NCBI RefSeq assembly: GCF_001428255.1 | Contig: NZ_LMRW01000001.1 | Span: 312,504 to 376,503, forward strand | Origin: Agromyces sp. Soil535 | Lineage (GTDB): Bacteria; Actinomycetota; Actinomycetes; Actinomycetales; Microbacteriaceae | DNA length: 64,000 bases | Reading direction: 5' to 3' | Shown here: positions 1-64,000 of the stretch, in pieces | How the letters are laid out: the number at the start of each line of letters is the position of its first letter | Position numbering within the stretch: position 1 is the first letter of the stretch | Made by a program: the position numbers and the translations under genes | Notes under the pieces: model-generated | Told to the model about the DNA's origin: nothing | What the model saw: only the letters and a program-made list of their open reading frames with translations | Databases searched by the model: none

Positions 1-179
1 AGGCCGGATGCCGCGGCGAGGCCGACGGCCGCCGCGACCTCTTGCACCGTGTGCGGTCGCACGACGACATCGGGTTCGCCGACGCCGGCGAAGACCGTGC
101 GGCCGGCGTCGTATTCGTTGGCGCCGGGCCCGTGGGCCCGGCCGGGAACTCGTTCGCTCAGATCAGAGAGGATCGACAT
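1..179 (-). CDS. FAD-binding oxidoreductase, N-terminal fragment (cut by window edge)
   Basis: The minus strand opens with an ATG at 177-179 and reads without a stop to the window edge. The 59 visible residues start MSILSDLSERVPGRAHGPGANEYDAG in two runs and continue through a stretch ending VVVRPHTVQEVAAAV. A short lead, a Y-D-x-x-R-x-V-F segment and then the V-x-R-P-x-x-x-x-E-V-x-x-x-V strand-helix is the usual beginning of a PCMH-type FAD domain (berberine bridge enzyme / glycolate oxidase-like flavoproteins). The substrate cannot be told from this fragment. Too short for the catalytic part, so family-level call only. Confidence 0.6.
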   Translation of the reverse strand, partial: MSILSDLSERVPGRAHGPGANEYDAGRTVFAGVGEPDVVVRPHTVQEVAAAVGLAAASG

Positions 180-292
180 TGCGCCAGTCTTGCAGCGGCC
201 TCCGACAAGGGGAACGGTGCTCGCTCAGCGCTGAATCGCTGCATTCGCATACGTCTCTCGAGACCGTCGAGCGGCTACCGGCCTCCGAGGCT

Positions 293-1495
293 TCACCACG
301 AGTTCGTCCGGGCACTCCGCTCGGCGAACGCGTCGAGCGCCTGCAGCACCTCGGGTGTCAGCCAGAGGCGGTTGCGCCGCTTCGAGGTAGCCGCCCGCAG
401 GACCCCACGCTCGACGAGCCGATCGATCCCGTTGTAGATGGCCTGAGACGAAGCACCGACCTGCTTGCGCAGCAGCTTCGAGTTGAGGACAGGATGTTGG
501 AGCGCAACCCTCGCGATCGCATGGGCCGCCGAGTCGGCGCGGACCCCGTGCAGTCTTTCCGCCCATTCCTCTCGGATCGACTCGATGTCCCCGACCAGGC
601 GGCGGCCGTTCTTGACGGCGAGGATGACGCCGTCGGCGAAGACCTCGATGATCGGAATGGCATTCCCGCGGCGGTATTCGCCGAGTGCGTCGAAGTACCG
701 AGCACGCTGAGCGAGGATGCCTGCCGAGATGGGAACGGTCACGGCGCGAGTGAGGCCGCTTCGCCTCATCGCGGCTTGCACCAGAGCCCGGCCGGTGCGG
801 CCGTTGCCGTCTGGGAATGGGTGGATCGTCTCGAACTGCGCGTGCGCGACGGCGATGCTTGCGAGCGCGGAACCCGACGGCTGCAGCGAGTACGCGATGA
901 AATCGTCGATCGCTGCCGGCACGCGCTCGTGGTGGGGAGGCACGAACGCGGCGCCGTGCGGGCTGTAGTTCGATCCGCCGATCCACACCTGCTGTTCGCG
1001 GTATCGGCCTGTGATGGCGGGTTCGAATCGGTGCAGGAGCTCGCGGTGCATCGCGATGATCGTCGCGTGGTCGAGCGAGTCCGCGGCTGCGATGGCGGCC
1101 TCCATCGCTCGCGCGTTGCTGACGATCAGCGGTGCGTTCCCCTCCTCGCGTTCGCCGAGCTCGGCCTCGGCGATCGCCCGAGCGGAGCTGGTGAGGTTCT
1201 CGATCTGCGAGCTCAAGGCGGACTCGCTTCGCAGCAGAATGGCGGCGAACGGCGTCGTGATGTGTCCGACATCACTGTCGAAGCGGATGATCTGCCCCTC
1301 GGCGAATGCCAAGGCTTCCGAGAGATCTCCATCGAGGCGCAGGTCGAGGCCTGCGATCTCGGCCGGGATCGACGCCTCGTACGGCGCGTCGATGCGGGCC
1401 CACACGGTGGCACCGACCTGATCACGCGAGAACCTGGGCGTCCAGGGGAGCGTCTCGTACGCGACTGCGGTACTTCTCGGGTGCGACTCCAGCAA
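293..1495 (-). CDS. Fic/DOC family AMP-transferase, class II, with C-terminal winged helix
   Basis: About 400 residues. The catalytic loop HPFPDGNGRTGR (about 223-234) is a complete Fic motif: the His base, the acidic metal ligand and the Arg pair are present, so it should transfer AMP from ATP to a hydroxyl on a target protein. An inhibitory motif SSQIEN near residue 94 fits [S/T]xxxE[G/N] lying N-terminal to the core, which defines class II self-inhibited Fic proteins. An N-terminal Fic_N-like region precedes it. Residues about 320-385 look like a winged helix (LRKQVGASSQAIYNGIDRL), as in many Fic proteins that may bind DNA or sense partners. The start chosen is TTG at 1495 with GAGGGAAGG just upstream; no ATG lies near the conserved N-terminus. 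The target is unknown. Confidence 0.85.
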   Translation of the reverse strand: MLESHPRSTAVAYETLPWTPRFSRDQVGATVWARIDAPYEASIPAEIAGLDLRLDGDLSEALAFAEGQIIRFDSDVGHITTPFAAILLRSESALSSQIENLTSSARAIAEAELGEREEGNAPLIVSNARAMEAAIAAADSLDHATIIAMHRELLHRFEPAITGRYREQQVWIGGSNYSPHGAAFVPPHHERVPAAIDDFIAYSLQPSGSALASIAVAHAQFETIHPFPDGNGRTGRALVQAAMRRSGLTRAVTVPISAGILAQRARYFDALGEYRRGNAIPIIEVFADGVILAVKNGRRLVGDIESIREEWAERLHGVRADSAAHAIARVALQHPVLNSKLLRKQVGASSQAIYNGIDRLVERGVLRAATSKRRNRLWLTPEVLQALDAFAERSARTNSW

Positions 1496-1512
1496 CCTTG
1501 AACACCTTCCCT

Positions 1513-1548
1513 CGTTATTCAAGCTTAGCTGACCAAGTGAGAATAACG
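1513..1548. promoter_or_regulatory. Perfect 8-bp inverted repeat upstream of fic
   Basis: CGTTATTC (1513-1520) and GAATAACG (1541-1548) are exact inverted repeats with 20 bp between them. The inner arm ends 18 bp before the fic start codon and adjoins its ribosome site. This AT-rich island stands out in the GC-rich flanks and probably holds the fic promoter and an operator. The fic winged helix or an unlinked factor could bind it; this is inference. Confidence 0.45.
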
Positions 1549-1611
1549 GCGCCCGTATCCGAGGATGGAGAAGGGGTCCACGATCCGCCGAGTGGCGGCA
1601 TCCGCTCGCTG

Positions 1612-3792
1612 CTACTCGCCCGTGGGGTGCGCCTTCGCCCGGTCGATCACCCACGCGTACGCGAACGCGCGCTCCCGCCACGCCGAGTAGCGCCCCGACA
1701 CCCCGCCGTGCCCGGCGGCCATCTCGGTCTTCAGCAGCGGGTCGGCGCCCGCATCCCGCAGGCGGGCAACCCACTTCGCGGGCTCGACGTAGAGCACGCG
1801 GGTGTCGTTCAGCGAGGTCACGGCGAGGATCGGCGGGTAGTGGTTCTCGTGCACATTCTCGTAGGGCGAGTACGACTTCATGTAGGCGTACACCTCCGCG
1901 TCGTCGAGCGGGTTGCCCCACTCGTCCCACTCGATCACGGTGAGCGGCAGCGACGGGTCGAGGATCGAGGTCAGCGGGTCGACGAACGGCACCTCGGCGA
2001 GGAACCCGGAGAAGTACCGCGGCGCGAGGTTGGCGACCGCGCCGACGAGCAGCCCGCCGGCGCTGCCGCCCTGCGCGACCAGCCGGTCGGGGGCGGTGAC
2101 ATCCTCGTCGATGAGGTGCCGGGCCACGGCCACGAAGTCCGTGAACGTGTTGCGCTTCTCGAGCCGCTTGCCGTGCTCGTACCAGAGCCGGCCCATCTCG
2201 CCGCCGCCGCGCACGTGGGCCACGGCGAAGATCATGCCGCGATCCAGCAGCGAGAGGCGCGGGATGCCGAACGCGGGGTCGATCGCGTGCTCGTAGGAGC
2301 CGTAGCCGTAGAGCAGGGTCGGCGCGGGCGTGCCGAGGTCGACGAGGTCGTGCCGGTACACGAGCGAGATCGGGATGCGCGTGCCGTCGTCGGCGATCGC
2401 CCACTCGCGGCGCTGCGCATATCGGGTGGCGTCGTAGTCGCCGAGCACCACCTGGCGCTTGCGCAGCTTGCGCTCGCCTGTCGCGACGACGACGTCGTAC
2501 ACGGTGGACGGCGTCACGAAGCTCGAGTACCCGATGCGCAGCATCGGCTGGTCCCATGCGGGATTGCCGCCGACGCCCACCGAGAACAGCGCCTCGTCGA
2601 ACGCGAGCTCGTGCAGGGTGTCGTCGGGCGTGCCAGCTTCCGTGGGCGCTGTCGCGGGCAGGCCTGACGGCGGCACCTTCGCGATCGCCACGCGGGGCAG
2701 GCCCTCCCTGCGGTACTCGACGGCCACGAAGTCGCGGAACGCGTCGACGCTCTCGATGCGCGTTGCGGGGTCGTGCGGCAGCAGCATCCGTCGCGGCCCC
2801 TGCGGGTCGGATGCCGCGACGCTCACGAGCTCGAAGTTCATCGCGCCGTCGTTGTGCACGACGAGCAGCCGGTCCCTGCCGCCGGCGACCACGTGCTCGA
2901 CGTCGTACTCGACGCCCTCCTTGCGCGGCCACACCACCGTGAACTCGTCGGCAGGCGCCTCGCCGTCGAGGAGCCACGTCTCGCTCGTGACGTTCGAGCC
3001 CGCCTCGATCATGAGGAACTTCCGGCTGCGAGTGACGCCGACGCCGAGCCAGAACCGCTCGTCGGGTTCGTGGAACACCGAGACGTCGTCGGATGCCGAG
3101 GTGCCTACCTCGTGCCGCCAGACCGTGTCGGGGCGCCACGACTCGTCGACCGTCGCATAGAAGAGGTAGCGCCCGCTCGGATCGAACACCGCGCCCGCGG
3201 CCGTGCCCTCGATGACGTCGTCGAACTCGCGTCCCGACCCGTCGATCGCGCGCAGGCGGATCGTGTATCGCTCGTCGCCCTCGACGTCGGTGGCGTAGAG
3301 CATCGTCGATCCGTCGGAGGTCACGTCGAAGCTGCCGAGCGCGTAGTACTCGCGGCCCTCGGCCTCGAGGTTGTCGTCGAGCAGCACCTGCTCGCCCGGG
3401 ATCGCCGCGGGCGCGGCATCCGTCACCTCGGATGCCTCGGGCAGCACGGGCGGCTCCCAGTCGTCGGGGCCCGCGATCGGGGCTCGGCAGTGGATGCCGT
3501 ACTGCTGGCCCTCGACCGTGCGCGTGTAGTACCACCAGTCGCCTTCGCGGCTCGGAACGCTGAGGTCGGTCTCCTTGGTGCGGGCCCGGATCTCCTCGAA
3601 CAGCTGCTCCTGCAGGATCGAGAGGTGCTCGGTCTTCGCCTTCGTGTAGGCGTTCTCCTCGTGCAGGTGTGCGATCACCGCGGGATCGTCCTTCGCGCGG
3701 AGCCACTCGTAGTCGTCGACATAGACGTCGCCGTGGTGCACGCGTTCGATCGGTCGCTTCTCGGTCGTGGGGGGAGTGAGCACGGTCTCCAC
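1612..3792 (-). CDS. ptrB: S9 family serine peptidase, oligopeptidase B type
   Basis: Cytoplasmic prolyl-oligopeptidase-fold enzyme that cuts short peptides, in oligopeptidase B after Lys/Arg. The N-terminal part (from RVHHGDVYVDDYEWLRAKDD) and propeller are typical of the family. The C-terminal hydrolase has the nucleophile elbow GGSAGG (Ser near 575), an Asp in SLNDTRVLY (near 661) and a His in AAGHGG (near 690). The length of about 726 residues is normal. The open frame extends 15 codons further to GTG 3837, but that start lacks a ribosome site; GTG 3792 has GAGGG upstream and fits family N-termini. It is divergent from the iron-boxed fusion gene, with about 175 bp between starts. Confidence 0.88.
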   Translation of the reverse strand: METVLTPPTTEKRPIERVHHGDVYVDDYEWLRAKDDPAVIAHLHEENAYTKAKTEHLSILQEQLFEEIRARTKETDLSVPSREGDWWYYTRTVEGQQYGIHCRAPIAGPDDWEPPVLPEASEVTDAAPAAIPGEQVLLDDNLEAEGREYYALGSFDVTSDGSTMLYATDVEGDERYTIRLRAIDGSGREFDDVIEGTAAGAVFDPSGRYLFYATVDESWRPDTVWRHEVGTSASDDVSVFHEPDERFWLGVGVTRSRKFLMIEAGSNVTSETWLLDGEAPADEFTVVWPRKEGVEYDVEHVVAGGRDRLLVVHNDGAMNFELVSVAASDPQGPRRMLLPHDPATRIESVDAFRDFVAVEYRREGLPRVAIAKVPPSGLPATAPTEAGTPDDTLHELAFDEALFSVGVGGNPAWDQPMLRIGYSSFVTPSTVYDVVVATGERKLRKRQVVLGDYDATRYAQRREWAIADDGTRIPISLVYRHDLVDLGTPAPTLLYGYGSYEHAIDPAFGIPRLSLLDRGMIFAVAHVRGGGEMGRLWYEHGKRLEKRNTFTDFVAVARHLIDEDVTAPDRLVAQGGSAGGLLVGAVANLAPRYFSGFLAEVPFVDPLTSILDPSLPLTVIEWDEWGNPLDDAEVYAYMKSYSPYENVHENHYPPILAVTSLNDTRVLYVEPAKWVARLRDAGADPLLKTEMAAGHGGVSGRYSAWRERAFAYAWVIDRAKAHPTGE

Positions 3793-3893
3793 GGTACGCC
3801 CTCGGGCGCTCGCCGACGCAGGCGTGCGTGACGCCACTGGCCGGTTACGCGGATGAAGCGGAGCCGGGCATCCGGTTCGCGTGCGAAGTGCAG

Positions 3894-3912
3894 TTAGGTT
3901 AGCCTTCTCTCA
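3894..3912 (+). promoter_or_regulatory. DtxR/IdeR-like iron box
   Basis: TTAGGTTAGCCTTCTCTCA keeps the left half of the actinobacterial DtxR consensus TTAGGTTAGSCTAACCTAA exactly and a degenerate right half. It lies 56 bp before the start of the adenylation/acyltransferase fusion. The same TTAGGTTAGCCTT core occurs before efeU (10414) and a close relative before fbpA (10290), so iron-dependent repression of this gene is likely. Confidence 0.65.
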
Positions 3913-3967
3913 CTTCCCCGACGACGCCTGCGTCGACGAACCCCCCCCGACATCCCGGAGGCGAAGC

Positions 3968-6607
3968 GTGCCCATCACCCGCTCGCTCGAGACGACCGCG
4001 CTGCGGCTGGCGCGCGGCGGCGCCTCCGAGACGGCGCTGCTCACCGGTGACGCGGCGCTCGACTACGGCGACCTGCGGGACCGCATCGACGCCCGCAGGA
4101 GCGAACTCGGGCCCACCCGCCGGCTGGTGATGATCGCCGGCGCGAACGAGGTCGAGCCGATCGTGACGTACCTCGCCGCGCTCGAGGGCGGACATCCGGT
4201 GCTCTTCGTCGACGGCGACCGCACCCGCGCCGGGGGCGCCGAGCACCGCGACGGCCTCGTCGAGCGGTTCGACCCCGACGTCGTCGCAGCCGACGACGGG
4301 GAGTGGGAGCTCGTCGAGCGCCGCGCCGGTACCCGGCACGAGCTGCACCCCGATCTCGCGCTGCTCGCGAGCACGTCGGGGTCGACGGGATCGCCGAAGC
4401 TCGTGCGGCTGAGCCGCGACAACCTGCAGAGCAACGCCGTCGCGATCGGCGACTACCTCAACCTCGGTGAGGGCGATCGCGCTGCGACGACGCTGCCGCT
4501 GCACTACTGCTACGGACTCTCGGTCGTGAACAGCCACCTCGTCGCCGGCGGCAGCCTGCTGCTGACCTCTCGCTCCGTCGTGGAGGAGCCGTTCTGGGAG
4601 GAGTTCGGGACGGCCGGAGCGACGTCGTTCGCCGGGGTCCCGTACACCTTCGACCTCCTCGAGGCGAGCGGCTTCGAGCGCCGGGCGATTCCGAGCCTGC
4701 GATACGTCACCCAGGCCGGTGGCCGCCTCCACCCCGATCGCGTGCGTCGCTTCGCCGCGCTCGGGCGGGAGCGGGGCTTCGAGTTCACCGTCATGTACGG
4801 GCAGACCGAGGCGACGGCACGCATGGCCTACCTGCCGCCACGGCTCGCCGAGACCGCGGCGGGGGCGATCGGCATCCCGATCCCGGGCGGCCGGTTCCGC
4901 ATCGACGGGCCGTCAGCCGAGGGCGTCGGCGAACTCGTGTACGACGGGCCGAACGTCATGATGGGCTATGCGACCGAGCCTGCCGACTTCGCATCCGGTC
5001 GCATCGTCGACGAGCTCCGCACCGGGGACCTCGCCCGTCGGCGCCCCGACGGGCTCTTCGAGATCGTCGGCCGTGCGAACCGGTTCGTGAAGGTGTTCGG
5101 GCTTCGCATCGACCTCGACCGCGTCGAGCGCCTGTTCGATGAGCACGACGTGCCGGTGCGCGCAGCGAGCGCCGACGAGCGCCTGCTGCTGTTCGTCACG
5201 GCCGACCGGCTCGTCGATCGCGCCCGCGAACGCGCGATGGAGATCACCCGCCTGCCCGCCCACGTCATACGGGTGCACGCCGTCGCCGAGTTCCCGCGCA
5301 CGGCCAGCGGCAAGCCCGACACGGCGGCGCTCGTGCGATACGCCGCCGAGCTCGAGGCCGCGCAGGCCGGCGTTTCGCGCGGCGACGGCGTCACGCCCGA
5401 GACGATCCGGGCCCTCTACGCCGAGCTGCTCGGTCGGCCCGACACCGAGGCCGACGACTCGTTCGCGGGTCTCGGCGGCGATTCGCTCAGCTACGTCGAG
5501 GTGTCGCTGCGGCTCGAGGAGCTGCTCGGAGCGCTGCCCCGCGAGTGGCCGTCGATGTCGGTGCGCGAGCTCGCCGAGCTGGGCGCACCCGCTACGCCCG
5601 CGGCATCCGAGCGGCCGGCCGTCGATGCCTCCGAGGCGGCATCCGACGAGGCCGCGCCGACCGTCGCGCCGGCCGTCCGCTCGCGCAGGTGGATGCCCCG
5701 CGTCGAGACTCCCGCGGTCCTGCGAGCCCTGGCGATCGTGCTCATCGTCGGCACGCACGCCAACCTCTTCGACCTCAAGGGCGGCGCCCACCTGCTGCTG
5801 GCGGTCGCCGGGTACAACCTGGCCCGCTTCCAGCTGGCGGATGTCGCGGGCCGCCACCGATCGCTCGGCATCCTGAAGAGCACCGCCCAGGTCGTCGTCC
5901 CTGCGGTGATCTGGATCGGCGCGGTGGCCCTCGTGACCGGGGGATACCGACCCGCGACGGTGCTGCTGGTCAACAACTTCGGCGGCGACGCTGCGTGGAG
6001 CGTGCACTGGCAATTCTGGTTCATCGAAGCCGTGACGTGGACGATGCTCGTGCTCGCCGCAGTGTTCGCGATCCCGCACGTCGACCGGCTCGAGCGCCGG
6101 TATCCGTTCGGCTTCGCCTTCGGCGTGCTCGGTGCGGCGCTCACTGCCCGGGTGGCGTTCCTCGGGGGCGTCGAGGCCCATGCGACCGAGCGCTACACGA
6201 CGCTCATGGTCGTGTGGTGCATCGCGCTCGGCTGGCTCGTCGCCCGCTCGGGCACGCTGCGCCAGCGCCTGGTGACCTCGGCCGTCGCGTGCGTCGCGGT
6301 GCCAGGCTTCTTCGGAACCCCGTCGCGCGAGGCGATCGTGCTCGTCGGCATCCTCGTGCTGCTCTGGTTCCCGACGCTGCCCGTGTTGCGACCGCTGGTG
6401 CCCGTCGTCGGCGTGCTCGCGGGCGCGTCGATGTTCATCTACCTGACCCACTGGCAGGTCTACCCGCCGCTCGAGGACCACGTGCCGTGGCTCGCCACCC
6501 TGCTCTCGCTCGCGGTCGGCGTCGCGGTGTGGAAGGCGTACACGTTCGTGGTCGCCCGCGCGGGGCGCGCGATCAGGCGCCGGGCGTCAGCGAGGGTGCA
6601 GACGTGA
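3968..6607 (+). CDS. Adenylation domain - carrier domain - membrane acyltransferase fusion protein
   Basis: About 879 residues in three parts. Residues about 1-450 form an AMP-forming acyl-activating enzyme with the P-loop STSGSTGSPK (near 135), YGQTEA (near 276), a TGDL motif and a C-terminal catalytic Lys in RTASGKPD. Residues about 470-560 form a phosphopantetheine carrier, with GLGGDSL giving the Ser attachment site near 505. After an Ala/Pro/Glu linker come about 300 hydrophobic residues with some ten membrane segments, beginning LRALAIVLIVGTHANLF. The early His, the GGAHLLLAVAGY segment and the topology resemble acyltransferase-3 (OafA-type) proteins. It should activate an acid, load it on the carrier and transfer it across or at the membrane; acid and acceptor are unknown. 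GTG 3968 has GGAGG six bases upstream. A DtxR-like box precedes it, and its 3' end overlaps fbpC by 35 bp. Confidence 0.78.
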   Translation: MPITRSLETTALRLARGGASETALLTGDAALDYGDLRDRIDARRSELGPTRRLVMIAGANEVEPIVTYLAALEGGHPVLFVDGDRTRAGGAEHRDGLVERFDPDVVAADDGEWELVERRAGTRHELHPDLALLASTSGSTGSPKLVRLSRDNLQSNAVAIGDYLNLGEGDRAATTLPLHYCYGLSVVNSHLVAGGSLLLTSRSVVEEPFWEEFGTAGATSFAGVPYTFDLLEASGFERRAIPSLRYVTQAGGRLHPDRVRRFAALGRERGFEFTVMYGQTEATARMAYLPPRLAETAAGAIGIPIPGGRFRIDGPSAEGVGELVYDGPNVMMGYATEPADFASGRIVDELRTGDLARRRPDGLFEIVGRANRFVKVFGLRIDLDRVERLFDEHDVPVRAASADERLLLFVTADRLVDRARERAMEITRLPAHVIRVHAVAEFPRTASGKPDTAALVRYAAELEAAQAGVSRGDGVTPETIRALYAELLGRPDTEADDSFAGLGGDSLSYVEVSLRLEELLGALPREWPSMSVRELAELGAPATPAASERPAVDASEAASDEAAPTVAPAVRSRRWMPRVETPAVLRALAIVLIVGTHANLFDLKGGAHLLLAVAGYNLARFQLADVAGRHRSLGILKSTAQVVVPAVIWIGAVALVTGGYRPATVLLVNNFGGDAAWSVHWQFWFIEAVTWTMLVLAAVFAIPHVDRLERRYPFGFAFGVLGAALTARVAFLGGVEAHATERYTTLMVVWCIALGWLVARSGTLRQRLVTSAVACVAVPGFFGTPSREAIVLVGILVLLWFPTLPVLRPLVPVVGVLAGASMFIYLTHWQVYPPLEDHVPWLATLLSLAVGVAVWKAYTFVVARAGRAIRRRASARVQT

Positions 6608-7661
6608 TCGGCGCGCTCGGCGCGTCCGCCGGATAGAGCACCGCGCCGCCGTCGACGCGCACGGTCACGTGGGACCCGGGCCGAAGTCCGGCGATCTCGT
6701 GATGGGGCAGCCGGAGCTCGATCCTCCGGGCCTCGACGCCGGCGAGGAGCACCACCTCGACCGCCGCGCCCATCGGGCGGAGCGTCTCCACAACGGCATT
6801 CGGCTCCACGGCGTCCGCGCCGACCTCGAGCTGGGCGGGGCGCACCATCGCGAGCGCGCTCGCAGACTCGCCACTGCGGTCATGGCGAACCGGGATCCGG
6901 CCGAGGGCGCATTCGGCGCAGCCCTCGCCCCGAGAGGCGGGCAGCAGCACGGCCGCGCCGAGGAACGCCGCGATGTCGGGAGTCTCGGGGTTGTCGAAGA
7001 CGGCGGACGGCACCCCGGCCTGGGCGAGGCGTCCGTCGACCATCACGCCGATCGCGTGGCCGAACGTCAGTGCCTCGTCCTGATCGTGCGTGACGAGCAC
7101 CGCGGTGGTGCCGCTGCGCTCGAGTGCATCGATCACCGCACGCCGGGTCTGTTCGCGGAGGCCGGTGTCGAGGGCGCTGAAGGGCTCGTCGAGCAGGATG
7201 ATGCCGGGACGTGGTGCCAGCGCCCGGGCGAGCGCCACCCGCTGCTGCTGGCCGCCCGACAGCTGGTGGGGGAAGCGTGCCGCCAGCACGGGGTCCAGGG
7301 ACGCGAGCTCCATCACCTCGCGCACTCGCGCGGCCCGGTCGCCCCGGCGCGGCAGGCCGAAGGCGATGTTGGCCGCGGTCGTGAGGTGCGGGAACAGCGC
7401 GCCGTCCTGCGCGACGTATCCGATGCCGCGTCGGTGCGCCGGCACCGACGAGCCCCGGGTCGAGAGCACCCGGTCGCCGAGCAGGATGCTCCCGTCATCC
7501 GGCTGCTCGAACCCGGCGATGAGGCGCAGCAACGTGCTCTTGCCGCTGCCGGATGCCCCGACGATGGCGGTGCGCGAGCCCTGTGGCACCTCGAGTGAGA
7601 TGTCGTCGAGCACCGGGGTGGAGCCGAACGCCTTCGAGACGCCCGAGACGGTGAGCTTCAT
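6573..7661 (-). CDS. fbpC: Ferric iron ABC transporter ATPase
   Basis: Energises ferric iron import with FbpB and FbpA. The 362-residue protein has Walker [10 protein letters not shown] (35-43), the signature LSGGQQQR (134-141), Walker B IILLDEP (154-160), a His switch in [10 protein letters not shown] and a C-terminal TOBE-like regulatory region, the normal build for FbpC/PotA-type subunits. Its ATG overlaps the fbpB stop by four bases (ATGA), so translation is coupled. The last 35 bp overlap the convergent fusion gene. Order on the minus strand is fbpA-fbpB-fbpC behind one iron box. Confidence 0.88.
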
Positions 7662-9139
7662 CGGGTTCGACCTCCCAGGGTCTGGGTGAACATGAGGACG
7701 ACCGCGGGGATCGAGAGCAGGATGAGCAGCAGGGCGTAGGGCGCCGCGCCCGTGTAGTCGATCGACGACGCGGCCGACCAGAATTGCGTGGCGAGCGTGC
7801 GCGTGCCGGTCGGTGCGAGCAGCAGCGTCGCGGTGAGCTCGTTCGCGGCGCCGAGGGCGACGAGGGCGCCGCCCGCGGCGATGGCCGGGGCGAGCAGCGG
7901 CGCGGTGACGCGCAGGCGGGCGGCGACCGGAGAGGAGCCGAGCGAACGGGCCGCCTCCTCGAGCGACTCGGGCACCTGCGCGATGCCCGCCCGTAGCGAC
8001 ACGAGGGCCCGTGGGAGGAAGATCACCACGTACGCCGCCATCACGGTGACGACCGTCTGGTAGAGCGGCGGCACGAGGCGAAGCGTCACCGTGACGAGCG
8101 CGAGCGCCACGATGATCGCGGGAAGGCTGCTCGCGACGTAGTACGGCGCCTCGAGCGCGCGGCTGGTGCGGCCGGGATAGCGCCCGGAGAGCCACGCGAC
8201 GGGGAAGGCGACGAGGAGGGCGCCGATGGCGCCGCCGATCGCGAGCAGCACGGTCTGCACGATCGCGGACGGCATCTCGGCGAACGCCGCGGCATCCGAG
8301 CCGGCGAGCCAGCGCAGGACGCTGGCCAGGGGCACGACCGTGGCGGCGATGCCGAGCGCAGCGAGCGCGGCGAGCGCGAGCGGCTTGGCCCGACCGAGTG
8401 CGATCGGCACCGGCGGATGCGGGCTGCCGCTGCCGACGCGGGCGTAGCGGCCCCGGCCGCGCGCGGCCGCCTCGATCACGAGGAGCACGAGGCACAGCGA
8501 CGCGAGGACCACCCCGAGCGCGGCAGCCGACGAGCCGGCGAACGTGGACTGGTAGGCGACCACGATCGCCGTGGTGAACGTGTCGAACCGGATGAATGCG
8601 AACGCGCCGTACTCGGCGAGCAGGTGCAGGGCGACCACGAGTCCGCCGCCGAGCACGGCGAGTCGGAGCTGCGGGAGGACGACCCGAGCGAAGACCGACC
8701 AGGAGCCGAGGCCGAGCGCACGCGCGGACTCCTCGAGCGCCGGGTCGAGCCCGCGGATCGTGGCGAGCGCCGGGAGGTACACGAGCGGGAAGTACGCGAG
8801 TGTCGCCACGAGCAGCCCCCCGCCGAGCCCGTGGATCGACGGGATCGCACTGGCCCACCCGTAGCTCGACACGAACGCCGGGATCGCGAGCGGCGTCACG
8901 AGCAGCACGGCGAAGAACCGGCGGCCGGGCAGGTCGGTGCGCTCGACGAGCCATGCGCCGCCGACGCCGAGCACGATCGTCGCCGGCACGCCGAGCACGA
9001 GGAGGAGCACGGTGTTGAGCAGCAGCTCGCCGACGCGCGGCCGGAAGATCAGCGGCTGCAGGGCGTCCCAGCCGATCTCGAACACGGTGGCGACGACGTA
9101 GCCGACCGGGATGAGCATGAAGACGGCGAGCACGGCCAC
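7658..9139 (-). CDS. fbpB: Ferric iron ABC transporter permease (fused two-domain)
   Basis: Membrane channel of the ferric importer. It carries two BPD-type permease halves in one chain, as in FbpB/SfuB/ThiP, with some twelve membrane segments and an EAA loop in each half ([12 protein letters not shown] near 136 and [16 protein letters not shown] near 390). The start is uncertain. GTG 9139 would begin almost inside the first membrane helix. The same frame runs open back to a CTG at 9232 that overlaps the fbpA stop and adds 31 residues ending in an Arg-rich stretch, a more natural cytoplasmic tail, but no ATG/GTG/TTG lies there. Coupled to fbpC by a 4-bp overlap. Confidence 0.85.
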
Positions 9140-9228
9140 GATGGCGACGAGCGCGACCGACGGTCGCCGGCCGGTCGCAGCAATCGTCCGGCCCGCTGCG
9201 CGGGTCGGGTTCGTGATCGCCGTCGGGG

Positions 9229-10269
9229 TCAGAGCAGGCCCGCGTTCGTCATGAGGTCGATGACCTCGGGTCCGTTGAGCGTCGACAGGTCGACCACCGG
9301 GGCGTCGAGGGTGTCGAGCGGAGGGAGCGGGTTCTTCGCGGGGACGCCGCTCGCGACCGGGTACTCGAAGCTGTAGCCCTCGCCGAGGATCTGCTGGCCT
9401 GCGGCGCCGGCGAGGAACGCGAGGAACTGCTGGGCCTCGTCCTGGTGCGCGCTCGCCTTCAGCACGCCGCCGCCCGAGACGCTGACGAAGGCGCCCGGGT
9501 CCTGGTTGCCGAAGTAGTGGAGCTTCGTGTTCGCGCTGTTCTCACCAGTGCCGTCCTGGTCGCGGAACCAGTAGTAGTGGTAGATCACGCCGCCGGCCAC
9601 CTCGCCGGCGTTGACGGCCTTCATCGTGGCGATGTTGTTCTGGTAGACGGTGGCGTTCTGCTTCATGCCGTCGAGCCACTCGGCCGTGGCGTCGGACCCG
9701 GTGAGCTCGAGCATCGCCGACACGATCGCCTGGAAGTCCGCTCCGCCGGGCGCGGCGCCCCAGCGGCCCTTCCACGCGTCACCCTGCAGGTCGAGCAGGG
9801 TCGGGGGCAGCTCGGCCTCGTCGAGGAGCTCGGGGTTGTAGACGAACACCGTGGAGCGTGCGGCGATGCCCGTCCACAGCCCGCTCGACGGGCGGTACTG
9901 CTCGGGCACGAGGTCGAGGGTCGACTGGTCGACGGGCGCGAGCAGCCCCGCGTTCTCGACGAGGGTCATCGCGGGGGAGTTCTCGGTGAGGAACACGTCG
10001 GCGCGTGACGCGCTGCCCTCCGTGACGAGCTGGTTGCCGAGCTCGCTGTCACCGCCGTTGCGCAGCACGACCTCGATGCCCGTCTCCTCGGTGAAAGCGG
10101 CCACCCATTCCTCGGTGAGCTGCTCGTGCTGGGCGTTGTAGACGACGAGCGCGTCGTCGGAGACGTCGGCCGACTCGCCGCCACCGGGCGCTCCCGCAGT
10201 GCACCCGGAGAGGGCGATCGCTGCGAGCGCGACGGGCACGATGGAAGTCAGGATTCGGCGGCGGCGCAT
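9229..10269 (-). CDS. fbpA: Ferric iron substrate-binding lipoprotein
   Basis: 346 residues. RRRR then a hydrophobic helix and the lipobox LSGC (Cys about 23) mark a lipoprotein anchored on the outer face of the membrane. The mature part begins DALVVYNAQHEQLTEEW, the usual first strand of FbpA/AfuA class ferric-binding proteins, and has a paired-Tyr YHYYWFRDQ segment near 225 like the iron-ligand Tyr pair of the family. It is first in the fbpABC operon, 24 bp downstream of a DtxR-like box and divergent from efeUOB. Confidence 0.87.
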   Translation of the reverse strand: MRRRRILTSIVPVALAAIALSGCTAGAPGGGESADVSDDALVVYNAQHEQLTEEWVAAFTEETGIEVVLRNGGDSELGNQLVTEGSASRADVFLTENSPAMTLVENAGLLAPVDQSTLDLVPEQYRPSSGLWTGIAARSTVFVYNPELLDEAELPPTLLDLQGDAWKGRWGAAPGGADFQAIVSAMLELTGSDATAEWLDGMKQNATVYQNNIATMKAVNAGEVAGGVIYHYYWFRDQDGTGENSANTKLHYFGNQDPGAFVSVSGGGVLKASAHQDEAQQFLAFLAGAAGQQILGEGYSFEYPVASGVPAKNPLPPLDTLDAPVVDLSTLNGPEVIDLMTNAGLL

Positions 10270-10289
10270 GTGGCTCTCTCGGCTACGGG

Positions 10290-10308
10290 GCAGGAAAGGC
10301 TATCCTAA
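10290..10308 (-). promoter_or_regulatory. DtxR/IdeR-like iron box of fbpABC
   Basis: The minus strand reads TTAGGATAGCCTTTCCTGC across this interval, matching the DtxR consensus at TTAGG-TAGCCT and in part of the right arm. It ends about 20 bp before the fbpA start codon, so bound repressor would block initiation when iron is plentiful. Confidence 0.6.
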
Positions 10309-10413
10309 CCGGACAAGCCGAGAGTAGCCGTGGCGATGACGTCGCACGACGGAGCACGGCGCAGCATGGCGGAGCACGGCGGATGCCACGGGGGATTCGT
10401 CACGGCAGAAGAC

Positions 10414-10432
10414 TTAGGTTAGCCTTAGCTCA
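10414..10432 (+). promoter_or_regulatory. DtxR/IdeR-like iron box of efeUOB
   Basis: TTAGGTTAGCCTTAGCTCA, nearly identical over its first 13 bases to the box before the fusion gene at 3894. It is 29 bp upstream of the efeU start. The 192-bp region between fbpA and efeU thus carries one iron box per direction. Confidence 0.7.
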
Positions 10433-10461
10433 ATTCACCCATCCGGTCCCGGGAGACGCCA

Positions 10462-11343
10462 GTGCTCGCCAACTACCTGATCGGCCTGCGCGAAGGCCTC
10501 GAAGCAGGACTCATCGTCGGCATCCTCGTCGCCTATCTCGGCAAGCTCGGCCGCCGCGACCTGCTCGGCCGGCTCTGGATCGGCATCGGCATCGCCATCG
10601 CGATCTCGCTCGGCGTCGGCGCCGCGCTCACGTGGGGACCGTATGCGCTCACGTTCCAGGCGCAGGAGATCCTCGGCGGCGCGCTCTCGCTCGTGGCCGT
10701 CGCGATGGTCACCTGGATGATCTTCTGGATGGGCACCCACGGCGCGGGCCTCTCGAGGGAGCTGCGCGGGCAGGTCGACGCCGCGATCGACCGTTCGTGG
10801 ATCGCGATCGTCGTGCTCGGCGCCCTCTCGGTCGGCCGCGAGGGCATCGAGACCGCGCTGTTCGTGTGGGCGAACGTGTCGGGCGGCAGCGACCCAGTGG
10901 TCGGCACCACCGGCGCCCTGCTCGGCATCCTCACCGCCTTCGTGATCTCGTGGGGCATCTCGCGCGGGCTCGTGCGGTTCAACCTCTCGGTGTTCTTCAC
11001 CTGGACGGGCCTGTTCCTCATCCTCGTGGCAGCGGGCGTGCTCGCCTACGGCATCGGCGACCTGCAGGAGGCATCCGTCATCCCGGGCTGGGGCACGCAC
11101 GCCTATACCCTCGCGGGCGTCGTGCCCCCCGGGAGCTGGATCGACACCGTGCTCGGCGGCATCTTCAACTTCACGCCAGAGCCGACGTGGGCGCAGGTGA
11201 TCGGGTGGCTCGCGTACGTCGCCGTGACCGTCACGCTCTACCTGCGGCTCCTGCACCGGCGCCGATCTCCTGCTGGTCGAGGAGCGAGCGCAGCGAGCGT
11301 ATCGAGACCCGCCCCTGCCCCCGCCAGCTCCACGGCGAACTGA
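10462..11343 (+). CDS. efeU: EfeU/Ftr1 iron permease
   Basis: Membrane permease of the EfeUOB elemental-iron importer. The 293-residue protein has seven hydrophobic segments and both REXXE iron motifs: REGLE at 10-14 and REGIE near 128. Start is GTG 10462 behind GGGAG. The C-terminal tail (about 268-293), Arg/Ser/Pro/Ala-rich, is encoded by a repeat-like palindrome (11275-11309) and is not expected in the family, so the original end was probably near residue 270. Heads the efeU-efeO-efeB operon. Confidence 0.9.
   Translation: MLANYLIGLREGLEAGLIVGILVAYLGKLGRRDLLGRLWIGIGIAIAISLGVGAALTWGPYALTFQAQEILGGALSLVAVAMVTWMIFWMGTHGAGLSRELRGQVDAAIDRSWIAIVVLGALSVGREGIETALFVWANVSGGSDPVVGTTGALLGILTAFVISWGISRGLVRFNLSVFFTWTGLFLILVAAGVLAYGIGDLQEASVIPGWGTHAYTLAGVVPPGSWIDTVLGGIFNFTPEPTWAQVIGWLAYVAVTVTLYLRLLHRRRSPAGRGASAASVSRPAPAPASSTAN
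11275..11309. repeat. REP-like palindromic element forming the efeU 3' end
   Basis: Starts GGTCGAGGAGCGAGC and ends GCGTATCGAGACC, with arms GGT-CGA and TCGA-GACC around an inner GCGAGCGCAGCGAGC. It resembles the one in efeB (12667-12703, GGGTTGAGGAG to CTCGAAACCC). I recall similar GGTYGAGGAG...TCGARACC elements as dispersed intergenic repeats in Microbacteriaceae. Here it is read as codons for the EfeU tail. Confidence 0.6.
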
Positions 11344-11376
11344 CCCCACGCCCCCCACCCCGATCAGGAGCACTCC

Positions 11377-12582
11377 ATGAACCGTCGTGCCCTCGCGGCA
11401 TCCGCTGCCGTGACCGCACTGGCCCTCGCCCTCACCGGGTGCGTGGCGAAGAGCGACCTCGCCGAGGCGATCGGCGTCGACATCACGGACGACGGATGCG
11501 TCGTCGCGACGTCGACCGCGAACGCCGGCGCCGTGACGTTCTCGCTCACGAACCACGGCACGGAGGCGAACGAGTTCGAGATCCTCGCCGACGACCAGCT
11601 CCGCATCGTGGGCGAGAAGGAGAACGTCACCCCCGGCCAGCAGGTCGAGTTCGTGGCGCAGCTCGCGCCGGGCACGTACTACACCGCGTGCAAGTTCCAG
11701 CAGGTCGGGGCGCCGGTCGGGCTCTCCGAGTTCACCGTCACCGGCGAGGCGTCGGCAGTCTCGGCCGACGAGCAGGCGCTGGCCGAGCAGGCCGTCACCG
11801 AGTACGTCGCCTACGTGCGCTCGCAGGCCGCCGAGCTGCTGCCCGAGGTCGAGACCTTCGCCGCCGCGTACGCCGCCGGCGACGACGAGACCGCGCGCTC
11901 GCTCTTCGCCGCAACGCGCGTGCCTTACGAGCGCATCGAGCCGACCGCCGAGGCGTTCGGCGACCTCGACCCGAAGATCGACTTCCGTGAAGTCGACGCG
12001 GTCGCCGGCGGCCTCGACTGGACCGGATTCCACCGCATCGAGAAGGACCTCTGGCCGCCGGCGGCGGGCGACCTGAACTCCGACGGGCAGGATGCGCTCG
12101 CCGGCTGGGCGCCGTCGACCCCCGCGGAGCGGCAGGCGTTCGCCGACGGCATCGTGGCCGACGTCACCGAGCTGCGCGAGCTCGTGACCGCCGACGACTT
12201 CCAGGTGTCGCTCGCCGATATCTCCAACGGCGCGATCGCCCTGCTCGACGAGGTCGCGAGCGGCAAGATCACCGGCGAGGAGGACTGGTGGTCGGGCACC
12301 GACCTCTCCGACTTCGCCGCCAACGTGCAGGGTGCGGGCGTCGCGTTCGGCGCGGTCCGAGCGCTCGCCGAGTCGAAGGGCTCCGAGGGTGAGGAGCTCA
12401 CGACGGAGATCGACGCGCAGTTCGCCTCGCTCGAGGTGGCCCTCGCCGCCTACGGCTCGCTCGACGCCGGCTTCGTCGACTACGCCACCCTGACGGACGC
12501 CGACAAGAAGGCGCTGTCCGACAAGGTCAACGCGCTCGCCGAGCCGCTCTCGCAGCTCACCGCCACGGTGCTGGGCGTCTGA
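11377..12582 (+). CDS. efeO: EfeO iron-uptake lipoprotein (cupredoxin + M75)
   Basis: 401 residues. Lipobox LTGC at about 19-22 makes it a surface lipoprotein. Residues about 40-125 are an EfeO cupredoxin-like domain, and about 135-400 an imelysin/M75 domain with the HxxE motif in HRIEKDLW near 219. In the EfeUOB system EfeO is thought to bind ferrous iron and hand it to EfeU with EfeB oxidising it. The stop overlaps the efeB ATG by one base (TGATG). Confidence 0.92.
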   Translation: MNRRALAASAAVTALALALTGCVAKSDLAEAIGVDITDDGCVVATSTANAGAVTFSLTNHGTEANEFEILADDQLRIVGEKENVTPGQQVEFVAQLAPGTYYTACKFQQVGAPVGLSEFTVTGEASAVSADEQALAEQAVTEYVAYVRSQAAELLPEVETFAAAYAAGDDETARSLFAATRVPYERIEPTAEAFGDLDPKIDFREVDAVAGGLDWTGFHRIEKDLWPPAAGDLNSDGQDALAGWAPSTPAERQAFADGIVADVTELRELVTADDFQVSLADISNGAIALLDEVASGKITGEEDWWSGTDLSDFAANVQGAGVAFGAVRALAESKGSEGEELTTEIDAQFASLEVALAAYGSLDAGFVDYATLTDADKKALSDKVNALAEPLSQLTATVLGV

Positions 12583-13976
12583 TGGCCGAGCAGACGCGAA
12601 ATGAGGATGCGTACCTGCGGGTTGAGGAGGATGCGTACCTGCGGGTTGAGGAGGGCGCGCAGCTGCGGGTTGAGGAGGGCGCGCAGCGCCCGTCTCGAAA
12701 CCCGGTGTCCTCGGGCGTCAGCCGCCGCCAACTGCTCGGGCTGTTCGGTGCGGGCGCGGCCGGCGCCGCCGTGGGTGCCGCTGCCGGGGCATCCGTCACC
12801 GCCGCGGTCGCCGCGGGCGCCACTGCAGCTTCGGGCGCCGCAGCATCCGCGTATCCCTTCTTCGGCATGCACCAGGCGGGCATCGTCACGCCCGCCCAGG
12901 ACCGCCTGCACTTCGCCGCATTCGACGTGTCGGAGACGCTCGACCGAGACGGGCTCATCGGCCTGCTCACCGAGTGGACGGATGCCGCGGCGCGCCTGAC
13001 CCAGGGCCTCGAGGTCGTCGAGGGCGGTGCCGTGGGCGGCTCCGATTACACGCCGCCCGTCGACACGGGCGAGGCGCTGGGCCTGCCCGCGGCCGGGCTC
13101 ACGATCACGTTCGGCTTCGGCCCCGGCCTGTTCACGGATGCCTCCGGCGCCGACCGTTTCGGGCTCGCCTCCCGCCGGCCCGCGCAGCTCGAGGCGTTGC
13201 CGCGCTTCCAGGGCGATGCGCTGCAGGCTGAACGGAGCGGCGGCGACCTCTGCATCCAGGCCTGTGCGGACGACCCGCAGGTCGCGGTGCACGCGATCCG
13301 CAACCTCAGCCGCATCGCGTTCGGGCGCGCGACCCTCCGCTGGTCGCAGCTCGGCTTCGGCCGCACGTCGTCGACGTCCACCTCGCAGACGACGCCACGC
13401 AACCTCTTCGGCTTCAAGGACGGCACGGCGAACCTGAAGGCCGAGGACGGCGCCGTGCTCGACGAGCAGGTGTGGGTGCAGGCGGGCGACGAGCCCGCGT
13501 GGCTCGCAGGCGGCTCCTACCTCGTGGCCCGCCGCATCCGCATGATCATAGAGAACTGGGATCGCGTGCAGCTCGGGGAGCAGGAGATGCTCGTCGGCCG
13601 GTCGAAGGGCGAGGGCGCCCCGCTCTCGGGCGGCACCGAGTTCACCGAGCCCGACTTCACGGCGACCGGCGCAGCCGACAAGTCGCTCATCGACACGAAC
13701 GCGCACGTGCGCCTCGCGCACCACTCCTCGAACAGCGGCGCACGTATGCTCCGGCGGGGATACAACTTCGTCGACGGCAACGACGAGCTCGGGCGGCTCG
13801 ACGCGGGGCTGTTCTTCCTGTCGTTCCAGCGCTCGCCCGAGCAGTTCATCACGGTGCAGCGGAGCCTCGCGGCCGACGGGCTCAACGAGTACCTGAAGCA
13901 CGTCGGGTCGGCGATCTTCGCCTTGCCGGGCGGTGTGCGCGAGGGCGAGTTCATGGGGCGGGCGCTCTTCGCCTGA
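12582..13976 (+). CDS. efeB: EfeB, Tat-exported Dyp-type haem peroxidase
   Basis: 464 residues. Twin-arginine signal SRRQLLGLFGAGAAG (RR near 47-48) then a DyP peroxidase with the GxxDG motif in FGFKDGTANL (near 276) and the likely proximal His in TNAHVRLAHH (near 372). It should be folded with haem in the cytoplasm, exported by Tat and oxidise iron for EfeU. Unusually, about 46 residues precede the Tat motif: a run of 8-residue repeats (EDAYLRVE, EDAYLRVE, EGAQLRVE) and then EGAQRPSRNP, encoded by a repeat element. A later internal start near the Tat motif is possible (GTG at V44), but ATG 12582 is coupled to efeO. Confidence 0.9.
   Translation: MAEQTRNEDAYLRVEEDAYLRVEEGAQLRVEEGAQRPSRNPVSSGVSRRQLLGLFGAGAAGAAVGAAAGASVTAAVAAGATAASGAAASAYPFFGMHQAGIVTPAQDRLHFAAFDVSETLDRDGLIGLLTEWTDAAARLTQGLEVVEGGAVGGSDYTPPVDTGEALGLPAAGLTITFGFGPGLFTDASGADRFGLASRRPAQLEALPRFQGDALQAERSGGDLCIQACADDPQVAVHAIRNLSRIAFGRATLRWSQLGFGRTSSTSTSQTTPRNLFGFKDGTANLKAEDGAVLDEQVWVQAGDEPAWLAGGSYLVARRIRMIIENWDRVQLGEQEMLVGRSKGEGAPLSGGTEFTEPDFTATGAADKSLIDTNAHVRLAHHSSNSGARMLRRGYNFVDGNDELGRLDAGLFFLSFQRSPEQFITVQRSLAADGLNEYLKHVGSAIFALPGGVREGEFMGRALFA
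12603..12688 (+). repeat. 24-bp tandem repeat inside efeB
   Basis: Units at 12603-12626, 12627-12650 and 12651-12674 plus a partial unit. The first two are identical (GAGGATGCGTACCTGCGGGT plus TGAG); the third differs in its middle. Each encodes eight residues. The GGGTTGAG part is the left arm of the palindrome that follows, so the array looks like repeated copying of one arm of a REP-like element. Confidence 0.85.
12667..12703. repeat. REP-like palindrome within efeB
   Basis: GGGTTGAGGAG at the left pairs with CTCGAAACCC at the right, and GGGCGC pairs with GCGCCC around a GCA loop. Same design as the element ending efeU. It is read in frame in efeB as RVEEGAQRPSRNP without a stop. Confidence 0.7.
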
Positions 13977-14059
13977 CCATGCGGGTCGCTGACTCCTGGT
14001 TCCGTCCTCGGGATCGGGATCGGGATCGGCGCTGCCATTCCCCGCGCGGCAAGCTCGCG

Positions 14060-14500
14060 TCAGCCGATCTGTTCGGCCAGGGCGACGATGATGCCCGCGG
14101 GGCCGCGGAGGTAGCAGAGCCGGAAGATGGTCTCGCACTGCGCCACCTCGCCGAGGAGCTCGGCGCCGTGGGGGCGCAGGCGAGCGATGGTGCCGTCGAT
14201 GTCGTCGACGGCGAACATCACCCGATGCAGACCCAACGTGTTGGGCGGCGGATTCTCCGGCTCGGTGCCGGACGCCGCGGGGGTGTGGTACTTGGTCAGC
14301 TCCACCTTGCCGTGGCCCTCCGGGGTCCGCATCATCGCGATGTCGCTCCGGACGCCGTCGAGCCCGACGGTGCGGTCCGCCCAAAGACCTTCGATCGGCC
14401 CCTTGCCTTCCAGCTCCATGCCGAGTTCGGTGAAGAACGCGACAGCGGCATCCAGGTCGTCGACGACGATGGCGACGTTGTCCATCCGCTGAATAGCCAT
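14060..14500 (-). CDS. VOC-family (glyoxalase/bleomycin resistance) protein
   Basis: 146 residues, one vicinal-oxygen-chelate domain: opens MDNVAIVVDDLDAAVAFF, repeats the module with LHRVMFAVDDIDGTIARL near 95, and ends IIVALAEQIG. His and Glu metal-ligand positions (GKVEL near 67, LHRVMF near 96) are present, so it may bind a metal, but VOC proteins range from lyases to antibiotic-binding proteins and nothing nearby fixes the substrate. ATG 14500 has GGGAG two bases away; ATG 14485 is an alternative that removes five residues. Confidence 0.8.
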   Translation of the reverse strand: MAIQRMDNVAIVVDDLDAAVAFFTELGMELEGKGPIEGLWADRTVGLDGVRSDIAMMRTPEGHGKVELTKYHTPAASGTEPENPPPNTLGLHRVMFAVDDIDGTIARLRPHGAELLGEVAQCETIFRLCYLRGPAGIIVALAEQIG

Positions 14501-14581
14501 GTCTCCCACGGGATCGAGGACGGGCGGGTGCTGTTCGCCTGAGGTACTCAGGCCGCCAGTCGCGGCCGGGCGCGGCGAAAT

Positions 14582-14635
14582 TAGGGCGATCGCCCGATGA
14601 GTGCCGGATGCCTCAGCGCGCACGCTGGGAGCATC
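14582..14635 (+). promoter_or_regulatory. Conserved promoter block, copy 1 (GGGCGATCGCCC palindrome)
   Basis: Begins TAGGGCGATCGCCCGATG and ends with GCATC, with a second inner palindrome AGCG-N4-CGCT. Copy 2 at 17877-17930 has the same length and spacing. Each lies before one of the two ~62-residue paralogous genes. GGGCGATCGCCC is a perfect 12-bp palindrome. The likely binder is the LuxR-type regulator encoded beside copy 2; that is inference. Confidence 0.6.
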
Positions 14636-14657
14636 AACCGGACCCCAGGAGGATCCC

Positions 14658-14843
14658 ATGCAGCACTCGGCCGACTTCACGTCACTGCTCGGATACCAGG
14701 CCGACGTCGCCCGCGCCGAGCGGGAGATCGAGTTCCGCCGCGCCGCCGCAGAGCGGCGCGCGCTCGAGCCGGAGCCCGCGTCGGCCGCATCCGGCCTACG
14801 TCGCCGGCGCCAGCAGCGCACCACGCGGCTCGCGCTGCGGTGA
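14658..14843 (+). CDS. Small conserved protein, paralogue of 17967-18155
   Basis: 61 residues behind a strong AGGAGG. The sequence starts MQHSADFTSLLGYQADVARA and ends in a basic tail RTTRLALR. The paralogue at 17967 starts MQFSADFVALGMHQADVLRA and ends RTPQLALR; both have AEREI near residue 20, a variable charged middle and an Arg-rich end. No membrane segment, signal or known domain was recognised. Unlike the paralogue this copy is not followed by a LuxR gene. An upstream in-frame ATG at 14601 falls inside the conserved promoter block and is less likely. Function unknown; a role as a target or small partner of the LuxR regulator is speculation. Confidence 0.75.
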   Translation: MQHSADFTSLLGYQADVARAEREIEFRRAAAERRALEPEPASAASGLRRRRQQRTTRLALR

Positions 14844-14912
14844 TCCGCACCCATGCCGCCGCCTCGCCGTGACGCTGCGCACTCGCCCCGATCTCGGAGG
14901 GCGACGAGCAGC

Positions 14913-15320
14913 TCACTCCTCCTCGATCTCCGCGACCTCCCACCGGTCGTCGCCGAGCGGGCGAAGCACGCCCCGAACCCGCTCCCCGTCGCGCACGGCC
15001 TGCCACGCGAGCGGCGCCAGGGTGTTCCCGGCGAGCTGCATGCTGCCGCTGAAGGTCGGCGTCTCGTAGCCGAGCGAGATGAGGGCGTCGGCGCGTTGCC
15101 GGGAGTCCCAGATCCCCGAGAGCGACCAGGTCATCGCCACGATGGCGAGCGCCGCGACGAGGAACATGACGTAGCCCGATTCCCGCATCGGCTTCGACCC
15201 GTACCTCGTGCCGACCACCGACGCGGCGATACCGACGACGGCCAGGATTCCGGGGAAGATCAGCGGCCACGGGCTCCACGGCTCGATCACCACCACCTCG
15301 CCGATCGCCTCCGCGAGCAT
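14913..15320 (-). CDS. Small membrane protein of unknown function
   Basis: 135 residues. Two membrane segments (about 17-35, WPLIFPGILAVVGIAASVV, and 50-68, YVMFLVAALAIVAMTWSLS) with a short polar turn between, then a soluble C-terminal half rich in Gly/Arg/Glu ending EIEEE. The arrangement resembles many actinobacterial two-helix hypothetical proteins. I recognise no motif. It is alone on the minus strand between the small-protein gene and the MocR-type regulator. Confidence 0.6.
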   Translation of the reverse strand: MLAEAIGEVVVIEPWSPWPLIFPGILAVVGIAASVVGTRYGSKPMRESGYVMFLVAALAIVAMTWSLSGIWDSRQRADALISLGYETPTFSGSMQLAGNTLAPLAWQAVRDGERVRGVLRPLGDDRWEVAEIEEE

Positions 15321-15407
15321 CGGGACCCCGCCCTCGTCGTCCGGAATGGTCCGTCCACATGCTCCTCCTCACGGCGGGGGGCGACAAGGGCGCGCACGCC
15401 CCGTGGA

Positions 15408-16853
15408 TCACACCACCGCGAGGATCGCCGCTCGGATCCGCGCAAGCCCTTCCGCGAGCTGCGTGTCGCCGGGCCCCGCGTAGCCGAACACGATGCCCGG
15501 CTCCTCGTCGCCCGGCACGGCCGAGTAGTCGCCGAGGCTCGCGACCGCGATGCCCTCGGCGGCGAGTCCCGCCACCACCGCAGCGGATGCCGCGTGGCCG
15601 GGCAGTCGCACCACGGCGTGCAGCCCGCCGTCGAGCCCCGAGAGCGGCGCTCCGGGGATCCCGTCGAGCGCGTCGAGCACCAGCCGTCGGCGGTGCGCGT
15701 AGTCGCGGCGGGTCACGGCGATGTGCCGTCGCACGGCGCCGCTCGCGAGCAGGGCGGCCGCGGCATCCTGCACGACCCCAGGCACTGGGCACGGCTCGTC
15801 GGCCCGGATGTCGTCGATCGCCTCGCGCAACGCCTGGCTCTGCGGAAGCACGAGGTAGCCGAGCCGCAGCCACGGGGTGAGCACCTTCGAGAAGCTCCCG
15901 ACCAGCACGACGCCGCCGCCGTCGTCGAGCGAAGCGAGGGCGGGCAGGGGAGGCCCGAGGTGGCGGAACTCGCTGTCGTAGTCGTCCTCGATGACGACCG
16001 CGCCGGCGCTGCCGGCCCACTCGAGCAGCTCGAGCCTGGCCGCGACCGGCAGCCGGCCGCCGAGGGGGTACTGGTGGCTCGGGGTCACCATGACCGCATC
16101 GGGCACCTGCGGCATCCGTCGCAGGGCGTCGACGACGAGCCCGTCGGCGTCGACCGCGACGGGCGCGGTGCGCGCGCCGCGACGCTCCAGCGTGCGCCGC
16201 GCCGACGGATAGCCGGGGTGCTCCACCGCGATCACGGGAGCGCGACCGACGATGGAAGTGAGAGCGGATGCCGCGAGCCCGACCGCCTCGCTGGTGCCCG
16301 CCGTGACGACCACGTCGTCGGCATCGCACGCGACCCCGCGGGCATGGCGCAGGTGGTCGGCGATCTCCTCGCGCAGGTGTCGCACGCCGAAGGGGGGCGG
16401 CGAGTTCGACGGGATGTCGAGGGCTGCGGCCTGTCGCCACGCCGCCCGCCAGGCACGCGTGTCGATGCGCGCGGTCGACGGCCGGCCGGGCAGCAGGTCG
16501 ATGCGCGGCGCGACGGACTCGGGCGGGACCCCGACCGCCGGGGCGTGCGCTCGTGCGGCGCCACGGTGGTGCCCGGATCTCTCGTGCCCGTGCGCGTGAG
16601 CGTGGTCGAGCTCGGCGACGCGGGTCGGCGCGCCCTGGCGCATCTCGAGGTAGCCCTCGCCGGCGAGCTGCTCGTAGGCGGCCACGACGGCGCTGCGCGA
16701 GACGCCGAGCTCGGCCGCGAGCGCGCGCGTCGAGGGCACGGGGTCGCCCTGCCGGAGCGCACCGTCGAGGATGCCGCGCCGAAGTCCATCGACGAGCTGC
16801 TCGCCGACGCGGCGTCCGCCGCCGCGGTCGATGACGAGGATCGGTCCGTCCAC
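15408..16853 (-). CDS. MocR/PdxR-family regulator (GntR HTH + aminotransferase-like domain)
   Basis: 481 residues. A GntR winged helix (about 1-75, LADGL-like RRGILDGALRQGDPVPSTR and ELGVSRSAVVAAYEQL) is fused to a fold-type I aminotransferase domain (about 115-480). The PLP site is SFSKVLTPWLRLGY with Lys near 321; the Asp and Tyr of EDDYDSEF are present. Such proteins sense PLP or a related amine and often control vitamin B6 genes. GTG 16853 follows GGAGGA by five bases and starts exactly at the family N-terminus. It is divergent from a PNPOx-like gene with 87 bp between. Confidence 0.87.
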   Translation of the reverse strand: MDGPILVIDRGGGRRVGEQLVDGLRRGILDGALRQGDPVPSTRALAAELGVSRSAVVAAYEQLAGEGYLEMRQGAPTRVAELDHAHAHGHERSGHHRGAARAHAPAVGVPPESVAPRIDLLPGRPSTARIDTRAWRAAWRQAAALDIPSNSPPPFGVRHLREEIADHLRHARGVACDADDVVVTAGTSEAVGLAASALTSIVGRAPVIAVEHPGYPSARRTLERRGARTAPVAVDADGLVVDALRRMPQVPDAVMVTPSHQYPLGGRLPVAARLELLEWAGSAGAVVIEDDYDSEFRHLGPPLPALASLDDGGGVVLVGSFSKVLTPWLRLGYLVLPQSQALREAIDDIRADEPCPVPGVVQDAAAALLASGAVRRHIAVTRRDYAHRRRLVLDALDGIPGAPLSGLDGGLHAVVRLPGHAASAAVVAGLAAEGIAVASLGDYSAVPGDEEPGIVFGYAGPGDTQLAEGLARIRAAILAVV

Positions 16854-16873
16854 TTCGTCCTCCAACCTGCTCG

Positions 16874-16920
16874 ACTGGACTGCCGGATGCTGCGAGAACT
16901 GGACTGCGCGGCGAACCAGT
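16874..16920. promoter_or_regulatory. Direct repeats between mocR-type gene and PNPOx-like gene
   Basis: ACTGGACTGC occurs at 16874-16883 and again at 16898-16907, 24 bp apart start to start, with an inverted CCAGT at about 16916-16920. MocR/PdxR proteins generally bind direct repeats plus an inverted half-site, and the C. glutamicum PdxR site (as I recall, GTGGACTA-like) is similar to TGGACTG. A shared operator for the divergent pair is likely. Confidence 0.5.
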
Positions 16921-16940
16921 GTGCTCGCGAGACTAGCAGC

Positions 16941-17621
16941 GTGACCCTGACGAACACCACCGCCCCCCGCCGCATCCGCCGACTCGCCGAGCGGCAGACC
17001 ACCGACCGCGACGCGCTCTTCGCGCTGCTCGACGGGGAGCTCGTCGGCCATCTCGCGGCCGTCGTCGACGGCCAGCCCGTCATCGTGCCGATGGGCTATG
17101 CACGGGACGGCGACCATGTGCTCGTTCACGGCTCGACCGGCGGCGGATTCGCCCTTCGGGCGGCGGCCGAGCGAGCTACCGTCGCCTTCTCGGTGACGGC
17201 GCTAGACGGCCTCGTGTTCGCCCGCTCGCTCTTCGACAGCTCGATGAACTACCGCAGCGCCGTCGTCTACGGCGTGCTCGAACCGGTCGACGACGAGCAG
17301 TCGGAGGCCGCGCTCCTCGCGCTCTCCGACCGGCTCATGCCGGGTCGGGCCGCCGAGGTGCGCGCCATCACCCGCAAGGAGGCCGCGGCGACCCGCGTGC
17401 TGCGCCTCGCCCTCGATGACGTCGTCATGAAGGCACGTGCCGCCGGGGCATCCGAGGACCTCGACGACGGCGAGGACCACTCGGTCTGGGCCGGCGTCGT
17501 GCCGCTCGTGCGCACCTGGGGTGCGCCCGTCCCGTCCCGATCGACCCCAGCGCATACCCCGACCCCGGATTCGGTGGTCGCACTGACGACGGGCTCCCTC
17601 GCGGAGCACAGACTTCCCTGA
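16941..17621 (+). CDS. Pyridoxamine 5'-phosphate oxidase-like (FMN split-barrel) protein
   Basis: 226 residues. The flavin-reductase/PNPOx-like barrel is clear: DALFALLDGELVGHLA, PVIVPMGYARDGDHVLVHGST, VAFSVTALDGLVFARS, NYRSAVVYGVLE. The pattern matches the pyridoxamine 5'-phosphate oxidase-related family that is very often divergent from MocR regulators. FMN binding is expected; the true substrate is not known and may not be B6. Start GTG 16941 keeps the family start and leaves the intergenic repeats free. The C-terminal 25 residues are Pro/Thr-rich and look disordered. Confidence 0.78.
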   Translation: MTLTNTTAPRRIRRLAERQTTDRDALFALLDGELVGHLAAVVDGQPVIVPMGYARDGDHVLVHGSTGGGFALRAAAERATVAFSVTALDGLVFARSLFDSSMNYRSAVVYGVLEPVDDEQSEAALLALSDRLMPGRAAEVRAITRKEAAATRVLRLALDDVVMKARAAGASEDLDDGEDHSVWAGVVPLVRTWGAPVPSRSTPAHTPTPDSVVALTTGSLAEHRLP

Positions 17622-17638
17622 TGGAAAGGAGGTGCGCG

Positions 17639-17749
17639 ATGTTCGCGACCATGCTCGTGCTCGGACTGTTCGCCGCTACGGCGATCACGACCGCGCTCGT
17701 GCAGTTCCGACGTGACGGCTACCGCCGTACGCCGACCATGCTGCACTGA
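17639..17749 (+). CDS. Tiny single-helix membrane protein
   Basis: 36 residues: MFATMLVLGLFAATAITTAL in one membrane helix followed by a basic tail VQFRRDGYRRTPTMLH. A textbook AAAGGAGG ribosome site lies seven bases before ATG 17639, and the gene starts 17 bp after the PNPOx-like gene, so the two are probably co-transcribed. N-out with a positive C-terminal tail inside is predicted. No family recognised, but the strong ribosome site argues that it is translated. Confidence 0.6.
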   Translation: MFATMLVLGLFAATAITTALVQFRRDGYRRTPTMLH

Positions 17750-17807
17750 GTCGATACGACCCGACGAACGAACGCGCCCCCGCTCGACGCCCACCGTCGA
17801 TCGGCAC

Positions 17808-17853
17808 GTCCGGGCCCCCTTCCGGCCCGGACGGCTCAGGCACCTGAGGTGCC
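17808..17853 (+). terminator. Two adjacent hairpins after the tiny membrane protein gene
   Basis: GTCCGGGCC (17808-17816) pairs perfectly with GGCCCGGAC (17824-17832) across seven bases. Immediately after, GGCACC (17839-17844) pairs with GGTGCC (17848-17853). There is no T tract, as is usual in high-GC actinobacteria. Position between an operon end and the next promoter block suggests a terminator. Confidence 0.55.
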
Positions 17854-17876
17854 GTGAGCACACCCCTGCCCGGAAA

Positions 17877-17930
17877 TAGGGCGATCGCCCGATGGGGCGG
17901 AGGTGCCTTAGCGAGCACGCTGAAGGCATC
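17877..17930 (+). promoter_or_regulatory. Conserved promoter block, copy 2
   Basis: Same 54-bp layout as 14582-14635: TAGGGCGATCGCCCGATG, then ten variable bases, then TGCCTTAGCGAGCACGCTG, three variable bases and GCATC. TGCCT..AGCG and CGCT..AGGCA here form an extended imperfect palindrome. It precedes the small gene that is coupled to the LuxR regulator, implying autoregulation plus control of copy 1. Confidence 0.6.
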
Positions 17931-17966
17931 CGATGGAACCCGTCGGACCGTTCATCAGGAGGAATC

Positions 17967-18155
17967 ATGCAGTTCTCTGCGGACTTCGTCGCACTCGGGA
18001 TGCACCAGGCCGACGTGTTGCGCGCCGAGCGCGAGATCGGTCGTCGCATGAGTGCCGAGGAGCGCGGCTCGGATGACACCGGGGCGTCGCCTGAGCCGTC
18101 CATGCACCGCCGCCACCGCGCGCACCGCCGCACGCCGCAGCTCGCCCTGCGGTGA
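17967..18155 (+). CDS. Small conserved protein coupled to a LuxR-type regulator
   Basis: 62 residues behind AGGAGG. Starts MQFSADFVALGMHQADVLRA, has AEREIGRRMSAEER and ends in a His/Arg tail with RTPQLALR. It matches the protein at 14658-14843 at both ends (about 20 N-terminal and 8 C-terminal residues) but not in the middle. Its stop overlaps the regulator start by four bases (GTGA), so both are made from one message and translation is coupled. No known domain. The coupling suggests the peptide binds or modulates the regulator; this is inference. Confidence 0.75.
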   Translation: MQFSADFVALGMHQADVLRAEREIGRRMSAEERGSDDTGASPEPSMHRRHRAHRRTPQLALR

Positions 18156-21100
18156 GCACGACCGCCTCCCGCGATGTCGGTGGGGCGTGGCACCATGAGA
18201 TGGTGACCATGTCAGCGCCGGCGATGATCGGCCGCGACGCCGATCTCGCGAGGCTCGACGAACGCCTCGACGAGGTGCGTGCGGGGGCGCCCTTCACCGT
18301 CATCGTCGGCGGCGAGGCCGGCATCGGCAAGACGCGGCTCATCCGCGAGTTCGAGGCCGGGCTCCCCGCCGACGTGCGGCTGCTCGCCGGGCAGTGCGTC
18401 GACCTCGGCAGCGTCGCGGCGCCGTACGCTCCGGTGAAGACGGCGCTGCGCACGCTCGTCGCCCAGGAGGGGGCTGAGCGCGTGCTCGAGGCCGTCGGCC
18501 CCGGGCGGGCCGCCCTCGTCGCGCTGCTGCCCGAACTCGCGGCATCCGACGCCGAGACCGCGGCGCCGACGACCCCTCCTGCCGCCGGCGCCGTCACGGG
18601 GCAGTTGCACGAGGCCATCGCGGTGCTCCTCGAGACCTTCTCACGCGAGCGGCCCATCGTCTTCGTCATCGAAGACCTCCACTGGATCGACGCGGCGAGC
18701 CTCGCGCTGCTGCGCTTCCTCATGCGCGCGCTCGGCTCGAGCCGCGTGCTCACGGTGCTGAGCTATCGCACCGAAGACGTCACGCGGGGGCATCCGGTGC
18801 GCGCGTTCCTGTCCGAGGCCGAGCGCGACCGCTGGGTCGAGCGCCGCGATCTCGGTCGGCTCTCGCGCGCCCAGGTGCGCAAGCTCGCGAAGTCGCTCAT
18901 CGTCGACGAGACGCCGAGCGAGAACGTGTTCGACACGGTGTTCCGCCGCAGTGACGGCGTGCCGTTCTTCGTCGAGGAGCTCGTCGGCATCGACGGATGC
19001 CGCGAAGAGGGCATCGTGCCCGACACCCTCCGCGAACTCCTCCTCGCCCGCTACGAGCGGCTGTCCGAGCCGGCGCAAGAGCTCCTGCGCCTCATCTCCA
19101 CGGGCGGCGTGCGCATCTCGCACGCGTTGCTGTCCGAGGTCTACGCCGGCACGGCCGACCAACTCGACGCCGCGGCGCGCGAGAGCGTGCTCTTCGGGGT
19201 GCTCACGATCGAGGGAGACGACTACGCGTTCCGGCACGCACTGGTACGCGAGGCGATCCTCTCCGACCTGCTGCCGGGCGAGCGTGCGCGGTTCCATGCT
19301 CGCTATGCCGAGGCCTACGAAGCCGCGGCGGCCGCGGGCACTCGCCGGCTCGCCGCCGAGATCTCCTATCACTGGCTCGGCGCGCACGATGCCGTCCGCG
19401 CGTTCCCCGCCACGATGCAGGCGATGCGTGAGGCGCGCGCCGCCACCGCGTACGCCACGGCCGCGCAGCTCGGCGAGCGGGCGCTCGGCCTCTGGGACGT
19501 CGTGCCCGACCCCGCGGCAGTGGCCGGCATGGGCAAGCTCGAGCTCATGGGTCGCACCGCCTCCCACCTCCGCAACGCTGGGGAAGACGAGCGCAGCCTC
19601 GCGCTCGTGAAGGCGGCGCTCGCCGAGTGCCCGCGCGATGACCCCAATTACCCGCGACTCCTGCGCGACAAGGCGCTCTACCTCGGCAACGTCGGCAAGC
19701 CGGGCTCGATCCCGTTGCTCGAGGAGGCGCTCGAGGCTCTCGGCGAATCCGGGCCGAGCGACCTGCGCGCCACCGTGCTCACGGCGCTCGCCGGTCGGCT
19801 CATGATCGACGGCCGGCTCGATGACGCCGTCGACACCGCCGAACGCGCACTCGCGGTGGCGGTCGAGATCGGGTCGCCTCGGTACTCGTCGATCGCCACG
19901 AACCTCTCCGGCGTGAGCCGCGCCGAGCGTGGCGAGGTCGAACGGGCGCTGGCGCTCCTCGAGCGCGCCTGCGAGCTCGCCGAAGGCGACGGCGCCGCCC
20001 TGCTGCGCTACTGGGTGAACGCATCCGACCTGTACTACCTCATCGGCGACCACCACGAGGCCGTGCGGCTCGCGGAGGAGGGTCTCGCGGCGGCTCGCGC
20101 GCAGGGCCTCGAGCGCACCTCCGGCGTCATCCTCGCGTCGAACGCGGTCGATCCGCTCTTCGCACTCGGCGAGTGGGAGCGCGCCGAGGTGCTCATCGAT
20201 CGCGCGCTCGCGCTCGACGCGCCCGCGCCGTTCACGGTGTACCTGCAGCGCGCACGCATCTGGGCGATGCTCTGGCGCGGCGACACCGCGAGCGCCACCG
20301 AGCTGTACCGCATCGCGCGCTCGTCCATGGCCCCCGTCATGGAGGTCGAGATGCAGACCCGACTCGGCGTCGGCCGCGTCGCCGCGGAGCTCGCACTCGC
20401 GAACGACGACCTGCCCGGCGCGTGGCGCGAGGCCCGCGTGCTGCTGCAGGAGGAGCACCTGCCACTGGCGGGCTATGCACTGCCGTTCCTCTGGGTCACA
20501 GCTCGGGTCGTCGCCGCCGTGCGCGCCCGGCCGCACGCCGTCACCGAGTCGGTGGCAACCGCGGTGGAAGCCGCCGAACCGGAGTTCCGCGCGCTCCTCG
20601 ACCAGCTCGCGTTCTGGCCCACCCAGCCGATGTGGGCGGCCCTCTTCGAGGCCGAGCTCGCCGAGGCATCCGACGGCGCCGGTGCAGGCGTGCCGGGCAC
20701 CGACGTGGGCGTGTGGCGCTCGGCGGTCGAGGCATCGGCCGCCCCGACGGCGCCGGGCTTCCTCGCGGCCTACGCGCTGCTGCGCCAGGCGGAGGCGGAG
20801 CTGGCGGGCGCCGACCGCCCCGCAGCGCGTGCGTCCCTGCAGGCTGCCCTCGACGTCGCGGAGTCCGGTGGGGTGTTCGCGGTGCGCGACCGTGTCGTGC
20901 GCGTCGCGTCGGCCGCCGGGGTGTCCCTCGACGGCGTGGGTGGCGGCGCCGGGCTGGTCGCGCCCCATGGCGGCGTGGCAGGCTCCGCGGCATCCGACGC
21001 CGACGCGGCCGCGACCGCCGAGCTCACCGCGCGGGAACGCCAGGTGCTCGAGCTCATCGCCGAGGGCCTCAGCAACCGGCAGATCGGCGAGCGGCTCTTC

Positions 21101-21202
21101 ATCAGCGGCAAGACCGCGAGCGTGCACGTGTCGGCGATCCTGCGCAAGCTCGGCGCGGCGACCCGTACCGAGGCGGCGTACCGGGCGGGCGCGCTGCGCT
21201 GA
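18152..21202 (+). CDS. Large LuxR-type (LAL) ATPase transcription regulator
   Basis: 1016 residues. An N-terminal AAA/NTPase has Walker A GGEAGIGKT (53-61) and Walker B FVIEDLHW (near 171). A long helical middle part is of MalT/TPR character, and a C-terminal LuxR HTH (about 950-1010) reads LTARERQVLELIAEGLSNRQIGE in two parts and continues FISGKTASVHVSAILRKLG. Proteins of this LAL class switch on transcription when a ligand and ATP are bound. GTG 18152 overlaps the preceding small gene by four bases; ATG 18200/18209 would be internal alternatives. It probably acts on the GGGCGATCGCCC blocks nearby, but the ligand is unknown. Confidence 0.88.
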   Translation: MSTTASRDVGGAWHHEMVTMSAPAMIGRDADLARLDERLDEVRAGAPFTVIVGGEAGIGKTRLIREFEAGLPADVRLLAGQCVDLGSVAAPYAPVKTALRTLVAQEGAERVLEAVGPGRAALVALLPELAASDAETAAPTTPPAAGAVTGQLHEAIAVLLETFSRERPIVFVIEDLHWIDAASLALLRFLMRALGSSRVLTVLSYRTEDVTRGHPVRAFLSEAERDRWVERRDLGRLSRAQVRKLAKSLIVDETPSENVFDTVFRRSDGVPFFVEELVGIDGCREEGIVPDTLRELLLARYERLSEPAQELLRLISTGGVRISHALLSEVYAGTADQLDAAARESVLFGVLTIEGDDYAFRHALVREAILSDLLPGERARFHARYAEAYEAAAAAGTRRLAAEISYHWLGAHDAVRAFPATMQAMREARAATAYATAAQLGERALGLWDVVPDPAAVAGMGKLELMGRTASHLRNAGEDERSLALVKAALAECPRDDPNYPRLLRDKALYLGNVGKPGSIPLLEEALEALGESGPSDLRATVLTALAGRLMIDGRLDDAVDTAERALAVAVEIGSPRYSSIATNLSGVSRAERGEVERALALLERACELAEGDGAALLRYWVNASDLYYLIGDHHEAVRLAEEGLAAARAQGLERTSGVILASNAVDPLFALGEWERAEVLIDRALALDAPAPFTVYLQRARIWAMLWRGDTASATELYRIARSSMAPVMEVEMQTRLGVGRVAAELALANDDLPGAWREARVLLQEEHLPLAGYALPFLWVTARVVAAVRARPHAVTESVATAVEAAEPEFRALLDQLAFWPTQPMWAALFEAELAEASDGAGAGVPGTDVGVWRSAVEASAAPTAPGFLAAYALLRQAEAELAGADRPAARASLQAALDVAESGGVFAVRDRVVRVASAAGVSLDGVGGGAGLVAPHGGVAGSAASDADAAATAELTARERQVLELIAEGLSNRQIGERLFISGKTASVHVSAILRKLGAATRTEAAYRAGALR

Positions 21203-21270
21203 CGCGCGCCGCCGCACAGGTCGGCGCCGCGGCGTGTCCCGGGAACAGGAGCGGCGAGCGATTCCGTCGA

Positions 21271-21316
21271 GAGAACAGGAGGATGCGACATCCGTCGCAC
21301 GTGATCTCCTGTTCTC
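21271..21316. terminator. Composite hairpin between convergent genes
   Basis: GAGAACAGGAG (21271-21281) and CTCCTGTTCTC (21306-21316) are perfect 11-bp inverted repeats. Between them TGCGAC and GTCGCA pair around ATCC. It lies between the end of the LuxR gene and the stop of the minus-strand membrane protein, so it can end transcription from both sides. A related half-copy GGGAACAGGAGCGG precedes it at about 21241. Confidence 0.7.
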
Positions 21317-21325
21317 GTTCGTGAC

Positions 21326-22432
21326 TTACGCGCCGCTGATCTCCGTGTCTCGCGCCGATGGCCCGTTCACCGTGAGCGCGCTGACGAATCGGATGAACAC
21401 TGAGATCCAGCCGAAGATGATCGAGAACGCGGCGAGCTCGAACGCCGTGAGGTTGTAGTAGGCGATCGGCTCGAAGAGCAGCGCGGAGCCCAGCAGCAGC
21501 ACGATCCCACCGGTGCAGAACACGAAGAACCGCCGCGGCATCCCGCGCAGGATCCGGGGCGAGCCGATGAGGAGCGTGAGGAACGTGAGGGACATGCCGA
21601 TCGCACACGAGTTGTGCACGGCCACATTGACGTTCACCGGGAACAGCCCGACACCTGCGAGCAGGATGCCCATCACGATGAACACGACCGACACGAACCG
21701 GGGCGCCCACTCGTGTTCGAGCACCTCCTGGCGCACGAGTGTCGTGAGGTCGCGGTCGACGTAGAGGGCGAACGTCGTGACGAACGCGCCCCCGACGACG
21801 AGGGCGAGGTTGAACAGCGAGCTCGAGAAGTCGTCGGCCGCGCCGAGCTGGCTGAAGTGGTACTCCCACCACTGCGGGTCCTGCGCTGTCGCCATGCTCG
21901 CGAGCGTGGCCGTCGACATGAACACGATGAGCAGCATCGCCAGCTTGGGTGTCGAGATGGCCGACACCGACAGGTAGATCCAGTAGGACGCGAGCCCCGT
22001 GGCCACGGCGATCGCGCCGATCGAGGTCCACACGTCGACGACGAGTCCCTCGAAGCTCCGCTGCAGCAGCACGAACGTCGTCATCGTGAGGATGAAGGCG
22101 ATGATCGCGTGCACCGCCGAGACGGCGATGACGTCAACGGTGAACTTCCAGGGCTTCAACCCGTGGCGCCACTCCTGCCCGGGCAGGTTGCGGGAGCGCC
22201 AGTAGCCGGTCGCACCGGCGGTGAGGCCCATGACGAGCACGGCGATCGCCGCGACGATGCCGACCGAGAATCCGCCCCAGAGGGGCCACACTGCACCGGC
22301 GAATATGAACGCGGCGATGACGCCCGTCAGCGCCGCGGTCACGGCGCCGGCGAGCAGGGCTTCGGACTCCACGGCGACGCGGCGCCGGGGCAGGGGAGCG
22401 GCGGTGACGCCCGCCGTGGCAGGTGCGATCAT
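21326..22432 (-). CDS. Multi-pass membrane protein, DUF998/Frag1-like
   Basis: 368 residues with about nine hydrophobic segments spread over the whole length (for example LLAGAVTAALTGVIAAFIFA, FSVGIVAAIAVLVMGLTAG, MLLIVFMSTATLASMATA). The mid-region with GLFPVNVNVAVHNSCAIGM (a Gly-x-Phe-P then a conserved His) resembles the DUF998 / Frag1-DRAM membrane family, whose members have G-F-P and H motifs. Function unknown. It stands alone, convergent with the LuxR gene. Confidence 0.65.
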   Translation of the reverse strand: MIAPATAGVTAAPLPRRRVAVESEALLAGAVTAALTGVIAAFIFAGAVWPLWGGFSVGIVAAIAVLVMGLTAGATGYWRSRNLPGQEWRHGLKPWKFTVDVIAVSAVHAIIAFILTMTTFVLLQRSFEGLVVDVWTSIGAIAVATGLASYWIYLSVSAISTPKLAMLLIVFMSTATLASMATAQDPQWWEYHFSQLGAADDFSSSLFNLALVVGGAFVTTFALYVDRDLTTLVRQEVLEHEWAPRFVSVVFIVMGILLAGVGLFPVNVNVAVHNSCAIGMSLTFLTLLIGSPRILRGMPRRFFVFCTGGIVLLLGSALLFEPIAYYNLTAFELAAFSIIFGWISVFIRFVSALTVNGPSARDTEISGA

Positions 22433-22551
22433 GGCTGGATCGTACGCCCGTGCGAGGCCCGTGCACAGGATGCTGGAACGTGTCGTTGGGGGCAGGCGCG
22501 TCAGGTCGCGCGCGTACAGCGGGTGGGATGCAGGGGTCGGCTATCGGTCGG

Positions 22552-22668
22552 CTACAGGGCGAGCGCGGGCATTGCGCCCATGATGCCCACGGCGAGCACG
22601 CCGAGTGCGGCGAGTGCTGCGACGGCAGCGGCCGCACCGGCGATTCGCCAGCGAGACTTCATCATCAT
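22552..22668 (-). CDS. Orphan signal-peptide-like small protein
   Basis: 38 residues: MMMKSRWRIAGAAAAVAALA, more hydrophobic residues, then GAMPALAL and a stop. The start KSRWR matches the GH32 enzyme's own signal peptide (MTAKSRWRDGVAAVAVGALA), and the promoter and operator upstream match those of the GH32 gene. It ends exactly where the signal peptide would be cut, with no mature protein and no visible remnant after the stop. Either a leftover from a duplicated fructanase gene or a retained small membrane peptide of the regulon. It has AAAGGA about ten bases from ATG 22668. Confidence 0.5.
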   Translation of the reverse strand: MMMKSRWRIAGAAAAVAALAALGVLAVGIMGAMPALAL

Positions 22669-22709
22669 GGTGGGGTTGTCCTTTGGAGTGCGGTTGGGGG
22701 ATCCGCTAC

Positions 22710-22764
22710 TGACATCGTTGTCAGTCAATGGCGCGATGCTACACACAGTCCACGGAGATGGCAA
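22710..22764 (-). promoter_or_regulatory. Promoter and LacI-type operator of the orphan leader gene
   Basis: Read on the minus strand: -35 TTGCCA (22759-22764), 17-bp spacer, -10 TAGCAT (22736-22741), then the operator TGACAACGATGTCA (22710-22723) just downstream of the -10. The whole region aligns with the GH32 promoter (25857-25914), with the operator 42 bp from the start codon in both. A repressor here would block the start site. Confidence 0.65.
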
Positions 22765-22863
22765 GGGAACGGTGGACGCTTCGTCAGCGTGGGCACCGGG
22801 TGAGTGCGATCCGGCAGCGGGTGGAATGCGGCGGTCAGCAACGCCGCACCCCACCCGCGCGGC

Positions 22864-25815
22864 TCAGCCGGCGACCCGCACGACGAGGCCGCTCCCGTCG
22901 GTGATGCCGGCCGAGTTCTCGAGCTCGACCGTGTAGTGGTGCTCGCCGTGAGCGGCATCCGTGATCGGGAACTCCACCACCCGCTCGCTGGCGGCCGAGC
23001 GATAGGCGCGGGCGATCACCGAGCCGTGCTCGATGAGCCGTACCACCGTGGTGGGCTCGCCCTGGCCCACCTTCACCTTCACGACGTAGTCGCCGTCGGC
23101 GTCGGGGCCCCGCCTCGGGCCAGTGAGCGCCGAGACCTCGGCAGCGGGCGGCGCGGCGGCGGCGGCGTCGACGCCGGCCTCCTTCCACATCGCGCCGTGC
23201 AGCGGCGTCACCGTGAGCGACTCGAGCGAGGCACCCTCGCCGTCGGCCCACAGGCCGATCGCGTCGGCGCCAGCGTTAGGGAACACCTGGTCGGTGATGG
23301 TCGTGCGCCCGTCGGCCGTGAACACCTCGACGGAGGAACGGTCGACGTACACGGTGAAGGCGACGGTGCCGTCATCGCGGATCACCACGGGCGCATCCTC
23401 GATCGACGCGAACGCCGGGTGGAACGCGGTGCTCCCCGAGTCGCGCCGGTCCACGAACAAGCGACCGGATGCCGCGGAGTACGCGATGCGCGTCGCCGAC
23501 TCGCCATCGCCGAGCACGCTGAGCCCCACCGCCTCTGCGTCGCCCGGCCGCAGCACCGCGTCGATGCGAACGACGTCGCCCGCCACGGGAAGCGTCTCGG
23601 CGCCGTCGGCGATCGGCCGCGAGGCATCCGTGTACGCGAGGTCCGTCTGGTCGAGCTGGGCGAACTCCGGCACCACCTGCTGCGCGAGCCGCGGGCCCTT
23701 CGGCGTGGAGACGAGCTCGACGTCGCGCGGCAGCGCCATCGCGCTTCGCCACGTCCCCGTCGGGATGTCGTTGGCGTAGTCCCAGTCGTTCATCCAGCCG
23801 AGCATCACGCGTCGCCCGTCGGGGGCGCCGCTGAACGACACGGTCGCGTAGTAGTCGCGGCCCCAGTCGAGCCAGTCGTAGCCCTCGATGCGCGGCGACG
23901 CCGCGGCATCCGAGAACATCACCTCGTCGACCAGGATGTGGCCCCAGCCGAACCGGTTGTTGTCGACGACGCGCACGGATGCCTCGTGGCCGGCGAACTC
24001 CGACACGTCCCAGCTCACCCAGTCGAGGTTCTCGCTGTTGCGGCCGGTGGCGGTGCGCACGACCTCGCCGTCGACCACGAGGCTGACCGAGGTCTCCTCG
24101 CTCCGCGCCTGCGCCGGCTCGCCGCCCAGCACGAGGTGGTCGACCGTGAGGTGGCCCCAGCCACCCGTCGCGTCGTCGTGCACCTGGAATTGCGCATCAC
24201 GGCCGGCGAACTCCGAGACATCCCACGACTGCCAGTTCAGCTGGCCGGCCTCGGGTCCGGTGGCCGTGCGCACCACCTCGCCGTCGACGAGCAGCCGCAC
24301 CTCGAGCGTGCCGTTGAACCGCTTGCCGCCGCCGAGGAGGAACGAGAGGTGGTCCTCGCCGTCGGCGATCGTGAACGGGGGCGAGGTGAGGTCGCCGAGG
24401 TTGTCGTCGCCCTTCGGTCCGCCCTCCCAGGTGTTCAGGCGCTTCGCGCCGAGGTAGTAATCGCCGCCCGCGGTCGACGGGTTGCGCCACGGCTCGGTCG
24501 CGAAGTCGCCCGTGACGTCCCAGCCCGTGTCGGCGAGGGTCGTGCCGTCGGCGAACTCGAAGCCGTCGAACAGCAGGCGCCCGGCGGGCGGCTCGTTGCC
24601 GAGCTGCGTGCCGTCGACGTGCGGGTGGTTGCCGCCGCCCACGAGCAGGTTCACGGAGTCCGCGTCGATCGTGAACGCGGGCGACTCCATCGAGCCGATC
24701 GGCCAGTCGTGGTCGGCGAAGCCGTTCACGAGCCCCGCGCCGATGAAGCCCGACACGGGATTCTGGCCGGGGAGGGTGCCGGTGGCCGGGGCATCCGTCC
24801 ACGGCCCGTTCGCCCAGTTGCCGGGCTCGTTGGTCACGGCCCAGCCCTCGTACGTGCCGCCGTTGAAGCCGGCGAAGACCTCGCCCGTTGGCAGTGCGTC
24901 ATCCGACACCGTGCTCTCGGACGCGAAGGTCGTGCCGTCGAACTCGCCCACGAAGTACTGACCGCCCGAGCCGCCGGCCACCGAGCCGGGGTTGAGGTTC
25001 ACGACGAGGACCCACTTGGTGTTCGCCGGGTCGCCGTCGACGGCGAGCGGGAACAGGTCGGGGCACTCCCAGATACCGCCCGTGGCATTGGCCGGGCCGA
25101 AGTCGCTGAGATGGGTCCAGGTCTTCAGGTCATCGCTGCGGGAGAGCACCACCTTGTACTGCAGTGCCTCGACGGCGACCATGACCCAGTAGGACTCGCC
25201 CGTGTCGGGGTCGTTGTAGCGGAAGACCTTCGGGTCGCGGAAGTTCGCGGAGTCGCGGTCGAGCACGGGGTTGCCGGCGTACTTCGTCCATGTCTGCCCG
25301 TGGTCGGTGCTGTAGGCGAGGGACTGCGCCTGGATGCCCGCGTGGGTCGGGTGCGCCGGCGTGTAGGCACTCGTGTAGATCGCCACCATCGGGGGGTTCT
25401 CGGCGGTGCCGAAGCCGCTCGTGTTCTGCTCGTCGAGCACCACCGAGCCCGAGAAGACGTCCTCGATCGGCGTGCCGTTCTCGTCGAACGTCTGCGGGAT
25501 CGCGAGCGGCTGCTGCTCCCAGTGCACGAGGTCGGTCGAGGTCGCGTGGCCCCAACTCATGTTGCCCCAGCGTGTGCCGTACGGGTTGTGCTGGAAGAAC
25601 AGGTGCCAGGTGCCGTTCTCGTACACCATGCCGTTCGGGTCGTTCATCCAGTTCCGCTCCGGCGAGAAGTGCAGGTACGGCCGGTACTGCTCATCGGCGG
25701 GGGCCGGTGCGTCGGCCTCCTCGGCGTACGCGGGGAGGCCCCCGAGCAGGCCCGCCGCGAGCGCGCCGACCGCGACCGCGGCAACGCCATCGCGCCATCG
25801 TGATTTCGCTGTCAT
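22864..25815 (-). CDS. Secreted GH32 fructan hydrolase (levanase/inulinase type)
   Basis: 983 residues. A Sec signal ends near GLPAYA (about 31). The five-bladed GH32 propeller has WMNDPNG (nucleophile Asp 59), FRDPKVF (near 193) and ECPDLF (acid/base Glu near 251). The last blade (DWGRDYYATVSF, MLGWMNDW) only appears near 645, because residues about 325-640 are an insertion that includes two similar ~70-residue segments (each with VDGEVVRTATG and SWDVSEFAG) resembling carbohydrate-binding jelly-rolls. A GH32 C-terminal beta-sandwich follows (VEVFTADGRTTI), then a last Ig-like region. No sortase motif. The LacI operator upstream and the adjacent kinase and transporter point to fructan use. 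Confidence 0.92.
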   Translation of the reverse strand: MTAKSRWRDGVAAVAVGALAAGLLGGLPAYAEEADAPAPADEQYRPYLHFSPERNWMNDPNGMVYENGTWHLFFQHNPYGTRWGNMSWGHATSTDLVHWEQQPLAIPQTFDENGTPIEDVFSGSVVLDEQNTSGFGTAENPPMVAIYTSAYTPAHPTHAGIQAQSLAYSTDHGQTWTKYAGNPVLDRDSANFRDPKVFRYNDPDTGESYWVMVAVEALQYKVVLSRSDDLKTWTHLSDFGPANATGGIWECPDLFPLAVDGDPANTKWVLVVNLNPGSVAGGSGGQYFVGEFDGTTFASESTVSDDALPTGEVFAGFNGGTYEGWAVTNEPGNWANGPWTDAPATGTLPGQNPVSGFIGAGLVNGFADHDWPIGSMESPAFTIDADSVNLLVGGGNHPHVDGTQLGNEPPAGRLLFDGFEFADGTTLADTGWDVTGDFATEPWRNPSTAGGDYYLGAKRLNTWEGGPKGDDNLGDLTSPPFTIADGEDHLSFLLGGGKRFNGTLEVRLLVDGEVVRTATGPEAGQLNWQSWDVSEFAGRDAQFQVHDDATGGWGHLTVDHLVLGGEPAQARSEETSVSLVVDGEVVRTATGRNSENLDWVSWDVSEFAGHEASVRVVDNNRFGWGHILVDEVMFSDAAASPRIEGYDWLDWGRDYYATVSFSGAPDGRRVMLGWMNDWDYANDIPTGTWRSAMALPRDVELVSTPKGPRLAQQVVPEFAQLDQTDLAYTDASRPIADGAETLPVAGDVVRIDAVLRPGDAEAVGLSVLGDGESATRIAYSAASGRLFVDRRDSGSTAFHPAFASIEDAPVVIRDDGTVAFTVYVDRSSVEVFTADGRTTITDQVFPNAGADAIGLWADGEGASLESLTVTPLHGAMWKEAGVDAAAAAPPAAEVSALTGPRRGPDADGDYVVKVKVGQGEPTTVVRLIEHGSVIARAYRSAASERVVEFPITDAAHGEHHYTVELENSAGITDGSGLVVRVAG

Positions 25816-25856
25816 CGTCTGATTCGCCCTTCATTGCGCGTCTCACGAGATCATGG

Positions 25857-25914
25857 TGACATCGTTGTCAATCCAACGGCGGCGATGCTACGCAGTGTCC
25901 GGTCGACATTGCAA
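25857..25914 (-). promoter_or_regulatory. Promoter and LacI-type operator of the GH32 gene
   Basis: On the minus strand: -35 TTGCAA (25909-25914), 18-bp spacer, -10 TAGCAT (25885-25890), operator TGACAACGATGTCA (25857-25870). The operator is identical in core to the ones at 22710, 29704 and 29782, which links this gene to the LacI repressor at 28657-29718. Confidence 0.7.
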
Positions 25915-25985
25915 GGGGGTCAGGATGCGGCGGAGTGCGGCAATCCCGGATGCCGCGGCGGGCCCCTCCGTCGTAGCCTCGACGC

Positions 25986-26501
25986 ATGGCCACCGTCATC
26001 CGTCCCGCCGTGATCGCGGACGCCCCGGGCATCGGCCGGGTGCACTGGGACAGCAACCGGACCACGTACGTGGAGACGGGCCGAGTGGCGCGCGAGCGCG
26101 TCGAGGCGTGGACGATGGTCATCCGCATCTCGTTCTGGACGGCGAACCTCGCCATCGCGAACGAGGTCTACGCCGCGCCCGAGGGCTTCCATCGCATGGC
26201 GATCTGGGTCGCCGAGGTCGACGGCGAGGTCGTCGGCTTCGCCAGCACGAGCCGGGGCAACGAACCCGATGCCCCACGCGAGCTCCAGCTGGAGACGCTC
26301 TACGTGCTCGACGGACACCACGGCACCGGCGTGGGGCAGGGCCTCCTCGAGGCCGCACTCGGGGAGGAGCCGGCCTATCTCTGGGCGCTCGACGACAACC
26401 CCCGGGCCCACGCGTTCTACCGCCGCAATGGCTTCGAGCTCGACGGCGGCGAGCAGTTCGACGACCGCTGGGAAGTCACCGAGGTGCGCTTCGTGCGCTG
26501 A
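25986..26501 (+). CDS. GNAT family N-acetyltransferase
   Basis: 171 residues, full-length single GNAT domain. IRPAVIADAPGIGRVHWDSN is the usual first strand and helix, LQLETLYVLDGHHGTGVGQGLLE is the acetyl-CoA pyrophosphate loop region (Q/RxxGxG/A in a slightly varied form HHGTGVGQ), and ALDDNPRAHAFYRRNGFELDG is the closing motif with the catalytic-region Tyr. Transfers acetyl from acetyl-CoA to an amine; substrate unknown. It sits between divergent-promoter GH32 and an unrelated LacI gene, and probably has nothing to do with fructan use. Confidence 0.85.
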   Translation: MATVIRPAVIADAPGIGRVHWDSNRTTYVETGRVARERVEAWTMVIRISFWTANLAIANEVYAAPEGFHRMAIWVAEVDGEVVGFASTSRGNEPDAPRELQLETLYVLDGHHGTGVGQGLLEAALGEEPAYLWALDDNPRAHAFYRRNGFELDGGEQFDDRWEVTEVRFVR

Positions 26502-26521
26502 CGGATGCCGCGACGCGACGT

Positions 26522-26541
26522 GCGGATGCCGCGGCATCCGC
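26522..26541. repeat. 20-bp perfect palindrome built from the GGATGCC word
   Basis: GCGGATGCCGCGGCATCCGC is self-complementary over all 20 bases. It lies in the short gap between the GNAT and LacI genes. CGGATGCC or its complement GGCATCCG recurs roughly once per kilobase over most of the window, inside genes and in both directions; this is a head-to-head pair of the word. Confidence 0.8.
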
Positions 26542-26597
26542 CTGTCATCCCGGTCCCTCCGTGCCGTGCCCTACCCAGCCCATGCAACGTAGGCTCC

Positions 26598-27695
26598 ATG
26601 CACATGGGGAACGAGCCCGGGAATCGACGCGAGCCGAGCACCTCCGCCGGGCGAGCAGGCCTCGCGGAGGTCGCCGCTGAGGCTGGGGTGTCGCCATCCA
26701 CCGTGTCCCACGCCCTGAACGGAACCCGTGCCGTGCGTGCGGAGACGCAGGAGCGCGTCGTCCGGGCGGCCGAGCGACTCGGGTACACGCACAACCGCGC
26801 CGCGCGCGGGCGGGGGAAGCGTCGTACGGCGGTCGTCGGACTCGTCATCGACTGCATCGCGACGACGCCGTTCGCCGGCCGCATCATCCAGGGGGCGCAG
26901 GAGGCGGCGCGCGAGCGCGGCACCCTGCTCATGGTGGTCGATTCCGCGGGCGACCTGGAACTCGAGGAGGGCCACTTGCGGGCGCTCGCCGACCGCCGGG
27001 TCGACGGGATCCTGCTCGCCCGCAGCTCCCACCAGGAGATCGAGCGTCCGGACGGCATCGGCGACATCCCGGTCGTCCTCATCGACGCGGTGCCCGCGCA
27101 CGGTTGGGCCGTGCCGGCGGTCGCACCCGACGAACGCGGCATTGCGGCGACCGCCGTCGCGCACCTGCTCGCAGCGGGTCATCAATACGTCGCGTTCATC
27201 AACGCCGCGGGGGACACACCCGCCACCCGCGGTCGGTATGCGGGATTCCGGTCCGCGGTCGAGTGGGCGGGACTCTATGACATGCACGCCGTCGTCGAAC
27301 GCGCCAATCCCGATGCGGCCGGCGGCCGGCGCATGGGGCGTCGCCTCCTCGACCACGCCTCCGGTGAGCGCCCCACGGCGATCTTCTGCTTCAACGACCA
27401 GATGGCGATGGGTGTCTACCAGGCCGCCGAGGCACTCGGGCTCGAGGTGCCTCGCGACTGCTCGGTGGTCGGCGTCGACGATCTCGAGATCGTGGCCGCT
27501 GCGCTCGACCCCGGCCTCACGACGATGGCGCTGCCGCACCGCGAGATGGGCCGGTGGGGTATGACCTCGCTGCTCGAGCGCATCGAGGGCCGCGCGGTGG
27601 ATGCCACCGAGCCGTTCCTGCTCGCGGGCGACCTCGTCGAGCGCCGCTCGGTCGCGCCGCCCCGCCGGCTCATGGCCTGGCTCAAGCGGCGCTGA
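26598..27695 (+). CDS. LacI-family transcription regulator (second, no obvious operon)
   Basis: 365 residues. N-terminal HTH GLAEVAAEAGVSPSTVSHALNG followed by the hinge, then a periplasmic-binding-protein fold starting VVGLVIDCI and ending in VVGVDDLEIVAAALDPGLTT. The hinge reads RAARGRGKRRTAVVG, less canonical than LacI/PurR. ATG 26598 is chosen; ATG 26604 or upstream in-frame codons are possible, as the ribosome site is poor. It is followed, tail to tail, by the fructokinase gene and lacks the TGACAACGATGTCA operator, so its targets are unknown. Confidence 0.82.
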   Translation: MHMGNEPGNRREPSTSAGRAGLAEVAAEAGVSPSTVSHALNGTRAVRAETQERVVRAAERLGYTHNRAARGRGKRRTAVVGLVIDCIATTPFAGRIIQGAQEAARERGTLLMVVDSAGDLELEEGHLRALADRRVDGILLARSSHQEIERPDGIGDIPVVLIDAVPAHGWAVPAVAPDERGIAATAVAHLLAAGHQYVAFINAAGDTPATRGRYAGFRSAVEWAGLYDMHAVVERANPDAAGGRRMGRRLLDHASGERPTAIFCFNDQMAMGVYQAAEALGLEVPRDCSVVGVDDLEIVAAALDPGLTTMALPHREMGRWGMTSLLERIEGRAVDATEPFLLAGDLVERRSVAPPRRLMAWLKRR

Positions 27696-27725
27696 GCGGT
27701 GCGCTGAGCGGATGCGCCGGGTTGC

Positions 27726-28652
27726 TCAGCTCGGGTAGACCGTCTCGGCCTGCGGCACGCGCAGCAGCGCCCCCTCGTGCCGCACCGTCGCCGCGGCGAT
27801 CGTCATGGCGTCGAGCAGCGCCGGCTCCCAGGCATCCGCCGACTGCGGAAGACCGTGCCGAGCGATGTGGTGCACGACCGCGGAGAGGGTCGCATCGCCG
27901 GCGCCCATCGTGTCCACGATCGGGCCCGGAAGCGCGACGATGTCGGCGTGCACGGCGGAGCCGTCGTGATACACGGTGGCTCCGTCGCGGCCGGCCGTCG
28001 CGAGGATCGCCCCGTGCGGGCCCGGGGCACTGCCGAGCCGGTCGACGAACGCGTCGAGCGAATCGCCGAGGAGCAGCTCGGCGTCCTCGTCGCCGACCTT
28101 GGCGAGCAGGGCGCGCGAGGCGAAGTCCTCGAAGTTCGCCAGGAACTCGTCGCGATCGGCGAGCATGCCGGCACGCGGGTTGCCGTCGACGACGACCCGC
28201 TCCTCGGGCCGCTCGATCGCCGCGACGAGCTCGCCGTACTGCTCGGCGAAGTCGAACGGAAAGCAGCTGACGACTACGAGGTCGGCCTCGTCGAGCGCGG
28301 CTCGCGTCCCCGCATCGAAGCGGATGCCGCGCTGCTTCGCGGCCTCGTTGAACTCGTACCGCGGCTCGCCGTCGGTGCGATCGGAGACCGCTCGTGACGT
28401 GCCGTGCGCCGAGGGGCTCTCGACGAGCCGCACCCCGTAGTCGCGCAGGTAGGAGCGGATCCGCTCGGCGGGTTCGTCGTCGCCGAGCATCGCGACGAGC
28501 GTGACGTCCTCGCCGAGGAGCGAGAGGCCCACTGCCACGTTCAGCGCGGCACCGCCGACGAACTCGCGGGAGCCGTGCGGGTCGCGCAGCTCGTCGATCA
28601 GGGCATCGCCGACGACGGTGATCCGCCTCGCCGAAGGGGTCGCGTCGGTCAT
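27726..28652 (-). CDS. PfkB-family sugar kinase, probable fructokinase
   Basis: 308 residues. Has the PfkB N-terminal glycine pair (EFVGGAALNVAVGLSLLG near 31-47) and the catalytic signature DTMGAGDATLSA (about 258-269, with the base Asp). It should phosphorylate a free sugar with ATP in the cytoplasm. Placed four bases after the LacI repressor gene in one operon and next to a secreted fructanase and a sugar importer, fructose is the likely substrate. Confidence 0.85.
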   Translation of the reverse strand: MTDATPSARRITVVGDALIDELRDPHGSREFVGGAALNVAVGLSLLGEDVTLVAMLGDDEPAERIRSYLRDYGVRLVESPSAHGTSRAVSDRTDGEPRYEFNEAAKQRGIRFDAGTRAALDEADLVVVSCFPFDFAEQYGELVAAIERPEERVVVDGNPRAGMLADRDEFLANFEDFASRALLAKVGDEDAELLLGDSLDAFVDRLGSAPGPHGAILATAGRDGATVYHDGSAVHADIVALPGPIVDTMGAGDATLSAVVHHIARHGLPQSADAWEPALLDAMTIAAATVRHEGALLRVPQAETVYPS

Positions 28653-28656
28653 CCGC

Positions 28657-29718
28657 TCAGCCTTCCTCGCGCGACGGGATCTCGCCCGAGCCGCGCTCGA
28701 TCAGTCGGGTCGGCACGATCGTGCGTGCCGGGGGGCTGTGGTCGCCGCCGAGCCGTGCGAACACCCGCTCGGCCGCAATGCGCCCGATCTCCTGCGGGTT
28801 CTGCGCGACGACGGTGACGCCAGGGTCGAGGAGGTCGCCGAGCGGCACGTCGTCGAACCCGACGAGGGCGGTGTCGCGGTGCCGGCCGAGTTCGCGGAGG
28901 CCGCGGATGACCCCGATCGTGACGAGGTTCTGGGCGCTGAAGACGGCCGTCGGCGGGGTGGGGGAGTCGAACAGCGCGACGAGCGCAGCGCGAGCGGACT
29001 CCTCGTCGTGCAGGTCCTCGATCACGGGCACGCCGCGCGTGGCCACGCCGGCGCGGCCGAGCTCTTCGAGGAAGCCGCGGCGTCGTTCGCGCGCGGTCTG
29101 GATCGTGTGCCGGTCGCCGAGGTACGCGAGGCGGCGGTGGCCGCGCTCGAGGAGGTGGCGGGTGGCGAGCGCGGCGCCGTCGGCGTTGTCGCTCACGACG
29201 GCGTCGGAGGTGATGCCGGCGGGCTCGCGGTCGACGAAGACGACGGGGGTGCCCCGGCGCAGCTCGGGGGCGAGGTAGGACTGGCTCTCGGAGACGGTCG
29301 TGAGGATGAGCCCGTCGACGCGCCGGCTCAGGAACGCCGACACCGCCTCCTGCTCGCGGTCGGGATCGTCGTCGAGGCTCGAGGCGAAGACGGCGACGCC
29401 GTGCTCGAGGGCGGCGTCCTCCACCGCGCGGTGCACGGCCCCGGCGAACGGGTTGTCGACGCTGCCGACGAGGAGCCCGAGCGTGCGGGTGCGCCCGTCG
29501 GCGCGCCTGAGGTTCCCGGCGTGCAGGTCGGGCTGGTAGTCGAGTGTGCGCGCGGCGGCGGTCACCTTCGCGATCGTCGCCGCCGAGACGTTCGGCTCGC
29601 CGTTGATCACGCGCGAGACGGTCTTGACGCCGACGCCGGCGAGGGCGGCGACGTGCCGCATCGTCGGGCGGGAGCGTGCGCCCCCGGACGACGACGTTGC
29701 ATCTGACAACGATGTCAC
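28657..29718 (-). CDS. LacI-family repressor of the fructan regulon
   Basis: 353 residues. HTH MRHVAALAGVGVKTVSRVINGEPNV in two halves, hinge LHAGNLRR, then ligand domain from TLGLLVGSVDNPF to the end. The start is GTG 29718 behind GGAGAG; the first codons GTG ACA TCG TTG TCA are themselves the operator (29704-29717), so the repressor can sit on its own start codon. The operators before the fructanase gene, the orphan leader and the sugar-binding protein gene share this sequence. Fructose or a phosphorylated form is the likely inducer. Confidence 0.88.
   Translation of the reverse strand: MTSLSDATSSSGGARSRPTMRHVAALAGVGVKTVSRVINGEPNVSAATIAKVTAAARTLDYQPDLHAGNLRRADGRTRTLGLLVGSVDNPFAGAVHRAVEDAALEHGVAVFASSLDDDPDREQEAVSAFLSRRVDGLILTTVSESQSYLAPELRRGTPVVFVDREPAGITSDAVVSDNADGAALATRHLLERGHRRLAYLGDRHTIQTARERRRGFLEELGRAGVATRGVPVIEDLHDEESARAALVALFDSPTPPTAVFSAQNLVTIGVIRGLRELGRHRDTALVGFDDVPLGDLLDPGVTVVAQNPQEIGRIAAERVFARLGGDHSPPARTIVPTRLIERGSGEIPSREEG
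29704..29717. promoter_or_regulatory. LacI-type operator overlapping the lacI start
   Basis: TGACAACGATGTCA, a 14-bp palindrome with a central CG as expected for LacI-family sites. It covers bases 2-15 of the repressor gene. One of four matching sites in this window. Confidence 0.75.
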
Positions 29719-29746
29719 GATCTGCTCTCCAATGTGCAAGTTCGAC

Positions 29747-29795
29747 TTGACTATACACATCTGGATGGTCTAGACCTAACTTGACATCGTTGTCA
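29747..29795 (+). promoter_or_regulatory. Promoter and operator of the sugar ABC operon
   Basis: TTGACT (29747-29752) with TAGACC (29771-29776) 18 bp on gives a plausible -35/-10, and TGACATCGTTGTCA (29782-29795) follows directly, about 38 bp before the binding-protein start. The palindrome GGTCTAGACC overlaps the -10. On the other strand TATAGT (29750-29755) may serve lacI. Confidence 0.6.
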
Positions 29796-29833
29796 GGGAG
29801 ACAACGGTCCCCCACACAAGAGGAGATTCATCG

Positions 29834-30931
29834 ATGAATCACACAGCACCCGGCGCGCTCCGTCGTCGCCTCATCGCCACGGGCTCGGTGGCTGCGGCCG
29901 CCGTGCTCGCCTTCACCGGATGCGCCTCCGGCGGATCCGGCTCAACCGATGGCGGGAGCGACGAAACCATCGGCGTCTCGCTCATCGTGAAGCTCACCAC
30001 GAACCCGTTCTTCGTCGCCATGCAGGAGGGCGCCGAGGCGGCCGCCGAGGATCTCGGCATTGAGCTGACGATGGCCGCGGGCAAGGAGGACGGCGACGAG
30101 GACACCCAGATCCAGGCCGTCGAGAACGCCATCTCAAGGGGCGACGCCGGCATCCTGATCACCCCGAACGGCCCTGCCGTCGAGGATGCCCTCATCAAGG
30201 CGCGTGATGCGGGCCTCTACGTGATCGCGCTCGACACGCCGCCCGCCGACCCCGAGTCGGTCGACATCACCTTCGCGACCGACAACTACCTCGCAGGCCA
30301 GAAGATCGGCGAGTGGACCGCGGCGAAGCTCGCAGGCGAGAAGGCCACCATCGCGATGATCGACCTCTTCGACGACAAGGTCGTCTCGGTGGACGTCGCC
30401 CGCGACCAGGGCTTCCTCGACGGCATGGGCATCGACCTCGCCGACGAGACGGCGAACGGCGACGAGGCGGCCACGGGCACATACAGCGGCGGCGAGTACG
30501 AGATCGTCGGCAACGAGGTGTCGCAGGGCGCCGAGGACGGCGGCCGCACCGCCGCCGAGACGCTGCTCTCGAAGAACCCCGACATCAACGTGGTCTACAC
30601 GATCAATGAGCCGGCCGCCTACGGCGCGTACGAGGCGTTCAAGGCTGCGGGCTCCACCGACGGGCTCATCGTGGTCTCGGTCGACGGAGGCTGCGCCGGC
30701 ATCGACGCGGTCACGGACGGCATCATCGGCGCGACGAGCCAGCAGTACCCGGTGAAGATGGCCCAGCTCGGCGTGCAGGCGATCTTCGACCTGGTCGAGA
30801 CGGGCGAGGTGCCCGACGTCACCGAGGGCCTCGAGTTCTTCAACACCGGCGTCGAGCTCGTGACCGACGACCCGCAGGACGGCGTCGACTCCATCGACAC
30901 GACCGAGGGCAGCGAGATCTGCTGGGGCTGA
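29834..30931 (+). CDS. Sugar ABC transporter substrate-binding lipoprotein
   Basis: 365 residues. Lipobox FTGC (Cys near 31) and a Gly/Ser linker, then a ribose/fructose-type periplasmic-binding fold beginning TIGVSLIVKLTTNPFFVAMQ and with IDLFDDKVVSVDVARDQGF and NPDINVVYTINEPAA in the hinge and second domain. RbsB/FrcB class. First gene of the importer operon with the LacI operator upstream; fructose or an oligofructan product is the probable ligand. AGAGGAG precedes the start by eight bases. Confidence 0.87.
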   Translation: MNHTAPGALRRRLIATGSVAAAAVLAFTGCASGGSGSTDGGSDETIGVSLIVKLTTNPFFVAMQEGAEAAAEDLGIELTMAAGKEDGDEDTQIQAVENAISRGDAGILITPNGPAVEDALIKARDAGLYVIALDTPPADPESVDITFATDNYLAGQKIGEWTAAKLAGEKATIAMIDLFDDKVVSVDVARDQGFLDGMGIDLADETANGDEAATGTYSGGEYEIVGNEVSQGAEDGGRTAAETLLSKNPDINVVYTINEPAAYGAYEAFKAAGSTDGLIVVSVDGGCAGIDAVTDGIIGATSQQYPVKMAQLGVQAIFDLVETGEVPDVTEGLEFFNTGVELVTDDPQDGVDSIDTTEGSEICWG

Positions 30932-30932
30932 T

Positions 30933-30968
30933 CCCCGGCACCGCACCGTGAGGCGGTGCGGATCGGGG
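30933..30968 (+). terminator. Hairpin between binding-protein and permease genes
   Basis: GCACCGC (30938-30944) pairs with GCGGTGC (30953-30959) around eight bases, extended by an outer CCCCG/CGGGG. A 127-bp gap follows the binding-protein gene. Such intercistronic hairpins usually protect the upstream message or partly stop transcription, which gives more binding protein than permease. Confidence 0.5.
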
Positions 30969-31058
30969 CGGATGTCGCGTGAGCATCCCCGTGCCGCGGC
31001 ATCCGCTGCCCCCCGCTCGATCCGCACCCCCTCACCCTTGAACATCGGAGAGACAAAC

Positions 31059-32099
31059 GTGAGTCAGCACACGCCCGAGCCGCCGACGTCGGCGCTCGAC
31101 CTGGCCGAGGAGTTCCTCGACCGCACCACCCCGCTCAGCCGCATCCGCAACACGCTGCACCGCTACCCGGCCATCAGTCCAGCCATCGTGCTGGTGGTGT
31201 CCGTGATCGTGTTCGGCCTGCTCAACGATCGCTTCCTGAACCCCGCGAACCTGTCGCTCATCACGCAGCAGGTCGCCGTGGTCGGCACGCTCGGGGTCGC
31301 CCAGACGCTCGTCATCCTGACCGCCGGCATCGACCTCTCGGTCGGCGCGGTCATGGTGCTGAGCTCGATGGTGATCGCCCAGACGACCGTGAACCAGGGA
31401 CTGCCCGCGGTGCTCGGCCTTTTCCTGGGCCTCGTCGTCGCGCTCGGCGCGGGCGCCCTCAACGGCTTCCTGGTCACCCGCCTGAAGCTGCCGCCGTTCA
31501 TCGTGACGCTCGGCACGCTCAACATCTTCGTCGCGCTCACGCTGCTCTACTCGGGCGGCGCCACGATACGCGGCGCGGAGATGCCCGACCTGCTCACCTG
31601 GACCGGCGAGACGTTCAGCCTCGGTGGCGTCAACATCACGGTCGGCGTGCTGATGATGCTCGTCCTCTACGTCGTGGTCGCGCTCATCCTGTCGAAGACC
31701 GCTTGGGGCCGACACGTGTACGCCGTCGGCGACAACCCCGAGTCGGCGCGGCTGGCCGGCATCCGGGTGAGTCGGGTGCTCATGAGCGTCTACCTCGCCG
31801 CCGGAGCGATCCTCGCGCTCGGGGCGTGGATCCAGATCGGGCGCACCAACGCGGCATCGCCGAACGCAGGCGTCGACCTCAACCTCGACTCGATCACCGC
31901 TGTCGTCATCGGCGGCACGAGCCTCTTCGGCGGTCGCGGCACCGTGTGGGGCACCCTCCTCGGCGCCCTCATCGTGGGTGTCTTCCGCAACGGCCTCTCG
32001 CTCGCAGGGCTCGATGTGCTCTGGCAGACCTTCGCCGTCGGCGTGCTCATCATCGTCGCCGTCTCGGTCGACCAGTGGATCCGAAAGGTACGGAAATGA
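31059..32099 (+). CDS. Sugar ABC transporter permease
   Basis: 346 residues with about nine or ten membrane segments; RbsC/FrcC class. The family motif region ILTAGIDLSVGAVMVLSSM near 91 and LNGFLVTRLKLPPFIVTLGT near 148 are plain, and the ATPase-contact loop ITAVVIGGTSLFGGRGTVWG is near 288. GTG 31059 has GGAGAG and starts SQHTPEPPTSALDLAEEFLD, a normal cytoplasmic tail. Overlaps the ATPase gene by four bases. Confidence 0.9.
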   Translation: MSQHTPEPPTSALDLAEEFLDRTTPLSRIRNTLHRYPAISPAIVLVVSVIVFGLLNDRFLNPANLSLITQQVAVVGTLGVAQTLVILTAGIDLSVGAVMVLSSMVIAQTTVNQGLPAVLGLFLGLVVALGAGALNGFLVTRLKLPPFIVTLGTLNIFVALTLLYSGGATIRGAEMPDLLTWTGETFSLGGVNITVGVLMMLVLYVVVALILSKTAWGRHVYAVGDNPESARLAGIRVSRVLMSVYLAAGAILALGAWIQIGRTNAASPNAGVDLNLDSITAVVIGGTSLFGGRGTVWGTLLGALIVGVFRNGLSLAGLDVLWQTFAVGVLIIVAVSVDQWIRKVRK

Positions 32100-32968
32100 C
32101 CGCCAACGAACCGGCCGAAGCGGCCGGCGACGCACCCGTCGACGCACACGTCGACCAGGCCATCGGCGCGTTCACGGATGCCGCGGCCCCGCCGCCGACG
32201 CCAGAGGACACGCGTACGCCGATCCTCCGCGCCCGTCGACTCGTCAAGACGTTCGGCCGCGTCGTCGGCCTCGACGGGGTGAGCCTCGAGCTCTACCCGG
32301 GCGAGGTGCTCGCCGTGATCGGCGACAACGGCGCGGGCAAGTCCACGCTCATCAAGTGCCTCACCGGCGCCGAGATCCCCGACGAGGGCGAGATCTTCCT
32401 CGACGGCAAGCAGGTGCACTTCAAGCGTCCGCAGGACGCCCGTGGCGCCGGCATCGAGACGGTCTACCAGGACCTGGCCGTCTCGCCGGCGCTCGACGTG
32501 GCCGCGAACCTCTTCCTCGGTCGCGAGGAGCGCAAGAAGGGCCTCCTCGGCTCGGTCTTCCGCGTCGTCGACCAGAAGGGCATGCGACAGAAGGCGAAGG
32601 ACGAGCTGAAGGCGCTCGGCATCTCGACCCTGCAGGACGTGACCGTGGCCGTCGAGAACCTCTCAGGCGGCCAGCGCCAGGCGGTCGCGGTGGCCCGCGC
32701 CGCGGCATTCGGCTCGAAGGTCGTCGTGCTCGACGAGCCGACCGCCGCCCTCGGCGTGCGCGAGTCGAACCAGGTGCTCGAGCTCATCAAGAACCTGCGC
32801 GACAAGGGCATCCCGGTGATCCTGATCTCGCACAACATGCCGCAGGTGTTCGACGTGGCAGACCGCATCCACATCCAGCGGCTCGGCAAGCGCGCGGCGA
32901 CGATCACGCCCGAGTCGCACTCGATGACCGACGCGGTCGCGATCATGACCGGCGCGGCTCGCGAATGA
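32096..32968 (+). CDS. Sugar ABC transporter ATPase (single-domain type)
   Basis: 290 residues. Walker A GDNGAGKST near 78, signature LSGGQRQA near 188, Walker B VVVLDEP near 210, His switch ISHNMPQV. One nucleotide-binding domain only, as in FrcA, whereas RbsA/MglA carry two. About 45 Ala/Pro/Asp-rich residues precede the domain and look disordered. ATGA overlaps with both neighbours show tight coupling. Confidence 0.9.
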   Translation: MTANEPAEAAGDAPVDAHVDQAIGAFTDAAAPPPTPEDTRTPILRARRLVKTFGRVVGLDGVSLELYPGEVLAVIGDNGAGKSTLIKCLTGAEIPDEGEIFLDGKQVHFKRPQDARGAGIETVYQDLAVSPALDVAANLFLGREERKKGLLGSVFRVVDQKGMRQKAKDELKALGISTLQDVTVAVENLSGGQRQAVAVARAAAFGSKVVVLDEPTAALGVRESNQVLELIKNLRDKGIPVILISHNMPQVFDVADRIHIQRLGKRAATITPESHSMTDAVAIMTGAARE

Positions 32969-33318
32969 GTTGGACGAGCGAGGAGGATCGGGTCGAGCTC
33001 GTCGCGCGGTTCACCGCGCTGCCCGGGCGCGAGGGGGAGGTCGAGCACCTCCTCCTCGCCCTCACGGCGAAGGTGCGCCAGGAGCCCGGATGCCTCGCCT
33101 TCGAGCCGCATCGCGTGGCGGCGGCTCCGTCGGGCTCGGGCACGGCGGCCGGACCCGAGCCCATCGGTACCGGCTTCGCCGTGGTCGAGGCGTACCGCGA
33201 CGAGGCGGCCTTCGCCGCGCACCTGGCCGCCGACTACGGGGCGGAGTTCAACGCCGCACTCGGGCCCCTGATCGTCGAGGACGGCTCGGTCCTGACGTTC
33301 CTCGCACGGCTCGGCTGA
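32965..33318 (+). CDS. Antibiotic biosynthesis monooxygenase-like (ABM) small protein
   Basis: 117 residues, ferredoxin-like ABM fold: VELVARFTALPGREGEVEHL, then KVRQEPGCLAFEPHRV, then FAVVEAYRDEAAFAAHLAA and a closing PLIVEDGSVLTFL. Proteins of this fold are quinol monooxygenases, haem-degrading enzymes or sugar mutarotases. Its ATG overlaps the transporter ATPase stop, so it belongs to the sugar-import operon. A role on the imported sugar (mutarotase-like) would make sense, but the conserved catalytic residues of rhamnose mutarotase were not recognised. Confidence 0.72.
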   Translation: MSWTSEEDRVELVARFTALPGREGEVEHLLLALTAKVRQEPGCLAFEPHRVAAAPSGSGTAAGPEPIGTGFAVVEAYRDEAAFAAHLAADYGAEFNAALGPLIVEDGSVLTFLARLG

Positions 33319-33367
33319 GCCCGGCGGCGGCACCCTGCGCATCGACGCGGGCGCCGTCGTCGTCTCC

Positions 33368-34324
33368 TCACTCCTGCTCCTCCCGGTACGCCTCGAGCGT
33401 GCGCTCGAGCGCCTCGGCAATCGGCGTCGCCCGCACCCCGAGGGACGCGATGCGGCTCGAGTCGACGACGAAGGGCTCCTCGAACTCGTACGCCATCTCG
33501 GCGAGCTCGCGCACGGTCGGGTTCACGAGCCCGACGGCCCGCACTACGAGCGTCGGCAGGCGGCCGATGCGCGGCTCGGTGCCGGCGATCCGGAAGAGCG
33601 CCTCCGTCATGGCGCGGCTCGTCCATGGTTCGGGGTCGTTCGGCAGGTGCCACGCCGACCCGGTGACGCCGGCGTGCGTGCCGAGCACCGCGAGGCCCTC
33701 GCCGATGTCGGGGATGTAGGTGTAGCTGTGCACGAGGTCGGGGTCGCCGAAGAGCGAGGCGCGCTTGCCCGCGACGACCGCCGCGAGCACACGGGCGCCG
33801 AGCGGCGAGGCGATCCCTGCGCCGGGCCCGTAGTAGTCGGACGCCCGGCCGCTCACGACCTCGACCCGCCCTGCGCGATGGGCAGCCCAGAGTTCGTCCG
33901 CCATGTCGAGACGCACTCGCCCCTTGCGCGTGTGCGGATGCTGCGGGCTCTGCTCGTTGAGAGGCCGTCCGCCGGGGCGACCGTACGAGTACACGTTGTC
34001 CATGTTCACGAAGCGGGCGCCGGTGGCCTCCGCCGCGGCGAGCACGCCGCCCTGGAGCGGCGGGAAGTCCTCGGCCCAACGGTGGTACTCGGGGTTCAGG
34101 GTCTGGTAGACGGATGCCGCGCCGGCCGCCGCTCCCGTCGTGAACGCGGCATCCGTGGCATCTCCGGTGACGACCTCCACCTCGCGCAGCGCCTCGGCGT
34201 CGCGGCCGAACGCAGCCCGGCCGCGGCGGTTCACGATGCGCACGGCAACCCCGCGGCGGAGGAGCGCGAGCGCCGTCGCGCGCCCGACCGGCCCCGAGCC
34301 GAAGACGACGTGCACGTCGGTCAC
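33368..34324 (-). CDS. NAD(P)-dependent epimerase/dehydratase-like protein
   Basis: 318 residues, extended-SDR fold. N-terminal Rossmann VVFGSGPVGRATALALLRRG (GxGxxG variant), a mid-region FVNMDNVYSYG with the likely Tyr and Lys of YxxxK replaced by a NVYSYG context as in NAD-epimerases, and C-terminal HLPNDPEPWTSRAMTE. Probable sugar-nucleotide or ketone reductase/isomerase; substrate unknown. Its GTG overlaps the membrane-protein stop by four bases, and both are divergent from a TetR gene, so TetR probably represses the pair. Confidence 0.78.
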   Translation of the reverse strand: MTDVHVVFGSGPVGRATALALLRRGVAVRIVNRRGRAAFGRDAEALREVEVVTGDATDAAFTTGAAAGAASVYQTLNPEYHRWAEDFPPLQGGVLAAAEATGARFVNMDNVYSYGRPGGRPLNEQSPQHPHTRKGRVRLDMADELWAAHRAGRVEVVSGRASDYYGPGAGIASPLGARVLAAVVAGKRASLFGDPDLVHSYTYIPDIGEGLAVLGTHAGVTGSAWHLPNDPEPWTSRAMTEALFRIAGTEPRIGRLPTLVVRAVGLVNPTVRELAEMAYEFEEPFVVDSSRIASLGVRATPIAEALERTLEAYREEQE

Positions 34325-35004
34325 GCGACGCCTCCACTCGCAGTGGGGTTCGTGCGGCCGGCACCGGCGCTCGCCCGAGCCCGGCGCGCGAGCACGGCGA
34401 GGAGGCCGCCGGTGAGCGCCGTCGCGACGAGCGCCCCCGACGCGCCGAAGGTGGCATACCGCTGCTCGACGTCGACGCCGACGAGTGTCGTGACCGTCCA
34501 CCCGACCGCGAGCACGATCGGCACCGCCGCCGCCCAGGCGAGGCGGTGTGCGGGCCGCGGGGCCAGCGTGCGGGGGAGCGCGAGCGCCTGGGCCAGGCCG
34601 AGGGGCACACCGGTGATCGCGCCCATGAGCGCGAGCGAGCCGAGGTCGGTGGCGTAGCCGACGGCGGCGGATGCGGCGAGCAGGCCGAGCCCCATGCCGA
34701 CCGCCGTCGCGGGGATCCACGTTCCCGGAGCGAGGCGGCGCCGTGGGTCGAGCGCCCTGCTGCCGAACGCCTGCGCGGCGCCGACGAGGGCGCCGGCGAT
34801 CGCCCCGCCGACCGCGGCCGACGCGGGGTCGTCGATCGCTCCGACGGCCCACATGGCGGCGACCCCGGCCACCGGGAAGGCGAGGAAGGTCGCCCCCCAG
34901 CCGGGCCCGCGGAGGATCGGGTGGGCGGGCCGCGGCATCCGCTCGACATCGCGGGGCAGCGCGGCTCGGGCCGATGGCGTCGGCCGCTGACGGGGTTGCT
35001 GCAT
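34321..35004 (-). CDS. Membrane protein of unknown function, TetR-linked
   Basis: 227 residues. The first 40 are polar; then six or so membrane segments (GWGATFLAFPVAGVAAMWAV, AAVGGAIAGALVGAAQAFG, TAVGMGLGLLAASAAVG, LALMGAITGVPLGLAQALAL, AAAVPIVLAVGWTVTTLVG, ATALTGGLLAVLARRA). Gly/Ala-rich helices with GxxLGLAQ-type motifs resemble small actinobacterial membrane proteins of unknown role. ATG 35004 chosen as first in the frame outside the operator region; it is divergent from the TetR gene at 35115. Confidence 0.65.
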   Translation of the reverse strand: MQQPRQRPTPSARAALPRDVERMPRPAHPILRGPGWGATFLAFPVAGVAAMWAVGAIDDPASAAVGGAIAGALVGAAQAFGSRALDPRRRLAPGTWIPATAVGMGLGLLAASAAVGYATDLGSLALMGAITGVPLGLAQALALPRTLAPRPAHRLAWAAAVPIVLAVGWTVTTLVGVDVEQRYATFGASGALVATALTGGLLAVLARRARASAGAGRTNPTASGGVA

Positions 35005-35052
35005 GGGGACTCCTGTGCCTCGACGGATGATCGCCTCGTCCAGATAACTCTG

Positions 35053-35088
35053 AACACCGTTCGGTGTTACAACACTGTACGGTGTGTT
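35053..35088. promoter_or_regulatory. Twin TetR operators
   Basis: AACACCGTTCGGTGTT (35053-35068) is a perfect 16-bp palindrome. Beside it AACACTGTACGGTGTGTT (35071-35088) is an imperfect relative. Both lie in the 110-bp gap between the membrane-protein start (35004) and the TetR start (35115), the classic place for a divergent TetR operator that represses both sides. Confidence 0.75.
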
Positions 35089-35114
35089 GAGATGAATCGC
35101 AAGAGTGCACGCCC

Positions 35115-35810
35115 ATGAGACCCGGACCACGACGCAGCCTCACCCACGCCGAGATCCTCGACGCCGCCTTCGACCTCCTCGAGACGAAGGGCTTCGCCGC
35201 CGTCTCGGTGCGCCGCCTGGCCGGCGCGCTCGGCGTCACGCCGACCGCGCTCTACACCTACTACCCGAGCAAGAACGCGCTGCTGCGGGGAATGGTCGAG
35301 CACCTGCTCGCGCGACTCGACATCGGCGCTGTGAGCGAGGCGGATGCCTCCGGCACGGCCGCAGCCGGCGTCGGCGTCGTGCGTGGCCGCCTCGTCGCCC
35401 TGGCGCTGCGCCTGCGCGAACTCCTCGCCGGACACGCAGGCGCCCTGGGACTCATCATGAGCGGGCCGCTCGACGGGCCCAACGCGATGCGACTGAATGA
35501 GACGCTCCTCGAATCGTTCGCCTCTGCAGGCCTCGACCTCGACGACGCGGCGCGCGCCGCCTATGCGCTGCAGGTCTACACGCTCGGCTCGATCGCCCTC
35601 GAATCGGCGGATCTCGAGGCCGAACCGGGTGCCGCGGCATCCGCTGCGCCGCTGGTGGTGACGGATGCCTCGGGCACGGCCCTGTGGACCGACCTCGCGA
35701 CCTTCCCGCTCAGCGAGCGGACCGCTGCCGTGGCGGCCGAGCACAACTCGACCGCGCAGTTCGTGTGGGGCGTCGACCGCCTGCTCGACGGGCTCATCGA
35801 CGCCAGCTGA
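35115..35810 (+). CDS. TetR-family repressor
   Basis: 231 residues. TetR HTH GFAAVSVRRLAGALGVTPTALYTYYPSKNALLRG in pieces, followed by a helical ligand domain resembling the TetR_C class (LIMSGPLDGPNAM, FPLSERTAAVAAEHNSTAQF). It should repress the divergent membrane-protein/epimerase operon and itself through the twin palindromes at 35053-35088 and let go on binding a small molecule. ATG 35115 is the only good start. Confidence 0.88.
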   Translation: MRPGPRRSLTHAEILDAAFDLLETKGFAAVSVRRLAGALGVTPTALYTYYPSKNALLRGMVEHLLARLDIGAVSEADASGTAAAGVGVVRGRLVALALRLRELLAGHAGALGLIMSGPLDGPNAMRLNETLLESFASAGLDLDDAARAAYALQVYTLGSIALESADLEAEPGAAASAAPLVVTDASGTALWTDLATFPLSERTAAVAAEHNSTAQFVWGVDRLLDGLIDAS

Positions 35811-35988
35811 GCGACGCCTCGGGCCACGACGCGGCGCACGGATCATCCGGTCGTCCATCGAACGAAGATGAGTGCCGCGGATATGAACAGCGCGTTACAG
35901 ACACCGGCGGGGGTATGGCCCAGGCCGAACCGACAGGCTTAGCCTGAGCCGGGGCCGCAGGATGCGGTCCGGGCAGGAGGATCCACTG

Positions 35989-36852
35989 ATGAGCGAGACC
36001 ACCGGTTCGACCCTGACCGAATGGGAGCGCGCGGAGATCGATCGCGCGAACGCGTCCGAGCTCACGCCGATCGTGTTCGTGCACGGCCTCTGGCTGCTCT
36101 CGAGCAGCTGGCAGCCGTGGCGCGACCTCTTCGAGGACAGCGGGTTCATCACGCTGGCGCCCGGCTGGCCCGACGATCCCGACACGGTCGCCGAGGCGCG
36201 CGAGCACCCCGAGGCGTTCGCCAGGAAGATGGTGCAGGAGGTCACCGACCACTACCTCGCGGCGATCGCCCTGCTCGACCAGGCGCCCGTCGTCATCGGC
36301 CATTCCTTCGGCGGACTGATCGCCCAGAAGATCGCCGGCGAGGGCGCAGCCGCTGCCACGGTGTCGATCGACAACGCCCCGTTCAAGGGCGTCCTGCCGC
36401 TGCCTGCGTCGTCGCTGAAGTCCTCGGCTCCCGTGCTCGCCAACCCCGCGAACGCGGGGCGCGGGGTCTCGCTCACCTACGAGCAGTTCGTGTACGGCTG
36501 GGCCAACGCGCTCGAGGAGGCGGAGGCCAGGCACCTCTACGAGACCTATCACGTGCCCGCCGCCGGAGCACCGCTCTTCCAGGCGGCGTTCGCCAACTTC
36601 AATCCGTTCGGCGGAGAGACGTTCGTGGAGTCGAAGAACCCCGAGCGCGGCCCGATGCTCATCATCGGCGGCGAGAAGGACCACACGGTGCCGCCCGCGA
36701 TCACCCACGCGAGCTACAAGATCCAGTCGAGGAACCCCGGTACGACCACCGAGATCACCATCCCGAACCGCGGGCACTCCCTCACGATCGACTCGGGCTG
36801 GCGCGTCGTCGCCGACGAGGCGCTCGCCTTCGTGCAGCGGTTCATCCAGTAG
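35989..36852 (+). CDS. Alpha/beta hydrolase
   Basis: 287 residues. IVFVHGLWLLSSSWQPW is the oxyanion-hole strand-turn, VVIGHSFGGLIAQKIAG is the nucleophile elbow GHSFGG (Ser near 105), a Asp candidate is in GGEKDHTVPP (near 230) and His is in PNRGHSLTIDSG (near 266). Complete catalytic triad by position; substrate unknown. AGGAGG lies eight bases before ATG 35989. The last 18 bases with the stop codon are duplicated in tandem downstream. Confidence 0.85.
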   Translation: MSETTGSTLTEWERAEIDRANASELTPIVFVHGLWLLSSSWQPWRDLFEDSGFITLAPGWPDDPDTVAEAREHPEAFARKMVQEVTDHYLAAIALLDQAPVVIGHSFGGLIAQKIAGEGAAAATVSIDNAPFKGVLPLPASSLKSSAPVLANPANAGRGVSLTYEQFVYGWANALEEAEARHLYETYHVPAAGAPLFQAAFANFNPFGGETFVESKNPERGPMLIIGGEKDHTVPPAITHASYKIQSRNPGTTTEITIPNRGHSLTIDSGWRVVADEALAFVQRFIQ

Positions 36853-36870
36853 CAGCGGTTCATCCAGTAG
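36835..36870 (+). repeat. Tandem 18-bp copy of a gene end
   Basis: CAGCGGTTCATCCAGTAG occurs twice end to end (36835-36852 and 36853-36870). It is the last five codons and the stop of the hydrolase gene, so the gene has two in-frame stops in a row after the same codons. Looks like a fresh slippage duplication; the product is unaffected. Confidence 0.9.
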
Positions 36871-36928
36871 CAGCCGTCCGCCCCGCGCCGCCGGGCGGGC
36901 GTACGATCGGTCGCGGGGGTGGCTCGCG

Positions 36929-37348
36929 ATGCAGGTGACTCGAGGATCGAGATGGCGAGCGGCGGCATCCGTCGCCGTTGCGCTCGCGTTCGCAGCCGGA
37001 TCGCTCGGCCTCGGCGGATGCGCGTCGGGACGGTCGCCGGGCTCGTCGGCGCTGCCGCCCGTGATCGTCGACCTCGACGACGTCGACGGCACGACGGTGG
37101 AGGTGACGGAGGGCGGTTCCATCGACCTGACCGGCGACGACGAGACCTTCACCGAGTGGACGGCGGACATCGCCGACCCGGAGGTCGTCGAGTTCGTGCC
37201 CGGCAGCGACGACGGGAGCGCCCAGTTCAACCCGGGCCTCACGGCGGAGTCGGTCGGAGAGACCGAGGTGACGCTCGAGAACGGCGAGACCGGCGATACC
37301 GTGACGTTCACGGTCGAGGTCGTGCCGGAGGCGCCGACCGGTTACTGA
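36929..37348 (+). CDS. Predicted lipoprotein with a small beta-rich domain
   Basis: 139 residues. Signal peptide with lipobox LGGC (Cys near 31) then a Ser/Pro linker. The rest is acidic and Val/Thr-rich, with pseudo-repeats VEVTEGGSIDLTGDDETF, VEFVPGSDDGSAQFNPG and TVTFTVEVVPE that look like an Ig/cadherin-like beta-sandwich fragment. No catalytic motif. It ends seven bases inside the convergent HAD gene. Confidence 0.7.
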   Translation: MQVTRGSRWRAAASVAVALAFAAGSLGLGGCASGRSPGSSALPPVIVDLDDVDGTTVEVTEGGSIDLTGDDETFTEWTADIADPEVVEFVPGSDDGSAQFNPGLTAESVGETEVTLENGETGDTVTFTVEVVPEAPTGY

Positions 37349-38040
37349 CCGCCGGTGCCGAGCAGTCGGTTGCGCAACTGGTCGGCCGAGTGCACAACAG
37401 CCATGGCGTCGCCGGCCTCGGCGGGGGAGCCATAGCCCCACTCGACGAGGATCGTCGGCACGCCATGTGCACCGGCACCGAGAATGTCGTAGCCGCGGTC
37501 GCCGACCATCACGGGGTTGGAGATGTCGACACCGTCCGCCTCCAGGCGGCGGAGCGCCTCGGCGACGATGTCGGCTTTCGTGCTGAGCTCCTCGTCCTCG
37601 CTCGCGCCCGTGATCACGGTGAAGTACTTGGTGAGCCCGGCGTGGTCGAGCACCTCGCGGGCCATCGATTCGGGTTTCGAGGTCGCGAGCGCGACGGGGA
37701 TGCCGGCAGCGTGCAGACGCTCGAGCACGCCGGCGACGCCGGGGAAGACGGGCGAGCGGAGCACGTGGTCCGCGTAGTGGTCGCGGTAGACGTTGAGCGC
37801 CTCCCAGGCCTCCGCGTCGTCGAAGCCGGCGGTCAGGCGGAGGCTGTCGAGCAGCGGCGGACCGACGTATGAGCGCAGCACGTCGTCGGACGGCACGTCG
37901 AGTCCGAGCTTCGTGAACATGTGCGCGAGCGACGCCGTGATGTCGGCAGCCGAGTCGACGATCGTGCCGTCGAGATCGAACAGCACGGCCGACCAGGTGC
38001 GCGCGGGCGCGATGGTCTGGGTGGGCATCGTGGAAGTCAT
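37342..38040 (-). CDS. HAD-family phosphatase, phosphoglycolate phosphatase-like
   Basis: 232 residues. Motif I AVLFDLDGTIVDS (DxDGT near 22-26), motif II LATSKPE, motif III Lys region, motif IV VMVGDRGYDILGA; cap domain of the C1 type between. PGP/Gph/PpaX relative; actual substrate not known from sequence. ATG 38040 has an upstream 16-bp palindrome (38081-38096) that is probably its operator. Overlaps the convergent lipoprotein gene by seven bases. Confidence 0.85.
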   Translation of the reverse strand: MTSTMPTQTIAPARTWSAVLFDLDGTIVDSAADITASLAHMFTKLGLDVPSDDVLRSYVGPPLLDSLRLTAGFDDAEAWEALNVYRDHYADHVLRSPVFPGVAGVLERLHAAGIPVALATSKPESMAREVLDHAGLTKYFTVITGASEDEELSTKADIVAEALRRLEADGVDISNPVMVGDRGYDILGAGAHGVPTILVEWGYGSPAEAGDAMAVVHSADQLRNRLLGTGGQ

Positions 38041-38063
38041 CGTGACATCCTACGGCTACAAAG

Positions 38064-38080
38064 CCTGAGTGTTTCTCAGG
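38064..38080 (-). terminator. Hairpin downstream of nucS
   Basis: CCTGAG (38064-38069) pairs with CTCAGG (38075-38080) over a five-base loop. Read on the minus strand it follows the nucS stop (38125) and is trailed by CTTTGT, so a weak terminator before the HAD gene is possible. An adjacent GGCTACAAAGCC also pairs. Confidence 0.4.
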
Positions 38081-38096
38081 ATGAGAACGTTCTCAT
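38081..38096. promoter_or_regulatory. 16-bp palindromic operator upstream of the HAD gene
   Basis: ATGAGAACGTTCTCAT is perfectly palindromic with a central CG, as LacI-family and CcpA-like sites have. It begins 41 bp before the HAD gene start and no regulator gene is adjacent, so the binding factor is probably distant. Confidence 0.55.
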
Positions 38097-38124
38097 GGCG
38101 CGGATGACTCCGCAAGAGGTTGCG

Positions 38125-38820
38125 TCAGAACAACCGCGCGTGCCCACCCTCCACCCCGCGCATCGCGTCGTAGTCGAGCACGACGCAGCGGATGCCGCGG
38201 TCCTCCGCGAGCGTGCGGGCCTGCGGCTTGATCTCCTGCGCGGCGAAGATGCCCGTCACCGGCGCGAGGCGCGGGTCGCGGTTCATGAGCTCGAGGTAGC
38301 GCGTGAGCTGCTCGACGCCGTCGATGTCGCCGCGGCGCTTGAGCTCGACGGCGACCGAGGCGCCGGAGGCATCCGTGGCCAGGATGTCGACAGGGCCGAT
38401 CGCGGTCATGTACTCACGACGCACGAGCCGGTGCCCCTCGCCCAGGATCTCGATCTGCTCGGCGAGCAGCTGCTGCAGGTGCGCCTCCACGCCGTCCTTC
38501 TGGAGGCCGGGGTCGATGCCGAGCTCGTGCGCGGAGTCGTGCAGCACTTCGTGGATCGAGACGACGAGCTGGTCGGCCGTCTTCCTGTGGGTGACCTTCC
38601 ACAGCTCGACGACGCCCGCGGCCGCCTGGTCGCCATCGGGCTCGAGCGTCTCGAGCGTGCACGGCGGGCTCATCCAGTTGAGCGGCTTGTAGCTGCCGCC
38701 GTCGGCATGCACCAGCAGGCTGCCGTCGCCCTTCACCATGAGCAGTCGCGTCGCGAGCGGCAGGTGGGCGGAGAGCCGCCCCGCGTAGTCGACGGAGCAG
38801 CGGGCGATGACGAGGCGCAC
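38125..38820 (-). CDS. nucS: Endonuclease NucS/EndoMS (mismatch-specific)
   Basis: 231 residues. NucS-family N-terminal domain ([40 protein letters not shown]) and C-terminal restriction-like nuclease with [23 protein letters not shown] (Asp, Glu and Lys of the D-(D/E)xK site near 157-173) and QLTRYLELM. The extreme C-terminus GHARLF resembles the short clamp-binding peptide of the family. It cuts both strands at G-T, G-G and T-T mismatches and replaces MutSL in actinobacteria. GTG 38820. Confidence 0.93.
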
Positions 38821-38829
38821 CCCGTGAGT

Positions 38830-39369
38830 CTACTGAGGAGCGGATGCCGCGGGCTGAAGAAGCGCGCGCGCCTTGCACAGCACGATGGGCACCACGGCGC
38901 GGTGCCGCGTGGAGACGGGGGGCCAGACGCGGGAGGCGATCGCCCGGTCGTAGTGGACGAACGACGCCAGCGACACGTGTTCGTCATCGGCCTCGAACAC
39001 GAGGTGGGCGGTCAGGAACCAGGAGGCGGCCTCGAGCCTGATCCAGTCCTCGCCGCGATCGGCGATCTTCCATCCGGCCACCCGGTCGGGTGATGCGGAG
39101 AGCCGCAGGCCGAGGAGTCCCCGCCAGAGGACCTGCGCCTTGCGTCCGAGGATGTCCCCCATTACCGTACGGGCCCACTGCTCGGGTGACCTGCCCGGAA
39201 TCCCGGCGGTCATCGTGAAGAGGTCGACGTAGTCGGGCTCGGCCATCGTGCTGAGTGAGCGGATCTCCTCGGGAATCGGCTGCTGTTGCCGCACCGTCGG
39301 TTCGGAATCGCCCTCGCCCGTGTACTCCGGGCGTGCCGGCCCACGATCTGATCGCGCTTCGATGTCCAT
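38830..39369 (-). CDS. DUF2867-like protein
   Basis: 179 residues. After a disordered 40-residue lead, the core DYVDLFTMTAGIPGRSPEQWARTVMG and ASFVHYDRAIASRVWPPVSTRHRAVVPIVL resembles the DUF2867 family: a helix-strand fold with a strand-end V-x-x-H-R-x-V-V pattern. Function unknown. Divergent from a TetR gene with a palindrome in the gap, so probably the TetR target. ATG 39369 fits, but MAEPDYVD (about 39243) would also start the core. Confidence 0.6.
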   Translation of the reverse strand: MDIEARSDRGPARPEYTGEGDSEPTVRQQQPIPEEIRSLSTMAEPDYVDLFTMTAGIPGRSPEQWARTVMGDILGRKAQVLWRGLLGLRLSASPDRVAGWKIADRGEDWIRLEAASWFLTAHLVFEADDEHVSLASFVHYDRAIASRVWPPVSTRHRAVVPIVLCKARALLQPAASAPQ

Positions 39370-39425
39370 GGGTTCGGCTCCACTTCAGCTCATTCACGCC
39401 GCGCCGGCCTGCGGACCCGATGGTA

Positions 39426-39447
39426 ACATACAGACATGTATGTATGT
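39426..39447. promoter_or_regulatory. Palindromic operator between DUF2867-like gene and tetR
   Basis: CATACA-GACA-TGTATG (39427-39442), and wider ACATACA...TGTATGT, is the only AT-rich stretch here. It lies between the divergent genes (starts 39369 and 39456) and is a likely TetR-family operator for both. Confidence 0.6.
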
Positions 39448-39455
39448 GAGCGACG

Positions 39456-40142
39456 ATGACGACGGGCGCCCCGCCCGCGCGTCGTACGCAGGCCGATCGG
39501 CGCGCCCAGACACGGAGCGCTCTCCTCGAGGCTGCGGCGCGGGGACTGTCGAAGTACGGGTACGCCAACCTGGCATTGGAACGCGTGGCCGGCGAGGCCG
39601 GCTATACGCGCGGCGCCCTGTACCACCTGTTCGCCAATAAGGAAGACCTGGCCTTGGCCGTGGTGAACTGGGTCGAGGAGAGCTGGAACGCCGAGGTGCG
39701 CCCGCTTGTCACCGCTGAGGCCGATCCCGTGGACGCGCTCATCGCGCTCGCGAGGGGCCACGTCGTCTACTGCCGTCGTGACGTGGCCGACGTCCTCATG
39801 AACCTGCGCGTCGAGTTCACCGGGCAGGACCATCCGGTCGGCCGGGCGGTCACGGAGAGCATCCACCGGCTCGCCGACGACTGTGCCGTGCTGATCGCGG
39901 CCGGGCGCGAGAGCGGGGCGATTCCTCCGGGGCCGCCGCCCCGGGAGATGGCCTTCGCCTATCTGTCCGTGCTCGAGGCCGTCGGGATCCAGGTGGCCGG
40001 CAAGGCGCCATACGACGTCGACCTCGCGGAGCGAGCGGTCCGTGGCGTGCTCGGCCTGCCACCCGCGCCCGTCTCGCCCGCCGTATGGGGCGCCGCAGCT
40101 CCGATGCGACCCGCGCGCACAGCTCCGGAGGTCCACGAATGA
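39456..40142 (+). CDS. TetR-family regulator
   Basis: 228 residues. TetR HTH: ALLEAAARGLSKYGYANLALERVAGEAGYTRGALYHLFANKEDLALAV in pieces, then a helical ligand domain. The arrangement with the divergent DUF2867-like gene and shared palindrome suggests self-regulation. Convergent with the MFS gene (40216). The start ATG 39456 matches the family lead GAPPARRTQADRRAQTRSAL. Confidence 0.87.
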   Translation: MTTGAPPARRTQADRRAQTRSALLEAAARGLSKYGYANLALERVAGEAGYTRGALYHLFANKEDLALAVVNWVEESWNAEVRPLVTAEADPVDALIALARGHVVYCRRDVADVLMNLRVEFTGQDHPVGRAVTESIHRLADDCAVLIAAGRESGAIPPGPPPREMAFAYLSVLEAVGIQVAGKAPYDVDLAERAVRGVLGLPPAPVSPAVWGAAAPMRPARTAPEVHE

Positions 40143-40215
40143 CCGGGACGAGAGTTCCGAACACCGCGCACACCTCGCGCCCATGGCGGATCCACGAGGT
40201 CGCTCCCGATGCGAT

Positions 40216-41550
40216 TCACCGGGCGCGGGTGGAGCGCGCCCGTGGACCCGACTGCTCCCGGGCCGCCGGCGCGGCGAGCCCCGCCACCGCCATGAGCCCG
40301 AGCAGCAGGATGAGTCCGTTGAGGATGCCGAACTGCTCGCCGAGGAATCCGATGAGGGGCGGGCCGACGAGGAATGCGCAGTACCCGATCATGGCGACGG
40401 CACTGACGCGCGCCGCGGCATCCGCTCGATCGGGGACATCCGCAGCGGCGGACATGCCGACCGGGAACGCGAGCGAGCAGCCGATGCCCCACATGAGCGT
40501 GCCGACGATGAGCATCCACGGCTCGCTCGAGAAGATGAACAGCGCGAGGCCGGCCACGCCGATGATCGACATGGCCTGCAGCATCGCCACGCGTCCGAAC
40601 CGGTCGATGAACGGACCGCCGACCACGCGGGCGCCGGTGATCGCGATCGTGAACACCGTGAACATCGCGGCGCCGGCGGTCTCGTCGAAGTCGTGCCCGT
40701 CGACCACGGCGATGGCCAGCCAGTCGTTGGCGCTGCCCTCGGCGAACGACATGCCGAGCATCACGACGCCGATGAGGAGCAGCCGCACGTCGGCCCAGAC
40801 CCGGAGGCTTCGCTTGAGCCGCACGGTCCAGGGATCGCGTGGTGCGTCGGTGTGCGGGTCGTCGCCGAGCTCCTCCCGCACGGGCACGAACCGGACCGCG
40901 ACGATCACGGTCACGGCGATCAGTGCGGCGATGATCACGAGGTGCACCGACACCGAGAGCTCGATGGCGGATGCCGCCACCGCGAGCCCCGCGCCGGCCA
41001 CCGTGCCGAAGCTGAAGAACGCGTGCATGAGCGGCATCACGGTCTTGCCGAGCTCCCGTTCGGCCTCGGCGCCCTCCACGTTCATCATCACGTCGACCGC
41101 CCCGTTGCCGAAGCCGAACATGGCGAGGCCGATCACGATGAGCGGCACCGACGGCGCAATGGAACCGCCGATCCCGACAAGCACGAGACCGACCGCGACC
41201 GTCACGAGCACGCCCGTCATGCCGAGTCGTGTGCCGAAGCGGGCCATGAGCCAGGGTGCGGCGATGAGGCCGAGGATCGAGGCGATCGAGCCCGAGAGGA
41301 TGACGAGGCCGACGCCCTGCGTGCTGAGGTCGACATCGCTTCGGATCGCCGGGAGCCGTGCGACCCAGCTGGCGAGGCTCAGGCCCGACAGGAAGAAGAT
41401 CGTGAAGATCGCATTGCGCCAGGCGACGAGCTCGCGCCGCGAACGGCGATCCGCGCTGCGTGCGCCGGAGCCCCGGGTGGCGCGAGTGTCGTCGCGCCCT
41501 GCCTCGTCGCGTTCGGCAAGAACGGGTTCGTCGTCTCGGTGCTGCGACAT
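40216..41550 (-). CDS. MFS transporter
   Basis: 444 residues. Polar 45-residue lead then twelve hydrophobic segments. MFS landmarks: LVILSGSIASILGLIAAPWLMARFGTR (loop 2-3 with a modified GxLxDrxGrr, here APWLMARFGTR), a long mid-loop FVPVREELGDDPHTDAPRD, and GPFIDRFGRVAML in the second half. Substrate not deducible; the family branch resembles FucP-like/permease proteins of actinobacteria. ATG 41550 lies after a promoter with a palindrome in its spacer. Confidence 0.83.
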   Translation of the reverse strand: MSQHRDDEPVLAERDEAGRDDTRATRGSGARSADRRSRRELVAWRNAIFTIFFLSGLSLASWVARLPAIRSDVDLSTQGVGLVILSGSIASILGLIAAPWLMARFGTRLGMTGVLVTVAVGLVLVGIGGSIAPSVPLIVIGLAMFGFGNGAVDVMMNVEGAEAERELGKTVMPLMHAFFSFGTVAGAGLAVAASAIELSVSVHLVIIAALIAVTVIVAVRFVPVREELGDDPHTDAPRDPWTVRLKRSLRVWADVRLLLIGVVMLGMSFAEGSANDWLAIAVVDGHDFDETAGAAMFTVFTIAITGARVVGGPFIDRFGRVAMLQAMSIIGVAGLALFIFSSEPWMLIVGTLMWGIGCSLAFPVGMSAAADVPDRADAAARVSAVAMIGYCAFLVGPPLIGFLGEQFGILNGLILLLGLMAVAGLAAPAAREQSGPRARSTRAR

Positions 41551-41609
41551 CACTGCCTCGTCGTCGAAGGATGGCCGGTCGGCCGGGAAACGTGTGGAAA
41601 GTCGTCTCC

Positions 41610-41637
41610 AGTGTAGTCGAATCGATTCGATTTGCAA
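41610..41637 (-). promoter_or_regulatory. MFS promoter with a palindrome in the spacer
   Basis: On the minus strand: -35 TTGCAA (41632-41637), 16-bp spacer, -10 TACACT (41610-41615). TCGAATCGATTCGA (41617-41630), a perfect 14-bp palindrome with central CG, fills the spacer. A LacI/TetR-like repressor there would occlude RNA polymerase; the regulator is not adjacent. Confidence 0.6.
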
Positions 41638-41731
41638 TACCGAATGTTGCTCGGGATTGTGAAGCTCTCGCGGCGCGCGGCCGCAGGTCAACCTGCGATT
41701 GCTCGCCACCGACACCTGCCACAGATGACTC

Positions 41732-41788
41732 CGAGTCACGCCGAATGGCCGCCTGGGCCTCGAACGAGCGACCAATCGGCGTGACTCG
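41732..41788. repeat. Long inverted repeat upstream of tdh
   Basis: CGAGTCACGCCGA (41732-41744) and TCGGCGTGACTCG (41776-41788) are exact 13-bp inverted repeats; with one mismatch the stem goes on through TGG/CCA. The loop is about 31 bp. It is too far from either gene end to be a terminator, so it may be an operator pair or the mark of a lost mobile element. Confidence 0.6.
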
Positions 41789-41949
41789 ACGTGGTGGGCA
41801 GGGGCATCCGCTCGCCGACGGCAGCCGGGGGCGTCATCCGCTCGGCTCCGTGACTACGATGAACGGGTCACCTCGACGCGCGCCGTGACCCTCGGTGCAC
41901 GAGTTCGGCACCGCAGACCCCGCGGCGCCCGTACGAAACGGACACGCTG

Positions 41950-42993
41950 ATGAAGGCCCTCTTCAAACCTGCGCCCGGCGCCGGCCTGGAGTACGTCGAC
42001 CGGCCGGAGCCCGAGACCGGGCCCGCCGACGTGAAGATCCGGGTGCTGCGCACCGGCATCTGCGGCACCGACCTGCACATCGAGCGGTGGGACGACTGGG
42101 CCGCCGCCGAGATCCAGGCGCCGCTCATCCCGGGCCACGAGTTCTACGGCGAGGTCGTCGAGGTGGGCGAGCTCGTGCACGACGTCGCCGTGGGCGACCA
42201 CGTGTCGGGCGAGGGGCACATCGTGTGCGGCATGTGTCGCAACTGCCGGGCCGGGCGCCGCCAGATGTGCATCCGCACCAAGGGCGTCGGCCTGCACCGC
42301 GACGGCGCGTTCGCGGAGTACGTCGTCATCCCCGGCGAGAACGTGTGGGTGCACCACGCGTCCGTCGAGCCCGAGGTCGGCGCGATCTTCGACCCGTTCG
42401 GCAACGCCGTGCACACCGCGCTCGCGTTCTCGGTCGTCGGCGAGGACGTGCTCGTCACGGGGTGCGGCCCGATCGGCCTCATGTCGATCGCCGTCGCCCG
42501 CCACGTGGGCGCCCGCTTCATCGTCGCGAGCGACGTGAGCCCCGCACGCCTCGAGCTCGCCCTGAAGATGGGGGCGGATGCCGCGGTCGACGTGTCGCGC
42601 GAGCGCATCCACGACGTGCAGTCGAAGCTCGGCATGCGCGAAGGCTTCGACGTGGGATTCGAGATGAGCGGCGCGGCATCCGCCCTCCCGCAGATGATCG
42701 AGAACATGAATCACGGCGGCCGCATCGCGCTGCTCGGGCTGCCGAGCGAGCCGTACGCGATCGACTGGGGCAAGGTCGTCACCCACATGCTCACGCTCAA
42801 GGGCATCTACGGCCGCGAGATGTTCGAGACGTGGAACTCGATGAGCGCGATGCTGCAGACCAGCGAAATGCTCAGAGCGCGCGTTGCCTCGATCATCAGC
42901 GACCGGTACCCGGCCCGGGAGTGGCGCGCCGCGTTCGACGCGGCGGGCTCGGGCGGCGTCGGCAAGGTCATCCTCGACTGGACGGAGGTCTGA
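41950..42993 (+). CDS. tdh: L-threonine 3-dehydrogenase
   Basis: 347 residues, zinc-type medium-chain dehydrogenase. Catalytic zinc Cys in [18 protein letters not shown] (near 38), structural zinc Cys cluster in [15 protein letters not shown] (near 96-110), NAD site [16 protein letters not shown] and [13 protein letters not shown] are specific to Tdh. Oxidises threonine to 2-amino-3-ketobutyrate with NAD. Two bases separate its stop from kbl. Confidence 0.95.
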
Positions 42994-42995
42994 GC

Positions 42996-44192
42996 ATGTA
43001 CGGATCGGTGAAGGGGCAGCTGCGAGCCGAGCTCGACGAGATCGAGGCGGCAGGGCTCACCAAGCGCGAGCGCGGCATCCACGGCCCCCAGTCCTCGGAG
43101 ATCGAGGTCGGCGGGCGCGAGGTGCTCAACTTCTGCGCGAACAACTACCTCGGCCTCGCGAACGACCCGCGCATCGTCGCGGCGGCCCATCGCGGCCTCG
43201 ACGAGTGGGGCTACGGCCTCGCGAGCGTGCGGTTCATCTGCGGCACGCAGGAGCAGCATCTGGGGCTCGAGCGCCGCGTGTCGGACTTCCTCGGCTACGA
43301 CGACACGATCCTGTTCTCGTCGTGCTTCGACGCGAACGGCGGCGTGTTCGAGGTGCTGTTCGGGCCGGATGACGCGATCGTCTCCGACGAGCTCAACCAC
43401 GCGTCGATCATCGACGGCATCCGCCTCTCGAAGGCGCGGCGCTACCGGTACAAGAACCGCGACATGGCCGACCTCGAGGCGCAGCTCGTCGCGGCATCCG
43501 ACGCTCGTCGCCGCGTCATCGTGACCGATGGCGTGTTCTCGATGGACGGCTACATCGCGCCGCTGGCAGAGATCTGCGACCTCGCCGACCGCTACGACGC
43601 ACTCGTGTTCGTCGACGACTCGCACGCCGTGGGCTTCGTGGGTTCGCATGGGCGCGGGACCCCCGAGTTCTGCGGCGTCGAGGGCCGGGTCGACATCACG
43701 ACCGGCACGTTCGGCAAGGCGCTCGGCGGGGCATCCGGCGGCTACGTGGCGGCGCGTGCCGAGATCGTGGCTCTGCTCCGCCAACGGGCGCGGCCCTACC
43801 TGTTCTCGAACACGCTCGCGCCCGCGATCGTCGCGGGCACGCTGCAGGCGCTCGAGCTGCTCGAGCAGTCGGGCGAGCTGCGCGTGACGCTGCAGCGGAA
43901 CGCCGCGCTGTTCCGCCAGCTGATGACGGATGCCGGGTTCGACCTGCTGCCCGGCGGGCATCCCATCGTGCCCGTCATGTTCGGCGACGCTGCCCTCACC
44001 GCGCGCATCGCCGACGCGCTGCAGCGACACGGGGTCTACGTGACGGCGTTCAGCTTCCCGGTGGTGCCGCGAGGTGCGGCCCGCATCCGGGTGCAGCTGT
44101 CGGCGGCGCACTCGGAGGAGGAGATCCGTCGGTGCGTGGCGGCGTTCACCGCCGCGCGCGATGAGGTGGCGGCGGCGACCCCTGCGGGCTGA
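42996..44192 (+). CDS. kbl: Glycine C-acetyltransferase (2-amino-3-ketobutyrate CoA ligase)
   Basis: 398 residues, alpha-oxoamine synthase. Features [14 protein letters not shown], the substrate pocket [13 protein letters not shown], the PLP Lys in [14 protein letters not shown] (Lys near 245) and D-x-x-H-A-V-G with [10 protein letters not shown]. Splits the product of Tdh with CoA to glycine and acetyl-CoA. Directly behind tdh as in many bacteria. Confidence 0.95.
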
Positions 44193-44209
44193 GCGAGGGA
44201 GCTACGCGC

Positions 44210-45391
44210 TCATGCCTTGTCGGTGGGCCAGCCGGTGTACGCCTCGGCGAGGTAGCGCCGTCCGGCCTCCGATTCGACGACCATGTTCAGCTCGCCGAGC
44301 TGGCGACGGCGGTCGAAATCCGTCGCATCGGGCGCGACATGCAGCATGCTCGTCATCCACCACGAGAAGTGCTGCGCCTTCCAGATGCGACGCAGTGCGG
44401 CATCCGCGTACTGGTCGAGCGCTCGTTCGTCACCTTCGAGGAGGAGCGCCAGCAGCGCCTCGTTGAGGAGCAGCACGTCCGCGATCGCGAGGTTCATGCC
44501 CTTCGCCCCGGTGGGGGGCACCGTGTGCGCCGCATCGCCCACGAGCGCGACGCGACCCTTCCGCAGCTCGTGCGCCACGAAGCTGCGGAACCGCAGCACG
44601 TCCCGTTGGAAGATCGGCCCCTCGATCAGGGTGTGGCCGTCGACGCGGGACTGGAGGTCGTCCCAGATCTGCCGGTCGCTCATCGAGCTCGGGTCCAGCT
44701 CGGGATCGCACTGCAGGTACATGCGCTGCACGGTGGCGCTGCGCTGGCTGATGAGCGCGAAGCCGTTGGGGGAGTTGCTGTAGATGAGCTCGGGCGCGCT
44801 CGGCGGAGCCTCGCACAGGATCCCGAACCACGCGAACGGGTACTCGCGGAAGTAGCCGCCCGTCTGCGAGCCGGTGACGGCCGCTCGCGCGACGCTGTGC
44901 GATCCGTCCGCACCGACGACGAACTCCGCAGCGATCTCGAGCCGCTGCCCGTCGGCGTCCGCGGCGACGATCACGGGTCGCGCGGGATCCGAGTCGTCGA
45001 TGTGCGACGCCGTCACCCCGAAGCGCAGGTCCTGGCCGTGCTCCAGGCGCGTCGCGATGAGGTCCTTGAGCGCCTCGTGCTGCGGGTAGAGCCACACGCT
45101 CCGGCCGGTGAGTCCGCGGAAGTCGATGCGGTGCCCTTCGCCCGCGAATCGGAGCTCGATCCCGTCGTGCCGGTGCCCGTCGGTCAGCACGCGGGTGGAC
45201 GCGCCGGACTCCGACAGCACCCGTACCGTGCCGTGCTCGAGGATCCCGGCGCGGATGGTGTGCTCGATCTCGTCTCGCGTTCGCGAGTCGATCACGATCG
45301 ACTCGATGCCCGCCTGTGCGAGCAGGTGCGACAGCAGCAGGCCGGCCGGGCCGGCTCCGATGATGCCCACGCGGGTGCGGGTCTCGGTCAT
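44210..45391 (-). CDS. pobA: 4-hydroxybenzoate 3-monooxygenase
   Basis: 393 residues, class A flavin hydroxylase. GIIGAGPAGLLLSHLLAQAGI is the FAD loop, VVGADGSHSVAR the DG motif (near 160), and VALVGDAAHTVPPTGAKGMN the second FAD motif (near 284). FRGLTGRSVWLYPQH and SRVDGHTLIEGPIF fit PobA closely. Hydroxylates 4-hydroxybenzoate to protocatechuate with NADPH and oxygen, feeding pcaHG. Transcribed away from iclR and pcaHG; operator 45459-45477 is 68 bp upstream. Confidence 0.93.
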   Translation of the reverse strand: MTETRTRVGIIGAGPAGLLLSHLLAQAGIESIVIDSRTRDEIEHTIRAGILEHGTVRVLSESGASTRVLTDGHRHDGIELRFAGEGHRIDFRGLTGRSVWLYPQHEALKDLIATRLEHGQDLRFGVTASHIDDSDPARPVIVAADADGQRLEIAAEFVVGADGSHSVARAAVTGSQTGGYFREYPFAWFGILCEAPPSAPELIYSNSPNGFALISQRSATVQRMYLQCDPELDPSSMSDRQIWDDLQSRVDGHTLIEGPIFQRDVLRFRSFVAHELRKGRVALVGDAAHTVPPTGAKGMNLAIADVLLLNEALLALLLEGDERALDQYADAALRRIWKAQHFSWWMTSMLHVAPDATDFDRRRQLGELNMVVESEAGRRYLAEAYTGWPTDKA

Positions 45392-45458
45392 GGCGTCTCC
45401 TTCGACGGATCTCGGGTGCCCAGCCATTGTCCGGGGGCGGGGCCTCGGTGGATTCGAG

Positions 45459-45477
45459 CTTCCCGATGAATGGGAAT
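45459..45477. promoter_or_regulatory. IclR-type operator before pobA
   Basis: CTTCCCGATGAATGGGAAT aligns with the site at 46281 (ATTCCCATTGGATGGGAAT), 15 of 19 bases the same. It lies between the iclR stop and the pobA start and links the two as one regulon. Confidence 0.55.
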
Positions 45478-45497
45478 CCGTCGGACGTCGGAGGTCG

Positions 45498-46250
45498 TCA
45501 GCGTCGGTAGCCCAGCGCCGCGGCGGTGTCGGCTGCGGCCCGGCGGAGTTCCCTGAGCGCGGCATCCGGTGCCGCATCGCGGGGGAGCACGACCGACAGC
45601 GCCGCCGCGACCGCCCCGGTCTCGTCGCGGATCGGCACCGCGACGCCCGTCGAGACCGCCTCGATGTAGCCGGGCGCGATCGCGTGGCCGAGGGTGCGCA
45701 CCTCGGCGAGCTTGCGTCGGAGCACGCCGGCGTCGGTGATGGTCTCGCGGCTGAGCGGCACGAGCGGCGCCTGCAGGATGCGCTCCTGCAGCTCCGGCGT
45801 GCCGTAGGCGAGGAGCACGAGGCCTGAGGATGACGCGTGCAGCGGGAGTCGGCCAGCGACGCGCGTGATGTTGGATCCCGACTCCGCGCCCGAGAGCCGC
45901 TCGATGAACAGCGCCTCGTCCTTCTCCAGCACGGCGAGCTGGGTGTGCTCGCGCACGCGCAGCTGCACGCGCTCCATGTAGGGCAGCGCGGCCTGGCGGA
46001 GTCGCAGCGCATGCGAGCTGCGGGTGCTCAGCTCCCACAGCCGCATGCCGATCCGCACTCGGCGGTCGTCGTCGCGTTCGAGCAGGCCGGCGACGACGAG
46101 GTCGTTCACGACGCGATGCGCGGTGGAGATGGGCAGCCCGGATCGCCGACCGATCTCGGCGGCCGTCTGCACCGTGCGCGTCGCCGTGAAGGTCTCGAGC
46201 ACGCGCACCAGTCGTTCGGTGACGGAGTCGCCCGAGCGGGAGTTCGCCAT
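45498..46250 (-). CDS. IclR-family regulator, PobA/Pca-linked
   Basis: 250 residues. N-terminal winged helix TAAEIGRRSGLPISTAHRVVNDLVVAGLLERD, then the IclR ligand domain with TRSSHALRLRQAALPYMERVQ and an Arg/Ser pocket region (ASSSGLVLLAYGTPELQ). By position between pobA and pcaHG, with a palindrome on each side, it probably senses an aromatic acid (4-hydroxybenzoate or protocatechuate) and activates both. Confidence 0.85.
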   Translation of the reverse strand: MANSRSGDSVTERLVRVLETFTATRTVQTAAEIGRRSGLPISTAHRVVNDLVVAGLLERDDDRRVRIGMRLWELSTRSSHALRLRQAALPYMERVQLRVREHTQLAVLEKDEALFIERLSGAESGSNITRVAGRLPLHASSSGLVLLAYGTPELQERILQAPLVPLSRETITDAGVLRRKLAEVRTLGHAIAPGYIEAVSTGVAVPIRDETGAVAAALSVVLPRDAAPDAALRELRRAAADTAAALGYRR

Positions 46251-46280
46251 GACTTCAGACTGACACAGATCTGCATGAGC

Positions 46281-46299
46281 ATTCCCATTGGATGGGAAT
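46281..46299. promoter_or_regulatory. IclR-type operator between iclR and pcaH
   Basis: ATTCCCATTGGATGGGAAT: ATTCCCAT and ATGGGAAT around a TGG centre, a perfect palindrome of 8-bp arms. Lies 31 bp before the iclR start and about 60 bp before pcaH, so can act on both directions. Confidence 0.65.
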
Positions 46300-46359
46300 C
46301 GGCGGGACGGCTCGTGGGGTCATCGGTCACCATGAATACACGTGTCGAAGGGGACATCC

Positions 46360-47175
46360 ATGAGCACCACAGAGACCGCAGCGGCGCCCGAGTCGCTGCT
46401 GGCGGCGCCCGACCAGGCGTCGCAGGCGGAGATCACCGCGGAGATCCGCGCCACGCACGAGCAGGCCGATGCCCTCGAGGCGGGCGGCCGGCGCGTGCCG
46501 ATGACGCTGGTCGACTTCCCGCCGTACCGATCGAGCATCCTGCGTCACCCCACGAAGAACCCGCGGCTGGTCGACCCCGAGACCATCGAGCTGTGGTCGC
46601 CCGCATACGGGCAGCGGGATGTCGCGGCCATCGAGTCCGACCTCACCCTGCAGCACTCCGGCGAGCCGCAGGGCGAGCGGATGACGGTGCAGGGGCGCCT
46701 GCTCGACTCGTGGGGTCGCCCCCTCGCGAACCAGCTCATCGAGATCTGGCAGGCCAACTCGGCCGGGCGCTACATCCACCAGCGCGACCAGCATCCCGCC
46801 CCCCTCGACCCGAACTTCACGGGCGCGGGCCGCGCGATCACCGACGAGCACGGCGAGTACCGCTTCACGACGATCAAGCCGGGGCCGTACCCGTGGAAGA
46901 ACCATGTGAATGCGTGGCGACCCGCGCACATCCACTTCTCGGTCTTCGGCAGCGCGTTCACCCAGCGTCTCGTCACGCAGATGTACTTCCCCGGCGACCC
47001 GCTGTTCGCGCTGGACCCGATCTACAACACGATCCGGCGGCAGCGGGACCGGGATCGGCTGATCGGCGTCTACGACCACGACCTGACCGTGCCCGAGTTC
47101 TCGATGGGCTACCGGTGGGACATCGTGGTCGACGGGCCGGATGCCACGCGGTTCGAGCGGGAGGAGGAGCACTGA
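46360..47175 (+). CDS. pcaH: Protocatechuate 3,4-dioxygenase beta subunit
   Basis: 271 residues. Beta-sandwich with the iron ligands of the family: Tyr in NSAGRYIHQRDQHPA (near 131), Tyr in GPYPWKNHVNAWRPAHIHFSVFG (near 180) and the two His of AHIHFS. The last stretch TVPEFSMGYRWDIVV is normal. Opens the ring of protocatechuate between the hydroxyls to beta-carboxymuconate. ATG 46360 follows AAGGGGA; one base overlap with pcaG. Confidence 0.95.
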   Translation: MSTTETAAAPESLLAAPDQASQAEITAEIRATHEQADALEAGGRRVPMTLVDFPPYRSSILRHPTKNPRLVDPETIELWSPAYGQRDVAAIESDLTLQHSGEPQGERMTVQGRLLDSWGRPLANQLIEIWQANSAGRYIHQRDQHPAPLDPNFTGAGRAITDEHGEYRFTTIKPGPYPWKNHVNAWRPAHIHFSVFGSAFTQRLVTQMYFPGDPLFALDPIYNTIRRQRDRDRLIGVYDHDLTVPEFSMGYRWDIVVDGPDATRFEREEEH

Positions 47176-47729
47176 TGCCCGAGCGGATCCTGGAGCCCAC
47201 GCCCGGCCAGACGGTCGGCCCGTTCTTCGCGTTCGGCGTCGAGTACCCCCGGATGCACGAGGTCGTCTTCCCGCACAGCCCCGGTGCGATCGTGCTGGGC
47301 GGCACGGTCTACGACGGCGCGGGTCATCCGATTCCCGACGCCCTCGTCGAGATCTGGAGCGCCGACGCCCACGGCGTCGTGTCGCGCCACCGCGGGGCAT
47401 TGCGCCGCGACGGCCACACCTTCACGGGCTTCGGCCGGTCGGCGACGACCGACGAGGGTTGGTACGAGTTCTGGACCGTCAACCCGGGCGCCGTCGACGG
47501 CAGGGCGCCGTTCTTCGCGGCGATCGTCTACGCGCGCGGCCTGCCCGACAAGCTCCACACGCGCATCTACCTTCCCGACGACGAGGAGCTGCTGGCGGCC
47601 GATCCGCTGCTGTCCTCCCTCCCGCCTGAGGAGCGCGCTACGCTCGTCGCAACGCGCACGCCCGATGGCCACCTGCACCATGACATCCGTCTGCAGGGCG
47701 CGAAGGAGACCGTGTTCCTTGCATTCTGA
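47175..47729 (+). CDS. pcaG: Protocatechuate 3,4-dioxygenase alpha subunit
   Basis: 184 residues, normal for PcaG. TPGQTVGPFFAFGVEYP starts the chain, GAGHPIPDALVEIWSAD is the interface strand, and IYARGLPDKLHTRIYLPDDE the position of the ligands that are lost in the alpha chain. Forms the alpha-beta unit with PcaH. The pcaB start (TTG 47719) lies inside its end. Confidence 0.95.
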   Translation: MPERILEPTPGQTVGPFFAFGVEYPRMHEVVFPHSPGAIVLGGTVYDGAGHPIPDALVEIWSADAHGVVSRHRGALRRDGHTFTGFGRSATTDEGWYEFWTVNPGAVDGRAPFFAAIVYARGLPDKLHTRIYLPDDEELLAADPLLSSLPPEERATLVATRTPDGHLHHDIRLQGAKETVFLAF

Positions 47730-49098
47730 CGACGGATCCATCGCCGGGCGGTCGCACCCGCTCGATGTCGGGTTGCTGTCGCCGGTGTCGGTGCCGGCGG
47801 CGGACGAGGCATCCGATCGGGCGTTCGTCGGCCATCTCGTCGGTGCGGAGCTCGCCCTCATGCGGGCGCTCGTGGACCAGGGCCTCGCCCCGGCGTCGGT
47901 CGGTGCCGCGGTCGAGTCGGTGCGTTCGCGCACCTGGGACGACCTCGATCTGCGGGCGCTCGCGCGGGACTCCGTCGCCGGCGGCAACCCGGTGATCCCG
48001 TTGATCCCGCTCCTGCGGGCCCGCATCGCGCAGGCCGATCCGGATGCCGCGGCGTGGGCGCATCGCGGGGCGACGAGCCAGGACATCATGGACTCCGCGC
48101 TCATGACCCTCGCGCGCGACGCGGCGGCGACGATCACCGACCGGCTCGGTCGCGCGGCAGCAGCGCTCCTGGTGCTCGCAGCGCGACATCGCGACGACCC
48201 CGCCGCCGCACGGACCCTCACCCAGCACGCGGTGCCGACCACCCTGGGCCTGAAGGCGGCGAACTGGCTGCGCGCGATCGTGCGGGCGCGACATCGACTC
48301 GCCGAGGTCGCCGATCGGCTGCCGGCGCAGCTCGGCGGTGCGGGCGGCACGCTCGCGTCGTTCGTCGAGGCGTTCGGGCCCGATCAGGCCGCGGCGCTCC
48401 CCGCGCGGTTCGCGGTCGAACTCGGCCTGCAGGCGCCCGACGCCCCGTGGCACACCGACCGCTGGCCGGTGACCGAGTACGGCGACGCGCTCGCCGCCGT
48501 CGTCGCGGCACTCGGCACCTTCGCGTCCGACGTCGCGACACTCGCACGTACCGAGGTCGGCGAAGCCTCGGTCTCCGCCGGCGGGGGCTCGAGCGCCATG
48601 CCCCAGAAGCAGAACCCCGTCGGCGCCGTGCTGATCCGATCCGCCGCCATGCGCGCCCCCGGGCTCGCCGCGCAACTTCAGCTCGCCGCCGGCCTCGCCG
48701 TCGACGAACGGCCCGACGGCGCCTGGCACGCCGAGTGGCCCGCGCTCCAGGAGTTGATGCGCCTGGCGCTCGGTGCGTCGGACCGAGCCGTCGTGGTCGC
48801 CGAGGGCCTCACCCTCGATCCCGAGCGCGCGCGTGCGAACCTCTCCCTGACCGGGGGCCTGATCGTGAGCGAGCGCCTGTCGATCGTCCTCGTGCCGCTC
48901 GTCGGCAGGCGCCGCTTCGACGCGCTCATCTCGGATGCCGCGGGCGGGGCAGACCTCGCGGCGCTCGTCCGAGCCCAGCCCGAGGCATCCGACATCGACG
49001 TCGACGCGCTGGTCGACCCCGCAGCGTACCTCGGCCTGGCCGGAAGGCTCACCGACGATGCCATACGGGACGCACGACAGGAGGGGATCCGGCCATGA
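47719..49098 (+). CDS. pcaB: 3-carboxy-cis,cis-muconate cycloisomerase
   Basis: 459 residues, fumarase/aspartase superfamily. The C3 signature GGGSSAMPQKQNPVGAV (near 295), an N-terminal AGGNPVIPL region and the helix WAHRGATSQDIMDSA (catalytic region near 120) are all present. Turns beta-carboxymuconate to gamma-carboxymuconolactone. TTG 47719 overlaps pcaG by 11 bases with AAGGAG upstream; overlaps pcaD by four. Confidence 0.93.
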   Translation: MHSDDGSIAGRSHPLDVGLLSPVSVPAADEASDRAFVGHLVGAELALMRALVDQGLAPASVGAAVESVRSRTWDDLDLRALARDSVAGGNPVIPLIPLLRARIAQADPDAAAWAHRGATSQDIMDSALMTLARDAAATITDRLGRAAAALLVLAARHRDDPAAARTLTQHAVPTTLGLKAANWLRAIVRARHRLAEVADRLPAQLGGAGGTLASFVEAFGPDQAAALPARFAVELGLQAPDAPWHTDRWPVTEYGDALAAVVAALGTFASDVATLARTEVGEASVSAGGGSSAMPQKQNPVGAVLIRSAAMRAPGLAAQLQLAAGLAVDERPDGAWHAEWPALQELMRLALGASDRAVVVAEGLTLDPERARANLSLTGGLIVSERLSIVLVPLVGRRRFDALISDAAGGADLAALVRAQPEASDIDVDALVDPAAYLGLAGRLTDDAIRDARQEGIRP

Positions 49099-49871
49099 CC
49101 CTGCCGGGCATCGCCATGACCGACCCGGTCGGGCGCGACGGCGCACCGCTCGTGGTGCTCGGCCCGTCCCTCGGGACCTCCACCATCCTGTGGGAGGACG
49201 TCGTGCCCGTGCTCGCCGCCGAGTACCGGGTCGCGGCGTGGGACCTGCCCGGGCATGGGGCGTCGAGCGCCGCGGTCGAGGCCTTCTCGGTCGCCGACCT
49301 CGCCGACGCCGTGGCCGACGCGATCCGACGTCTCGACGCCGATCGAGTGCGCTACGCAGGGGTGTCGCTCGGTGGAGCCGTCGGCCTCACGCTTGCGCTC
49401 CGGCATCCGGAGCTCCTCGTCCGCGCGGCGATCGTCGCATCGGGGGCGCAGCTGGGGGAGCCGAGCGGCTGGCACGAGCGCGCGGCGCAGGTACGGGGGC
49501 AGTCGACCTCGAGCGTCATCATCGGCTCGGCGCAGCGGTGGTTCGCGCCCGGCTCGATCGAGCGGCGCCCGGGGCTGTCGGGGCGGCTGCTGCACGCGCT
49601 GCAGGATGCCGACGACGAGAGCTATGCGCTGTGCTGCGAGGCGCTCGCCGACTACGACGTTCGCGCGGAGCTCGGCGCCATCACGACGCCGGTGCTCGCA
49701 GCATGGGGCGAGTACGACGCGGTCGCGCCCGAGGCGAAGGCGATCGAGATCGCGGAGGGCGTCGCCCACGGGAGCATCGCCGAGGTGAAGGACGCCGCAC
49801 ACCTGCCCCCCGCGGAACAGCCGTCGGCGAGCGCCGAGGTGCTTCTGAGGTTCTTTCGGGAGGAACGATGA
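49095..49871 (+). CDS. pcaD: 3-oxoadipate enol-lactone hydrolase
   Basis: 258 residues, alpha/beta hydrolase. GPSLGTSTILWEDVVP oxyanion region, YAGVSLGGAVGLTLAL nucleophile elbow (Ser near 94), Asp in AWGEYDAVAPEA and His in KDAAHLPPAEQP (near 243). Opens beta-ketoadipate enol-lactone. It is separate from pcaC here, though overlapping by four bases; in many actinobacteria the two are fused as pcaL. Confidence 0.93.
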   Translation: MTLPGIAMTDPVGRDGAPLVVLGPSLGTSTILWEDVVPVLAAEYRVAAWDLPGHGASSAAVEAFSVADLADAVADAIRRLDADRVRYAGVSLGGAVGLTLALRHPELLVRAAIVASGAQLGEPSGWHERAAQVRGQSTSSVIIGSAQRWFAPGSIERRPGLSGRLLHALQDADDESYALCCEALADYDVRAELGAITTPVLAAWGEYDAVAPEAKAIEIAEGVAHGSIAEVKDAAHLPPAEQPSASAEVLLRFFREER

Positions 49872-50269
49872 GACCGGCCGGTGGAGGACTCTCCGACGAG
49901 GAGCGGTACGACCAGGGCATGGTCGTGCGACGGGAAGTACTGTCGGACGCCCACGTCGACGGCGCGATCGCCAGGACGTCGGCGTTGACCGCCGACTTCC
50001 AGGACTTCATCACGCGCGTCGCCTGGGGGGACATCTGGTCGCGTCCCGGCCTCGACCGTCGGTCGCGGTCGATCGCCGTGCTCACCTCACTGATCGCGCA
50101 CGGACACCACGATGAGCTCGCGATGCACCTGCGCGCTGCCCGCCGCAACGGCCTGACCATCGAGGAGATCACCGAGGTGATCCTGCAGAGCGCGATCTAC
50201 TCGGGCGTGCCGGCCGCGAACGCCGCCTTCCACGTCGCGAGCGAGGTCTTCGCCTCCGACGGCGACTGA
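49868..50269 (+). CDS. pcaC: 4-carboxymuconolactone decarboxylase
   Basis: 133 residues, CMD fold. RYDQGMVVRREVL start, RVAWGDIWSRPGLDRRSRSI core, and HDELAMHLRAARRNGLTIEEI with the conserved Glu/His-region. Removes CO2 from gamma-carboxymuconolactone to give the enol-lactone that PcaD uses. Last gene of the pcaHGBDC run. Confidence 0.93.
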   Translation: MRPAGGGLSDEERYDQGMVVRREVLSDAHVDGAIARTSALTADFQDFITRVAWGDIWSRPGLDRRSRSIAVLTSLIAHGHHDELAMHLRAARRNGLTIEEITEVILQSAIYSGVPAANAAFHVASEVFASDGD

Positions 50270-50339
50270 GCCTCAGACGCTCCACCTCGCACCGGGGGGC
50301 TGGTGGTTCCCGCGCGCCTTCGGTACTCTGTTTGTAGAA

Positions 50340-50363
50340 CGAACACATGTTCGCACAGCGAAC
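50340..50363. promoter_or_regulatory. Operator-like repeats before pcaIJF
   Basis: CGAAC-ACAT-GTTCG (50340-50353) and GTTCG-CACAG-CGAAC (50349-50363) share the middle GTTCG, giving three alternating half-sites about 10 bp apart. This layout (multiple ~10-bp half-sites with GTTCG/CGAAC) is like PcaR/PcaU/PobR-type IclR sites as I recall them. The IclR at 53002 is the probable user. Confidence 0.65.
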
Positions 50364-50419
50364 ACCACTGCACGACTGAGGAGCGAGGCGCGGACGCCTC
50401 GGATCGAGAGGAGCGGCCG

Positions 50420-51169
50420 ATGATCGACAAGACCGTGCCGGATGCCGCTTCGGCCGTCGCCGACATCCCCGACGGCGCGACGGTCATGATCGGGGGGTTC
50501 GGCCGGGCAGGGCAGCCCGTGGAGCTCATCGACGCCCTCATCGCGCACGGCGCCCGCGACCTCACGATCATCAACAACAACGCGGGCAACGGCGACACCG
50601 GACTCGCAGCGCTGCTCGCGACCGGTGGCGTGCGCAAGATCGTGTGCTCGTTTCCGCGACAGTCCGACTCGTGGGTGTTCGACCGCCTCTACCGCGAGGG
50701 GAGGATCGAGCTCGAGCTCGTTCCGCAGGGGAACCTCGCCGAGCGCATCCGGGCCGCCGGCGCCGGCATCGGGGCGTTCTTCTGCCCGACGGGCGTGGGC
50801 ACGCCGCTCGCCGAGGGCAAGGAGACGCGCACGATCGACGGTCGGCAGTACGTGCTGGAGTTTCCCCTGCAGGCGGACTACGCGCTGATCAGCGGTCACC
50901 GTGCCGATCGGTGGGGCAACGTCGTCTACCGCAAGACGGCGCGCAACTTCGGACCCGTGATGGCGTCCGCCGCCAGGTCGACGATCGTGCAGGTCGACCA
51001 GCTCGTGCCGCTGGGCGCCCTCGACCCCGAGTCGGTCATCACGCCGGGCATCTTCGTCGATCGCGTCGTCGCCGTCGGAGAGCGCCCATGGCTGCGCGAC
51101 GGCGCCTTCGTCGGCGGTGTCGACCTCGAGGGCAGGCCAGACGCAGACGCGGGGGAGGAGATCCCATGA
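50420..51169 (+). CDS. pcaI: 3-oxoadipate CoA-transferase subunit A
   Basis: 249 residues. IPDGATVMIGGFGRAGQPVELI is the conserved N-terminal turn of class I CoA transferase A subunits; INNNAGNGDTGLAALL, FFCPTGVGTPLAEGKETRTI and RADRWGNVVYRKTARNF follow. With PcaJ it moves CoA from succinyl-CoA to beta-ketoadipate. Start ATG 50420 follows AGAGGAG; overlaps pcaJ by four. Confidence 0.92.
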   Translation: MIDKTVPDAASAVADIPDGATVMIGGFGRAGQPVELIDALIAHGARDLTIINNNAGNGDTGLAALLATGGVRKIVCSFPRQSDSWVFDRLYREGRIELELVPQGNLAERIRAAGAGIGAFFCPTGVGTPLAEGKETRTIDGRQYVLEFPLQADYALISGHRADRWGNVVYRKTARNFGPVMASAARSTIVQVDQLVPLGALDPESVITPGIFVDRVVAVGERPWLRDGAFVGGVDLEGRPDADAGEEIP

Positions 51170-51809
51170 CCACCCGCATCACGCGCGACGAGCTCGCCCG
51201 CCGCATCGCGGCCGACATCCCCGAGGGTTCGTACGTGAACCTCGGCATCGGCGCGCCCACGCTCGTCGCGGACTTCCTGCCCGACGACCTCGAGATCATC
51301 CTGCACACCGAGAACGGGCTGCTCGGCATGGGGCCGAAGCCCGACCAGGCGAACCTCGACCCCGACCTCATCAACGCCGGCAAGGAGCCGGTCACCGAGC
51401 TCCCCGGTGCCGCGTTCTTCCACCACGCGGACTCCTTCGGGATGATGCGCGGCGGACACCTCGACGTGTGCGTGCTGGGTGCGTTCCAGGTGTCGCAGAC
51501 CGGCGACCTCGCCAACTGGTCGACCGGCCGGCCCGGTGCGATCCCCGCCGTCGGCGGCGCGATGGACCTCGCGATCGGCGCGAAGGACGTCTACGTCATG
51601 ACGGACCTCCTCACCAAGCAGGGCGACTCCAAGCTCGTGGAGGCGTGCACGTACCCGCTCACCGGCGTCGGCTGCGTGACCCGCGTGTACACCGATCACG
51701 CCGTCTTCGACGTCACTCCCGACGGGTTCCGTGTGCGGGAGGCGTTCGGCGACAACACGGTCGAGGAGCTCGAGCGGCTCACCGGCCTTCACCTCGGAGG
51801 GAGCCTCGC

Positions 51810-51813
<4 letters not shown>
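51166..51813 (+). CDS. pcaJ: 3-oxoadipate CoA-transferase subunit B
   Basis: 215 residues. NLGIGAPTLVADFLP and HTENGLLGMGP, with the catalytic Glu of ENGLLG near 49, and GAFQVSQTGDLANWSTGRPG are typical. Overlaps pcaI and pcaF by four bases each (ATGA), so all three are translated together. Confidence 0.93.
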
Positions 51814-52991
<1,178 letters not shown>

Positions 52992-53001
52992 CCTGACGGA
53001 G

Positions 53002-53796
53002 ATGCCTCCCGCCGCCGACCATGCACCAGAGCCCGCTGGCGACTTCGTGCAGTCCTTCGCCCGTGGGCTCGGGGTGATCCGCGCGTTCGACGCGCAGCAT
53101 CCCGAGCTCACGCTCAGCGAGGTCGCCCGACGGGCGGACCTCACCCGGGCGGCGGCGCGGCGCTTCCTCCTCACCCTCGAGCGGCTCGGCTACGTCAGTT
53201 CGGACGGGCGCGGCTTCTCGCTCACCCCTCGCGTGCTCGAGCTCGGCTTCTCCTACCTCTCGGCGCTCTCGCTCCCCGAGGTCGCGCAGCCGCACCTGGA
53301 GCGGCTCTCGCGCGAGTTCGACGAGTCGGTGTCGGCCGCGGTGCTCGACGGCGGCGAGATCGTCTACGTCGCCCGGGTCGCGACACGTCGCATCATGTCG
53401 GTCGGGATCACGATCGGCACGCGATTCCCGGCGTGGTCGACGTCGATGGGACGCGTGCTCCTCTCCGACCTGCCGGACGCCGCGGTGGAGACGCTGCTGG
53501 ATGCCGCGGCGCGAGACGCGCCCGCTCCGGAACCCGCAGCACTCCGCGCCGAACTCGACGAAGTGCGCGCGCGCGGCTGGGCCCTCGTCGACCAGGAACT
53601 CGAAGCGGGCATCCGCGCGGTCGCCGCGCCCGTCCGAGGCCGCCACGGTCGGGCCGTCGCGGCTGTCAACGTCTCCACCAGCGCCTCTCGAACCACATTG
53701 AGCCGGATGCGCACGCACTTCGTGCCGGCGCTCCTCGCCACCGCCCGATCCGTGGAGTCCGACCTCAGGCCCTTCGAGGTGGCACGCATGGAATGA
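53002..53796 (+). CDS. pcaR: IclR-family regulator, PcaR/PcaU-like
   Basis: 264 residues. FARGLGVIRAFDAQHPELTLSEVARRADLTRAAARRFLLTLERLGYV is the winged helix, and the ligand domain ends with VNVSTSASRTTLSRMRTHFVPALL. It is the closest match to PcaR/PcaU/PobR. Position at the end of pcaIJF, plus GTTCG/CGAAC half-sites before pcaI, suggest it activates that operon on beta-ketoadipate or a related acid. Start ATG 53002 after GGAG; a longer frame to 52918 lacks support. Confidence 0.85.
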   Translation: MPPAADHAPEPAGDFVQSFARGLGVIRAFDAQHPELTLSEVARRADLTRAAARRFLLTLERLGYVSSDGRGFSLTPRVLELGFSYLSALSLPEVAQPHLERLSREFDESVSAAVLDGGEIVYVARVATRRIMSVGITIGTRFPAWSTSMGRVLLSDLPDAAVETLLDAAARDAPAPEPAALRAELDEVRARGWALVDQELEAGIRAVAAPVRGRHGRAVAAVNVSTSASRTTLSRMRTHFVPALLATARSVESDLRPFEVARME

Positions 53797-53803
53797 TGGG
53801 CGG

Positions 53804-54673
53804 GTGCCCCGTTCGATCCCGAGTCAGGCGAGTCCGCCAGGGCGCCGCGCATCGTCGACGAGGCAGGTGCTGACCATCTTCGGCGACTACTGGTCGCACG
53901 TCGACGAGCCGATGCCGTCGGGGGCACTCGTCCGCGCGTTGACCGACCTGGACATGAAGGAGGGCGCCGCCCGCGCCGCCCTCGCCCGGATGGCCCGCAT
54001 CGGCCTGCTCGCTGTCGAACGCGCAGGCCGCCGCACCACCCATCAGCTGACCGCGCGCGCGCAGGAGATCGTCGACGAGGAGTCGGCCTGGTTGGAATCG
54101 TTCGGGCGCATCCAGTACGAGTGGGATGGCCTCTGGAGCGTCCTCGCCTTCTCGATCCCCGAGTCGCAGCGAGCCACCCGGCATCTCAGTCGTTCGCGCC
54201 TGCGTTGGCTGGGCTACGCGCCGCTGTACGACGGCGTGTGGATCTCGCCGCTCGACTCCGCCGAGCGGGCGATGGCCCAGCTCCAGGAGATCGGCGTCGA
54301 CCGCGTGACGTCGATGCGCGCGCGCCTCGACACGTCGCTCCCCGGCGGACCGCAGAGCGCGTGGGACCTCGCGGCCATCGGCGATGAGTACCGCGAGTTC
54401 GCGGCCGCCGCCCCCGCACCCGGCAGCAGCGGCGCCGCTGCCCTGTCGGCGCGGTCGCGTCTGATGCTGGCCTGGCAGGAGTTCCGAACCATCGATGTCG
54501 GACTGCCGGCCGAGCTCCTCCCCGAGGAGTGGCCCCAGCGGTCCACACGCCGACTGTTCGTGGAGCGGTACGACGCGCTGGGGCCGGCGGCCGAGGAGCG
54601 CATGCGGGCGCACATCGCGGAGATCAGCGACGGGCTGAGCGGCCTCGTGACCAGGCGGCGCCTCGCCGGCTGA
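53804..54673 (+). CDS. PaaX-family transcription regulator (first copy)
   Basis: 289 residues. An N-terminal winged helix (FGDYWSHVDEPMPSGALVRALTDLDMKEGAARAALARMARIGLLAVERAGRRT in pieces), a central WSVLAFSIPESQRATRHLSRSRLRWLGYAPLYDGVWISP typical of PaaX, and a C-terminal LMLAWQEFRTIDVGLPAELLPEEWP. Such proteins sense aromatic CoA esters. It is GTG-started and follows the pcaR gene by seven bases. With the second PaaX at 58394 it brackets the ABC importer. Confidence 0.83.
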   Translation: MPRSIPSQASPPGRRASSTRQVLTIFGDYWSHVDEPMPSGALVRALTDLDMKEGAARAALARMARIGLLAVERAGRRTTHQLTARAQEIVDEESAWLESFGRIQYEWDGLWSVLAFSIPESQRATRHLSRSRLRWLGYAPLYDGVWISPLDSAERAMAQLQEIGVDRVTSMRARLDTSLPGGPQSAWDLAAIGDEYREFAAAAPAPGSSGAAALSARSRLMLAWQEFRTIDVGLPAELLPEEWPQRSTRRLFVERYDALGPAAEERMRAHIAEISDGLSGLVTRRRLAG

Positions 54674-54760
54674 GCGGCGCGCCCGGGATCCCGACGACCT
54701 CTTCGGTAGGCCTGGCTTCGTCGGTCATTCACCATTGTCGTGACGACCGTCACAAATTGC

Positions 54761-54789
54761 TTGACAAAATCGTTGAGGAGCTCAACGAT
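54761..54789 (+). promoter_or_regulatory. Promoter and palindromic operator of the aromatic ABC operon
   Basis: TTGACA at 54761-54766 and AACGAT at 54784-54789, 17 bp apart. ATCGTTGAG (54769-54777) and CTCAACGAT (54781-54789) are exact 9-bp inverted repeats with GAG between, covering the spacer and the -10. A second, looser GTGAC-GACC-GTCAC lies just upstream. A PaaX-type repressor that leaves on binding an aryl-CoA is likely. Confidence 0.7.
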
Positions 54790-54912
54790 GGGCATTGTCA
54801 CACGACGGCGTGCCGACGGGTGCGAAGCAATGAAGCAAAAGCAGCGAGACGGATGCACCGCACCGCGCGACCGCCGCGCTGACGCCACTGTCGTCAACGA
54901 GAGGCTCCATCA

Positions 54913-55896
54913 ATGAAGAGAAGTCTGATCGCGGTCGCCGCTGCGGCGATCGCCGCACTCGCCCTCAGCGGGTGCACCGATTCCGATGCTGACGCAGGCG
55001 GAAGCGAATCGCCCGGCTCGGGCGAACTGCAAGCCGTGAAGGTCGCGGCGCTCCCCATCACCGAGACCTCCGCCATCTGGGCGGGAATCGAGGCCGGCTT
55101 CTTCGAGGAGCAGGGCCTGGATGTCGAGGTGCTCCCCGCCCAGGGCGGCGCGCAGGCCATCCCCGCCATGCTCAGCGGCGACGTCCAGTTCGCGATCGGC
55201 CAGCCGTTCGGGCCGTTCCGCGCCGACCTGCAGGACCTCGGGGTGGCCATCATCGGCAACTTCGCGTCGAGCCACGAAGAGGGCCCCGACGTGAACGCCG
55301 TCGTCGCATCCGCCGCCTCCGGCATCACGCGCCCGGCGGACCTCGCCGGGAAGCGCGTCTCGGTAAACAGCCTCGGCGCGGCGGGCGACGTGACGATCAT
55401 GGCGGCGGTCGAGGCCGACGGCGGCGACCCCTCGACGATCGAGTTCGTCGAGGTCGCCTTCCCCGACGCGCCCGGTCAGCTGGCGGCGGGCAACATCGAC
55501 GCCGCCTGGGTGCCCGAGCCGTTCGTCACCCAGCTGGTCGATGGCGGCGACACGTTGGTCGTGTATCCCTATCAGGACGTGCTGCCGGGCTTGGCCACGC
55601 TCACCGTGATGACCACCAGCCAGCTCATGGAGGACGACCCCGAACTCGTCGAGGCCTTCTCCACGGCGATGCGCGAGACGCTCGACTGGGCGAACGACCC
55701 GGCCAACGAGGACGAGGTGCGGCAGGCCATCAAGGACAACCTGGAGTTGCCCGAGGCGGTCGCCGATTCGGTGCCGTTCCCCGTCTACAGCTTCGATCTC
55801 GACCGCGACAGCCTGGAGGAGCTCGCCGAACTCGCCGTCGACTACGGGGTCCTCCCGTCCACGCCCGACTTCGACCGGCTGATCCAGCAGCAATGA
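54913..55896 (+). CDS. ABC transporter substrate-binding lipoprotein (SsuA/TauA/NMT1 class)
   Basis: 327 residues. Lipobox LSGC (Cys near 21). Mature part begins VKVAALPITETSAIWAGIEAGFFEEQGLDVEVLPAQGGAQAI, the classic strand-helix of the SsuA/NrtA/TauA family. Later PFVTQLVDGGDTLVV and LTVMTTSQLMEDDPEL. The family binds sulfonates, nitrate, thiamine precursors and, in several clusters, aromatic acids. Placed with PaaX regulators and an acyl-CoA pathway, an aromatic acid is the best guess. Confidence 0.85.
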   Translation: MKRSLIAVAAAAIAALALSGCTDSDADAGGSESPGSGELQAVKVAALPITETSAIWAGIEAGFFEEQGLDVEVLPAQGGAQAIPAMLSGDVQFAIGQPFGPFRADLQDLGVAIIGNFASSHEEGPDVNAVVASAASGITRPADLAGKRVSVNSLGAAGDVTIMAAVEADGGDPSTIEFVEVAFPDAPGQLAAGNIDAAWVPEPFVTQLVDGGDTLVVYPYQDVLPGLATLTVMTTSQLMEDDPELVEAFSTAMRETLDWANDPANEDEVRQAIKDNLELPEAVADSVPFPVYSFDLDRDSLEELAELAVDYGVLPSTPDFDRLIQQQ

Positions 55897-55982
55897 CCTG
55901 GCCGGGGGCTGGGGCGGCACCTCCCCTCCGCGCCGGCCCCCGACCGGCTCCTCGAACCCACGATCACAGGACATCCGAACCC

Positions 55983-56783
55983 ATGGCCCGACGATCCCCC
56001 CGTTCCCTTCGCTCGCTGCGGAAGGCCGTGCTCGGCGTCGCCGGCCTGCTCGGATTCCTGCTCACGTGGCAGCTGATCCCGACGCTCGGGATCATCAGCC
56101 CCGAGTACCTTCCCTACGCCACCGAGACCCTTGCACGGCTGGCCGACGACCTGCGCGACCTCGCGTTCTGGCGGGCGGTCGGCCAGACGATGACCAGTTG
56201 GGCGATCGGCCTGACCATCGCGTCCGTTGCGGCGATCGCGCTCGGCACCGTCATCGGGCTCATCCCGTTCCTGCGGCGTGCGACGCACACCACGGTGGAG
56301 TTCCTCCGGCCGATCCCGTCGGTCGCCCTCATTCCCCTCGCCGTGCTCGTCTACGGCATCCAGATGCAGGCGGCGCTGGTGATCATCGTGTTCGCGAGCT
56401 TCTGGCAGGTCTTCGTGCAGGTGCTCTACGGGGTCGCCGACGTCGATGCCGTCGCGCGGGACACCGCCCGCAGCTTCGGGCTCAGCCGATCCTCGCGCGT
56501 GGTCAACCTGGTGCTGCCCACCGCGCTGCCCTACCTGATGACGGGCCTGCGCCTGGCCGCGGCCGTGGCGTTGATCCTCGCGATCACGGCCGAGATGGTC
56601 ATCGGCAACCCAGGTGTCGGCCGGCTCATCGCCCTCTCCGGTTCCGCGGCCGACTGGGTCGGGCTGTACGCCCTCGTCATCGTGACGGGCCTGCTCGGGC
56701 TGACGATCAACCTCCTGTTCCGGGTGATCGAGCGTCGCTCCCTGGCCTGGCATCAGTCCGTTCGTGGAGAGGAGGTCCTGTGA
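55983..56783 (+). CDS. ABC transporter permease 1
   Basis: 266 residues, SsuC/TauC class. Five or six membrane segments, EAA loop ARDTARSFGLSRSSRVVNLVLPTALPYLMTGLRLA near 165. Basic N-terminus [16 protein letters not shown]. Separated from the binding-protein gene by 86 bp and overlaps permease 2 by four bases (GTGA), so the pair is coupled. Confidence 0.88.
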   Translation: MARRSPRSLRSLRKAVLGVAGLLGFLLTWQLIPTLGIISPEYLPYATETLARLADDLRDLAFWRAVGQTMTSWAIGLTIASVAAIALGTVIGLIPFLRRATHTTVEFLRPIPSVALIPLAVLVYGIQMQAALVIIVFASFWQVFVQVLYGVADVDAVARDTARSFGLSRSSRVVNLVLPTALPYLMTGLRLAAAVALILAITAEMVIGNPGVGRLIALSGSAADWVGLYALVIVTGLLGLTINLLFRVIERRSLAWHQSVRGEEVL

Positions 56784-57604
56784 CGCTCTACACAGGCACC
56801 GTGGTCACGGTGCGACCGAAGTCGCGGGTGTGGCGATCGATCGGGGAGAACGCGCTGTACGCGCTCGGGCTGCCGTTCCTGCTCCTCGTGGTGTGGGGCG
56901 TGTGGTCGACGATCTCCCCGCAGAAGTTCTTCCCGGGCCCCATCGAGATCATCCAGGCCTTCGTCGACACGTGGATCGGCCCGCAGTTCTTCGTCGACGT
57001 CGTGCCGAGCCTGGCGCGCCTCGGGCTCGGAATCGTGCTCTCGATCGCCATCGGCATCACCGCGGGCACGGTCATCGGCTCGATCCGCTGGCTGCGCGAG
57101 CTGCTGGAACCGACGCTCGAGTTCTTCCGCGCGATCCCGCCGCCCGTCCTCATCCCGGTCGTCGTGCTGCTGCTCGGCATCACCGACGCCACGAAGGTCA
57201 TCGTCATCGTCTCAGGCGCGATCTGGCCGATCCTGCTGAACACGATCGAGGGCGTGCGCGCCACCGACGCCGTCATGACCGAGACCGCCCGATCGTTCGG
57301 CATCACCCGCTGGCAGCGATTGCGATATCTCGTGCTTCCCGCCGCGAGCCCTCAGATCATGGCCGGCGTGCGTCAGGGGCTCTCGGTCGCGCTGATCCTC
57401 ATGGTCATCTCCGAGATGTTCAGCTCTTCGTCTGGGCTGGGCTACCGGATCACCTACTTCCAGCGCAATTACCTGATCGCCGAGATGTGGAGCGGCATCC
57501 TGCTCCTCGGGCTGATCGGCGTGCTGCTGGCCACGATCTTCGGCATCGTCGAACGACGAGTGCTGAGCTGGTACCACGGAATCAAGGAGGTGGAGCGTGC
57601 CTGA
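56780..57604 (+). CDS. ABC transporter permease 2
   Basis: 274 residues, same class as permease 1, with EAA loop MTETARSFGITRWQRLRYLVLPAASPQIMAGVRQG near 170. Two permeases in one operon, rather than one as in SsuABC, suggest a heterodimeric channel, unless they serve different partners. GTG 56780 has GAGGAGG upstream. Overlaps the ATPase gene by eight bases. Confidence 0.88.
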   Translation: MTLYTGTVVTVRPKSRVWRSIGENALYALGLPFLLLVVWGVWSTISPQKFFPGPIEIIQAFVDTWIGPQFFVDVVPSLARLGLGIVLSIAIGITAGTVIGSIRWLRELLEPTLEFFRAIPPPVLIPVVVLLLGITDATKVIVIVSGAIWPILLNTIEGVRATDAVMTETARSFGITRWQRLRYLVLPAASPQIMAGVRQGLSVALILMVISEMFSSSSGLGYRITYFQRNYLIAEMWSGILLLGLIGVLLATIFGIVERRVLSWYHGIKEVERA

Positions 57605-58397
57605 CACGCTGCTGCAGGTCGAGCACCTGAAGAAGATCTACGAGTCGTCGACCGGGAGCGTCGAGGCCATCGGCGACATCAGTTTCTCCATGCGGTCGGG
57701 GGAGCTCGTCTGCATCGTGGGGCCATCCGGATGCGGCAAGACGACGCTGCTCAAGTGCATCGCCGGGCTGCTGAACCCCACTGCCGGCAGCGTCGAGCTG
57801 GACGGGAGGAAGGTCACCGCCCCGCCCGCGAGCATGGCGCTGGTCTTCCAGGAGTACGGTCGGAGCCTCTACCCGTGGCTCACCGTGCACGGGAACGTCG
57901 AGCTGCCGCTGAAGCACAAGCGCCTCGCGCGCGCCGAACGGGAGCGGCTCATCGTCGATGCCCTCGAAGCGGTCGGGCTCGACCACGCGGCCAAGAGCTA
58001 TCCGTGGCAGCTGTCGGGCGGGATGCAGCAGCGTGTCGCGATCGCCCGCGCGGTCGCCTACCAGCCCGAGGTGCTCATCATGGACGAGCCGTTCGCCGCC
58101 GTCGATGCGCAGACCCGCGCCGACCTCGAGGACCTGGTGCGTGGTCTCCATCGGGACCGCGGGATGTCGATTCTCTTCGTCACGCACGACATCGACGAGT
58201 CCGTCTACCTCGGTGAGCGCGTCATCGTGCTCTCCAAGTCGCCGACGTGGGTGCAGGAGGACCTCGCGATCGACCTCGCTCCCGAGCGGGACCAGATCAC
58301 GACGCGCGCCCTTCCCCGGTTCACCGAGCTGCGCACGCATGTCTACGAGCAGATCCAGCGTGCCAAGCGCGGGGAGGCCATCCGGGCGGCGGCGTGA
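57597..58397 (+). CDS. ABC transporter ATPase
   Basis: 266 residues, SsuB/TauB class. Walker A GPSGCGKTT near 42, Q-loop VFQEYGRSLYPWLTV, signature LSGGMQQR near 139, Walker B VLIMDEP, switch FVTHDIDES. Completes an importer with the two permeases and binding protein. GTG start. PaaX copy 2 begins in its last four bases. Confidence 0.9.
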   Translation: MPDTLLQVEHLKKIYESSTGSVEAIGDISFSMRSGELVCIVGPSGCGKTTLLKCIAGLLNPTAGSVELDGRKVTAPPASMALVFQEYGRSLYPWLTVHGNVELPLKHKRLARAERERLIVDALEAVGLDHAAKSYPWQLSGGMQQRVAIARAVAYQPEVLIMDEPFAAVDAQTRADLEDLVRGLHRDRGMSILFVTHDIDESVYLGERVIVLSKSPTWVQEDLAIDLAPERDQITTRALPRFTELRTHVYEQIQRAKRGEAIRAAA

Positions 58398-59230
58398 CCC
58401 GGCTCGCCAAGGTGCAGGGTCCCGGCGGCACCGCGCGCAGTCGCCAGCCCAAGCAGCTCCTGCTCGCCTTCCTCGGCGAGCACATCGTGCACTTCAGTCT
58501 GTGGCCGGTGCGTGCGGCCGTGCTCATCGACGTGCTCGAGGGGGCGGGCGTGGCGCCCCCGGCGACACGGGCGACGCTCGATCGGATGGCGCGGCGCGGC
58601 CTGCTGGAGCGGGTGCGACTGGGACGTGAGATCGCCTTCGGACTGACGGACGTGGCGACGGGCGTCCTGCGCGAGGCGACGGCGCGCGTGCACGCGCTGC
58701 GACCGTTCGACCCGACGGGGCACGGCTGGACGCTCGTGACCTTCTCCCTGCCCGAGCAGCAGCGCACCGTCCGCCATCGGTTGCGGTCCGCGCTGACGTG
58801 GGCGGGCTTCGCCCCGCTCCGGGACGGCCTGTGGATCGCTCCCGGAGAGGTGGACCTCGCGAGGGCGCTGGGCCCGCTCAGCGCCGACCTCCCTCCCCGT
58901 GCGGTCACTGCGTTCCGCGCGACCGAGGTGGCGGGGTTCCCGGGCTCGGTGGCGGCCGCCTGGGACGTGGACGCGATCCGTGCCGAGCACGAGGCGTTCG
59001 TCGGAAGGTGGTCGGCGTCCGCGGCCGTCGACGGCGGGCCGTCGTCGTTGTCCGTGCACACGATGCTGGTGGCGGACTGGCTCGCGTTGCTCCGTGCGGA
59101 CCCGCGGTTGCCGCGTGACTTCCTCGACGACGCATGGCCGGCCGATCGGTCGGTGGCGGCCTATCGGGCACGTTACGCGGAACTCAGCGGGGCATCCGCG
59201 GCGGCGTTCTCGGTGCTGGTCAGCGACTGA
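58394..59230 (+). CDS. PaaX-family transcription regulator (second copy)
   Basis: 278 residues. RQPKQLLLAFLGEHIVHFSLWPVRAAVLIDVLEGAGVAPPATRATLDRMARRGLLERV in pieces, then WTLVTFSLPEQQRTVRHRLRSALTWAGFAPLRDGLWIAP and a C-terminal HTMLVADWLALLRADPRLPRDFLDDAWP. Same layout as copy 1 but only modestly similar. GTG 58394 overlaps the ATPase; the last 11 bases overlap the convergent ligase. As the last gene of the importer operon, it may be the substrate sensor. Confidence 0.82.
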   Translation: MTRLAKVQGPGGTARSRQPKQLLLAFLGEHIVHFSLWPVRAAVLIDVLEGAGVAPPATRATLDRMARRGLLERVRLGREIAFGLTDVATGVLREATARVHALRPFDPTGHGWTLVTFSLPEQQRTVRHRLRSALTWAGFAPLRDGLWIAPGEVDLARALGPLSADLPPRAVTAFRATEVAGFPGSVAAAWDVDAIRAEHEAFVGRWSASAAVDGGPSSLSVHTMLVADWLALLRADPRLPRDFLDDAWPADRSVAAYRARYAELSGASAAAFSVLVSD

Positions 59231-60746
59231 AGCGCGCGCGCAGGTCGGCCTTGCGAACCTTGCCGGACGCGGTCCTCGGCAACTCGTCGACGACCACGAC
59301 GTGCTTGGGCAGCTTGTAGCGGGCGAGGCGCCCGTCCAGATGTGCGCGAACGTCGTCGGTGGTGACGGATGCTCCGGGCCGAACGGTGAGGATCGCCCAC
59401 GGCACCTCGCCCCAGCGCTCGTCGGGCACGCCGATCACGGCGACCCCCGTGACGTCGTCGAGGTCGGTGATGGCGTTCTCGATCTCGGCGGGGTAGATGT
59501 TCTCCCCGCCGGAGATGATCATGTCCTTGAGCCGATCGGAGATGTACAGGTATCCATCGGGGTCGAGGTAGCCCATGTCGCCCGACCTGAACCACCCGTC
59601 CGAGGTGAACGCCGCTGTGGTCGCCTCGGGGAGTCCGTGATACCCGGGGAAGACGTTGGGCCCGATGAGCTCGATCTCGCCGACCGTGCCACGCGGCACC
59701 ATCGCACCGGACTCGTCGGCGATGCGGATGTCGGTGAAGAAGTGCGGCAGCCCGACGCTGCCCTGCTTGGCCCGCGTCATCTCGGGCGGCAGGGAAGTCA
59801 CGCCCGGTGACGCCTCGGTCATGCCGTAGCCCTGCGAGAACGACAGCCCGCGCTCCTCGTAGGCGTTCAGGATGCGGCTGGGCACGGCCGAACCGCCGCA
59901 GGTGAGCTTGCCGAGGCTCGAGAGGTCGGTGCTCGCCCACGCCGCATGGTCGGCCATCAGCTGGAAGGTGGTGGGGACGCCGCTCAGCATCGTGACGCGG
60001 TGCCGCTCGATCAGCGCGAGCGCGCGGCCGGGATCGAATCCCCGCTCGAGCACGATCGTGCCGCCCTTCAGCAGCACGGGCAGCATGCCCATCCCCAGCG
60101 AGGCGGCGTGGAAGAGCGGCGAGATCATGAGCGCGACATCCGTCGAGACGACGTCGTAGTCCACGAGGCAGTTCAGCGCCACCCAGGTCAGGTTCTCATG
60201 GGTGAGCACGGCGCCCTTCGCCATGCCCGTCGTGCCGGAGGTGTACAGGATCACCGCAGGGTCGGTGAGCGCGACCTCCGCTTCCGTGTGACCGGCGCGG
60301 GGCGTGCGGATCAGGCGCCCCAGTCCTGGCGTCGCCTCATCGCCCTCCCCCGTCGCGATCACGTGCGCCGTGCCCGCGGCGGCGACGCCCGGGGCGACGC
60401 GTTCGGCGAACTCGGGGTCGTGGATGAGCACGCGGGCGGTGCAATCCGTGAGCACGTGGCTGATCTCCGGGGGAGCGAGCCGCGTGTTCACGGGCACGAA
60501 GACCGCGCCCAACTGCACGGCACCGAAGAGCACCCCGATGAACTCGGGGCTGTTCTCGCCCAGGTACGCGACGCTGTCGCCCTTGCGCACCCCGCGTCGC
60601 CACAGCATCGCCGAGACTCGATCGGCCCGATCGGCGAGCTCACTATAGGTGATCCGCGTGTCGTCGACCCCGTAGATCAGTGCGGTCTTGTCCGGCGTCT
60701 TCAGCCGGCGCTTGGCCATCCAGGCGCCGAGTCCGTGGGTGTGCAT
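59220..60746 (-). CDS. Acyl-CoA ligase (AMP-forming), probable hydroxycinnamate ligase
   Basis: 508 residues. VILYTSGTTGMAKGAVLTH P-loop (near 166), QGYGMTEASPGVT (near 297), GWFRSGDMGYLDPDG and SDRLKDMIISGGENIYPAEIE, catalytic Lys in PRTASGKVRK near 497. Full-length ANL ligase of the fatty/aryl-acid group; CouL-like by context. It should make the CoA thioester that the MaoC, dehydrogenase, SDR and amidohydrolase then handle. ATG 60746 with an Asp/Arg-free lead MHTHGLGAWMAKRRLKTPDK. Confidence 0.85.
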   Translation of the reverse strand: MHTHGLGAWMAKRRLKTPDKTALIYGVDDTRITYSELADRADRVSAMLWRRGVRKGDSVAYLGENSPEFIGVLFGAVQLGAVFVPVNTRLAPPEISHVLTDCTARVLIHDPEFAERVAPGVAAAGTAHVIATGEGDEATPGLGRLIRTPRAGHTEAEVALTDPAVILYTSGTTGMAKGAVLTHENLTWVALNCLVDYDVVSTDVALMISPLFHAASLGMGMLPVLLKGGTIVLERGFDPGRALALIERHRVTMLSGVPTTFQLMADHAAWASTDLSSLGKLTCGGSAVPSRILNAYEERGLSFSQGYGMTEASPGVTSLPPEMTRAKQGSVGLPHFFTDIRIADESGAMVPRGTVGEIELIGPNVFPGYHGLPEATTAAFTSDGWFRSGDMGYLDPDGYLYISDRLKDMIISGGENIYPAEIENAITDLDDVTGVAVIGVPDERWGEVPWAILTVRPGASVTTDDVRAHLDGRLARYKLPKHVVVVDELPRTASGKVRKADLRARFSR

Positions 60747-60767
60747 CCTGTCCTCTCCGTCGAGGGA

Positions 60768-60785
60768 AGGCGCCGTTCGGCGCCT
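60768..60785 (-). terminator. Hairpin between MaoC and ligase genes
   Basis: AGGCGCCG (60768-60775) and CGGCGCCT (60778-60785), 8-bp perfect stem with a two-base loop (tight; the inner pair would open). Lies in the 81-bp gap between two genes of the same strand, so more likely a message-processing or partial-stop site than an operon end. Confidence 0.4.
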
Positions 60786-60827
60786 CGGGGTCAGCGGTGA
60801 CGGTGCGGCGCGGCCGCGGCGCCGCGG

Positions 60828-61280
60828 CTATGCGTAGAAACGATAGAGCCCGCGCGCGATGACGGCTGGCTTCGGGGCGCCCTCGAGCTCGATGGTCTGG
60901 TCGACGGTGAGCTGGTACCCGCCGGGTACCTCGGCGACCTCCGCCACGAGCGCGGACATGCGCACGCGGGCGCCGACCTTGACCGGCGAGACGAAGCGCA
61001 CCTTGTCCAGGCCATAGTTGACCTTGGTCGTCACGCCGGTGACGTCCAGCAGCTCGGTCCAGAACTTGACTGCGAGCGACAGGGTCAGGAACCCGTGCGC
61101 GATCGCGGCGCCGAAGGGGCCGTCCTTCGCGCGCACGGGATCGACGTGGATCCACTGGTGGTCGTCGGTGGCATCGGCGAACCGGTCGACGCGATCCTGG
61201 GTGATCTCGAGCCAGTCCGTGGAACCGAGGTCGGTGCCGGCGAGGCCGGCGACATCCGCGTAGGCGACGGTGGTGGTCAT
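60828..61280 (-). CDS. MaoC-like (hot-dog) enoyl-CoA hydratase
   Basis: 150 residues. Hot-dog domain with the (R)-hydratase catalytic stretch FADATDDHQWIHVDPVRAKDGPFGAAIAHGFLTLSL (Asp and His near 36 and 41, GPFG and HGFLT). Adds water to an enoyl-CoA; CouM-like in context. Start ATG 61280 (MTTTVAYADV) has GAAAGG upstream; a second copy of ribosome site and ATG sits 24 bp further up (61304) in frame. Confidence 0.87.
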   Translation of the reverse strand: MTTTVAYADVAGLAGTDLGSTDWLEITQDRVDRFADATDDHQWIHVDPVRAKDGPFGAAIAHGFLTLSLAVKFWTELLDVTGVTTKVNYGLDKVRFVSPVKVGARVRMSALVAEVAEVPGGYQLTVDQTIELEGAPKPAVIARGLYRFYA

Positions 61281-61319
61281 GGTGTGCCTTTCAACAGTGG
61301 TCATGGTGTGCCTTTCAAT
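61272..61319 (-). repeat. Tandem 24-bp duplication of a translation start
   Basis: Units 61272-61295 and 61296-61319 differ at two bases. On the minus strand each reads TTGAAAGGCACACCATGACC plus four bases, so ribosome site, spacing and ATG are all doubled and in the same frame. The upstream copy would add eight residues (MTTVERHT) to the MaoC protein. Confidence 0.85.
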
Positions 61320-61349
61320 CGGGGAAGGGGTCAAGTCAGGGGAAGGGGG

Positions 61350-62519
61350 TCAGACGAACGCCGAGCGCCCGGTGAGCGCGCGGCCGACGATGAGCGCGTT
61401 GATCTCGTGGGTGCCCTCGTAGGAGTACACGGCCTCGGCGTCCGCGAAGAACCGTGCGACCTCCTCGTCGAGCACGATACCGTTGCCGCCGACCACCTCG
61501 CGGGCCAGCGCGACGGTCTCCCGTGCGCGCAGCGCCGTCCACATCTTGGCCAGCGAGGAGTCCTCGTCGGCGAAGTGCCCGGCGTCCTGCCGTCGGGAGA
61601 GCTGCGCGACCATCGCAAGCGAGGCGGTGACGTTGCCGAGCATGCGGGCGAGTTTCTCCTGCACGAGCTGGAACCCGCCGAGGGGCCGGCCGAACTGCTC
61701 CCGGTGCGTCACGTAGCGGAGCGCCGCCTCGAACGCGCCGGCCTGCACGCCGGTGGCGATCCACGCGACATCCGATCGCATGCGCCGAAGCATCCCGCTG
61801 ACGTCCCGGAACGACGACACGCCCTGCAGCCGGGCGTCTTCGCCGACTCTCACGCCGTCGAGGGTGATGTCGGCGTTCTGCATGATGCGCAACGCCGTCT
61901 TGCGCTCGATCCTCTGCAGCCGCACGCCCGGAGCATCGCGGGGCACGAGGAACGCCTTGACCTGGCCGTCACCGTCGTCGCGAGCGAAGACCGCGAGCAG
62001 GTCGGCGGTGGATGCGCCGCCGATCCAGCGCTTCGCCCCGTCGAGCACCCACTCGTCGCCGTCCCGGCGCGCACGCGTCGCGAGACCCCCGGCGATGTCG
62101 CTGCCGTGCAGCGGCTCGGTCAGGGCGAAGACGCCGGTGACGTCGAAGGAGCGGATCATGGGGTCGAGACGGGCGGCTTGCTCGGGGGAGCCGCCGACGG
62201 TGACGGCCGTGCGGAACAGGCCCGACTGGGCGTTGTACCAGGTGGCGAGCGACGCATCCGTCCTGGCGAGCACGAAGTTGCGCACACCGGCGAACAACGT
62301 CGTGTCGGCCTCGCCGGTTCCTGCAAGCTCGGGCGGATCCATCAGCCGCAGTGGCACGAGCGTCGCGGAGAAGGCGTCGGGCAGCTCTGCGCGTTCCCAG
62401 GCATCTGCGAGCAGTGGACGGATGTCGCGCACGAGCGTCTGCTCGAGCCGATGCAGCACGCCGTACGCGGCCGGGCTGACGTGCTCAGCGAGGCCGTAAC
62501 GGTCGAAAGTGTCGTCCAT
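61350..62519 (-). CDS. Acyl-CoA dehydrogenase
   Basis: 389 residues. FALTEPLHGSDIAGG and WVLDGAKRWIGGASTADLLAVFAR mid-domain, then GVQAGAFEAALRYVTHREQFGRPLGGFQLVQEKLARML, and YSYEGTHEINALIVGRALTG at the end with the catalytic Glu of YEGTHE. Close to glutaryl-CoA/acyl-CoA dehydrogenase branches. It could dehydrogenate an aryl-propanoyl-CoA to the cinnamoyl-CoA. Ten bases separate its start (62519) from the amidohydrolase stop (62529). Confidence 0.88.
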   Translation of the reverse strand: MDDTFDRYGLAEHVSPAAYGVLHRLEQTLVRDIRPLLADAWERAELPDAFSATLVPLRLMDPPELAGTGEADTTLFAGVRNFVLARTDASLATWYNAQSGLFRTAVTVGGSPEQAARLDPMIRSFDVTGVFALTEPLHGSDIAGGLATRARRDGDEWVLDGAKRWIGGASTADLLAVFARDDGDGQVKAFLVPRDAPGVRLQRIERKTALRIMQNADITLDGVRVGEDARLQGVSSFRDVSGMLRRMRSDVAWIATGVQAGAFEAALRYVTHREQFGRPLGGFQLVQEKLARMLGNVTASLAMVAQLSRRQDAGHFADEDSSLAKMWTALRARETVALAREVVGGNGIVLDEEVARFFADAEAVYSYEGTHEINALIVGRALTGRSAFV

Positions 62520-62528
62520 GCAGGGCCC

Positions 62529-63413
62529 CTACGTCGTGAGCCCGAGCAGACGCGCGGCGTTGTCGCGCATGATCCCGGGCATCACCTCGGCCTTCAGCGC
62601 GGTCTGCTCGGCATCCGCGATCCACCGGTCGGGGGTGAGCATCGGGAAGTCCGAACCGAAGAGCACCCGGTGCTTCAGGACCGAGTTGGCGTAGCGGACG
62701 AGCTCGGCGGGGAAGTACTTGGGACTCCAGCCCGACAGGTCGATCCAGGTGTTGCGCTTGTGCGTCGCAACCGACAGCGCCTCGTCCTGCCACGGGACCG
62801 ACGGATGCGCCATCACGATCTGCAGGTCGGGGAAGTCGGCGGCGACCGGGTCGAGGAGGATGGGGTTCGACAGGCCGAGCCGTAGCCCGTACCCGCCGGG
62901 CAGCCCGGCACCGATGCCGGTCTGGCCCGTGTGGAACAGGGCGACGACACCGAGCTCCTCGAGGGCGGCGTACAGCGGGTAGTGCCGTTCGTCGCTCGGG
63001 TCGAATCCCTGCACGGTCGGGTGGAACTTGAACCCCCGCACTCCGCTGTCCTCGACCAGCCGGCGTGCGTCGTCGATGGGCGCCCCGCCGAGCGGGTCCA
63101 GGGAGCCGAATGGGATGAGCACGTCGTGGTGTCTCGCGGCGCCGGCCGCGATCTCGGCGCTCGATATCGCCGGGTGCCCGAGGCGGGTCGTGGCGTCCAC
63201 GGTGAACACGACCGCCGCCATCCGCCGTTCGCGGTAGTACGCCGCGATGCCGTCGAGATCCGGCCTGACCGCGCCGGTGCTGAAGTAGGCGCTCGCCGCC
63301 TCGGCGAGCTGCGGCGGCAGCGAGGAGTGGCCGTGCTCGTCGACCTCGACATGCACGTGCATATCGATCGCGGTGATGCCGTCGACGTCGATGGCCGGTT
63401 CGTAGCGGGTCAT
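62529..63413 (-). CDS. Amidohydrolase-2 family hydrolase, CouO-like by context
   Basis: 294 residues, metal-dependent TIM barrel. AIDMHVHVEVDEHGH gives the first metal His pair, FKFHPTVQGFD and MAHPSVPWQDEAL further His ligands, and LFGSDFPMLTPDRWIAD the conserved Asp. In Rhodococcus the amidohydrolase CouO hydrolyses 4-hydroxyphenyl-beta-ketoacyl-CoA to 4-hydroxybenzoate and acetyl-CoA; the neighbours here match that pathway. Other members are decarboxylases. Start ATG 63413. Confidence 0.78.
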   Translation of the reverse strand: MTRYEPAIDVDGITAIDMHVHVEVDEHGHSSLPPQLAEAASAYFSTGAVRPDLDGIAAYYRERRMAAVVFTVDATTRLGHPAISSAEIAAGAARHHDVLIPFGSLDPLGGAPIDDARRLVEDSGVRGFKFHPTVQGFDPSDERHYPLYAALEELGVVALFHTGQTGIGAGLPGGYGLRLGLSNPILLDPVAADFPDLQIVMAHPSVPWQDEALSVATHKRNTWIDLSGWSPKYFPAELVRYANSVLKHRVLFGSDFPMLTPDRWIADAEQTALKAEVMPGIMRDNAARLLGLTT

Positions 63414-63418
63414 GACGC

Positions 63419-64000
63419 TCAGGCGGTGGCGCGCTGCAGTTCGTCGGGCAGCGGCGGGAAGCTCTCTCCCACGGACTGCAGCGAAGCGCCGAATTCGTCT
63501 TTGAAGGATGCCACGAGCGCGTCGTACGTCCACCCGCCGTCGCGATACGCCGTGACGACCGGCTCGGGATGCGACCAGAGCTGCAGTCGGTCGCCGCCGA
63601 TCCCGATGGCCTGCCCTGTGACGCCGGCCGCCGCATCCGAGGCCAGGAAGGCGATGAGGCCCGCCACGTCGGCCGCCGTGCCGAAGCCGAGCCCGTGGCG
63701 GAAGAACGAGGGCATCGGCTCGCCCTGCTCATCGGCCTCGACCGCGGCGGCGAAGTACGGCACGGTCGCCGTCATCGCGGTGGCCGCCACCGGGATGACG
63801 GCGTTCGCCGTGATGCCCGCGCGCTTCAGTTCGAGCGCCCAGGTGCGCACCATCCCGACGATGCCGGCCTTGGCCGCGGAGTAGTTGGTCTGGCCGAAGT
63901 TGCCGCGTTGGCCGGTCGGCGAGCCGATGCAGATGATGCGGCCGGCCTCGCCCTGTTCGCGGAATCGCTTGACGGCCTCCCGCACGGTCGTGAACGTGCC
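63419..64000 (-). CDS. Short-chain dehydrogenase (SDR), C-terminal part
   Basis: 194 residues visible; the start lies beyond the right edge. IICIGSPTGQRGNFGQTNYSAAKAGIVGMVRTWALEL has the Ser (in IGSPTG) and the YxxxK (YSAAK) catalytic motifs. Ends with an atypical tail GDRLQLWSHPEPVVTAYRDGGWTYDALVASF. 3-Hydroxyacyl-CoA dehydrogenase, CouN-like by context, oxidises the hydrated ester to the beta-ketoacyl-CoA for the amidohydrolase. Five bases from it. Confidence 0.85.
   Translation of the reverse strand, partial: GTFTTVREAVKRFREQGEAGRIICIGSPTGQRGNFGQTNYSAAKAGIVGMVRTWALELKRAGITANAVIPVAATAMTATVPYFAAAVEADEQGEPMPSFFRHGLGFGTAADVAGLIAFLASDAAAGVTGQAIGIGGDRLQLWSHPEPVVTAYRDGGWTYDALVASFKDEFGASLQSVGESFPPLPDELQRATA

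Follow-up and report, generated by a model that had tools for sequence, protein, structure and literature searches.

The window analysed here is a stretch of 64,000 nucleotides from Agromyces sp. Soil535 (contig NZ_LMRW01000001.1). It carries two small open reading frames (ORFs), each behind a promoter-like block, and the second of these runs into the gene for a large LuxR-type ATPase regulator (LAL). The features considered are the following, all on the plus strand.

14577..14639, +, promoter block 1 (R2 profile match 14578-14637, 50.2 bits; alignment A2)
14581..14598, +, 18-bp dyad, putative LAL operator, left end TTAGGG replacing ATAGGG (conserved dyad, A2 column 13.5)
14611..14616, +, CCTCAG, putative spacer element (A2 columns 35-40)
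14621..14626, +, -10-like hexamer CACGCT, predicted transcription start ~14633 (A46 and T50 conserved)
14658..14843, +, small ORF 1, 61 aa, no LAL attached (ORF; same-position paralogue with its own block in a relative, L326)
16941..17621, +, neighbouring gene for a Pyridox_ox_2 protein, preceding the membrane ORF (domain match)
17639..17749, +, predicted membrane ORF, 36 aa (MFATMLVL..RRDGYRRTPTMLH), related to tiny membrane proteins of other species
17872..17934, +, promoter block 2 (R2 profile match 17872-17932, 57.3 bits)
17876..17893, +, 18-bp dyad ATAGGGCGATCGCCCGAT, putative LAL operator (A2 dyad)
17906..17911, +, CCTTAG, putative spacer element (A2 columns 35-40)
17916..17921, +, -10-like hexamer CACGCT, predicted transcription start ~17928 (A2 columns; ATG of relatives)
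17967..18155, +, small ORF 2, 62 aa (ORF; AlphaFold2 model)
18152..21202, +, LAL/STAND regulator, 1016 aa (AAA_16, TPR_12, GerE HTH), possible alternative start GTG at 18203

The regulator combines an N-terminal P-loop ATPase (AAA_16, 1.3e-29, residues 26-201, with GGEAGIGKT visible) with a C-terminal helix-turn-helix (HTH; GerE, 1.5e-18, residues 957-1010), and a domain search found no receiver or PAS domain in it. LAL regulators are typically about 900-1100 residues long, a size class into which its 1016 residues fit. The protein is not a MalT equivalog, since the NCBIfam model scored 45.7 bits against a cut-off of 537, with a best stretch of residues 955-1013 only. A search of PDB sequences matched the HTH alone, DosR/DevR and NarL being among the best matches to the C-terminus. 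All 52 LAL HTHs that were compared retain the recognition helix KTxSVHV[ST]x[IV]LxK; helices of this type are common in actinobacterial LuxR proteins.

The two small ORFs are 50% identical. They share the motifs MQ-SADF, QADV-RAEREI and LALR, as the initial annotation had noted, and small ORF 2 indeed overlaps the LAL start by GTGA. Neither ORF matches a Pfam or NCBIfam family above cut-off, in agreement with the earlier statement that no known family could be recognised, and the same holds for three B-type ORFs. DUF5431 was matched by three of the 49 members of alignment A3, with a best E of 0.0094 that is unplaced relative to the cut-off, and the small-protein profile had no match among PDB sequences at E<=0.1. 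The AlphaFold2 model of small ORF 2 consists of one helix (residues 2-40) followed by a low-confidence tail (mean pLDDT 75.8, pTM 0.44). In its correct frame, the 36-aa membrane ORF reaches the cut-off in neither database (best E 0.077 in Pfam, 0.068 in NCBIfam); it has no block of its own here, and relatives in other species carry one. Two classes of tiny protein can be told apart, one charged and helical with a basic tail, the other a membrane class (..RDGY..PT).

The repeated block itself is readily located. As reported initially, both blocks contain TAGGGCGATCGCCCGATG. Its exact copies lie at 14582-14599 and 17877-17894 on the plus strand, and allowing <=3 mismatches adds one match only, the second palindrome read on the opposite strand. 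The spacing had been described as identical in both copies, which holds inside the 54-bp block and does not reach the start codon, as TAGGG-to-ATG measures 76 and 90 nt. Without mismatch, TAGGGCGATCGCCC is found only at the two block sites in the 4.83-Mb genome. When genome contigs were scanned with it, the matches listed were dominated by cyanobacterial sites GCGATCGC, which we take to be HIP1, and among the matches listed, loci in Agromyces cerinus (L080) and Rathayibacter (L039) were inspected. At family level, the 18-mer at <=1 mismatch reached only 11 of 398 genomes and 2 of 85 genera, and it was replaced by profile searches. These detected three blocks in the own genome (E 5e-15, 9e-13 and 1e-10; next match 0.004), the third lying outside the window at C24:119815-119870, and each of the three has a 61-65-aa ORF downstream.

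Block anatomy was read from A2, a chosen subset of 63 columns and 64 rows comprising some Agromyces blocks and 39 of 44 non-Agromyces ones (L367, L377, L387, L392 and L394 omitted); another alignment, A1, was cut from 51 to 47 rows by removing the near-duplicate or weak blocks L216, L224, L250 and L257. The 64 copies share the consensus ATAGGG-N6-CCCGATG-N11-CCTYAGnGnGnAnnnT at fixed spacing. Columns G9, C18, G20, A21, C36, T37, A39, A46 and T50 do not vary among them, an apparent invariance that is inflated because the collecting profiles already contain conserved columns. A single dyad stands out, centred on column 13.5 with 5.75 of 9 pairs (runner-up 4.28). CCTYAG occupies columns 35-40, including the invariant C36, T37 and A39, and A46 and T50, present in 64 of 64 rows, belong to a -10-like hexamer in columns 45-50; no -35 element is conserved in the aligned blocks. 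Eight rows have an ATG at columns 57-58 that opens ORFs of 50-67 aa, at the +1 expected if columns 45-50 are the -10, and the transcription start has been placed from these relatives. The initial annotation had also counted an AGCG-N4-CGCT palindrome as a block element. As a second dyad it was dropped: pairing in A2 around centre 44.5 came to 3.55 of 9, and the palindrome is not conserved. The conserved elements at that place are CCTYAG and A-N3-T, which most plausibly represent a spacer element and a -10. Judged from its sequence, the block is a complete promoter.

Across 398 Microbacteriaceae genomes, the block is present in 87 of the 90 with this LAL versus 13 of the 308 others (Fisher p 2.6e-69, genomes being taken as independent despite kinship). 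The three LAL genomes outside the 87 have weak block matches beside LAL. Four of the 13 genomes counted as without LAL carry LAL or LAL pieces adjoining the block (G419, G440, G271, G448), and G277 was inspected as one of nine block-only genomes showing partial matches. Most blocks (82/127) share the strand of the LAL match and sit 160-732 bp ahead of it, and most of those inspected among the remainder precede a lone tiny protein, charged helical or membrane. In G271 one block (L416) stands before LAL with no small ORF in the interval. Of 91 distinct regex blocks, 71 have behind them an ORF of 25-125 aa with a Shine-Dalgarno sequence, as do 120 of 1820 positions chosen at random. Inspection covered 40 matches not upstream of LAL, mostly at E <1e-3 with most weaker ones left out, and 44 of the 51 non-Agromyces matches, plus G174, G437 and G356. 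Outside Microbacteriaceae, six of nine matched genomes show the block, a small ORF and a LAL-like gene. The proposal of a small regulon is thus upheld by linkage of the block to LAL across Microbacteriaceae and other families of the order, and neither outcome named beforehand as speaking against it was observed: the block is neither absent from relatives nor randomly placed in them, and the small ORFs are under purifying selection.

Which factor reads the block is a separate matter. Since conservation runs past the dyad to CCTYAG and A-N3-T with fixed spacing, as in a sigma-type promoter, the block could belong to another factor, such as an alternative sigma factor or a global regulator, LAL being merely one member of its regulon. 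A strong block before a FAD-oxidase-like ORF (L325) and a weaker one before a WhiB-like ORF in another family (L409) mean that the targets are not solely tiny proteins, and the latter match fits such a factor. So do six Agromyces LAL orthologues (L210, L227, L245, L248, L252, L253) for which no block turned up in the upstream sequence fetched, with the cut-off relaxed to E<=10; the genomes of L227, L252 and L253 carry a block farther off, 3.5-4.3 kb upstream and ahead of a small ORF, L210 and L245 have a stop codon within the LAL match, and L248 comes from a fragmented assembly. Against another factor, however, blocks track this LAL genome by genome, and of the four LAL-like matches in the own genome (E<=1e-15) the window's LAL alone shows linkage to a block. 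In the five Agromyces genomes whose LALs are all distant (about 40% identity), block matches are weak, with E values between 7e-4 and 9e-3. The dyad has its centre at the position from which a LuxR-type activator would stand in for the -35, an element that is not conserved. Control by another factor is accordingly unlikely in our view, and the block is probably the cognate promoter of LAL, which would bind and activate it.

The small ORFs show a median dN/dS of 0.38 (50 pairs, close and non-independent), and conservation of the block exceeds that of the protein, as had been claimed (mean pairwise identity 0.73 vs 0.46, 37 ORFs). Overlap with the LAL frame was seen in 20 of 22 readable operons among 34 examined (18 GTGA, 1 ATGA, 1 CTGA; binomial p 3e-8 against one third, operons being taken as independent despite kinship), as would be expected if the small ORF served chiefly as a leader cistron, coupling LAL translationally, with a peptide that is idle. 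Yet small ORFs without LAL inside the fetched 6-kb stretch are common and conserved, the solitary ones having the same median dN/dS of 0.38 (12 pairs); in G271, G108 and G279 a small ORF with its own block is located after LAL; and small ORF 1 of the window retains its LALR end although no LAL lies behind it. An idle leader is hence very improbable.

At the level of sequence, these comparisons establish the anatomy of the promoter, its linkage and co-occurrence with LAL and the content downstream. The preferred reading, with LAL as activator, suggests a circuit. A dimer of the C-terminal LuxR-type HTH of LAL would bind the 18-bp dyad AT(A/C)GGG-N6-CCC(G/T)AT, whose centre near -43.5 would stand in for a -35 element, and bound LAL would activate RNA polymerase at a weak -10 (N-A-N-N-N-T), aided by the conserved CCTYAG element at -22 to -17. 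One target would be the LAL operon itself (small ORF plus LAL), giving positive autoregulation, and the further ones would be a few tiny proteins encoded elsewhere, of the charged single-helix kind, the membrane kind or both. By analogy with the Escherichia coli STAND activator MalT, LAL may be inactive until a signal causes its multimerisation.

What the tiny proteins do is more tentative. They could well be effectors on the output side (stress or envelope proteins, for example) that do not regulate LAL, a reading we place a little short of an even chance; the existence of a membrane class and a basic-tailed helical class and the divergence of the sequences outside a short core agree with it, whereas the tiny proteins make up nearly the entire detected regulon and are linked to LAL in many genera. 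It is also possible, if somewhat doubtful, that as the main products of LAL they feed back on it or on its signal, acting as inhibitor, partner or membrane tether. Rather speculative is the idea of a self-contained, family-wide switch, in which the regulon of a STAND ATPase would be little more than itself and dedicated microproteins (helical basic-tailed; membrane-anchored) that set LAL activity, for instance by oligomer capping together with membrane tethering.

Related systems share some of these features and differ in others. MalT, like the window's LAL, has an N-terminal AAA-type ATPase, a TPR-like region and a C-terminal LuxR HTH; it binds asymmetric repeated boxes and its regulon is metabolic, whereas the window's LAL has a predicted 18-bp dyad operator and its targets would be its own operon and microproteins. 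DevR and PimM boxes are GGG-Nx-CCC dyads, and the NarL/DevR-type and PAS-LuxR regulators belong to the same HTH family as the window's LAL; here, in contrast, the dyad has N6 spacing and an additional fixed CCTYAG, and the domain search showed no receiver or PAS domain in LAL. According to PMC10427625, inhibitory proteins such as MalY sequester MalT in its inactive state. The Streptomyces SARP-LAL regulator PimR is likewise a large ATP-binding protein, and PMC5930380 describes a unique target gene, binding to heptameric direct repeats via the SARP domain and absence of a C-terminal HTH. The window's system has an inverted repeat and a C-terminal HTH instead, the conserved putative operator of the blocks being the dyad at column 13.5 and not a heptameric direct repeat of the SARP-LAL type.

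No description of this proposed LAL/microprotein regulon was found in the literature searched, which included parts of PMC10427625, PMC3466318 and PMC5930380 and whose coverage leaves out most subscription journals. LAL/STAND activators are numerous in actinobacteria and, to our knowledge, few outside antibiotic clusters have known targets. One LAL subfamily now gains a predicted operator, a promoter, a putative start site and a list of predicted targets in dozens of genomes. As most of these targets are microproteins without a named family, the proposed circuit allows direct tests of cooperation between microproteins and a STAND ATPase. The promoter profile can also be used to look for tiny genes of the kind that annotation may overlook.

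The window holds two copies of a conserved promoter unit (the block: an 18-bp dyad, CCTYAG and a -10-like A-N3-T), two small open reading frames (ORFs) and the gene for a regulator combining a STAND ATPase with a LuxR-type HTH (LAL), and the window sequence and ORF translation place all five where the initial annotation had put them. The block spacing that it described as shared does not hold for the start codon (block-to-ATG 76 versus 90 nt). These features, a related membrane-type ORF and a further block elsewhere in the genome are:

14577-14639, (+): block 1
14658-14843, (+): small ORF 1, 61 aa
17639-17749, (+): membrane-type ORF of 36 aa, block-less here, with block-bearing relatives in some Agromyces (stretches L234 and L235)
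17872-17934, (+): block 2
17967-18155, (+): small ORF 2, 62 aa, overlapping the LAL start by GTGA
18152-21202, (+): LAL, 1016 aa
Contig 24 of the own genome: third block, a match to the family-level profile R2, followed by a 65-aa B-type ORF

In the 4.83-Mb own genome, TAGGGCGATCGCCC occurs without mismatch in two places only, which are the two window blocks. The R2 search returned three sites (E 5.2e-15, 8.7e-13 and 1.4e-10), matches from E 0.004 on being taken as noise. Of four LAL-like matches at E<=1e-15, the window LAL is the only one linked to a block. In the window, the 36-aa ORF directly follows a Pyridox_ox_2 gene, from which a MocR-type regulator (GntR plus aminotransferase) diverges (15411-17621).

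The block and LAL travel together across the Microbacteriaceae. At E<=1e-3, R2 found a block in 100 of 398 genomes, LAL was present at E<=1e-100 in 90, and 87 had both (Fisher p 2.6e-69, a statistic that ignores relatedness). The three LAL-only genomes carry weak block matches beside LAL (E 6e-5 to 0.01 for 67 kb searched). Among the 13 block-only genomes, four have LAL or pieces of it by the block (G419, G440, G271, G448); the other nine show partial matches (E 1.4e-5 to 9e-4), and in the one of these examined, G277, no LAL was seen. Relative to LAL, 82 of 127 blocks lie directly upstream, 9 just after, 4 divergent and 4 within 15 kb, LAL being farther off on the contig for 5 and on a different contig for 8; the last 15 come from genomes in which no LAL was detected. 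The sequence-only profile R1 (E<=1e-4) matched 53/398 genomes in 20 of 85 genera. In 33 of the 44 non-Agromyces copies examined (out of 51), LAL lies downstream on the same strand, two of the 33 being LAL fragments; five others are just after LAL, one is divergent from it and five have no LAL in the fetched stretch.

Within Agromyces and its neighbours, 13 of the 60 genomes compared, the own genome being one of them, carry the exact 18-mer (12/36 other genus members versus 0/23 members of other genera), and the reversed 18-mer, used as a control, had no match in the same 60. All 14 exact copies precede a 58-62-aa ORF of one kind. Of 60 Agromyces genomes, 57 have a LAL match at E<=1e-100; in five of the 57, all such matches are distant (~40% identity). 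The analysis covered 55 fetched stretches, of which 54 lie upstream of a LAL match and L246 surrounds a block already known; 49 copies of the block were found, spread over 45 of them. The remaining ten, with nothing block-like at E<=10, comprise six that belong to LAL orthologues (L210, L227, L245, L248, L252, L253) and four that are distant paralogues or short ends of contigs (L255, L256, L258, L259).

R1 likewise matched 57/60 genomes of Agromyces. Many of its matches are not next to LAL, and 38 of 40 such copies examined (L314 among them) precede a small ORF of 61-83 aa, the other two being L290 and L325. As solitary and displaced small-ORF copies are conserved, it is unlikely that the small ORF is a mere leader for LAL. 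One strong block stands alone among those examined in Agromyces in having no tiny protein downstream:

G466:C1:127701-127760 (stretch L325): strong block, E 4.6e-16, ~10.6 kb from LAL, followed by an ORF of 444-462 aa that is FAD-oxidase-like from the look of its sequence alone

A 25-125-aa ORF with a Shine-Dalgarno sequence follows 71 of 91 distinct regex-defined blocks, versus 120 of 1820 positions drawn at random from these loci, mostly starting 74-94 nt from the block. The small ORFs examined in Agromyces fall into type A (MQxSADF..ADV.RAEREL), type B (M.ISE.xFPHL..ELERRRV..ER) and type C (MNLAxGYIAQTL..NERRR); A and B align internally without gaps across ~33 N-terminal residues. Type A (50 close, non-independent pairs) and type B (12 non-independent pairs) both have a median dN/dS of 0.38. 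In A. cerinus, one frame keeps the B-type N-terminus and extends to 220 aa (L290, 2875-3537), possibly a frameshift. AlphaFold2 modelled small ORF 2 as one helix (2-40) and a low-confidence tail; searches with the tiny proteins found neither a match above cut-off in Pfam or NCBIfam nor a relative in the PDB. Blocks just after or divergent from LAL are often followed by a tiny membrane protein with RDGY..PT, replaced by a soluble small ORF in G108, G279 and G271.

Most likely, LAL would act through the dyad to activate the operon that encodes it as well as the tiny genes. PMC10427625 describes the inactive form of MalT as held by proteins such as MalY, and by analogy the tiny proteins may sequester LAL or set it free. 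Alternatively, they may be output effectors.

Spacing is fixed in 64 blocks aligned from across the family (63 columns). Invariant or at least 90% conserved are T6, A7, G9, C18, G20, A21, T22, C35, C36, T37, A39, G40, A46 and T50, an invariance somewhat inflated because the blocks were gathered with profiles. A dyad scan gave a single standout, centred at column 13.5. Eight rows, chosen for an ATG at columns 57-58, each open a 50-67-aa ORF there (seven soluble-type, one membrane-type). If columns 45-50 are the -10 element, +1 would fall at about column 57, on the ATG of those rows, and their mRNAs would therefore be leaderless. That placement would put A46 at -11 and T50 at -7; CCTYAG would span -22 to -17, with the dyad centred at -43.5, the usual -35 position. 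In stretch L420 (3301-3990), near-identical inverted-repeat copies with GGTTGCCGTTTCTTTGACGC stand in tandem upstream of a LAL, whose promoter they may have displaced.

Beyond the family, an order-wide sample of 198 genomes gave block matches in 20, nine of them outside the Microbacteriaceae. The order block, small ORF (43-105 aa), LAL-like gene recurs in six of the nine (L407 via an HTH match only); two are partial block matches with neither this order nor a WhiB-like ORF. The ninth match may connect promoters of this type with a WhiB regulator:

L409 (genome from a different family in that order), near position 5000: an 81-aa ORF, which we take to be WhiB-like with an AT-hook-like basic tail, starting 96 nt after a block-like match (columns 2-41, E 5.3e-5)

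Small ORF and LAL overlap in frame in 20 of 22 readable operons among 34 examined (18 GTGA, 1 ATGA, 1 CTGA). Just inside LAL, the window and A. cerinus share TGGCAC(G/C)ATGAGAT(G/C)GTGACC, a possible sign of a second start at 18203. Window 18188-18211 reads TGGCACCATGAGATGGTGACC, and a similar sequence immediately precedes the conserved LAL N-terminus in A. cerinus. It resembles the -10 and start codon of a leaderless gene, and could represent either a second promoter or, with GTG 18203, the true start of LAL.
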